Below are positions 1 to 33,545 of a DNA stretch of 33,545 nucleotides, piece after piece (position 1 is the stretch's first letter; the number at the start of each line of letters is the position of its first letter). The position numbers and the translations under genes are program-made. Below the pieces are notes generated by a model, which worked only from the letters and a program-made list of their open reading frames with translations, did no database searches and had not been told where the DNA came from. This DNA comes from an uncultured Alphaproteobacteria bacterium (GTDB taxonomy: Bacteria > Pseudomonadota > Alphaproteobacteria > CAAHEQ01 > UBA3637), in assembly GCA_944390205.1 (NCBI GenBank), contig CALXPF010000006.1, forward strand, positions 1 through 33,545, written 5' to 3'.

Positions 1-626
1 ATTTTATTCAAATTAAAGTGACACATCTTGCGCTTTGTTGGATCCCAGGCAATTAAATAGTGCTTATTTCCATACAGGAAGCCATAAGGGTACAACTCGC
101 GCCAGTCCTTGTTATGTTCGGAATCATATTTTATTTTAATGCGGTTGCACGCAATAATTGCGTAGCGGAGCTGTTTTAAGTGTTCTGTGTTGATGATAAT
201 CTTTGGTCCGGGCCGAAAAGCGTAACCTTCAGCTTCCAATAGTGCTTCGGCATCCGGTTCTATTCTGTTGATGGCATCCTTACCGATGAGGGCTTTTATC
301 TTGTGCAGGACGTTATCGATATATCGAGAATCAATCATCTTTTTGGAAGCTAAAAGTTTGGATGCGTTTTGTAGCGCGTGGATCTCTTCCATAGAAAAGC
401 TGACCATATCGCGGCCTGTACCTTTAGGTAAATACCAACGTTTTGTATTATAACGACCGTTAATTTCTTTTAATTGAGGGTATTTATCGGCGATTGAATC
501 TTTCATGCGAACTGCTGTCCGGAGAGAGACATCATACTTTTCCATGATGTTTTTAAGAGAAACGCCGTCATCTGTGTCCTGCATCCACAAAATCAGGTCA
601 TTGAGCGTTTGCGTTTTTTTATACAT
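1..626 (-). CDS. HTH-WYL transcriptional regulator, C-terminus cut by window edge
   Basis: Read on the minus strand, an uninterrupted frame starts at ATG 626 and runs off the left edge (at least 208 codons visible). The N-terminus (MYKKTQTLNDLILWMQ) leads into a winged-helix-like segment with DVSLRTAVRMKDSI as the likely recognition helix. Around residues 180-205 the stretch LYPYGFLYGNKHYLIAWD is typical of a WYL domain, a ligand-sensing module. GGAG lies 8 bases before the ATG, and a near-consensus promoter lies upstream. In this family, HTH-WYL proteins (CapW/BrxR, PafC, YafY types) often repress nearby defence or stress genes. Whether it controls the neighbouring VWA/HTH genes or something beyond the edge cannot be seen. 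The family call is fairly secure; the role is inference. Confidence 0.85.
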   Translation of the reverse strand, partial: MYKKTQTLNDLILWMQDTDDGVSLKNIMEKYDVSLRTAVRMKDSIADKYPQLKEINGRYNTKRWYLPKGTGRDMVSFSMEEIHALQNASKLLASKKMIDSRYIDNVLHKIKALIGKDAINRIEPDAEALLEAEGYAFRPGPKIIINTEHLKQLRYAIIACNRIKIKYDSEHNKDWRELYPYGFLYGNKHYLIAWDPTKRKMCHFNLNK

Positions 627-657
627 AGTCCGGCTCCATTCTTACAATAGCGCGCAC

Positions 658-687
658 ATTATACTCGATTCTTTTTTCAAATGTCAA
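658..687 (-). promoter_or_regulatory. Promoter of the WYL regulator gene
   Basis: On the minus strand TTGACA (687-682) and TATAAT (663-658) are separated by 18 bp, close to the sigma70 consensus. The predicted start lies about 25-30 bases upstream of the ATG at 626. A TGACA-N5-TGGCA sequence at 697-711 lies just upstream of the -35 box and could be an operator. Confidence 0.75.
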
Positions 688-730
688 TATGGGTCATGAC
701 AAAAATTGGCAGTTATTCGATGCCACAACC

Positions 731-759
731 TTGCAAAATAATTTTATTTTATGTATCCT
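731..759 (+). promoter_or_regulatory. Promoter of the 777 HTH-like gene
   Basis: TTGCAA (731-736), 17 bp, TATCCT (754-759). The predicted start lies only about 10 bases before the ATG at 777, so the leader would be very short and no strong Shine-Dalgarno sequence is present. Confidence 0.55.
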
Positions 760-776
760 AATGAAAATGGATAAAA

Positions 777-1280
777 ATGGTAGAAACAAAAATGAACATC
801 AAAGAATTAAAAGCAGACATTCAAAAATACCTTGATGAAAACCTTGTCGTTGAACGGGCTTGTTACGATTTAGACGCTGAACCGATGGTCTTTTATCAGG
901 AAGCTCTTCCAATGGAAGCAGATTTGCTGGAAGATATGGAGCCGACTTTCTCGCAGACATTATTTAAGATGATAAAAGAAAAAGGAATTTCTGAAACTGA
1001 CTGCTATAAAAATGCTAACCTTGACCGCCGTTTATTTTCAAAAATTCGGAGCAATGATGATTATCAGCCGCGAAAAAATACCGTTTTTGCGCTGTGCATC
1101 GGTCTTAAACTTAATCTTGATGAGGCTGAAGAACTGCTGGATAAGGCCGGTTATTCAATTTCGCACAGCATAAAGTTTGATACAATTATGGAATATCTGA
1201 TAAAACAAAAGGTTTATGACATCATGACAGTTAATGAAGTGCTTTATTCCTTTGATTGTCCGATTTTAGGTATTAAATAG
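777..1280 (+). CDS. HTH-like (Xre/cI-type) protein of the VWA-linked family
   Basis: 167 residues. The N-terminal part (to about residue 55) is acidic. Residues 57-130 (FSQTLFKMIKEKGISETD, then NLDRRLFSKIRSN and LKLNLDEAEELLDKAGY) look like a lambda-repressor-type helical domain. I recognise the same pattern from Firmicutes proteins that sit beside VWA or macro-domain genes; this is from memory, not a search. It converges on the NTF2-like/VWA pair, and its terminator overlaps the end of the NTF2-like gene. The start at 777 was chosen over the internal ATG at 792 because it fits the short leader. It could be a DNA-binding regulator or a protein-interaction partner of the VWA protein; no function is established here. 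Confidence 0.8.
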   Translation: MVETKMNIKELKADIQKYLDENLVVERACYDLDAEPMVFYQEALPMEADLLEDMEPTFSQTLFKMIKEKGISETDCYKNANLDRRLFSKIRSNDDYQPRKNTVFALCIGLKLNLDEAEELLDKAGYSISHSIKFDTIMEYLIKQKVYDIMTVNEVLYSFDCPILGIK

Positions 1281-1304
1281 GCCCTCGTTAAAGGGCCTTT
1301 TTTT
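1279..1304 (+). terminator. Intrinsic terminator after the HTH-like gene
   Basis: AGGCCCT (1279-1285) pairs with AGGGCCT (1292-1298) around a 6-base loop, followed by a run of T to 1304. The stop codon of the convergent NTF2-like gene (1288-1290) lies in the loop, so the two genes share this 3' end. Confidence 0.85.
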
Positions 1305-1701
1305 CAAATTCTTCAAATGCAGCTTTATCTTTATAAGCAAGTGAGTATAAACCAGCCGCCATTAAATCCATTCGTTTTAATTTACCGGATTTATCTGTTT
1401 CAGCAATAAACGCGCCGTAGCCGCCGTCAGGAGTTTTGGGAGAAAACATCAAGACCGGTTGACCATCGCCTTGCTTATACATCATCACAAAATTAAACTT
1501 TACGTTGGCATTTTTCATGGCCTCAAGCTTTCTTGTTATATAGTAAAGATATGCATCACGCGATTTTATCTCATCGCAAACCCACATAGAGGAATAGTGA
1601 AAGTCCTCTGGTAATAAATCCGCAATTGAATCTGCAGAAAAGGTTGTATACATTTCAGCAACCTTATTTAAAAAGTCTTCTTGAATTTCGTAGTTAGTCA
1701 T
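1288..1701 (-). CDS. NTF2/SnoaL-like small protein
   Basis: 137 residues, predicted soluble, with no signal peptide. The pattern of an N-terminal helix (YEIQEDFLNKVAEMYTTF), a short acidic turn (LLPEDFHYSSMWV) and alternating strands (KFNFVMMY, PVLMFSP, GAFIAETD) suggests the cone-shaped NTF2-like fold used by SnoaL-type enzymes and binding proteins. It starts 8 bases after the stop of the VWA gene and is probably co-transcribed with it. Its 3' end converges on the HTH-like gene. A fold-level guess is all the sequence supports; no catalytic residues are obvious. Confidence 0.7.
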   Translation of the reverse strand: MTNYEIQEDFLNKVAEMYTTFSADSIADLLPEDFHYSSMWVCDEIKSRDAYLYYITRKLEAMKNANVKFNFVMMYKQGDGQPVLMFSPKTPDGGYGAFIAETDKSGKLKRMDLMAAGLYSLAYKDKAAFEEFEKKAL

Positions 1702-1709
1702 TGTTCCTC

Positions 1710-2432
1710 CTATTCATGTCTTAAAAAACTTGGCAGATTGTCGTCTTCGGTTGTTTGAGAAATGGCCTTTTTTCTTCTCTTTATGTCCTTATCAATTTTC
1801 TCTTTCCAGTTTTCCGGTAACGGTTCTTCAGGTGCGGCGCAACAACAGCATACAGCATCTGACACAGTCTGATAAAATACAGTCACGCCTTCTTCATCAT
1901 TTACGACATTGGCCGCGTATTTTCTTCCTATGCCGATTTTGCTTGCCTCTGCAATGGCATCGATATTAGCACCGAGGAACAAAAACTCCCAACCGAATTT
2001 TTCACGTTGTTTTTCGATCATCTTCTTTATTTTCAGGAATGTGTATTCGCGGCTTGAATTCTCGTAACCATCTGTCGTTATGACAAACAGAGTTTTGGCC
2101 GGTACGTCATCTTTGCGAGCATATTTATGAATGTTACTTATATGTTTAATTGTGCTTCCCACCGCATCGAGCAATGATGTACAGCCGCGAGCATAGTATT
2201 CCTTATTCGTTAATGCTGGAACATCATTAATGGCGACCCGGTCATGGAGGATTTCAATTTTATCATCAAATAACACCGTTGTTACAAGTGCATTCGGGCT
2301 CTCTTTTTTCTGTTTGTTTATCATTGAATTAAATCCGCCGATAGTGTCGGAGACGACGTTTTCCATTGAGCCACTACGATCCAAGACAAAAACGACTTCC
2401 ACTTTGTTTGGTTTATTTTGAACTTTTTTCAT
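1710..2432 (-). CDS. VWA-domain protein, TerY-like
   Basis: 240 residues. A complete von Willebrand A metal-binding (MIDAS) set is visible: DRSGS at residues 18-22, Thr85 in RGCTSLLDA, and Asp121 in ITTDGYENSS. The rest of the VWA fold follows to about residue 190, then a Lys-rich tail ending LPSFLRHE. Four consecutive cysteines (195-198) form an odd insert after the VWA domain. The start at 2432 follows AAAGGAA; a longer frame to 2510 has no better signal. Cytosolic VWA proteins of this kind act as metal-dependent scaffolds in ter-like and phage-defence-like loci. The family as I know it is common in Firmicutes, so horizontal transfer is plausible. Confidence 0.88.
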   Translation of the reverse strand: MKKVQNKPNKVEVVFVLDRSGSMENVVSDTIGGFNSMINKQKKESPNALVTTVLFDDKIEILHDRVAINDVPALTNKEYYARGCTSLLDAVGSTIKHISNIHKYARKDDVPAKTLFVITTDGYENSSREYTFLKIKKMIEKQREKFGWEFLFLGANIDAIAEASKIGIGRKYAANVVNDEEGVTVFYQTVSDAVCCCCAAPEEPLPENWKEKIDKDIKRRKKAISQTTEDDNLPSFLRHE

Positions 2433-2517
2433 GCTTTTTCCTTTCAGTTGCAAGTTACAAGGAAAGTCTAACAAGAAAATTTTATAAGTTGGTCGCAGTA
2501 AAAGCGACATTTTGTTA

Positions 2518-2532
2518 TGACAAGAAATGTCA
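2518..2532. promoter_or_regulatory. Inverted repeat TGACA-N5-TGTCA, possible operator
   Basis: TGACA (2518-2522), AGAAA, TGTCA (2528-2532) is a perfect 5-bp inverted repeat upstream of the VWA gene. On the minus strand it overlaps TTGTCA, a possible -35 box with a poor -10 (TACTGC) 17 bp away. A similar TGACA-N5-TGGCA lies at 697-711 ahead of the WYL gene. The rest of 2433-2700 shows nothing else I can name. Confidence 0.35.
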
Positions 2533-2685
2533 TCAATTTACTTCGTTATGCCATTTTTTGACTTCTGTTTGCGGTGGTGCGGTTGTAATCCTTTTTTATT
2601 TGTATAATTCTAATTCCGGTGGGGATGTCTGCCAGTAAAATGTAGATGTCCAGCGCATGAGTTGTCGAAAAAATTCACAAATCCC

Positions 2686-2714
2686 TTGCGTTTGTTGTTA
2701 ACATCGGGTATAGT
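2686..2714 (+). promoter_or_regulatory. Promoter of the structured RNA
   Basis: TTGCGT (2686-2691), 17 bp, TATAGT (2709-2714). The predicted start at about 2718-2721 falls at the 5' base of the terminal stem of the RNA. This match between promoter and fold supports a discrete transcript. Confidence 0.7.
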
Positions 2715-2716
2715 AT

Positions 2717-2954
2717 AGCCCGTCACGATGGCCCATCGTGGCTAGGATATGCTAAATCTGATCAGTATGGGCAGTCGTTTGTGCATCCTTTTTGATTCTT
2801 ATTTTGGGTGCAGATCGAATGTTTTGGGGCATCTACTCCTTAGGGGTGGATGCCAGTGAATAAGGCTACGCCCCAATAGCTGGGCTACTTATCATACTGA
2901 TCGTAGTTAGCACATCCACCCGCCTGGAATATGGCGGGTTAAAACTACGGGCTG
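2717..2954 (+). ncRNA. Large multi-stem structured RNA ahead of the SLOG-like gene
   Basis: About 235 bases fold into nested helices I could pair by eye. The closing stem is 2717-2723 with 2947-2953 (AGCCCGT/ACGGGCT). A hairpin forms at 2724-2740. A long-range stem pairs 2760-2769 with 2893-2902 (10 perfect pairs), extended by 2751-2755 with 2907-2911. Inside it are a hairpin 2782-2788/2806-2812, a stem 2824-2830/2870-2876 enclosing a long hairpin 2829-2839/2843-2853 with a UUA loop, and finally a hairpin 2918-2924/2933-2939. It has its own promoter and no T-run, so it probably reads on into the SLOG-like gene whose ATG is 12 bases past the fold. It resembles large ornate RNAs or long riboregulators; I cannot assign it to a known class. 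Confidence 0.75.
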
Positions 2955-2966
2955 AATGGATAAGTA

Positions 2967-3419
2967 ATGGCTGTATGCACATTTTTTGGTCATAGATACG
3001 CACCGCTTACGGAAGCAGAGAAAACAAAATTAACTGCTTCAATTACTGATCTTATCAAAAATCACGACGTTACAGAATTTTGGCTCGGAGCCAAAGGCGA
3101 ATTTGATTTGATCTGTAGCAGTACACTTAGCAAACTTAAAAAAGAATTCCCGAACATAAAGCTCTGCCTCGTTCTGTCATATATTCCTACAAATAAAGAG
3201 GATTACGAGTGGAAAGAGCGATATTACGATCATATCTTCTTACCGGACGGGGTCGAGGATGGACCTCAACGTTTTGCGATCACAAGGCGTAACCTGTGGA
3301 TGGCTCTCAACTGTGATTACATGATATGTTACGTTAAAAACGATTATGGTGGGGCCTATGCCGCTATGAAAGTCGCGTTGGCCAACAAGAAAGAGGTGAT
3401 AAACATATGTCAAACATAG
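2967..3419 (+). CDS. SLOG-like Rossmann-type protein
   Basis: 150 residues. MAVCTFFGHRYAP at the start and FWLGAKGEFDLICSSTLSKL at about 39-58 match the SLOG/DUF1273-type nucleotide-binding fold. Near the C-terminus, LNCDYMICYVKNDYGGAY gives the GG-containing loop typical of the superfamily. SLOG proteins bind nucleotide-derived ligands and appear in stress, competence and defence systems. It lies 12 bases beyond the structured RNA and overlaps the start of the endonuclease I gene by 13 bases, so RNA, SLOG and nuclease look like one transcription unit. The start is preceded by a weak GGATAA. Confidence 0.8.
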   Translation: MAVCTFFGHRYAPLTEAEKTKLTASITDLIKNHDVTEFWLGAKGEFDLICSSTLSKLKKEFPNIKLCLVLSYIPTNKEDYEWKERYYDHIFLPDGVEDGPQRFAITRRNLWMALNCDYMICYVKNDYGGAYAAMKVALANKKEVINICQT

Positions 3420-4160
3420 TGTGTAAATATGCTCTTATATGTTCGATGATGTTCATCACAACCTCAGCGTTAGCCGGAAATGAGCGCATTATGTCCTTTA
3501 ATAAGGCCAAAAATGACCTGAAAAACCTGGTATATTATGACCATCATCAGACATTTTACTGTCATGTTCCTTTTGATGTCTATAATAGAACCATATTACC
3601 GTCAGATTTTTACATAGCGAAACATAAAAAGCGCGCTGGCCGCATGGAATGGGAACATATAGTTCCGGCCGAGAACTTTGGCCGAGCCTTCCGGGGAGTG
3701 GCGTGAGGGAGACCCGGCATGTGTTAACAGAAAAGGCCAACCATTCAAAGGCCGCCGCTGTGCAAACAAAACAAACAGCCAATTTCGTATGATGCAGGCT
3801 GATATGTATAATCTTTACCCGTCCGTTGGCGCGGTTAATGCTATCCGGTCAAACTATAATTTTGCCGAGTTACCGGAAGATGTTGATTTTATCATTGATG
3901 CCTGTAACTTTAAGGTACTGGGCCACAAGGTTGAGCCGGCGGACATGAGCAAAGGCGAAATTGCCAGGACATACCTTTATTTTGATAGCGAATACCAGAC
4001 ATATAACATGAGTAAGCAATCGCGGCGGCTGATGGATGCCTGGAATGTTTTGTATCCGGTCACGCCATGGGAATGCACCCGGGCCAAACGTATCGAAGAA
4101 ATCCAAGGGAATCCGAACCCATTCGTAAAAGAACCTTGCATTGAAAAAGGTTTGTATTAA
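3407..4160 (+). pseudogene. Endonuclease I (EndA/Vvn type), frameshifted
   Basis: Two frames make one secreted non-specific nuclease. Frame 1 (3407-3706) begins with a signal peptide (ending SALA-GN) and holds the catalytic segment RMEWEHIVPAENFG. Frame 2 (open from about 3678 to 4160) continues with EWREGDPACV, QADMYNLYPSVGAVNAIRSNYNF and a Cys-containing C-terminus. The break is at the G4 run 3693-3696: with three Gs the text would read FGRAFREWREGDP, the expected family sequence. The general-base His lies before the break and the metal-binding Asn (RSN) after it, so neither half should work alone. A good AGAGGTG ribosome site precedes ATG 3407. This is either a genuine lesion or a homopolymer sequencing error. 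Confidence 0.85.
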
Positions 4161-4314
4161 TAATAAAATCAAGAACTTAAACTGACGTTTCTCAACCTAA
4201 TGTCAACCTCTCTTGAGTAGATTAGAAACACAAGAGCAATAAAATTGTATGGAAAACATTGTAAATCAATATCTTAAAATCAAAGCGGCACTTTTTGGTT
4301 GGCAGATATGGCAG

Positions 4315-4348
4315 GGTATACTTTTTGGGTATAGGTATACTTTTTGGG
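4315..4348 (+). repeat. Direct repeat GGTATACTTTTTGGG x2
   Basis: Two identical 15-base copies lie at 4315-4329 and 4334-4348, separated by 4 bases. They sit between the broken endonuclease gene and tRNA-Pro, in a 315-base gene-free stretch that otherwise holds only the tRNA terminator and a small CTCTTG/CAAGAG inverted repeat near 4210-4240. Such repeats next to a tRNA 3' end resemble integrase arm sites, but no integrase gene is visible. Confidence 0.6.
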
Positions 4349-4431
4349 GAGTAACAATTAAAATGACAGCCGCGTAATAGGAAATTTTGAAAAGGGAAAT
4401 AGTGGCTAGAATTGGGCTTTAAGCGGGTATA

Positions 4432-4458
4432 AAAAAAGCGGACACTTTTCAGTATCCG
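4432..4458 (-). terminator. Intrinsic terminator of tRNA-Pro
   Basis: On the minus strand CGGATACT (4458-4451), a GAAA loop and AGTGTCCG (4446-4439) form 8 pairs followed by C and seven Ts. Confidence 0.85.
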
Positions 4459-4475
4459 TTTTTATTTTTTTAGTT

Positions 4476-4552
4476 TGGTCGGAATGACGGGATTTGAACC
4501 CATGGCCCCTACGTCCCGAACGTAGTGCTCTACCAGGCTGAGCTACATTCCG
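4476..4552 (-). tRNA. tRNA-Pro (anticodon CGG), CCA encoded
   Basis: A 77-base cloverleaf on the minus strand. The acceptor stem CGGAATG (5' end 4552) pairs with CATTCCG, then discriminator A and a genomically encoded CCA at 4478-4476. The anticodon stem CTACG/CGTAG encloses TTCGGGA, anticodon CGG, reading CCG. The T loop is GGTTCAAATCC. An intrinsic terminator follows closely. Its 3' end faces the accessory block at 1-4475. Confidence 0.95.
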
Positions 4553-4617
4553 ATATCATAAGTAGACCTACTTTTACTCTTTTTATTTTAACTTGTCAAG
4601 AAATTTTTTATAGCTTC

Positions 4618-4986
4618 TTAATTTATAGTCGGACATCCGGAACTCAGACCAAAACCATCCACTTTATTTTGAAACAAGGTAAAAACAATTTGACAAATCT
4701 CATTGGCCGTTCCGCGATCATCCGTCATCGGACTCATCATCGAATCAATATCGTCGGGACTATAACTTGGTTCTCCCATGGTCAGAAATTGCATAACATC
4801 ATTAAATCGGTAGGAAATAAATGTTTGATCGTTGGATCTGACTATTTGATCGGGGCTCCCAAACTTTTGGATCAGCTGTTTTTCCGTCATTCCAATCATC
4901 TGATCCGGCTTGTTGATATATTGATCTTGAATTCCTTGACATCCCGTTAATAATAAAATCGAAAAAAAATATTTGATGAACCTCAT
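4618..4986 (-). CDS. BamE/SmpA-like lipoprotein
   Basis: 122 residues from ATG 4986, chosen over an in-frame ATG at 5019 because GGGAG lies 9 bases upstream and the protein then starts directly with the signal peptide. Lipobox LLTG-C16 marks lipidation. The motif MIGMTEKQLIQKFGSPDQI (about residues 30-48) is the alpha-alpha hallmark of BamE/OmlA-like domains. It may stabilise outer-membrane assembly, but many lipoproteins with this small domain have other jobs, so a BamE role is not claimed. It stands alone between tRNA-Pro and the ankyrin gene. Confidence 0.75.
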   Translation of the reverse strand: MRFIKYFFSILLLTGCQGIQDQYINKPDQMIGMTEKQLIQKFGSPDQIVRSNDQTFISYRFNDVMQFLTMGEPSYSPDDIDSMMSPMTDDRGTANEICQIVFTLFQNKVDGFGLSSGCPTIN

Positions 4987-5083
4987 TTTGAACAGCTCCC
5001 GATACTTGTTTATCCGCATTGTTATCTATGAGCATAACAGAAAAAATCAAGACTGAAGCGCACTGAAAATAAAAAAAACGAAT

Positions 5084-5572
5084 CTAACAGGTGCCGGAAA
5101 ACCCTTCTGCCCTAAACGACTCTGACACTTGAGCGGTTTTGGCTTTTTGAACAATCGGTGTCAAAATACTTGATAATTCTCCCGTATCACAGGATTTTGC
5201 CAAAGAAAGAGCCGTCTCTCGAAACTTATTTTCACACAAAAAATCTACTTCCGGTTGCTTGACTAAAAACCGAACCATATCCAACCGTTCCATTTTAACG
5301 GCAGCCATTAACGGGGTATTCCCGTCCGAATCCAAATCATTGACGGAGCACCCTAATTTTAATAACCATTCAACCATCTCTACCGAAGCATGCTCGGCCG
5401 CAAAAACCAAAACGGATTTGTGAACCGGTTTTCCCATAACCGTTTCATCCAATAAAACAACTTTGCGAAAATCCATCAAAATTGTCAGCTTTTGGACCGT
5501 CTGAAAGTCGTCTTCACAGATCGCTTTTTGAAAAACAGGTCCGATATATTTTCCTAAATTTAATCTTTCCAT
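5084..5572 (-). CDS. Ankyrin-repeat protein
   Basis: 162 residues, no signal peptide. Ankyrin units are visible at about 50-80 (KSVLVFAAEHASVEMVEWLLKLG) and 80-115 (DSDGNTPLMAAVKMERLDMVRFLVKQ), with a third degenerate one (FRETALSLAKSC). A good site AAAGGG precedes ATG 5572. Ankyrin repeats mediate protein binding; the partner is unknown. A second ankyrin protein lies at 30618, so the genome probably carries several, as host-associated bacteria often do. Confidence 0.85.
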   Translation of the reverse strand: MERLNLGKYIGPVFQKAICEDDFQTVQKLTILMDFRKVVLLDETVMGKPVHKSVLVFAAEHASVEMVEWLLKLGCSVNDLDSDGNTPLMAAVKMERLDMVRFLVKQPEVDFLCENKFRETALSLAKSCDTGELSSILTPIVQKAKTAQVSESFRAEGFSGTC

Positions 5573-5663
5573 TGTTTTTCCCTTTCATGCTATAATTTCT
5601 TATTATATCATGAAATGCAAAACAGGGCAATATTTTTAAAAAAAAGAAATAAAAATCAAAATA

Positions 5664-6446
5664 TTATTTTGTTCCTTTAGAGAAGGACCGCGCTTGTAAA
5701 ATACGCATGCTCAGGTGTGTTTTGGGATCAAATAAAACGGGAATGGCTTTGGAGGCGTCCGTTCGAATCTGACATTTTTTAACATAAGGGACCTCCTGAT
5801 TGTCGCAGACCATTTTGACGGGCCTTTTTTGGGTATTCAATACTTGAACCCGAACCGTTGTTGTATCCGGAACCAATGTCTGAAATTGACTTTCAAACGG
5901 ATAGGCGCAAATAGACTTAATTCCCATACAGTGAGACTCTAACGGAAACGGCATCCCGCCGGCAGACCGGTAATAAGCCAAACTTCCGGTCGGCATGGCA
6001 ACAATTGTTCCGTCTCCATGATAATGCTTTTTTAAAAATAAATGATCCGCTTCAATATTGAGATCACAAACTTGAGCTGTCATACGTTCCAAATAACAAT
6101 CATTAAAGGCATAATACGAAACTTTTTTTTGATCGATCGTACAGGCATCAACACAAAGAGGTTTTAAAAATACGGGTTGATTCTTTTGCGCTACTTCAAT
6201 ACGCTCCGTTAAATAATGAGGACTGTATGGATTTAATAAAACCCCCATATGCCCCAGATTTAAACCAAAAACCGGAATGTCTTTCCCGATCATGTGACGC
6301 AGAGCCCTCAACATAAAACCGTCCCCTCCCAGTACAACAACACACTCCGCCTCGTTTAAAGGAACGGAACCATACTTTTTCTCCAATAATTTCTTAATGC
6401 GTTGTGTTTTGGGAGTCGTATCTGCCATAAAGAATAAACCGCTCAT
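5664..6446 (-). CDS. nadK: NAD kinase
   Basis: Phosphorylates NAD to NADP with ATP or polyphosphate; cytosolic. About 260 residues from ATG 6446, which follows AAAGGATTGAA; the frame is open further upstream but that part is not family-like. Diagnostic motifs are VVLGGDGFMLRAL (GGDG at 40-43 with the catalytic Asp), GLNLGHMGVL, the AFNDCYL equivalent of the NE motif near 115, and the glycine-rich HGDGTIVAMPTGSLAYYRSAGG (144-164). The gene is divergent from lexA across 190 bases. The Asn usually found after TAY is replaced, a mild departure from the common TAYNLSAGG form. Confidence 0.93.
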   Translation of the reverse strand: MSGLFFMADTTPKTQRIKKLLEKKYGSVPLNEAECVVVLGGDGFMLRALRHMIGKDIPVFGLNLGHMGVLLNPYSPHYLTERIEVAQKNQPVFLKPLCVDACTIDQKKVSYYAFNDCYLERMTAQVCDLNIEADHLFLKKHYHGDGTIVAMPTGSLAYYRSAGGMPFPLESHCMGIKSICAYPFESQFQTLVPDTTTVRVQVLNTQKRPVKMVCDNQEVPYVKKCQIRTDASKAIPVLFDPKTHLSMRILQARSFSKGTK

Positions 6447-6572
6447 TTCAATCCTTTCGAAACAAATAAACGATCTCATTATATCACACAATAGAATTTT
6501 CGTCAAAAATATATGTTTTATTTTTTATAACATGTTGATATATAATAAAATAAAAAGAATTTTTAATTTTTC

Positions 6573-6618
6573 TTGACAAACATTTAAATTGTCGCTAAAT
6601 TGAGAACAAAAAGAGAAT
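6573..6618 (+). promoter_or_regulatory. lexA promoter with candidate SOS box
   Basis: TTGACA (6573-6578), 17 bp, TAAATT (6596-6601). Just downstream GAAC (6604-6607), seven bases, GAAT (6615-6618) matches the alphaproteobacterial LexA operator GAAC-N7-GAAC (GTTC-N7-GTTC on the other strand) with one mismatch. It lies at the predicted transcription start, which would suit autorepression. Confidence 0.7.
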
Positions 6619-6636
6619 ATTTGATGGAGTATGCCC

Positions 6637-7332
6637 ATGCTGACAAAAAAACAATATGAACTTTTGATGTTTATAAACGATTCTTTTAAAACAAAAGGAA
6701 TTTGTCCGTCCTATGAAGAAATGAAGACAAAAGTCGGTCTTCGATCAAAATCCGGAATTTATCGTTTAATCACGGAACTTGAAGAACGAAAATTTCTGAA
6801 AAAACTGCCCAATAAAGCCCGTGCATTGGAAATTATCGCTCTTCCGGCAGAGCAGTATATGGCTCCCGAAAAAATTATGAACGGTCACAAAAAGAAAAAT
6901 TCTCCACACGCACTTACCGAAAAATTGATGACTATTGCCAATGACAATGCTTTGGAAATCCCCCTTTACGGAAAAATTGCATGCGGAACCCCCATTGAAG
7001 CCATCAGAAATCCCGAGGATACCGTCTGCGTTCCGGCTCAAATGATGGGAATCGGAGAACATTATGCGCTTACTTGTGAAGGCGATTCCATGAAAGACGC
7101 CGGGATTATGGATGGGGATACGGTCATTATTAAAAGAACGGATTATGCCGAAAACGGGTCTATTGTTGTGGCGTTGGTGGATGGATATGAAGTGACTTTG
7201 AAACGATTTTTCCATAAGGGAAACCGAATCGTTTTAGAACCGGCCAATCCGGCCTATGAAACACGCATTTTAGAGGCCGATCGAGTCGAGATTCAAGGGC
7301 GATTGGTTGGTCTTATGCGAAGATATAATTAA
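6637..7332 (+). CDS. lexA: LexA repressor / self-cleaving protease
   Basis: Represses SOS genes and cuts itself when RecA filaments form. 231 residues from ATG 6637, preferred over ATG 6631 because GGAG (6626-6629) then sits 7 bases upstream. The N-terminal winged helix starts MLTKKQYELLMFI, with SYEEMKTKVGLRSKSGIYRLI as the HTH. The C-terminal S24 domain has catalytic Ser151 (EGDSMKDAGI) and Lys189 (YEVTLKRF). The cleavage site reads IACGTPIEAI, Cys116-Gly117, where most LexA proteins have Ala-Gly; UmuD also has Cys-Gly. A near-match SOS box lies in its promoter. Confidence 0.95.
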   Translation: MLTKKQYELLMFINDSFKTKGICPSYEEMKTKVGLRSKSGIYRLITELEERKFLKKLPNKARALEIIALPAEQYMAPEKIMNGHKKKNSPHALTEKLMTIANDNALEIPLYGKIACGTPIEAIRNPEDTVCVPAQMMGIGEHYALTCEGDSMKDAGIMDGDTVIIKRTDYAENGSIVVALVDGYEVTLKRFFHKGNRIVLEPANPAYETRILEADRVEIQGRLVGLMRRYN

Positions 7333-7453
7333 TCTTTTTCTCTTTAAAGTAAATGAGAGATTTGATACCCCAAAAGACATTGAGATACCAGAAATTACTT
7401 TGTGGTATGAAGATGATTAAATTTAAAGAAAATGAGGTGTATTGCACTTATTT

Positions 7454-7503
7454 AAATATTATTTTATTTTTTTAATAAAAAATAAAATAATATTTGTTTT
7501 TTT
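7454..7503. terminator. 19-bp A/T-only palindrome with T tail
   Basis: Arms 7454-7472 and 7477-7495 are perfectly complementary around a TAAT loop, followed by G and seven Ts (7497-7503). It lies 120 bases after lexA and may end its transcript, although an all-A/T stem is unusual for a terminator. It also lies just beyond the 3' end of the minus-strand small RNA. Confidence 0.45.
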
Positions 7504-7524
7504 AAGATAAAATTCTCGGTTTTC

Positions 7525-7556
7525 AAAAAAAAGAGGAGGTACAAAAGTACCTCCTC
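7525..7556 (-). terminator. Terminator of the small RNA
   Basis: On the minus strand GAGGAGGTAC (7556-7547), loop TTTT, GTACCTCCTC (7542-7533), then eight Ts (7532-7525): ten perfect pairs. The 3' arm ACCTCCTC resembles the 16S anti-Shine-Dalgarno sequence. Confidence 0.9.
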
Positions 7557-7669
7557 CGTGCTGAAAGAAGAACAAAAAAAGGGGGGGGATGTTTCTTCTT
7601 TCAGAAAGGTGTTTGGTTCATATAGGGAGACTAGATCGTTCAAACACCTTTAGTGTCATCGAAATGACA
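7525..7669 (-). ncRNA. Small RNA with C-rich loops, own promoter and terminator
   Basis: About 145 bases on the minus strand, made almost entirely of consecutive hairpins. First is 7669-7664/7659-7654 with a UUCG tetraloop right at the predicted 5' end. Second is an 11-pair stem (7651-7641/7615-7605) whose 25-base loop contains UCUCCC. Third is a 12-13 pair stem (7604-7591/7573-7561) with a loop starting AUCCCCCCCC. Last is the terminator 7556-7533 plus Us. C-rich hairpin loops are how several bacterial sRNAs pair with Shine-Dalgarno sequences, so this is likely a trans-acting regulator. No protein frame overlaps it convincingly. I cannot place it in a named family. Confidence 0.8.
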
Positions 7670-7674
7670 ATGTC

Positions 7675-7703
7675 ACCATAACATTTTATGTTTTTATTGT
7701 CAA
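7675..7703 (-). promoter_or_regulatory. Promoter of the small RNA
   Basis: On the minus strand TTGACA (7703-7698), 17 bp, TATGGT (7680-7675). The expected start at about 7669-7668 coincides with the first base of the first hairpin. Confidence 0.8.
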
Positions 7704-8600
7704 TAGATTTTGTCAATATATTGATAAAAAAAATAATTATACAAATTTATATTTTATTATCAATATGTTATTGAAACATACTTTAGTTAAAAATCAATAA
7801 AAAACAGAAGAAATCTTATTTATATTTATATTTTTTGTTAAAAATTTTTACAAGATACTGACGGTGCATTTATTGAGCTTATCGGGTACAAAAAGAAGTT
7901 GAATTTTGAGTTGTTTCGCATAAGAATTTTTGCTCAGGGTTTTGCTCCTCATCAGAACTGTCATAAATGAATGCGAGAATACATCAAAACTGACTTTCGG
8001 AGGTTCTTTATTCAAGGGAAGTATTGATGAGGCGGGAGAGCAAAACAAGATATGAAGATAAAACGTGGAGTCAAAGACGAAATGCCATGATCGGCATGGA
8101 TTGTCTTAAGACGTATTGATATGTTTTGATACAGTCTGTTGAGAAAGAATATATTGCAAAAAAAAACGGTATCCTTGGGTGTGATCGGGGCTGGTGTCAT
8201 GATTTTTATTTTTGAAAAGGGGTATAATCAGATTCGTATCGGATCGGATGAATATGACGATTTTTTAATGTGGTCGAAAGAGTGGTTTGGCTGATACATA
8301 TCGAAAAAGTCTGTTTTGATGAAGATGATCTTTTGTCATCCTGTTGCAGACTCGGAATGAGAGCAACAAGAGATCAGAGATTATTTTTCAAATGTGCCTT
8401 TATCGGTGATTATCCTTAATTTTGAAGATTATTGAGGGCATGAAATATTTGTTTTATTAGAAGATTTTCCATGGGGAGGAGGAGAAGCAAACAATATATT
8501 GATATATGGGTTTAGTCAGAGTTGAATTTTATTCTGAGATTTTTGGCATAAGTTTAATTTTCTAAATAGGTTGGATGTGTTTTTGTATTAAAAATATATA
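7704..8600. other. Gene-poor region, possibly decayed coding sequence
   Basis: About 900 bases without a convincing gene. Only short open stretches occur. The best is on the plus strand at roughly 8140-8292 (TTG start; VSLGVIGAGVMIFIFEKG then NQIRIGSDEYDDFLMWSKEW), which reads like real protein but has no ribosome site and ends quickly. Other stretches look protein-like but are broken by stops and frame changes. I read this as the remains of one or more genes, without being able to name them. Confidence 0.4.
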
Positions 8601-8601
8601 C

Positions 8602-8630
8602 TTGCATTTTTATCATCTTTATTTTATGAT
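8602..8630 (+). promoter_or_regulatory. Promoter of the lipoprotein-chorismate mutase operon
   Basis: TTGCAT (8602-8607), 17 bp, TATGAT (8625-8630), about 20 bases before the ribosome site of the gene at 8658. Confidence 0.7.
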
Positions 8631-8657
8631 TGGGGGATCATATGAAAGGGTTTAATT

Positions 8658-9107
8658 ATGAAATATTCATTTTTTCTTTCTCTTTTTTTATTTATGGGAT
8701 TTTTGAGCGCTTGTAATTATGAAGAATTACAACCCTCTTTTAAGTCGGAAAAAACGTTTGAAAACGGTACAATGCAATCCAAACCGAATTTTGCTCAATT
8801 TAGAGAAATCCCTATTCCCGAAAAGGCAACGATGGATTTGGAAAAAACATTGATGTTCGGAAACGAGCCGTTAATCGGTCGGCTGGCTTTTAATGCTCCT
8901 TATAATCAAGCAAACATGTTTGATTTTTATATGCAGGAAATGCCGAAATTCGGTTGGAAAGAGCTAACGGCCATTCGTTCGATCAATAGCTATCTGACAT
9001 TTTCAAAAGATAATCGAATCGCAACCATTTCATTGTCCTCAACAAAAGTGAGCGGAACAGATGTTATTTTTGATATTTCCGTGGCTAAAAATAGTCGAGG
9101 TTATTAG
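8658..9107 (+). CDS. Conserved lipoprotein
   Basis: 149 residues with a signal peptide and lipobox LSAC (Cys19). The mature part has IPIPEKATMDLEKTLMFG (about 50-67), LIGRLAFNAPYNQANMFDFYMQEMPKFGW (74-102) and a C-terminal strand region. I recall this pattern from a family of alphaproteobacterial lipoproteins of unknown function found beside the chorismate mutase gene. AAAGGG lies before ATG 8658. Its stop abuts the ATG of the next gene, so translation is probably coupled. Location: probably anchored in a membrane facing the periplasm. No function can be assigned. Confidence 0.8.
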   Translation: MKYSFFLSLFLFMGFLSACNYEELQPSFKSEKTFENGTMQSKPNFAQFREIPIPEKATMDLEKTLMFGNEPLIGRLAFNAPYNQANMFDFYMQEMPKFGWKELTAIRSINSYLTFSKDNRIATISLSSTKVSGTDVIFDISVAKNSRGY

Positions 9108-9965
9108 ATGGTGACTTCTCCGAAGGGTCTTCCGGCACTTCTTGATCAAATAGAGCTCGTAGATCAAGATATTTTAAAACTTTTGGAAAAGAGATTTGCA
9201 CTTGCCAAAAAAAGAGCTTCTCTTTTGGGGTTGTCTTCGGATCAGGTTGCGTATAATCCGGACGAGGAGGCCATGGCCGTCCGTATGCTTTTGAAAAAGA
9301 GTAAAGGCATTATGGGAGATGGTGTTTTGGTTAAAATATGGCGTGAAATACTGTCTGTCTGCGAGCAAATCGTCAAACCGTTTTCGATTGCCGTTTATAC
9401 CAAAGAACGATCACGAGATATGATCGATTTAGCCAAGGATTATTTCGGAACAAATTGCCGATATTTCTCGTGTGTCAGTGTTAGTCAAGCCATGCAAAAA
9501 GTGGATACGGGGGAGGTCGGAGCGGCTATTTTACCCTTGTTTGAACAATCGGAAGAATCGTGGTGGACCGGATTGGGATCCAAAGAACATCGGGATTTAA
9601 TGATTGTCGCCAAACTTCCCTTTATAAAAGGCGTCGATGACGTGGTGCAAAACGAGGGGTTTGTTGTCAGTAAATCCGCCTCTTGTTCAACGGGAAATGA
9701 TCGTTCTTTAATTGCGATTGAAATGTCTGTCACAACAAGTATCGGATCGTTGAAATCCATTTTTGAAAATGTCGGGTTTCGTGTCACACAAGTTTGGCCT
9801 GCTTATCATTTATCTCGAATTTATCTGTTTGCCGTAGAGTTGGAGGGATATATCACGTTGGAAGACGATCGTATGATTTTGCTTCAATCGTTATACGAAA
9901 AAAACATTCAGATGATTAGAAGAATTGGTGGGTATGCGACACAACAGATCTTAAAAAACAAATAG
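9108..9965 (+). CDS. Chorismate mutase with P-protein-like C-terminal region
   Basis: 285 residues. Residues 8-90 form an AroQ-type chorismate mutase: ALLDQIELVDQDILKLLEKRFALAKK and the later helix GVLVKIWREILSVCEQI. The enzyme would convert chorismate to prephenate on the phenylalanine/tyrosine route. Residues 95-280 resemble a diverged prephenate-dehydratase plus ACT region (FSIAVYTKERSRDM, TSIGSLKSIFENVGF near 210, as in GALxxxLxxF ACT motifs), but the dehydratase catalytic Thr/Ser motifs are not evident. It is probably a mutase with a regulatory tail. It starts directly at the stop of the lipoprotein gene. Confidence 0.8.
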   Translation: MVTSPKGLPALLDQIELVDQDILKLLEKRFALAKKRASLLGLSSDQVAYNPDEEAMAVRMLLKKSKGIMGDGVLVKIWREILSVCEQIVKPFSIAVYTKERSRDMIDLAKDYFGTNCRYFSCVSVSQAMQKVDTGEVGAAILPLFEQSEESWWTGLGSKEHRDLMIVAKLPFIKGVDDVVQNEGFVVSKSASCSTGNDRSLIAIEMSVTTSIGSLKSIFENVGFRVTQVWPAYHLSRIYLFAVELEGYITLEDDRMILLQSLYEKNIQMIRRIGGYATQQILKNK

Positions 9966-9975
9966 GAGCGATAAT

Positions 9976-10806
9976 ATGTTCTCTATCAAATCCTTTTTTA
10001 GCCCTAAAAAACATAACTCTCCCGATGTTCTCGGCGTTTATCCGGAACACATGCAGGTGCGCGCCTTGCCGGAGCGACGTTATATGAAAACGTCACGCGT
10101 TTTGGCCATTTTTATTTTAATCTGTATCGGATTTATGATTGCCATCGGCGGATTGTATATTTATTTGGCCGAACGGGTAGATGTTTCCATCGCAAATAAT
10201 CGGGTCGTTAATTTGTTTTCAATCGATTCGGGGCGAAAGGTGCTTGTCCCGTCGGAACATGCTCAAAGAAGAATATCTGCCTTGGAATTGATGATGGAAT
10301 CTTTATTGAGGGATTATATCTATAATCGACATCGTATTGTTTGGGACAATTCTTATATGCAGTCTGTGTGGGATGTCGGAGGACCGATTGCTCAATTTTC
10401 ACATTATTCCTCAATTTATCAGCCTTTTAGGAGTGAAGCGGATGCCGCTTATCGAGCTTCAAGGGCAAACGGTTTTGTCAGAGATGTTCACTTATATGAA
10501 TTTAAACGTGTGCAAGGGACATTGTGGGAGGGCGTGTTTGATACGTTTGATCTGCCGATTCCGGATCCGTTTGATCCGATTTGCGGAAATTGTCAGGATA
10601 ACTCCAAAGCGTGTTTGGCGTGTAAGGAGTCTCATGCCTTTAACAGAAATCGCTATAAAGTGTTGTTAAGAGCCAGCTTCAATAATAATAAAACACCGGC
10701 TAATCCGTTGGGGCTTATGGTCTACTCATACAATATTTTGTATGTGCCGATTCGTCCGGAAGAAACTTTTTGGGATGTTCCGCGTGTTCTCAAGCCGGAT
10801 CTTTAG
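9976..10806 (+). CDS. Single-pass membrane protein with periplasmic CxxC-x6-CxxC
   Basis: 276 residues: about 40 cytoplasmic residues, one transmembrane helix (about 42-65) and a periplasmic domain of some 210 residues. This topology recalls VirB8/TrbF- or DotI-like proteins, but I do not see enough to name the family. Cys203, 206, 213 and 216 form CxxC-x6-CxxC in the outer domain, suggesting two disulfides or a metal site. It is the last gene of the operon, 10 bases after the chorismate mutase, with AGGAG before ATG 9976. Real gene; function unknown. Confidence 0.75.
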   Translation: MFSIKSFFSPKKHNSPDVLGVYPEHMQVRALPERRYMKTSRVLAIFILICIGFMIAIGGLYIYLAERVDVSIANNRVVNLFSIDSGRKVLVPSEHAQRRISALELMMESLLRDYIYNRHRIVWDNSYMQSVWDVGGPIAQFSHYSSIYQPFRSEADAAYRASRANGFVRDVHLYEFKRVQGTLWEGVFDTFDLPIPDPFDPICGNCQDNSKACLACKESHAFNRNRYKVLLRASFNNNKTPANPLGLMVYSYNILYVPIRPEETFWDVPRVLKPDL

Positions 10807-10842
10807 GAGACCCTCTTTAAAAATAAAATTTTGAGATTATAC

Positions 10843-10870
10843 TTGCTATTTTGATAAAATTTGATATATT
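10843..10870 (+). promoter_or_regulatory. Promoter of the ferredoxin gene
   Basis: TTGCTA (10843-10848), 16 bp, TATATT (10865-10870), about 30 bases before a strong AGGAGG ribosome site. Confidence 0.6.
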
Positions 10871-10908
10871 AGTTCCGTTATTTTAACTGAAAGAAAAAGG
10901 AGGATAAA

Positions 10909-11142
10909 ATGCCATCAGTTGTTAATGATTCTTGTGTGTTATGTAAAAGTTGCGTTGAGGTTTGTCCGGTTGGGGCTTTCCATGCAGGCGAGACACAAGT
11001 GGTTGTTGATCCGGATGTTTGCATCGATTGTGGCGTGTGTATTTCAGAATGTCCGCAAGGAGCCATTTCTTCTTCGGATGAGGCAGATGAAAAATGGATT
11101 CAATTTAACGCCGAACATTCGAAAGAGTGGCCGGCCGCTTAA
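10909..11142 (+). CDS. 2[4Fe-4S] ferredoxin
   Basis: 77 residues, a soluble electron carrier. It has two classical cluster motifs: Cys9, 12, 15, 19 (CVLCKSCVEVCP) and Cys38, 41, 44, 48 (CIDCGVCISECP). These are the bacterial 2[4Fe-4S] pattern without the 3Fe variant substitution seen in 7Fe ferredoxins. A short acidic tail follows. AGGAGG gives a very strong ribosome site, and the gene has its own promoter and terminator, so it is monocistronic. Neighbours do not reveal its redox partner. A clostridial-type ferredoxin would fit low-oxygen life, though similar proteins also occur in aerobes. Confidence 0.93.
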   Translation: MPSVVNDSCVLCKSCVEVCPVGAFHAGETQVVVDPDVCIDCGVCISECPQGAISSSDEADEKWIQFNAEHSKEWPAA

Positions 11143-11150
11143 TAGAGTTT

Positions 11151-11178
11151 AAAAATGGCCTGTTAGCAGGCCATTTTT
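11151..11178 (+). terminator. Terminator of the ferredoxin gene
   Basis: AAAAATGGCCTG (11151-11162), loop TTAG, CAGGCCATTTTT (11167-11178): 12 perfect pairs including the A/T flanks, so it should work in both directions. Confidence 0.92.
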
Positions 11179-11251
11179 AAATGATCTTCTTTTTTTGAAA
11201 AAATAGTTTTTGTATTCTTTTATAGTTATCTTTTTTGAGTGAAAATAATTT

Positions 11252-12196
11252 ATGAAACAGTTTAAAGTCTCGATTGTCGTACCGGCTTATAATGAGGAAA
11301 AAAATCTGGTTCCGTTATCTGAGGCCTTATTGCCTCTTCTCAAACAGTATGACGATTATGAAATTATTTTCGTCAATGACGGCTCTACGGATTTAACCTT
11401 GGAAAAATGTCGAGAACTCCATAAAAAAGATAAAAAAATACAATTTATTTCTTTTTCTCGTAATTTCGGCCATCAAGTCGCTTTAAAAGCCGGTTTGGAT
11501 TTTGCAACGGGAGATTGCGTCATTTCAATGGATGCCGACATGCAACACCCCCCCAGATTGATTCCTCAAATGGTTGAATTGTGGCAGAAGGGAAATGATG
11601 TTGTCTATACCATACGACAAGATTCTGAAAATCAGTCTTTTATCAAAAAATTGTGTTCCCGTTGTTATTATTTTGTTTTTCGTTTTTTTTCGGGACTTAA
11701 ATTACCTTCCGGAACGGCAGATTTTCGGTTGTTGGATCGTAAAGTCGTTCGTGTCGTTCAAAACCTGAGTGAAAAAACATTGTTTTTGCGAGGTATGATT
11801 TTTTGGCTCGGTTTTAAACAAAAGGCGTTATTGTATACACCGAATAAAAGATGGGCCGGAAACAGCCATTATACAATTCGAAAAATGTTGGCGTTGGCTT
11901 TTGCCGGTGCGGTTTCATTTAGTGTCAAACCTTTGCGAATTGCCACTTATTTAGGTTTAATAACCGCCTTTTTGGGATGTCTGTTTACGGCTTATGTCCT
12001 TTATATGAAACTATGGAATGGTGCGGTGATCTCCGGTTGGGCCTCCATTATGAGTGTTCTTTTGATTTTGGGTGGGGTTCAATTGTTTATTATGGGAATT
12101 ATCGGTGAATACATCGGATTGATTTTTATTGAAACTAAAAAAAGACCGCTGTATATTGTAGAAGAAAAATCTTTTGACAACAAAGAGCCTTTTTAA
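11252..12196 (+). CDS. GtrB/DPM1-like polyprenyl-phosphate glycosyltransferase
   Basis: 314 residues. A family 2 GT-A domain starts VSIVVPAYNEEKNLVPL and has FVNDGSTD near 40-47, FSRNFGHQVALKAGLDFATG and the metal-binding MDADMQHPP at about 94-102. Two C-terminal membrane helices (about 230-250 and 265-290) are typical of GtrB/ArnC-type enzymes that load a sugar onto a polyprenyl phosphate at the cytoplasmic face. It lies 22 bases before the large membrane protein, which could use the lipid-linked sugar. The ribosome site is weak. The sugar cannot be told from sequence. Confidence 0.88.
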   Translation: MKQFKVSIVVPAYNEEKNLVPLSEALLPLLKQYDDYEIIFVNDGSTDLTLEKCRELHKKDKKIQFISFSRNFGHQVALKAGLDFATGDCVISMDADMQHPPRLIPQMVELWQKGNDVVYTIRQDSENQSFIKKLCSRCYYFVFRFFSGLKLPSGTADFRLLDRKVVRVVQNLSEKTLFLRGMIFWLGFKQKALLYTPNKRWAGNSHYTIRKMLALAFAGAVSFSVKPLRIATYLGLITAFLGCLFTAYVLYMKLWNGAVISGWASIMSVLLILGGVQLFIMGIIGEYIGLIFIETKKRPLYIVEEKSFDNKEPF

Positions 12197-12218
12197 CGTG
12201 TAAAATATAGGATGTTTT

Positions 12219-14147
12219 ATGTTTAAAAGTATTGAAAAATTTTTTGATCGGTTTCGAAAACAGTTCCCGAGATTATATGGTAACAGTGATTTTATTGTTG
12301 TCCTGACGGCAACGTTTTGTGCTTTTTGGTTTTTATTCGGATTCGAAACGCTGAACATTTATAATACGGATTTAGTTGTCAAAGGGGGAGATTTTTCCGT
12401 CTCTTATTTGGGGAGCGTTTTTTATCGATTGGATGAATGGAGATGGCCGATTTTTACACACATGAATTTGGCTTATCCTTTCGGTATCTCTGTCCATGGA
12501 ACGGATGGAAGCCCCTTGCTTTCTCTTATTTTTAAGATTTTTCATAAATTTTTCGGATTGGCTGCAGATGTTCAATTCGTCGGGATTTGGATGGTGATTT
12601 GTTATGCCCTTCAGGCTATTGTTTCTGTTTTGATTTTCCGATTGATTTTTAAAAGTAAATTCTTGATTATTTGTGCAGCCTTTTTCTTTGTGACGGCTCC
12701 GATTATGTATATGCGTGTTTTTGTGCATATCAATTTGATGGCTCACTTTATTTTATTGTTTTCTATTTTGATGTATTTCAAAAATCGCTTGTGCTTTAGA
12801 GATTGGGTTTATATGGGTATTTTAGAAACCATGTCTCTTTTGACGTGTCCTTATTTTTTGCCGATGATTAGCGGATTTTTCTTCTTATTGTTTTATCGAA
12901 AGGTTTTTGTGGAAAAAGAAGTCTCAATTAAGACTCTGATAAAGGGAATTCTTTTCTTGGGATTTGTGTTTTTGTTTTGGTTCTATTTGCTGGGAATGTT
13001 AACAAAAGGACAGATTCTGACGAGCGGAGGATGGCGTTTATTAAGTTTGAACTTAACGGCTCTTTTTAATCCTTTTTGGGCTCGATCACAAGTGTTTAAC
13101 TCATTAACTCCGAAGGCTGATTTCGACTCGGATAATTATTTCGGATTGGGATTGCTTTTGATGTTGATTTTGTTAATTTATCATGTAAAAGACTTGTTCT
13201 CCCGTGAAAATTTAAAAAAGAATGCTATGCTTGCTTTGCTTTTAATCGGATTTGTTTTGTTTGCGTTATCTCCGCAAATAAAATATGGAACAACGGTTCT
13301 TTTGGATTATAAACCGGGGGCTTTTATCGAATGGTTGGGAAGCGTGTTTCGATATTCCGGACGTTTCTTTTGGCCAATCTGGTATTTGTTGGCTTTCTTC
13401 TTAATTAAAATGTTGAAAGAAGTTTATCCGAAAGCGGTTTATATTTTGCTCCCCTTATTTTTGTGTATACAGATTTGGGATTTGGTACCGACCTTCCAGA
13501 TGAAAAAAGAATTTGTTGAGACAACAAAACCGGCAGAATTTAATTTTAAATCTCCGGAATGGAATCGCTTGAATCAACAGTATCAAAATATCTTTATTTT
13601 TTCGCATAACCAAAATTATCGTGATATGTGGAGATGGGCCCTTAAAAACCATAAAAATGTTAATTACGGTTTCTTAAACAGAGCCTCTAAACAGACAAAT
13701 GATTTAGTTAATAAGACAAGAGATGAGTTATTGTCCGGTTATGTCGTGGATCCCTCCTATTTCTATGTCATTGACGATGATGTGATGGAAAAAATTGATG
13801 CCGCCGCTAAAATTAATCCGGCCGTTCGGAAATTACGCGAGCGAATTCAGAAAATAGATGACTATAGAATTTTGGAGTATCAGGCAGATCTGTTGCCGGC
13901 TAACACGGGCTTTAAGCCGGTTGTTATTCCGGTCACACATCGCTATTGGCAGGCTGAATTGGTCCATAACGCTCCTTATCGGGCCTATCGGTTGTTGGAT
14001 ACGGGATATAAAGATTTTGCAACAATTGTCAGATTTGATGAAAATATGTTGATTTTAAAATGGGATCGATTCGGTCAGGAAGAATTTAAAAAAGAACCGG
14101 ATGGACGCTATCACCAGATTTTAAAAGAAACAAAAGACCCCCAATAA
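12219..14147 (+). CDS. DUF6311-like polytopic membrane protein, probable GT-C glycosyltransferase
   Basis: 642 residues with about ten hydrophobic helices in the first 420 and a soluble C-terminal domain after about 430. The first outer loop has GGDFSVSYLGSVFYRLDEWRWP then NLAYPFGISVHGTDGSPLLSLIFK, matching what I remember of DUF6311 proteins. The acidic residues there (GGDF, HGTDG) are in the position of GT-C catalytic acids. Such proteins move sugars from polyprenyl phosphate to an acceptor outside the membrane. Paired with the GtrB-like gene upstream (22-base gap), it may decorate a surface glycan or lipid. AGGATG precedes ATG 12219. Exact donor and acceptor unknown. Confidence 0.78.
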   Translation: MFKSIEKFFDRFRKQFPRLYGNSDFIVVLTATFCAFWFLFGFETLNIYNTDLVVKGGDFSVSYLGSVFYRLDEWRWPIFTHMNLAYPFGISVHGTDGSPLLSLIFKIFHKFFGLAADVQFVGIWMVICYALQAIVSVLIFRLIFKSKFLIICAAFFFVTAPIMYMRVFVHINLMAHFILLFSILMYFKNRLCFRDWVYMGILETMSLLTCPYFLPMISGFFFLLFYRKVFVEKEVSIKTLIKGILFLGFVFLFWFYLLGMLTKGQILTSGGWRLLSLNLTALFNPFWARSQVFNSLTPKADFDSDNYFGLGLLLMLILLIYHVKDLFSRENLKKNAMLALLLIGFVLFALSPQIKYGTTVLLDYKPGAFIEWLGSVFRYSGRFFWPIWYLLAFFLIKMLKEVYPKAVYILLPLFLCIQIWDLVPTFQMKKEFVETTKPAEFNFKSPEWNRLNQQYQNIFIFSHNQNYRDMWRWALKNHKNVNYGFLNRASKQTNDLVNKTRDELLSGYVVDPSYFYVIDDDVMEKIDAAAKINPAVRKLRERIQKIDDYRILEYQADLLPANTGFKPVVIPVTHRYWQAELVHNAPYRAYRLLDTGYKDFATIVRFDENMLILKWDRFGQEEFKKEPDGRYHQILKETKDPQ

Positions 14148-14217
14148 AAGTCTTTTATTTTTGAGATCGTGAAATATATAAAAAGGGATACCGTTTTATC
14201 AGATATTATAAGGACTG

Positions 14218-14697
14218 TTATTTTATATGGAGCCTTTTGAGACTTTCAATTGTCTCTTGAGCAGATTGATGTAAAATGCCGATACCGCCCATCTTGTTCC
14301 AGGCCTTGATGTTGGAGGGATAGTCATCAATCAATATATCTCCCGGTTGCCCGAAAAGAGGCTTATCTTTACTCAAACAGCAAATGACCGGACGATTCCC
14401 CAAGTGATTTTGAACCCATTTCTTTTTTTGTCTCTCGGCACTTTCGTATCCGATTTTGGGTAAACCGGTCAGAATCTGATAGTCAAATCGGTTCAGATAA
14501 TCAATTAAGAGCGGGGCATCAGCTATCAATTCCAATCGCTCCCAATAATGGGGCGTTTCTTGAACTTTTTCCCATAATTCAAGTCGAGAAATTTCATCCG
14601 GACGAACGCCATGCCATTTTCGAAAGCATTCATCAAAGTTAGCTAAAACACCGTCTAAATCACAAAAAATCACAACGATGTTCCCTTTCAAGCGCAT
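14218..14697 (-). CDS. HAD-superfamily phosphatase, 5'(3')-nucleotidase-like
   Basis: 159 residues. HAD motif I is FCDLDGVLANFDECF with nucleophile Asp13 and acid Asp15. Motif II is probably QILTGLPK, and motif IV is DILIDDYPSNIKAWNKMGG. The layout resembles the 5'(3')-deoxyribonucleotidase-like group. The frame overlaps the end of the S66 peptidase gene by 38 bases; a GTG eight codons inside, with AAAGGG nine bases upstream, is a credible alternative start and would trim the N-terminus to just before the first strand. Probably translationally coupled to the peptidase. Confidence 0.82.
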   Translation of the reverse strand: MRLKGNIVVIFCDLDGVLANFDECFRKWHGVRPDEISRLELWEKVQETPHYWERLELIADAPLLIDYLNRFDYQILTGLPKIGYESAERQKKKWVQNHLGNRPVICCLSKDKPLFGQPGDILIDDYPSNIKAWNKMGGIGILHQSAQETIESLKRLHIK

Positions 14698-15730
14698 TTT
14701 CCGTTATTGTGATTGTTTGTTCCAACGGGTTGATTTGACACAAAATACCGTATGGAATACATCCCTGAGGCTCGGTATGCCCGAAATCCATGTTTGAGAC
14801 AAGCGGAATATCTAAATTCTCTTCTTGTAAAACTTTGAGAATCATTTTTTCATATTCTTGTTTTTTTTCTTCGGAAACAAACCCGACACGACCGAACAAA
14901 ATTCCATTTATTTTTTTGAGAATTCCCATTGCCGCATAATTGCGCAATTGATAAAGAAGCCAGCGGGGTGAAGGTGTTTCTTCGGAAATTTCAAAAAAGA
15001 AAATACTTTTCTCCCATTGTTCAAGGGAGGGCCAGACGGGGCTCCCTTTCAGCATATCCAAAACTTCTATACATCCGCCGATCAGTTTGCCTTTGACTTT
15101 TTTTTGACTGTTTAAAAAACGGTATCCGGTTGAGGGCTTGAGTGTTCTACGCAGTTGTTGAGTTGAGGGCTTCCCCCAGTTGAGCAGTTCGTCTGTCCAG
15201 CCATCTAAATTAGGAGTTAGGGTTCCGATGGGTTTATCAGAAAAAAGGATATTCTGAACAGCTTTTTTCATATAGGGGAAAAGTCCGCCATTTTCGGCAA
15301 AACCGGATAAAATACTCGGACCGTAGATTGAAACGACACCGGCTTTCATAAAAGCTAAGTGTAAAACGGTTGCGTCCGAATAACCGAGAAAAATTTTCGG
15401 ATGTTTTCTGATCAGATCAAAATCTAAATAGGGAATAAGACGAACGGCATCATCGCCCCCGATAATTGAAAAAATGGCTTTTACATCAGGATTTTGAAGC
15501 GCCCAGTGAATGTCATCCGCTCTTTTTTGGGGGGAGTTATATAACTCTTCCGGTGGTAAAAGAGCGTTGGGGGTTTCAATTGTACGGAGATGAAACGCCT
15601 CTTCTAATTGTTGTTTCCCGATTTGATATCGGTCCGGATACATATAAGCCGTCCCGTTTGAGTGTGAGGTGAGCGCTATGGTATCACCCGGAAACAGAAT
15701 TTTAGGTTTAATTATTTTTATATCAGACAT
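14660..15730 (-). CDS. S66 family peptidase (LD-carboxypeptidase / MccF-like)
   Basis: 356 residues, cytosolic, no signal peptide. The S66 catalytic triad is visible: Ser118 in FLGYSDATVLHL, Glu222 in IGGCIEVLDML and His318 in DFGHTEPQ. The length and a tryptophan-containing central segment (SPVWPSLEQWEKSIFFFE) suit either murein-tripeptide LD-carboxypeptidase (cell-wall recycling) or MccF-type serine peptidases that inactivate microcin C-like compounds. The IIGGDDAVRL stretch and the size lean slightly to the MccF-like side, but this is inference. It is followed by the overlapping HAD gene. Confidence 0.88.
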   Translation of the reverse strand: MSDIKIIKPKILFPGDTIALTSHSNGTAYMYPDRYQIGKQQLEEAFHLRTIETPNALLPPEELYNSPQKRADDIHWALQNPDVKAIFSIIGGDDAVRLIPYLDFDLIRKHPKIFLGYSDATVLHLAFMKAGVVSIYGPSILSGFAENGGLFPYMKKAVQNILFSDKPIGTLTPNLDGWTDELLNWGKPSTQQLRRTLKPSTGYRFLNSQKKVKGKLIGGCIEVLDMLKGSPVWPSLEQWEKSIFFFEISEETPSPRWLLYQLRNYAAMGILKKINGILFGRVGFVSEEKKQEYEKMILKVLQEENLDIPLVSNMDFGHTEPQGCIPYGILCQINPLEQTITITENALEREHRCDFL

Positions 15731-15893
15731 TTACTGCTTCTTTGCTTTATTATGTTTCAGTATAATAAATTGTTTTAAAAAGAACAAGCTTTTTATTTTA
15801 AAAGATAAACCGTTTCCTGATTTGCCCTAAATTCGAAATGACTGTTATTTGATTTTTAATAAGACTGTTTTTATGATATATTCGGGGTTATCT

Positions 15894-16853
15894 TTAAGAC
15901 ATAATTTTTTTATGAAACGGTATTTTATATCCGCATACTTCTAATATATATTTCTTCTCTTCCAAGGTTTTTACTTTATAGTATTTGAGTAGGCCGAATA
16001 AGTTAAAATTAATTTTGATTTGATTGGTTTTTTCCGTGAATATTTTTTCCCATCTCTTGTCCGGCAGTTGGTGAACCAACTTCTTTTCGTAAAGAAGGGT
16101 TTGGAGGGCAATCTTTTGCATATATTCTTTTCTTTTGATTGTATTGGTATCATGCCATCTATATGAAAAAAGAATTTGATCAATAAACTTCATTTTCCCG
16201 ATTTTAGACAGTTGCAGATGCATATTCCAATCTTCCAGAGGAGCTTCTTTGGTAAAACCGATTTTTTTGATTATATCGGCTCTTATTAAAAATCCATTCG
16301 GAATGTAGTTGCCGTTCACCAATGTTTCATATCGTCCGAATTGACCGGAATTAAATTTAAGAGGCTTGTTCTTGTCTTGTAAAAATTGAGCAAAAGTGAT
16401 GTACGTTGCTTTGTTTAAATCAATTTGTTTTTGATGTTTGTCCCAACCGATTCTTTGAGAGGCCGAATCGATGATTTCATCATCGCCGACGACCAATATA
16501 TAATCAGGATTTTCTTCTAAAAAAGAAACTTCCGTTTCAATGGCGTTTGGTTTTGCAAGATCGTCAGAGGCAATTAAATAAATGTATTTCCCTTGAGATA
16601 GGGAGAGCAATTTATTTAATGTTCGGCAAGTCCCTTCATTTTCTTTCGTTTCAAAGTGAATGGATTTGAAGCGTTTTTTACACTGTTCTTTCAATTCTGT
16701 TATTTTGTTAAATGTTTGATCCTTGGATCCATCATCAATAATGATCAATTCGATATTTTGATAAGTTTGGTTGATTATGGAACGAATCGTTTCTTGAACG
16801 TATTGTTCGTGGTTATACGCCGGAATAATAACGGATACAAGTGGATTAGACAT
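15894..16853 (-). CDS. Family 2 glycosyltransferase
   Basis: 319 residues. GT-A domain: VSVIIPAYNHEQYVQETIRSI, then IIIDDGSKDQTF (about 38-49) and the DXD-like ASDDLAKPNA near 94. A basic C-terminal half carries no membrane helix. It probably adds one sugar during O-antigen or capsule repeat assembly in the cytoplasm. It is the last gene of the minus-strand operon beginning at fdtA and overlaps the preceding DUF1796 gene by 8 bases, so it may transfer the Fuc3N/Qui3N-type sugar made upstream. Donor is inference. Confidence 0.88.
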   Translation of the reverse strand: MSNPLVSVIIPAYNHEQYVQETIRSIINQTYQNIELIIIDDGSKDQTFNKITELKEQCKKRFKSIHFETKENEGTCRTLNKLLSLSQGKYIYLIASDDLAKPNAIETEVSFLEENPDYILVVGDDEIIDSASQRIGWDKHQKQIDLNKATYITFAQFLQDKNKPLKFNSGQFGRYETLVNGNYIPNGFLIRADIIKKIGFTKEAPLEDWNMHLQLSKIGKMKFIDQILFSYRWHDTNTIKRKEYMQKIALQTLLYEKKLVHQLPDKRWEKIFTEKTNQIKINFNLFGLLKYYKVKTLEEKKYILEVCGYKIPFHKKIMS

Positions 16854-17610
16854 GATATTTCCTTTTTAATTTTTTGCGAATGGATTTGATCGGGAGACAT
16901 TTGATTAAAAAACAGAGAAAGATCTTTTTAATTTTGATTGAAACGGGAATATTAAGACGATATTGATTTAAAAATTTTTTTAAGATTCGATTTTCAACGG
17001 CGTAGGGGGGAACACCTTGTTTTTGTTTTTTGTAGTTTGCCGTTATTTTAATGATATTTTTTGATAATTCTTCTGTTTGATAATTTGAGGGAGAAAAAGA
17101 GAGGTCATGTTGAATATAGAGCAAATCGATATGTTTATTCGGATATTTCTTTAAAATTTGCTGATATCCTAATATAATATCGTGATCAGATGTATGTTCG
17201 CTATTGGTCGGTGTTTCAATAAATACGATTAAAATCGATGTGGCATTTTTTAGGTTATTCAAAAGACGCCGAATGCGACGATTGTACTTTTCCAATACTT
17301 GCGGATAAGATTTTTCAAAGGGAATATGTGCCGAAAAATCATGATTTAAAGTCAGTTGAGTATGGGTGTTTTTATAAACATTACATAAATTGTTCAGATC
17401 ACCGTTATGATAGGAGAGGGAAACCAAATCTTCTTTATTAAGAAAGTCCTTAAATTCAGAAACCAAAATATGCACTCGCCCTAAAAAATTTGATCCGAAT
17501 AACCAATCGAAGGGATAACTGGCTATTCGCAGATTTGCCTTGATCAAAGCCTGTGTGGAAGAACACGCCTCCCCCAGAGAAAAGATTAAATCATAATTTT
17601 TCTTTGCCAT
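16846..17610 (-). CDS. DUF1796 family, putative papain-like cysteine peptidase
   Basis: 254 residues. The N-terminus DLIFSLGEACSSTQAL with Cys16 followed by LRIASYPFDWLFG is the hallmark of DUF1796, predicted from fold to be a papain-like cysteine peptidase. Candidate partner residues (His/Asp in NSEHTSDHD near 137-145) are present but not proven. The C-terminus is very basic with a short hydrophobic stretch and could touch the membrane. The ATG at 17610 overlaps the previous stop by one base, and the gene overlaps the next by 8. Proteins of this family often sit in polysaccharide or glycosyltransferase loci; what they do there is not known to me. Confidence 0.82.
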   Translation of the reverse strand: MAKKNYDLIFSLGEACSSTQALIKANLRIASYPFDWLFGSNFLGRVHILVSEFKDFLNKEDLVSLSYHNGDLNNLCNVYKNTHTQLTLNHDFSAHIPFEKSYPQVLEKYNRRIRRLLNNLKNATSILIVFIETPTNSEHTSDHDIILGYQQILKKYPNKHIDLLYIQHDLSFSPSNYQTEELSKNIIKITANYKKQKQGVPPYAVENRILKKFLNQYRLNIPVSIKIKKIFLCFLIKCLPIKSIRKKLKRKYHV

Positions 17611-18296
17611 TATTTATCAATATCCTCAAATTTGAATTTTTTTCTTTTCGGAAGTCTAAAGTCCGGTTGAAATTCCTCAAAGATTTTTTGAAAAGATTTT
17701 TGGTCGTATGGTTTTGATGTGACGGCCTCTTCAGGTGTAAAGAAATTAACATAGCGGACAAATAGATTTTTTATTTCTATCGGAAAATTCAAGGTGTTCT
17801 TTTTTTCAGAGATAATAAGTAAATCAAAGTCATTTTGCACGATCTTTGATAGGACGGAATACAAATCTAATATTTCTCCTGAAGCTTGATCAGAAGAAAA
17901 ATTTGAGGGTGGATATTTAAAAATATAGAGATTTTTTTTGCCATCCTGAGCCGTTTTTTTAAATTTTTGTTTGAGGTATTGAATTCTGGAAATCAATTCC
18001 TCTTGTATTTTTTCTTCTGATACTTCTTCTCCTTTCTGGGCATGGAAAGAGAGACCGGAAGCGATATCTTGATACATGGGCGGTATTTTTTTAAATCCTT
18101 GTGTTCCGATTATATCTAAATGGTTAAGAGCGGAGATTAAATTTGAGCAATTTATTGTATTCACCCAAGCAAATAAGGAGCTTTCAACAAAATGATATTT
18201 TAAAAAGAATTGAAATGATACTTCGCAATTATATCCCAAAGATACAATATGACCGTACTTTTTTTTCTGCGTTCGGGAAAAAATATTAAAATTCAT
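17610..18296 (-). CDS. Second, diverged DUF1796-like protein
   Basis: 228 residues. [30 protein letters not shown] parallels the SLGxxC...SYPFDW start of its neighbour, with Cys24 in the matching place and LFAWV replacing PFDWL. The rest shares only general alpha/beta pattern ([23 protein letters not shown]). It overlaps fdtB by 11 bases and touches the next gene by one base, so all three are translated in tandem. Probably a diverged paralogue of the gene at 16846; alternatively a related GT-accessory family. Function unknown. Confidence 0.7.
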
Positions 18297-19371
18297 TTAT
18301 AATCTCCACAAGCTCTCTGATTTCACTATCGGTTAAAACGGGAGAAATCGGCAAACTGAGCATTTCTTTATGAATTTTTTCAGAAATCGGGAAAGATAAA
18401 TCCTTCCACTCGGCGTATGCCCCTTGATGATGAGGAGGTGTCGGATAATGAATGTTTGTTTGGATACCCCTCTGTTCCAGATAGGTTTGCAATTTTTCTC
18501 TTTCGGAACACCGAACGGCAAAGATATGCCAAACATGGGCTTCTTCATTTTCTACTTGCGGTAAAATTATTTTCGGCTCCTTAATTTTCTCTCGATAATA
18601 TTTGGCAATTTCTCGTCTCCGACAATTATCCGAATCCAAATATTTTAATTTAATATCTAAAAATCCGGCTTGAAGCTCGTCTAAACGAGAGTTGACTCCT
18701 TTGTAGATGTGATGATACTTTCGATCGGAGCCGTAATTTGCGAGAGCCTTTATTTTATTATATAGTTCCGAATCATTTGTTGTCACGCCTCCCGCATCAC
18801 CTAAAGCACCTAAATTTTTTCCGGGATAAAAACTAAAAGCCGCGGCATCTCCCAGATTTCCGACACGACGCCCTTGATAAATCGCCCCATGCGCCTGTGC
18901 CGCATCTTCTATGACCTTGAGATGGTATTTGTCTGCTAATTCCCATATCTTTGACATGGGAGTTGCTTGCCCATACAAATGAACCACGATAATCGCCTTT
19001 GTCTTGGGTGTAATTTTTTCTTCGATTAACTCGGGATTGATACAATAAGTGTTGATATCGGGCTCGACCAAAACGGGACGACAACCGTTTTCGGAAATAG
19101 CCAATATGGTGGCAATAAAGGTATTTGCCGGAACAATAATTTCATCTTCCGATCCAAAGCCGTATCCTTTGATAATTAAATTTAAAGCGTCTAATCCGTT
19201 TGCAACCCCCAAAGCGTGTTTGACCCCGCAATAGGAAGCAAAATCTTGAGAAAATCGTTCGTTTTCTTCCCCTTGTAAATACCAGCCACTGTCTAAAATT
19301 TTTTTTATTTTTTCTTCAAAATCCGGACGAAACCGCTCGTTTATCTTGTGTAAATCTAAAAATTTAATCAT
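18286..19371 (-). CDS. fdtB: dTDP-3-oxo-6-deoxyhexose aminotransferase (FdtB/QdtB type)
   Basis: PLP-dependent sugar aminotransferase of the DegT/DnrJ/EryC1 family, about 361 residues. It would turn a dTDP-3-keto-6-deoxyhexose into the 3-amino sugar. PLP Lys185 is in [16 protein letters not shown], with [10 protein letters not shown] at 154-163 and [12 protein letters not shown] near 80-91. Family marks [12 protein letters not shown] and [12 protein letters not shown] are also present. The start at ATG 19371 follows AAAGGAGAG; the frame runs on to 19437 without family similarity. It lies downstream of fdtA and an acetyltransferase, completing an Fdt/Qdt-type set. Galacto versus gluco product depends on the isomerase and cannot be read from this gene. 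Confidence 0.9.
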
Positions 19372-19483
19372 TTGTCTCTCCTTTAGTCCTTTGAAAATCT
19401 TTTTATTCTTGTATGACCAATTATCGAAATTATACAATTTTTAAATAACAATATTATATTTTTAAAGCTAATTTACAGATGTT

Positions 19484-19915
19484 TTACTTCTTTCCGATAA
19501 CCGTTTCATTAGACGAAACATTTTTTGTGATAATTGATCCGGCTCCGATCAAGGCGTTTTCTCCGATTGTTATGCCGGGGAGAATAGTCGCATTTGCTCC
19601 GATACTGGCTCCTCTTTTAATGATAATCGGTTCCAGTTTCCAATCTTTGTTTCTGGATTTTGGATATCGGTCATTACAAAAAGTCACATTGGGACCAATA
19701 AATACGTCATCTTCAATCAACATTCCATCCCAAATTTGAACACCACATTTGATTGTCACGTTGTTTCCGATGATAACATCATTTTCAATAAAACAATGAG
19801 CGCAAATATTACAATTACTTCCTATTTTCGCTTTGGGAAGAACCACACAAAATTGCCATATGTTTGTTCCGTTTCCTATGTCTTTGCTTTGAACATCCGA
19901 TAAGGCATGAATCAT
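19484..19915 (-). CDS. Left-handed beta-helix acetyltransferase (FdtC/WbbJ-like)
   Basis: 143 residues, consisting almost wholly of hexapeptide repeats ([36 protein letters not shown]), the left-handed beta helix of acetyl-CoA-dependent acyltransferases. [13 protein letters not shown] is a loop often seen in 3-amino-sugar N-acetyltransferases of the FdtC group. It overlaps fdtA by four bases (ATGA), and fdtB follows after 112 bases. Its likely task is N-acetylation of the dTDP-3-amino sugar made by FdtB, giving an Fuc3NAc- or Qui3NAc-type donor. The substrate is inferred from neighbours. Confidence 0.87.
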
Positions 19916-20313
19916 CTCGCAATCTCCCGTAAAAATACATCGTAATCTCGGATATAGTCGCTCTCGTCATAGTGCTCGGAGGCCAAAACCATAACCACAC
20001 AATCCGGTGAAAAATTTGTAAACTCTCTCCATAAATTACTCTTGATATATAAACCCTTATGCGGATTATTTAATGGAATGGTAATGCGCTCTTTCCCATC
20101 GTCCAAAATAAAATCACAAGAGCCTTTCGGACAAAAGATAATTTGTTGTAATTTACGATGGGCATGCTTCCCTCGTATGGCGTCTGCTTTTGTATCGTAA
20201 ATATAATAAACCCTCTTAACTTCAAAAGGAATGTTCTTGTTCCCTTCAATGACAACCAGTTTCCCGCGTTCATCGCCGATCGCTCTAAAATCTATTAACT
20301 CATACCCATCCAT
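19912..20313 (-). CDS. fdtA: dTDP-6-deoxyhexos-4-ulose 3,4-ketoisomerase (FdtA/QdtA type)
   Basis: 133 residues from ATG 20313; GGAG lies 8 bases upstream, so the GTG at 20340 is not needed. A WxcM/FdtA-like cupin: [34 protein letters not shown] at the start, then [28 protein letters not shown] with the catalytic-pocket histidines (KHAHRKL). It shifts the keto group of dTDP-4-keto-6-deoxyglucose from C4 to C3, giving the substrate of FdtB. It is first in a six-gene minus-strand operon. The rmlA and rmlB genes that make the precursor are not in this window. Confidence 0.92.
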
Positions 20314-20393
20314 CTCTTCTTCTCCGCTTTGTGTTCCCACCGATTGTCTCAGAAATTATCATTTTTACTTCTGTAAAAAGGAATCTCTTCGAA

Positions 20394-20402
20394 GGGGGGG
20401 GG
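20394..20402. repeat. G9 homopolymer tract
   Basis: Nine consecutive Gs lie directly between the stop codon of the Cys-rich lipoprotein gene (20403-20405) and the fdtA leader, about 80 bases before the fdtA start. Long G runs are rare in such AT-rich sequence and are classic slippage sites. Confidence 0.9.
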
Positions 20403-20879
20403 TTAAAAAGACGGGCGATTATTTAAAACACATCGTCCGTCATCCGTAAGTTGTCTCGTTTCTCCGCAAATAAAACAATTCAATTCCTGTCCGCGTACAT
20501 CGATGGAGATATTTTCGGCACAGCTATGACATTTCCCGAAAGAATCAAGCAGAGGCCTTTGGGTGGGACAGCAATTTCCCGCTTCATTACAACACTTTCC
20601 CCCTTGTATCTCTGTACAACAGTATCCATTAAAAATATGTGCGTTGGGACAACAGGTTCGCACGCCATCACTAAAATGGCGAACAAAATGCTCATCCCGA
20701 GAACAAGACAGCTTGTCTACCTGATAATAAGAAAATCCGTGATAATCCTTGACCTCATAAGGATGACGATGATCTCCGTGCTGTATGAACGGACCTTTGT
20801 CTTCAGATTGACAAGCTACCAAAAAGGATAACCCGAAAATCAAACCGAAAAGAGAGCATAACAGAATTATTTGCTTCAT
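20403..20879 (-). CDS. Cysteine-rich lipoprotein
   Basis: About 158 residues with a hydrophobic signal segment and lipobox FLVAC (Cys23). The mature part is rich in cysteine, with pairs such as RTCCPNAHIFNGYCC, KCCNEAGNCCP and later CHSCAE and CFICGE, the last two like zinc-ribbon or disulfide knuckles. A periplasmic or surface position suggests disulfides. The start at ATG 20879 was taken over TTG 20885. It is followed by the G9 tract and fdtA on the same strand. I do not recognise the family; the Cys spacing vaguely recalls granulin/EGF-like modules, but this is weak. Confidence 0.75.
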   Translation of the reverse strand: MKQIILLCSLFGLIFGLSFLVACQSEDKGPFIQHGDHRHPYEVKDYHGFSYYQVDKLSCSRDEHFVRHFSDGVRTCCPNAHIFNGYCCTEIQGGKCCNEAGNCCPTQRPLLDSFGKCHSCAENISIDVRGQELNCFICGETRQLTDDGRCVLNNRPSF

Positions 20880-20894
20880 AATCAATCTTCTTTT

Positions 20895-21452
20895 TTAGAA
20901 TGCAAACCGGACTCCGGCAAATGTTTCATTGGACTTAAATTTGACCGATTTACCGGCAATTTCTCCATCTCCCATATCAACATAACGATATCCGAAGTCA
21001 ACTGCCACATTTCTCGTTAAATCAATGGAAAGTCCGGCACCAACCGTCCAGGCAAACTCAAATCCGTCTTCTTTCTCTCCGGCATATTTTAACGAATGAT
21101 AAACCGTTCCGGCACCTGCTGTTAAAAACGGACTCACGGATAATCCTCTGATCGGTAAGTTGATAAAACCGTTTACTAAGCCTCGTTGGAAGCGACTCTC
21201 TAATTTATCTAAACCGGTTTGTGTAAATTTAGCGTGTCCGATGTAGGAATATTCTAACTCCATTCTCATGGGACCGGATGAAACACCTAAAAAAGCAGAG
21301 CCTCCCGGAAGATCATCCGTTTCTTTCCAAATTTCTTTTTCCTTGACGGTTGATAACTCCCCTCTTAATCCAAAATAAGCTTTGGCTTGTGCATTAAAAG
21401 AAGTGAATATAAGCACACAAATTCCAAGACACGTAAAAATATTCGGTTTCAT
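20895..21452 (-). CDS. Outer-membrane beta-barrel protein
   Basis: 185 residues with a signal peptide ending NAQA-KA and an OmpA/OprX-like eight-strand pattern. The C-terminal part, AWTVGAGLSIDLTRNVAVDFGYRYVDMGDGE to the terminal Phe (VRFAF), is the typical last-strand signal for Bam recognition. The C-terminal half closely parallels that of the protein at 22746 (GAGL, LT+N, FDxGYRYVD). It lies 15 bases upstream of the lipoprotein gene on the same strand, so the two are probably co-transcribed. Function likely structural or surface-exposed; no ligand is suggested. Confidence 0.85.
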   Translation of the reverse strand: MKPNIFTCLGICVLIFTSFNAQAKAYFGLRGELSTVKEKEIWKETDDLPGGSAFLGVSSGPMRMELEYSYIGHAKFTQTGLDKLESRFQRGLVNGFINLPIRGLSVSPFLTAGAGTVYHSLKYAGEKEDGFEFAWTVGAGLSIDLTRNVAVDFGYRYVDMGDGEIAGKSVKFKSNETFAGVRFAF

Positions 21453-21574
21453 TTATTATCCTTTCTTATAAGATTTTTACAACCTGTCGAAAGTATAAAA
21501 AAAATAATGCGAAAGTTCAAGTATATTTTTTGTTTTGAAGGCTCTCCAAACCCGCTCTTTCCCGAAATAAAAAG

Positions 21575-22465
21575 TTATATCGCAAGATCTTTGTAAGGCG
21601 AATTCGCTTTTTGTAATCGGGGTAAAATCCACTGTCTGTAAAGCTTTTTCTCAGGATCGGTGAACTCTGAAATATCCGTTGCAGGAATATTGTCGGCTGA
21701 ATACTGTGTGTATTTCTTTTTAATTTGGTCTGAAAAGTGAAACCAGAAAACCATGCGGTGGAATACTCCTTTTGTTAAGTCGGGTTTGTCCACAAGTTGC
21801 AGTTTTTCCCAATAGGGCTCTTGAGTGAATGTTTTTATGTACTTTCTTTTGACAATAAACGAATCAAATTCAAGTCCGTTGATCGGAGTCTTTTTGTCGT
21901 TTACCAAACGGCCTTTCCAAACCAGCGAATTAATGCCGGTTATTCCTAATAAATAATGATCTGCGTTTTGGGCTTTTTTATCTATTTTTTGAAGTGCTTG
22001 TATTAAAGCCCCCGTTATATAGATTTGATCTGCATCAATTTTAACGACCCAATCTTCCGGTTCAAAAAAAGACAGACCGAAATTATAATAAGCCGCCAGT
22101 GTATTTTGATAGGGAGGATTATGTTGATAGCGTGGATCATTGGAAGGAAGAACGGCATGCGGATATTCATGTATCTCACAATATGGCCTTTTTTGACACC
22201 ACTTGTTCATAAATTCAATTGAACCGTCATCGGGTTCGTTTGAATGGATTAAAACGATTCGATGAAACACACCATCGATGGAATCCAAACAAGCCTCAAG
22301 CGTTTTTATTTCATTTTTAACACGAACAAAGGCGACAAATTTATTTTGTCCGGAATAAAGAGACGTATAAGTGGGGAATGTCGGTGATATGTTCTCTTTG
22401 AAATAGAGATAGGAAAGAAAACAAGAGATGATAAAAAGGGCAAAATATTTAACATAACGGTACAT
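21575..22465 (-). CDS. Membrane-anchored glycosyltransferase-like protein
   Basis: 296 residues. An N-terminal anchor (about 5-22) is followed by a GT-A-like domain: KFVAFVRVKNEIKTLEACLDSIDGVFHRIVLI (about 42-73), then DDGSIEFMNKW and the metal-binding DWVVKIDADQIYITGAL near 140-156, as in GT2-type enzymes with DXD. The C-terminal half contains aromatic-rich segments (VFHRMVFWFHFSDQ). It is probably a sugar transferase for a surface glycan and stands between the two paralogous outer-membrane barrels. No close family name comes to mind. Confidence 0.72.
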   Translation of the reverse strand: MYRYVKYFALFIISCFLSYLYFKENISPTFPTYTSLYSGQNKFVAFVRVKNEIKTLEACLDSIDGVFHRIVLIHSNEPDDGSIEFMNKWCQKRPYCEIHEYPHAVLPSNDPRYQHNPPYQNTLAAYYNFGLSFFEPEDWVVKIDADQIYITGALIQALQKIDKKAQNADHYLLGITGINSLVWKGRLVNDKKTPINGLEFDSFIVKRKYIKTFTQEPYWEKLQLVDKPDLTKGVFHRMVFWFHFSDQIKKKYTQYSADNIPATDISEFTDPEKKLYRQWILPRLQKANSPYKDLAI

Positions 22466-22669
22466 TATGATTTTATCCGGTTTAAGTGGTACATGTGAAA
22501 CAGAATAAAAAAATTATTTTAAAGGGTCAAGTTTATTTGTTGATGTTTGTATCTTTGTATGAACCTTTCATGAATATTTTTTAATGGACTTTGATGATCA
22601 GTCGGATCAAGGGCTTTATATCACCTTTGTTGAAAATCGTCAAAAGATATTTGTAGTCATACTTTTGTG

Positions 22670-22698
22670 TTGACAATAAAAATGAAACAGTATTCAAT
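22670..22698 (+). promoter_or_regulatory. Promoter of the 22746 outer-membrane protein
   Basis: TTGACA (22670-22675) is clear. The -10 is less so: TTCAAT at 22693-22698 (17-bp spacing) or TATTCA at 22691-22696 (15 bp). The gap 22466-22669 shows nothing else of note. Confidence 0.5.
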
Positions 22699-22704
22699 GA
22701 ACAT

Positions 22705-22728
22705 ATGTTTTTATGTTTCTATGTTTTT
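22705..22728 (+). repeat. Three tandem 8-bp units in the leader
   Basis: ATGTTTTT, ATGTTTCT, ATGTTTTT lie between promoter and ribosome site of the outer-membrane protein gene. One further ATG falls at 22731, so several ATGs precede the real start. Confidence 0.7.
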
Positions 22729-22745
22729 ATATGAAAGGAATAAGC

Positions 22746-23369
22746 ATGAAAAAACTATTTTTAACGGTGACAACGCTTTTTATGATTGCCGGATCGGTTC
22801 AGGCTCAGGAGTATGGTTATTATGATGAAAGTTTCGGAACTTCCTCCGTTTATAGTCAGGGCCAATGGAATATTCGACCCTATGTCGGTGTCAAAGCCGG
22901 TTTTTCATCTTCTAAATTCGATACGCGTTATGATGATTCAAAAGATACTTTGGCCATGCTTTCTCCGGCTGTTGGTATTCAGATTCCCCAATGGCGATTC
23001 GAATTTGAAATAACAGCCTTATCCGAAGCTGAAGATAATGGGAATAAGGCTGATTTGTCTCGTTATATGTTTAATGGCTATTATGATCTTCCCCTGCCGA
23101 ATAGTCCGGTTATTCCTTATTTGAATGCGGGCCTTGGTTGGACGAGTTATGAATTTAAAACACCGGCCGGATTCGGTTTGGATTATTCCGATACCGGTAA
23201 TTCTTTTACATGGTCGCTCGGTGCCGGTTTGGGAATCAATTTAACAAAGAATATCAGTTTTGATATCGGATACCGTTATGTCGATGTTAATAAATCCGAA
23301 TTCGGAGATGTTATGGACGTTGATGTCAGCGGACATGAGGGGTATGTCGGCGCCCGTTATATTTTTTAG
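22746..23369 (+). CDS. Outer-membrane beta-barrel protein, paralogue of 20895 gene
   Basis: About 207 residues from ATG 22746, chosen for AAAGGAA 6 bases upstream; the signal peptide MKKLFLTVTTLFMIAGSVQAQ then starts directly. The Tyr/Ser-rich mature N-terminus is followed by alternating barrel strands, with IRPYVGVKAGFSSSKF early and GAGLGINLTKNISFDIGYRYVDVN before the final strand ending RYIF. The end matches the protein at 20895 in pattern, so they are likely duplicates of one opacity-porin-like gene. It lies alone with promoter and terminator, convergent with uvrA. Confidence 0.88.
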   Translation: MKKLFLTVTTLFMIAGSVQAQEYGYYDESFGTSSVYSQGQWNIRPYVGVKAGFSSSKFDTRYDDSKDTLAMLSPAVGIQIPQWRFEFEITALSEAEDNGNKADLSRYMFNGYYDLPLPNSPVIPYLNAGLGWTSYEFKTPAGFGLDYSDTGNSFTWSLGAGLGINLTKNISFDIGYRYVDVNKSEFGDVMDVDVSGHEGYVGARYIF

Positions 23370-23391
23370 CCGGCAAAATATAAATTGAAGC

Positions 23392-23444
23392 AAAAAAAAC
23401 CGTTCTTGCGTTTTGAATTTTTTGAAAATCGAGAGCGGTTTTTT
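23392..23444. terminator. Bidirectional terminator between the barrel gene and uvrA
   Basis: Eight As and CCGTTCT (23392-23406) pair with AGAGCGG and six Ts (23432-23444), with one G-U pair and a 25-base loop. The A and T runs flank both sides, so it can end both convergent genes. Confidence 0.75.
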
Positions 23445-23500
23445 ATTGTCTGTTATCCCAAAGAGAACTCTTTTGTTTTAAGTCTTACGGAATAAGTTTT

Positions 23501-26302
23501 TTATCCCTTTTTTGCTTTTTCAAAAATACGTTTTAAATATTGCCCCGTATAGCTTCTCGGATTTTCGGCGACTTGTTCCGGTGTTCCCGTTGCTACAATA
23601 TGACCGCCTTTGTCTCCGCCCTCGGGGCCCATATCAATCAGATAATCTGCCGTTTTTATAACGTCCAAATTATGCTCAATGACGACAACCGTATTCCCTT
23701 GATCAACAAGTGCGTGCAAGACTTCCAACAGCTTTTGAACATCGGCAAAGTGAAGGCCGGTGGTCGGCTCATCTAAAATATAAAGCGTTTTACCGGTTCC
23801 TCGTTTAGCCAGTTCTTTAGACAGTTTAATTCGTTGTGCTTCTCCGCCGGAAAGAGTTATGGCTGATTGACCCAATGAAATATATCCCAATCCGACTTTT
23901 TGAAGTAACACACATTTTTCATGTATGTGTGGAATATTTTGAAAGAAATCAGTGGCCTCATCAACGGTCATTTCCAAAACATCCGCAATGGATTTCCCTT
24001 TGTAAAGAACTTCCAAAGTTTCTCGATTATATCGTTTCCCTTGACAGGTGTCACATTGGACATAAACATCCGGCAAAAAATGCATCTCGATTTTTAAAAC
24101 ACCGTCTCCGGAACAAGCTTCGCAACGGCCCCCTTTGACATTAAATGAAAAACGTCCCGGCTTGTAGCCTCGAATGATGGATTCCGGCAGATGGGCAAAC
24201 CAATCCCGAATTTCGGTGAATATACCGGTATAAGTTGCCGGATTGGAACGAGGAGTCCGACCAATCGGACTTTGATCAATATCAATAATCTTATCAATAT
24301 ATCCCATGCCCTTCATTCGTTTAAAAGGACCGGCCGGTTCTCTGGATTTGTTGATCAGTTGATTAAGCCCCTTATAGAGTGTTTCAATAACCAAAGACGA
24401 TTTTCCGCCACCGGAAACACCGGTCACACAGGTAAATGTTCCGAGCGGAATATTGACGGTGATATCTTTTAAATTGTTGGCGGTGGCTCCTTCGATCGTT
24501 AAAAATTGACCGTTTCCGACTCGACGCTTTTCGGGAATTAATATTTGTCGCATGCCCGATAAAAATTGCCCCGTCGTTGAAAGCGGATTGTTAATAATAT
24601 CTTGCGGAGTCCCTTGTGCCACAACGTGTCCGCCGTTTCGTCCGGCACCGGGACCGATATCTAAAACAAAATCGGCGGACCGAATCGCATCTTCATCATG
24701 TTCCACAACAATAACGGTGTTGCCCAAATCTCTTAAGTGTGTAAGCGTTGAGAGAAGACGATCGTTATCCCTTTGATGAAGACCGATGGAGGGCTCGTCC
24801 AAAACGTACAGAACTCCTGTTAATCCGGAGCCGATTTGGCTTGCTAATCGAATGCGTTGTGATTCTCCGCCCGAAAGGGTACCGCTCATTCGGTCCAACG
24901 ATAAATAACCTAATCCGACATTATCTAAAAATGTCAACCGATCAATAATCTCCTTGAGAATACGAGAGGCAATCTCTCGTTTTTGCTGAGACAATGTATC
25001 GGGGAGCCCTTTAAACCAAATAAGGGCATCATAAATGGAGCGGTGAGTCGCTTCGGAAATATTTAGTCCGCCAACCTTAACGCAAAGAGCTTCCGGATTG
25101 AGCCGTTGCCCGTGGCATGTTTCACAAGGAGAAGATGCTTGATATTTGCTTATTTCTTCTCTCATCCAGTCCGAAGAGGTTTCGAGATAACGGCGTTCCA
25201 TATTGGGAATAACGCCTTCAAAAGAAGTTTTCCCTTTTTGAAATCCGTATAAAACCGCATGTCGGATCTTTTCGGGAAGACTTCTCCATGGAATATCCAT
25301 ATTTAATTTAAGGGTCTTTTGAAGTGATTTGAAAATACTGTCGTACCATTGAAATGTTTCCCCTGTTTGAGAGCTCCAAGGAGCAATGGCACCGTTCCGA
25401 ATCGTTTTATCGGGATCCGGTATAACCAGTTTCGGATCGATATACAGTTTAAATCCCAATCCGGAACAAGAGGGGCAGGCACCGTGCGGATTGTTGAAGG
25501 AAAACAAACGGGGCTCTAATTCGGCAATCGTAAAACCGGAAACAGGACAGGAAAACCGTGTCGAAAATAGTGTTTCTTCTTGCGTATCCGCATTTTCAAC
25601 AACCGCAAGACCATCCGCAAAATTTGTTGCTTTTTCGAGCGATTCGGCTAATCGACTTTCAATCCCTTCCTTGATGACGAGGCGATCAATAATAATGGAT
25701 AAATCGTGTTTTCTGTTTTTATCTAAAGCGGGAGTCTCTTCAATATCGTAGATCTCTCCGTCAATTTTAACCCGTGTGAATCCTTTTTTTTGAAAGTCTT
25801 GTATTTCTTTTCGATATTCTCCTTTTCGTCCGCGAATAACGGGAGATAAAATCAGTAAACGAGTCCCCGGTTGACGTTGCATTAAAATATCAACCATCTG
25901 CGTGATGGTTTGTGCTTCAATCGGCAGGCCGGTCGCCGGAGAATACGGAACTCCGATTCTGGCCCATAGCAGACGCATATAGTCATAAATCTCCGTGACG
26001 GTTCCGACTGTGGAACGAGGGTTCTTGGATGTCGTTTTTTGTTCAATCGAAATTGCCGGAGAAAGACCTTCAATCAAATCCGTATCAGGCTTTTTCATTA
26101 AATCCAAAAATTGACGAGCATATGCCGAAAGACTTTCAACATAACGTCGTTGACCTTCGGCGTAGATAGTATCAAAAGCCAACGATGATTTGCCGGATCC
26201 CGATAATCCGGTGATAACAACCAGCTTGTCTCTCGGAATGTCAACATCTATGTTTTTTAAATTGTGCTCTCTGGCTCCTCGAATCCGTATAAAATTTTGC
26301 AT
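23501..26302 (-). CDS. uvrA: UvrA, nucleotide excision repair damage-recognition ATPase
   Basis: 933 residues, full length. With UvrB it scans DNA for bulky lesions. First Walker [10 protein letters not shown] at 32-40, ABC signature [16 protein letters not shown] and Walker [13 protein letters not shown]; second Walker [11 protein letters not shown], signature [11 protein letters not shown] and DEPTTGL. The second zinc module CEACSGDG...CDTCQGKR is intact. The first reads CPVSG, lacking the second Cys of the usual CxxC, with CPSC later. The start at ATG 26302 follows GAGGAACAC; upstream in-frame sequence is not UvrA-like. No SOS box was seen in the 160 bases shared with the divergent GNAT genes. 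Confidence 0.97.
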
Positions 26303-26394
26303 GTGTTCCTCTCTCAAATAAGAAAAAAAATTATACTCTTTTTGTTTTTTTATTTCAACTCTATTTTTGTCTGTAATATTTTTAAAATAAAACA

Positions 26395-26423
26395 TTGACA
26401 AAAATATAAAAGTGTGAGATACT
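26395..26423 (+). promoter_or_regulatory. Promoter of the three GNAT-like genes
   Basis: TTGACA (26395-26400), 17 bp containing ATATAAAA, GATACT (26418-26423). The spacer closely resembles that of the ankyrin gene promoter at 30520. Confidence 0.7.
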
Positions 26424-26465
26424 CTGAGTCGGTTGAAATTTTGTTTTGTAAAAAGGGGAATCGTT

Positions 26466-27083
26466 ATGAAAAAAATTTTTATGCCGGATGAATTTGAAAC
26501 GTTTGGGTTAATGATCAGAAAAATAAAACCAAATGAAGCAGAAATTTCTCAATTTTCAAAATTATTGAAGGACAATCTTCCCGAGTCGAATTTTGCTTAT
26601 TCTTCTTCTCTTAAAATGGATGAAAAAGAACTCTTGAGTGCTTTTCAAAAACAAGAGCGACAAGATGGATTTCCTTGTCAGGAAATCTCTTACGGTATTT
26701 TTAAAAATGATGTGATGTGCGGTGTTCAAACCGTTTACATTGATTTGTCGGAAAAAACAGCCGAGATTATTTATTTGACGGATCGTCAATATCAACGGCA
26801 AAAAATAGCTTCAAGCGTTTTGAGTAAAATGGAAGATGTGCTGTTTGAGGGCGGAGTTGATCAGATCTTTTTAAATTGTCATCCGTTAAATATGTCCGGT
26901 CGTTGTATGGCGGGAGGTTCGGGTTATCGGCTGTTAAACGGGGGAGATCAAGATGCATTTGCCATGACTTATGTTAAGACCAAGGAAGAAAAACAGGATA
27001 TGAATGCTTATCGGAGAGGCAAAACAAATTTAATGCCCGTATCTGTCTACAAATATTTGTTTCAAAACAACCGCACAAGATAA
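26466..27083 (+). CDS. GNAT-like acetyltransferase 1 of 3
   Basis: 205 residues from ATG 26466 after AAAGGGGAATCGTT. The GNAT acetyl-CoA motif A is recognisable as [29 protein letters not shown] (about 98-126), with the (Q/R)xxxxA loop at [18 protein letters not shown] before it is the preceding strand. Substrate unknown. It is the first of three consecutive, similarly sized GNAT-like genes with near-identical ribosome-site/start contexts (GGAATCGTTATG here, GGATTCGTTATG in the third), suggesting duplication. Confidence 0.75.
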
Positions 27084-27116
27084 AAGATACCGGATTATAT
27101 TTAAATAGGGGCTCTT

Positions 27117-27611
27117 ATGCATTGGGAAGTATTTTCGGGTGATATCAAAACCGTGAATGATTTATGGACGACGATAAGTACTTTATCCACCGGAAAAAAG
27201 CAGTTTCATCCGTGGATGATGTCACTTGATGGCTCGCTCGATCTGAGGACATTTTTGAAGTCGCTGAGCTTGAATCCGAATAAGCAAATTTTTGTGATTC
27301 GTTCAGATCGAAAGAGGGAGGTGCGAGGCATGGGTATTGTGACGTTTTTTAAGGATGTTGTTGATTTGGATTTTTGGTGCTCCAATACTGTTTCTCAAAA
27401 TGACCTGCAAAAATTATTAAAATTTTTTGAACGAAAATTTATAAAAAACAAGGAGGGGACTTTATTTCAAATTCGATGTCGCGGTGAGGATAAAAGCAAG
27501 TTATCTTTTCTGAGGACGTGCGGATTTTCCCCGATGAATCCCGTTTCACGTCAAATGCCGGTTCCCGTCCGTCGCGATAGATTAAATTATTTTTGTTTGG
27601 TAAGAGAGTAA
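27117..27611 (+). CDS. GNAT-like protein 2 of 3, diverged
   Basis: 164 residues. It follows gene 1 after 33 bases; GGGGC precedes ATG 27117. A beta strand pattern (KQIFVIRSDRKREVRGMGIVTFF) and VVDLDFWCSN, then LLKFFERKFIKN and TLFQIRCRGEDKSKLSFLRTCGF recall the shape of a GNAT fold, where the last part matches the FLRxxGF motif of many acetyltransferases. The acetyl-CoA loop is poor, so activity is doubtful; it may be a degenerate paralogue or pair with a neighbour. Confidence 0.6.
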   Translation: MHWEVFSGDIKTVNDLWTTISTLSTGKKQFHPWMMSLDGSLDLRTFLKSLSLNPNKQIFVIRSDRKREVRGMGIVTFFKDVVDLDFWCSNTVSQNDLQKLLKFFERKFIKNKEGTLFQIRCRGEDKSKLSFLRTCGFSPMNPVSRQMPVPVRRDRLNYFCLVRE

Positions 27612-27634
27612 TTTTCTCAAAAAAAGGATTCGTT

Positions 27635-28288
27635 ATGTTTGAAGAAAAATTAGAATGTTCTGATTTGATTTTAAGCAGATATTTGGAAAGTGTCAGCGGG
27701 GAGCCCCTGACTTTAACCCAGCAGGCTCGTTGTTTTAGAAATTTATTAAAAGAACATCAATCTCAGTTGCGTGTTTTTAAGACATTTGCAAAAAATCAGA
27801 GTGTCGATGAACTTAAAACATATTTGTCCGAGTTGAATCAAAAATGGGAAAGCGGTCGAGAGGCTTTTTATTTTATGTATGATCGATTAAGCCACGCTTT
27901 GGCCGGTTTCTTTTCGATGAAGAGAGAAGGGGATACGGCTAACGTATACGTTTTTGTCGCCGATGACTTTAAGGGGCGCCGTTATTCTCAAAAAGCTTGG
28001 GAAATGGTTGAAAAATCTTTTTTTGAAAATCATGCGTGTCAATCCATATATTGCATTTGTCATCATCGAAATGAAACATTTAATCGCATGCTTGAAACAT
28101 CAAAAAAAAGAGGATATCGCTCTGTTTTTGAACCGTTTTGTTTTGAAGGGCATTCGTATTCTCCTCAGGATTTCGGTATTTGGGTCAAAACCAGAGAAGA
28201 CTATCAGAAAGAGCAGGGGTTAAAATCTTTTATTACCCACTCGAAAATCAGAATTTTCCCCTCTTCATTTGAACACACAAAAGAGTAA
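27635..28288 (+). CDS. GNAT-like acetyltransferase 3 of 3
   Basis: About 217 residues from ATG 27635 (AAAAAGGATTCGTT upstream). N-terminal helical part (residues 1-75), then AFYFMYDRLSHALAGFFSMKREGDTANVYVFVADDFKGRRYSQKAWEMVEKSFF, in which VADDFKGRRYSQKAW is the acetyl-CoA-binding loop. IYCICHHRNETFNRMLETSKKRGYRS completes a GNAT fold. It ends the three-gene group, followed by a terminator at 28300. Substrate unknown; the conserved arrangement suggests the three act on related targets. Confidence 0.75.
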   Translation: MFEEKLECSDLILSRYLESVSGEPLTLTQQARCFRNLLKEHQSQLRVFKTFAKNQSVDELKTYLSELNQKWESGREAFYFMYDRLSHALAGFFSMKREGDTANVYVFVADDFKGRRYSQKAWEMVEKSFFENHACQSIYCICHHRNETFNRMLETSKKRGYRSVFEPFCFEGHSYSPQDFGIWVKTREDYQKEQGLKSFITHSKIRIFPSSFEHTKE

Positions 28289-28299
28289 TTTAAACAGGC

Positions 28300-28323
28300 G
28301 GGAAACTCTTAGATTCCCTTTTT
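28300..28323 (+). terminator. Terminator after the GNAT group
   Basis: GGGAAACT (28300-28307) pairs with AGATTCCC (28311-28318) with one A-A mismatch and a CTT loop, then five Ts. The 125 bases after it up to 28448 hold nothing I can name. Confidence 0.6.
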
Positions 28324-28448
28324 CGGACAGGGGGTAAAGATTGGCGGCAGAGAAAAGAAACCGAAAATGGGGTCGTACGTCTCTTTGTGTTTGTTGATTA
28401 TTGAGTATATATCTATACCGTTTAGGGCGAAAGTCGTTGATAAGTGAG

Positions 28449-28670
28449 CTAAAAATTATCAAGATCTTCTTTTAAGATTGACATATTCCAATCGTATGAA
28501 ATCTCGCCGTCATCTTCATCCTTATAAATGACTCCGATAAATTCTTTACCGACAAAAACTTCGGCAGGAGCCTCTTTTCCTTCTCCCGGACGAACATGAA
28601 TTTCCGGATTAAAAAATAACTGTTGTAAATAATTTTGTACTTTAACAATCTCTTCTTCAGTTAAAATCAT
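28449..28670 (-). CDS. DUF3126 family protein
   Basis: 73 residues from ATG 28670, preceded by AAAGGATGGATC; an upstream in-frame start at 28742 is unneeded. MILTEEEIVKVQNYLQQLF, EVFVGKEFIGVIYKDEDDGEISYDWNMSIL and an acidic end match DUF3126, a short cytosolic family I associate with Alphaproteobacteria. Function unknown. It is divergent from dusA across 57 bases. Confidence 0.88.
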   Translation of the reverse strand: MILTEEEIVKVQNYLQQLFFNPEIHVRPGEGKEAPAEVFVGKEFIGVIYKDEDDGEISYDWNMSILKEDLDNF

Positions 28671-28727
28671 GATCCATCCTTTCGGTTTTTGTTTTCTTTT
28701 TACACTTTTTTGTATTATAGTGAAAAG

Positions 28728-29711
28728 ATGATTGCGATACAAGAAAAAAACATACCGGCAGATAAAATATCAATTGCCCCCATGTTGGATTGGACGGACA
28801 GGCATTTTCGATATTTTTTACGCTTTATTTGTCATCGACCTGTCTTTTATACGGAAATGATTGCTTCTCCGGCATTAATTCTGGGGCAAAGAGATGAGCT
28901 CCTTAAATATGATCCCTCAGAGCAGCCTCTTGTTTTACAGGTCGGGGGATCGGATCCCTCCCAAATGAGTGATTGTGCCAAATTTGCAGAAGATTATGGC
29001 TTTTACGCCGTCAATATCAATGCCGGATGCCCTTCTTCACGCGTACAATCCGGCCAATTCGGGGCCATTTTAATGAAAACGCCCGAACGTGTTGCCGATT
29101 GTGTTGCCTCTATGTGCTCAAAAGTGAAGATCCCCGTAACGGTCAAAACACGAATCTCTTTGGTTCAGGCCGGCGGAGACGGATTCGATCAACTCTTTCG
29201 ATTCGCTTCTCTTGTCTTTGATGCCGGATGCCGTCACTTGATTATTCATGCCAGACAAGCCAAATTGAATATTTCTCCCAAAGAAAACAGAAGTGATCGA
29301 TTGCCTCTGAATTATGATGTTGTTTATCGCCTCAAAAAAAGTTTCCCCGACTTATTTATTACAATTAACGGAAACATTTTATCCATAGATTCTATTTCTA
29401 CACACTTAAAACACACAAACGGCGTTATGATCGGGCGATGGGCTTATGGAAATCCCTATGCTTTAAAGGATATTGATCGGTTGTTTTACCATGATGATCA
29501 TCCTGTTTTGTCTCGTTTTGAAATTATGGAGCGGATGATCCCCTATTTGTTTGATAATCAAAAGCATCTATCCGTTATTTTGCCTCATCTGATGGGGTTA
29601 TTCCATGGTCAGCCCAACGCTAAAAACTTTAAAAAAACGTTGATGACGCGTGATTTAAACGAAATTCAACGGATGATTCAATTCGGTTTGTCTCATTTTG
29701 AAGAAGATTAA
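28728..29711 (+). CDS. dusA: tRNA-dihydrouridine synthase (DusA family)
   Basis: 327 residues from ATG 28728. FMN enzyme that reduces uridines in the tRNA D loop with NADPH. SIAPMLDWTDRHFRYFLR at 15-32 is the DusA signature. VLQVGGSDPSQ follows at 69-79, the catalytic-acid loop is AVNINAGCPSSRVQSGQFGAILM with Cys101, and VKTRIS and GVMIGRWAYGNP give the rest of the TIM barrel. Family members usually read NxNxGCPS, as here. It converges on the DUF502 gene, whose stop is 7 bases away. Confidence 0.93.
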   Translation: MIAIQEKNIPADKISIAPMLDWTDRHFRYFLRFICHRPVFYTEMIASPALILGQRDELLKYDPSEQPLVLQVGGSDPSQMSDCAKFAEDYGFYAVNINAGCPSSRVQSGQFGAILMKTPERVADCVASMCSKVKIPVTVKTRISLVQAGGDGFDQLFRFASLVFDAGCRHLIIHARQAKLNISPKENRSDRLPLNYDVVYRLKKSFPDLFITINGNILSIDSISTHLKHTNGVMIGRWAYGNPYALKDIDRLFYHDDHPVLSRFEIMERMIPYLFDNQKHLSVILPHLMGLFHGQPNAKNFKKTLMTRDLNEIQRMIQFGLSHFEED

Positions 29712-29718
29712 AACTCGG

Positions 29719-30408
29719 CTATTTTCGTTGATGAATTAAAGGGTGCCTGCTTTTGGATTTGGGGGAATGATGCAGGTTTTTGGGAGTCGGGTTGATAATT
29801 CCCGTAGATAGTATCATTTTGAGCGCTTCTTCTACAGAGATATTTAATCGAATAATATCCTTTTTGGGAACATAAATGAAAAATCCGGAAGTCGGATTGG
29901 GAGTCGTCGGTACATATATGGCCACCAACGGATCTTGAACATGCTTTTGGATTTCTTTATAGACGGGGCCTGTGATAAAGGCAATCGTCCAAAGGCCTTT
30001 TCGCGGATATTCCACTAAAACCGGTTGACGAAAGGCTTGATTCTTATCGGGGCCGATCAAAGTATCAAAAATCTTTTTAATGGCGTTATAAAATCCCGAA
30101 ATCAACGGCGTTCTGTCAATAATGCTTCTCCCAAGTCGCATAAATGCCCGTCCGATAAAATTGGCGGTTAACATGCCGATCAGCGTCAAAAAAACAAACA
30201 ACAAAATAACGCCTAAACCGGGAATGCCATATGGTAGATAAGAATTCGGATTATACCGATCCGGAATGAGACCCGTCACGGATGTATCGATATAACGAAT
30301 GAGCTCAAAGGCTAAGTAAAGCGTAATCGAAATGGGAGCCGTTACCAAAACACCCGTAAAAAAATAAGTCTTTAATGTTGGTTTTGTGTTTTTTCTTTTC
30401 CCGCGCAT
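29719..30408 (-). CDS. DUF502 membrane protein
   Basis: 229 residues from ATG 30408, with AAAGGTC upstream. Two N-terminal membrane helices (about 14-34 and 62-88, FFTGVLVTAPISITLYLAF and GLGVILLFVFLTLIGML) and then the DUF502 core: RSIIDRTPLISGFYNAIKKI, LVEYPRKGLWTIAFITG and VYVPTTPNPTSGFFIYV-type sequence (IYVPTTPNPTSG). DUF502 proteins are common in Proteobacteria and lack a defined role. The PTTPNPTSG motif is the strongest family mark. The tail is Lys/Pro-rich. Confidence 0.9.
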   Translation of the reverse strand: MRGKRKNTKPTLKTYFFTGVLVTAPISITLYLAFELIRYIDTSVTGLIPDRYNPNSYLPYGIPGLGVILLFVFLTLIGMLTANFIGRAFMRLGRSIIDRTPLISGFYNAIKKIFDTLIGPDKNQAFRQPVLVEYPRKGLWTIAFITGPVYKEIQKHVQDPLVAIYVPTTPNPTSGFFIYVPKKDIIRLNISVEEALKMILSTGIINPTPKNLHHSPKSKSRHPLIHQRK

Positions 30409-30519
30409 TTTGATGACCTTTCTGTCCCGCCCCAAAGTAAATCAGCCATATTTTATAAAATAAATGGGCGACTTGCAAGAATAAAAATTGTTTTTTGACG
30501 GATGGATTTATAAAAAATA

Positions 30520-30548
30520 TTGACAAATATAAAAGCGTATGATATGCT
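30520..30548 (+). promoter_or_regulatory. Promoter of the 30618 ankyrin gene
   Basis: TTGACA (30520-30525), 17 bp with AATATAAAAG, TATGCT (30543-30548). Confidence 0.7.
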
Positions 30549-30617
30549 GTCTCTTATTCAGTTGCTCCTTTATCGGGGGCCGAATGTGTGATACAAAAGA
30601 AATTAAGGAGAAGAGGC

Positions 30618-31307
30618 ATGAATGAAAAACCATCTAAAAACATCTTACCGTTAACAAATCGTGAAATGAAAATTGTCTTATCCGGAAACCTATCTCAGAT
30701 AAATACTCTTATCAAAAGTGTGGCGGGAAAACGCGCTCTTTCTCCTCAACAAACAAAACAAGCTTTGTGGCGATTATTACCTCATTTTAACCATGCTTAT
30801 GTTCCGGCGCTTAAAAATTTAGGCTGTGATTTTAAAAACACAACTTTATATGACGGAAATACGGTTGCTCATTATTTATCTTATTTCGGACGGCTGACAC
30901 CCCGTCTGATCTCGTCTCTTTCGAAGGCCGGATGTGATTTGTCCGCTACCAATGATAAGGGACATCCTGTCGCTTATTACTTGGCTGCCGAATTGCCCTT
31001 GGTTAAGGAAGTTGTTGCTTCCCTCAAAGAATGTGGCGTTGATTTTAAGAAAAAGAATGAAGCAGGTATTTGTGCTCTTGACGGAATTGTAGCGAGTATT
31101 TCTAAAAATCCTTTTAACGGGGGCGATCTTATTGATGCCGATACCGTTTTGAAGATGGGAACTCATTCCCCGAGACTCAGAGATTATGTATCCGCTTTAA
31201 TTCGTGATGTTGCACCGCATGCCGATGTTCATCACGGAGCCCGTCATTTGGCAGAACATCATTTGTCACATTTTAATCAAATCAAAAGGGGACGGGAAAG
31301 CAGATAG
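30618..31307 (+). CDS. Ankyrin-repeat protein
   Basis: 229 residues from ATG 30618, chosen because AAGGAG lies 10 bases upstream. Four or so ankyrin-like units: GNLSQINTLIKSVAG, AYVPALKNLGCDFKNTTLYDGNTVAHYLSY, PRLISSLSKAGCDLSATNDKGHPVAYYLAA and VKEVVASLKECGVDFKKKNEAGICALDGIV. The repeats are diverged, with GCD/GVD in place of the usual GAD. The tail is His-rich (HADVHHGARHLAEHHLSHF), possibly metal binding. Cytosolic; partner unknown. It precedes rplU with its own promoter. Confidence 0.82.
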   Translation: MNEKPSKNILPLTNREMKIVLSGNLSQINTLIKSVAGKRALSPQQTKQALWRLLPHFNHAYVPALKNLGCDFKNTTLYDGNTVAHYLSYFGRLTPRLISSLSKAGCDLSATNDKGHPVAYYLAAELPLVKEVVASLKECGVDFKKKNEAGICALDGIVASISKNPFNGGDLIDADTVLKMGTHSPRLRDYVSALIRDVAPHADVHHGARHLAEHHLSHFNQIKRGRESR

Positions 31308-31355
31308 GGTCCGCAAAATGTTTTTGCAAAAAACAGGGACATCTTCATTTTATTG

Positions 31356-31384
31356 TTGACAAATATATAAAAATCATTTATAAG
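31356..31384 (+). promoter_or_regulatory. rplU-rpmA promoter
   Basis: TTGACA (31356-31361), 17 bp, TATAAG (31379-31384). Confidence 0.8.
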
Positions 31385-31420
31385 TACAGTCCTATTTGAA
31401 ATAAGTAAAGGGATAAGAAA

Positions 31421-31720
31421 ATGTTTGCAGTAATTAAAACAGGCGGAAAGCAATACAAAGTCAAAAAAGATTCCGTTATTATCGTTGAAAAATTAAACGG
31501 AGAGGCTGGTTCTGAAGTTTCTTTTGGCGACGTTTTGATGGCCGGTGATAAAATCGGAACTCCTTATGTCGATGGAGCCGTTGTTTCAGGAGAGATCGTA
31601 AAGCAAACGCGGGGCGAAAAAGTTATTATCTTCAAAAAAATTCGCCGTCACGGTTATAAACGGAAAAAAGGTCATAAACAAGATTTGACTGTCGTTAAAA
31701 TTACCGACATCAAAGCTTAA
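31421..31720 (+). CDS. rplU: 50S ribosomal protein L21
   Basis: 99 residues, [18 protein letters not shown] at the start and [24 protein letters not shown] near the end, diagnostic for L21. It binds 23S rRNA in the large subunit. AAGGGATAAGAAA precedes the start, and rpmA follows after 18 bases, the standard pair. Confidence 0.98.
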
Positions 31721-31738
31721 GGATAAAGGAGAGAACAA

Positions 31739-32002
31739 ATGGCACATAAAAAAGCAGGTGGTAGTACACGAAACGGTCGTGATTCCGAGGGAAGACGTTT
31801 GGGATTGAAAAAATCCGGCGGTCAATCCGTTATCGCGGGAAATATTATTGTCCGTCAACGTGGAACTGTTTATCGCCCCGGTGAAAATGTCGGTATTGGA
31901 AAAGATCATACATTGTTCGCAACTGCTGATGGCGTTGTGGAATTTAAGCGTTCTTTCCAAGATCGTATTTATGTCTCGGTTGTCGGTAAAAACGCTGAAT
32001 AA
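31739..32002 (+). CDS. rpmA: 50S ribosomal protein L27
   Basis: 87 residues, starting [22 protein letters not shown], where the N-terminus reaches the peptidyl-transferase centre. There is no Firmicutes-type cleavable extension. [15 protein letters not shown] and the GKDHTLFAT segment complete the family pattern. AAAGGAGAG lies upstream. The usual obgE does not follow; a strong terminator does. Confidence 0.98.
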
Positions 32003-32015
32003 TCAGAATCTTTAC

Positions 32016-32048
32016 AAAAAAGCCCTCCTGATTTCGGAGGGCTTTTTT
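32016..32048 (+). terminator. Terminator of rplU-rpmA
   Basis: AAAAAAGCCCTCC (32016-32028) pairs with GGAGGGCTTTTTT (32036-32048). Confidence 0.95.
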
Positions 32049-32201
32049 GTGAACTGTTTTGAAAGCTCAAACAATGGAAAACAAGAAATTTAGTCGCAAA
32101 ACATTTTTGTGTTTGAGCATGTAAAGTTATTTATATGCTTGATGATGAAAATTAATCTTGTCTTTAAGAAGAATTGTTTTTTTTTGCATGACAAAAAATA
32201 T

Positions 32202-32230
32202 TTGACAAAACATATAAAATATCTTATCCT
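32202..32230 (+). promoter_or_regulatory. Promoter of the 32264 gene
   Basis: TTGACA (32202-32207), 17 bp with CATATAAAAT, TATCCT (32225-32230). Confidence 0.75.
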
Positions 32231-32263
32231 ATTATTGTCAGAACATTGATTGAAGGAGGGCTT

Positions 32264-32650
32264 ATGAGAGATAAAACGATACAAAAAGAAGATAATTCTA
32301 AAAAATCGGATCTTCCTTCTTTTTTAAGAAGTAAGCAACAAGAAAAAACAGATGATCAGAAAAATGTTTTAGCTCTTCGAATGATCACGTATTTGGAGGC
32401 ACGTCATTTGTTGACACCTCAGTCAGAATGGTCGGATCGGGTTGTTGCAGATATTCCGAATATTCCGCAAAATTCATCTCAGTTTGTTGAAAAAGTAATG
32501 AGAGACTATCTTAAATTTTCGGAAGATGATTTAAACGCTCTCAAAAAAGATGATATTTTTTCTAAAATAGCTTATTTGAGACAGGAAAAAGCAAATAAGA
32601 AACAAGATGTTATACTGGCCTGTCTTTCTGGAAAGTCTGTAGGGCGATAA
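32264..32650 (+). CDS. Small hypothetical protein
   Basis: 128 residues from ATG 32264, preceded by a strong GGAGGG. Highly charged and mainly helical, with no signal peptide. N-terminal KSDLPSFLRSKQQEK, then VLALRMITYLEARHLLTPQSEWSDRVVADI and MRDYLKFSEDDLNALKKDDIFSKI. The N-terminal LPSFLR also occurs at the C-terminus of the VWA protein (1710), probably by chance. The gene has its own strong promoter. I do not recognise the family. Confidence 0.75.
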   Translation: MRDKTIQKEDNSKKSDLPSFLRSKQQEKTDDQKNVLALRMITYLEARHLLTPQSEWSDRVVADIPNIPQNSSQFVEKVMRDYLKFSEDDLNALKKDDIFSKIAYLRQEKANKKQDVILACLSGKSVGR

Positions 32651-32802
32651 GTTTGAAAGTAAAATGATTTCTTTATTCTCTTTTTCTCTACTTTAAGGAA
32701 AAAAGGGTATTTTGTTGACGGGTCAATCAGTTTCTGTAGACCTAAACCCTCAGATATGGTTTCTTGAAGAATCTTTTTTAAGCAATATAAGGATTAAAAA
32801 GA

Positions 32803-32832
32803 TTGATTCTTTGTAATTTTTGGGTGTATAAA
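32803..32832 (+). promoter_or_regulatory. Promoter of the prepilin-like gene
   Basis: TTGATT (32803-32808), 18 bp, TATAAA (32827-32832). Confidence 0.55.
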
Positions 32833-32876
32833 GAAGAGAACCCTTTTGGGGAAACAAATTTAATAAGGGAGAGAAT

Positions 32877-33314
32877 ATGACAGTTAAACAATTTTTTTTA
32901 AAACTAAAGACCGAACAAAAGAAAGAGCCACCTGAATCAGGCCGTTCTATGGTTGAGATGTTGGGGGTGCTGGCCATTATCGGTGTGTTATCAATCGGTG
33001 GGATTGCCGGCTACACCATGGCAATGAACCGCTATCGGGCTAATGAGATTATCGATACTGCATCAAAAGTATCCGTCATTGCCATGTCTAAACAAGATTG
33101 TGATGAGTATGGAATCTGTGCTTATATGGATGACGTGACAATGAGCAACAATGTTGCCGGTGTAACGATGATGGAAGGTTATCACAATGGAAGTGTAATG
33201 GTTGGAAATCCTCGGAATCCTGGTGTTTACAACGCCATTAAATCTATTGCAGGAAACAAGTTTACTGGTTGGGGAGAGAGAGCCTCAATTCTCTTAAACT
33301 TTGAAGCGAATTAG
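32877..33314 (+). CDS. Type IV prepilin-like / pseudopilin protein
   Basis: 145 residues. The leader ends PESG; cleavage after Gly22 gives RSMVE with Glu at +5, followed by a hydrophobic helix (MLGVLAIIGVLSIGGIAGYTMAM). This is the class III signal processed by a PilD-type peptidase. The mature globular part is small, with two Cys (DCDEYGIC) that could form a disulfide. AGGGAGAGAAT precedes the ATG. No pilus-machinery genes are in the window, so it is either an orphan pilin or an edge gene of a locus to the right. I recall the GRSMVEMLGVLAIIGV start as common in gut Alphaproteobacteria. Confidence 0.85.
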   Translation: MTVKQFFLKLKTEQKKEPPESGRSMVEMLGVLAIIGVLSIGGIAGYTMAMNRYRANEIIDTASKVSVIAMSKQDCDEYGICAYMDDVTMSNNVAGVTMMEGYHNGSVMVGNPRNPGVYNAIKSIAGNKFTGWGERASILLNFEAN

Positions 33315-33337
33315 TCTGATGTTCCCTTTTAAAATCG

Positions 33338-33365
33338 CCCGATCTTAAACAGGTCGGGTTTTTTT
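33338..33365 (+). terminator. Terminator of the prepilin-like gene
   Basis: CCCGATC (33338-33344) pairs with GGTCGGG (33352-33358), with one G-U pair, followed by seven Ts. Confidence 0.88.
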
Positions 33366-33453
33366 ATGAGGCAGTTCATTTTTAACCATGTCTTTTTTTT
33401 AAGAATGAGAGATATTTAATATAATAAATTTTTTTAAAATCAAACACTTATAT

Positions 33454-33490
33454 GGATCTTTTTTGTCGCAAAAAAACGATCCTTTTTTTT
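33454..33490 (+). terminator. Second terminator-like hairpin, possible leader attenuator
   Basis: GGATC-TTTTTTG (33454-33465) pairs with CAAAAAA and GATCC (to 33482) with an AC bulge, followed by eight Ts. A TATAAT at 33420-33425 lies just upstream. It may belong to a leader of the next gene. Confidence 0.6.
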
Positions 33491-33512
33491 ATACACGAAA
33501 GGAGGGCAGAAA

Positions 33513-33545
33513 ATCAAGGTTTTTTTGATCCAAAAAGCGTTTCAA
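33513..33545 (+). CDS. Possible start of a gene cut by the right edge
   Basis: A textbook AGGAGGG (33500-33506) is followed after 6 bases by ATC, then an open frame (IKVFLIQKAFQ) to the edge. No ATG, GTG or TTG stands at a workable distance. It is either a rare AUC start, or the window cannot show enough. Only 11 codons are visible. Confidence 0.3.
   Translation, partial: MKVFLIQKAFQ

Follow-up and report, generated by a model that had tools for sequence, protein, structure and literature searches.

A family of structured leader RNAs in gut Alphaproteobacteria, probably related to sRNA-Xcc1 and C4 antisense RNA

A 33,545-nucleotide stretch of DNA from an uncultured Alphaproteobacteria bacterium (hereafter, the window) carries, at 2717-2954 and immediately upstream of a gene encoding a SLOG-like protein, a region with the appearance of a large multi-stem RNA. 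This raises the question of what kind of RNA it is, and whether it controls the gene behind it or forms part of an RNA-protein system with the SLOG product, both of which had been suggested in a preliminary description. By computation, its structure and covariation, the family to which it belongs, the position of the copies before open reading frames (ORFs) and, at the level of the family, complementarity to ribosome-binding sites have been established.

Fold, promoter and competing helices

The RNA preceding the SLOG-like gene is a real structured RNA, as judged by its fold compared with shuffled sequences, a conserved promoter and a covarying long-range stem. The minimum free energy of 2717-2954 is -106.6 kcal/mol versus -72.5 +/- 4.6 kcal/mol for shuffles (z = -7.37), and 0 of 200 shuffles folded as well. 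An alignment of relatives has the -35/-10 pair, the 5' hairpin, the small hairpin, the long-range stem, the core and the 3' hairpin all conserved; these elements, with the downstream gene, are located as follows.

2686-2714, plus strand: promoter, -35 box TTGCGT (2686-2691) and -10 box TATAGT (2709-2714); TTGC and TATAAT kept in relatives
2724-2740, plus strand: 5' hairpin with loop GCCC, hairpin and loop both kept in SLOG-type copies
2745-2759, plus strand: small hairpin, its loop TGCTAA (2750-2755) being the a1 site, complementary to a' at 2907-2912; examples covary
2760-2769, plus strand: b1 strand of the long-range 10-bp stem, covarying with 2893-2902
2826-2839, plus strand: strand A, alternative partner of strand B (hairpin A:B); own versus swapped pairs P = 1.4e-13, relatedness not removed
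2844-2852, plus strand: strand B, 5' strand of core helix B:C; two-sided changes in 8 of 9 pairs; predicted RNase P cut just 5' (GG)
2853-2883, plus strand: inner hairpin P5 (CCAG 2853-2856/CTGG 2880-2883) with a GAAUAA internal loop; its tip, P6, is weakly supported
2885-2906, plus strand: hairpin P7 (CTAC/GTAG), its loop being antisense segment b'; two-sided changes in 4 of 4 pairs
2907-2912, plus strand: antisense segment a' (TTAGCA), running into strand C
2913-2921, plus strand: strand C, 3' strand of the core helix, covarying; followed by GCC (tRNA-like RCC tail)
2918-2939, plus strand: 3' hairpin C:D; C versus D, own against swapped, P = 4.7e-16; terminator-like in most relatives, with a weak U-tract here
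2967-3419, plus strand: gene for the SLOG-like protein, 150 aa; Pfam YpsA SLOG match at E 7e-4, below the curated cut-off

The promoter had been proposed earlier and is borne out: it was not listed by a simple sigma-70 scan (8/12 matches), whereas TTGC and TATAAT recur at identical spacing across the aligned relatives, and a TATAAT-like box matching at least 5/6 positions was found upstream of 78% of 165 copies versus 48% in a control window. The 3' boundary at 2954, 12 nt before the SLOG ATG at 2967, is likewise correct, and the proposed 10-bp stem (2760-2769/2893-2902), formed between the P7 loop and a strand lying upstream, is present and strongly covarying, with scores of 20.2 for own and 12.35 for swapped pairs (n = 107). 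Swapped-pair tests such as this one were performed over mixed clades, where relatedness can inflate the result, and a within-clade version was run for a' only. The additional hairpins are also real, but the conserved structure departs partly from the minimum free energy fold, as 2844-2852 pairs with 2913-2921. The suggested closing stem (2717-2723/2947-2953) exists in the sequence but is lost in relatives such as L071, and therefore it was left out of the structure.

In the collected homologues, the long-range stem and the core helices keep pairing through substitutions. Across 108 aligned cores, pairing reaches 97.7% in helix B:C, 99.5% in P5, 97.1% in P7 and 62% in P6, and two-sided changes occur in 16 of the 17 pairs of B:C, P5 (4/4) and P7. 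Every covariation measure exceeded all 500 shuffles and collapsed when the partners were slid; as the alignment had been fitted to the structure, the slide control is the more informative of the two. The core has a GG start in 100 and an RCC/RCT (RC[CT]) tail in 103 of these 108 sequences.

Two other folds stand in competition with the core pairing 2844-2852/2913-2921, a local hairpin and the terminator-like hairpin at the 3' end: strand B is complementary to A too, and C to D, so that three states compete. The GCCC loop of the 5' hairpin may, in addition, pair with GGGC at 2769-2772 or 2827-2830. In four relatives (L076, L080, L082 and L083), the ribosome-binding site before the SLOG start, GGTGGAT or GGGTGGAT(G), repeats the strand B sequence and is complementary to C.

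Spread of the family and the genes behind it

Of 96 related genomes searched by blastn, 10 contained relatives of the RNA, with three copies in one genome. A covariance model built on the RNA core (R1) and used for the family census found it in 39 of 43 genomes of the bacterial family, at 1-31 copies per genome; the genome of the window has four. Of 385 genomes sampled across the class, 20 carry it, and seven families are represented in all. Blastn searches of phage and plasmid records produced no match, and scans of IMG/VR for SLOG and for DNA patterns found nothing. The RNA in the window belongs to a large family of leader RNAs in gut Alphaproteobacteria that had not been catalogued before; its members resemble phage C4 immunity RNAs, in that each seems to bear short antisense segments able to silence the gene next to it.

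For the neighborhood analysis, 170 loci were fetched. A same-strand ORF starts at most 120 nt from the core end in 155 of them, and 87% of these starts are 12-36 nt away. Among the first 100 loci, 20 are followed by SLOG genes and 18 by members of a mainly pilin-like cluster; other downstream genes encode lipoproteins, secreted proteins, endonuclease I, a glycosyltransferase, a DNA methylase, HTH proteins and NERD-like proteins. Under a simple N-terminal rule, a signal, lipobox or pilin start was recognized in 79 of 133 downstream ORFs versus 49 of 167 control ORFs. A structural or guide-like role in an RNA-protein system with the SLOG protein, as suggested in the preliminary description, is hardly credible: SLOG is among the commonest single targets, but about 88% of RNA copies precede other genes, clostridial SLOG relatives (36-41%) have a divergent HTH-like gene region and lack the RNA, and no defence-family match was found for the SLOG protein. 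Because most copies are located before other genes and the clostridial relatives lack the RNA, we do not regard it as a SLOG partner.

Several observations concern the mobility and surroundings of the locus. In the window (1-4552), genes for a WYL regulator and a vWA protein, the RNA-SLOG unit and nuclease genes adjoin a tRNA gene (4479-4552, minus strand), resembling an integrated island. The endonuclease I gene (3407-4160, plus strand) is split by a frameshift near 3690-3700 into two ORFs, 3407-3706 and 3678-4160; in the relative L085, an intact endonuclease I gene directly follows the RNA. A pilin-like gene of a type often found behind the RNA (SGRSMVEMLGVLAIIGVLSIGG) is present at 32877-33314 (plus strand), with no detectable RNA copy at that place. 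In another family of the class (L010, G089:C5, about 1480-1605), the promoter and first 61 nt of the RNA, 98% identical, are fused to the end of the endonuclease gene, and the same WYL regulator gene adjoins this junction too; from sequence comparison, the RNA core and SLOG would have been deleted here, and the junction would point to movement of the island between families. Three tandem units of the RNA with a gene for a 59-aa lipoprotein form a cassette-like repeat in L013/L073 (G021:C22). Some low-scoring copies that are almost identical (L170, L179, L187, L192 and L195, in genomes G019 and G040) have a U-rich terminator and are followed by no ORF; they may represent a mobile element repeated within a single genus. 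Integron attC sites were considered and dropped, the copies being dispersed and each having its own promoter.

Kinship with sRNA-Xcc1 and C4 antisense RNA

The Rfam search with the window RNA gave nothing at gathering score and nothing at E<=10, so that kinship with raiA, OLE, ROOL or GOLLD, named for comparison in the preliminary description, is not supported; no riboswitch class of Rfam matched the window RNA or 12 relatives. A T-box reading of GGGUGG was dropped, as strand B is base-paired throughout and there was no T-box match. A c-di-GMP riboswitch is also unsupported, since GGDEF genes do not track RNA copy number: one genome (G028) has 5 RNA copies and no GGDEF match, and three others (G030, G032 and G038) lack the RNA and each have a single GGDEF gene.

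The sRNA-Xcc1 model (RF02221) aligns with the core over its full length, 1-87, and the same helices covary, amounting to the same fold (outer helix, inner hairpin, P7 and conserved loop). Matches at E<=0.01 were obtained in 33 of 40 family genomes, and the gathering score (53 bits) was reached in none of the 40, the best match being 48.8 bits. Sister copies, three of them in the window's genome, match with E down to 2e-5 there and 7e-8 in the family, and 53 of the 53 RF02221 matches transcribed lie inside R1 matches. Judged from these alignments, the core is a remote relative of sRNA-Xcc1. The sister copy L125 matches sRNA-Xcc1 and, weakly, both C4 and c4-a1b1, the latter exactly upstream as in C4 loci; the C4 (RF01695) gathering score of 45 bits was not attained, with 26 bits in L125 only. 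Since they fall short of the Rfam thresholds of RF02221 and RF01695, the RNAs described here constitute a clade that is new and divergent but of a familiar type.

The sRNA-Xcc1 of Xanthomonas is a free RNA of 88 nt whose ends have been mapped (PMC2996969), and it is found upstream of symE in integron cassettes (PMC12444791); a title cited in the latter paper describes it as trans-acting. For Xylella, seven copies are reported, five in a tandem cluster, and sRNA-Xcc1 and C4 are named as separate annotations (PMC12189769). The RNA studied here shares with sRNA-Xcc1 the core topology, the GAAUAA loop, a CCGU..ACGG hairpin followed by UUUU, an upstream decoy hairpin and an ORF just downstream with antisense complementarity to its ribosome-binding site. 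Unlike sRNA-Xcc1, it scores below gathering, has a longer 5' domain and a 3' terminator-like hairpin overlapping strand C, and precedes, in up to 31 copies, genes for pilins, lipoproteins and SLOG proteins rather than phage antirepressors or symE.

RNase P cleaves the C4 RNAs of phages P1 and P7 at a GGW start; the ribosome-binding site is masked by loop b', and the sequence bound by a' lies upstream of it (PMC5320573). The order of promoter, a1/b1, core with a'/b' and target at the next gene's ribosome-binding site is the same here as in C4/c4-a1b1 (RF01695, RF03163): both a'::a1 and b'::b1 are supported by own versus swapped pairs, with the weak c4-a1b1 match in place, and the GG start and tRNA-like tail are compatible with RNase P processing. 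In contrast to C4, covariance-model similarity is weak and confined to one sister copy, the RNA is located outside a recognized prophage immunity region and its targets are not antirepressors. Many C4-like RNAs in one genome are also known as the Group 1 sRNAs of Acinetobacter baumannii (PMC5320573), which, however, belong to another lineage and are portrayed as sRNAs that have adapted to new targets, whereas nearly all copies here are leaders of a neighboring gene.

Antisense sites and the proposed mechanism

Complementarity between a' and the ribosome-binding site was tested at 77 non-SLOG loci, where own pairs scored 16.5 and swapped pairs 13.5 (P = 1e-8); it persists within clades (P = 9e-4 and 0.0026), with flat controls in the ORF and upstream. 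Duplex energies with the ribosome-binding site agree (own -9.75, swapped -8.39, P = 1e-5, n = 90), and a' also matches the upstream a1 site in SLOG-type copies (P = 2e-4, n = 13) and in others (P = 6.5e-12). For the 13 SLOG loci taken together, own pairings with the ribosome-binding site were not significantly better than swapped pairings, in score or in duplex energy, partly because the ribosome-binding sites of this subset are alike. For P7/b' against the ribosome-binding site, the test across the alphaproteobacterial family was not significant (P = 0.23), and b' pairing as a general rule of the clade was dropped. Genuine sRNA-Xcc1 loci (n = 28) have the same arrangement with two sites: the P7 region does complement the next gene's ribosome-binding site (own 18.7, swapped 14.5, P = 5e-6), and a' complements both the ribosome-binding region, at a position 20-34 nt ahead of the start (P = 2e-4), and the upstream sequence (P = 4e-5). 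In the alphaproteobacterial clade, a' takes over the ribosome-binding site, which P7 complements in genuine sRNA-Xcc1.

In the window, two 8-bp sites were found, which are common to close relatives, without covariation.

2943-2950, plus strand: candidate target site a2, the upstream one of the two, AACTACGG, matched to 2901-2908 by a direct search for complementarity
2959-2966, plus strand: candidate target site b2, GATAAGTA, abutting the ATG; complements 2886-2893 without mismatch, at the 99th percentile of swapped pairs

Together with the core, a2 and b2 form one antiparallel duplex of -16.6 kcal/mol. We consider it likely that the window RNA is a C4-type (sRNA-Xcc1-like) antisense leader that represses the downstream SLOG gene, its core probably being trimmed by RNase P; control of the following gene, one of the roles suggested earlier, is supported as the most likely one, and the RNA matches the C4/sRNA-Xcc1 antisense-leader plan. 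The absence of a match of the window RNA in Rfam at E<=10 and the lack of a good U-tract in the 3' hairpin count against this assignment, as do the RF02221 scores below gathering, the results for the SLOG subset and for P7, and the missing covariation of the two window sites. Transcription from 2686-2714 would produce a leader with decoys a1 (2750-2755) and b1 (2760-2769), the C4-like core (2844-2921) and the 3' hairpin. RNase P would probably free the core just before 2844, as suggested by the GG start and tRNA-like RCC tail. The b' side (2886-2893) would then pair with 2959-2966, and the a' side (2901-2908) with 2943-2950, of the read-through mRNA, covering the ribosome-binding site and switching the SLOG gene off, while the A:B, B:C and C:D alternatives and the a1/b1 decoys may set the share that is terminated, matured or held inactive. 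Processing, repression and the decoy effect are what we infer.

The competing helices could also belong to a riboswitch-like attenuator, in which a ligand or protein bound to the core (GAAUAA internal loop) would choose between A:B with terminator C:D (off) and B:C (on). The three helices all retain complementarity and are mutually exclusive, a terminator-like hairpin precedes the ORF in most copies and surface or envelope features are common among the targets. We nevertheless regard this as unlikely: a' and b' vary along with the decoys and ribosome-binding sites, which a ligand pocket would not need, the homologous sRNA-Xcc1 is a free RNA with mapped ends, and there is the similarity to C4 and c4-a1b1. 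A mainly trans-acting sRNA, whose copies would regulate a gene network through common a' motifs and not their own neighbors, appears less plausible still. Several copies of one genome do have a common a' (UUUUCUAAC) and a common ribosome-binding motif (GUUAGAAAA), and sRNA-Xcc1 has been described in such terms; however, own pairs exceed swapped pairs even within a clade, and the copies are overwhelmingly placed directly before an ORF.

Genuine sRNA-Xcc1 loci precede genes for Bro-N, KilA-N, P22 antirepressor, Rha and SymE, among others. Since they have C4-type antisense sites and precede phage antirepressors, sRNA-Xcc1, usually seen as a free virulence-linked sRNA, is now linked with C4 antisense RNA. 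The alphaproteobacterial clade is missed by Rfam at its thresholds, yet may rank among the commoner regulatory RNAs of these gut bacteria. More speculatively, in host-associated Alphaproteobacteria with small genomes, a phage-type antisense immunity RNA might have turned into a means of control across the whole genome: up to 31 leaders per genome, with shared a' motifs, would combine antisense repression, transcription attenuation and RNase P maturation, and their cross-talk would set a regulon comprising surface proteins and pilins as well as nuclease and SLOG genes. The findings also suggest that a device of phage immunity came to serve the host as a general switch of its surface genes.
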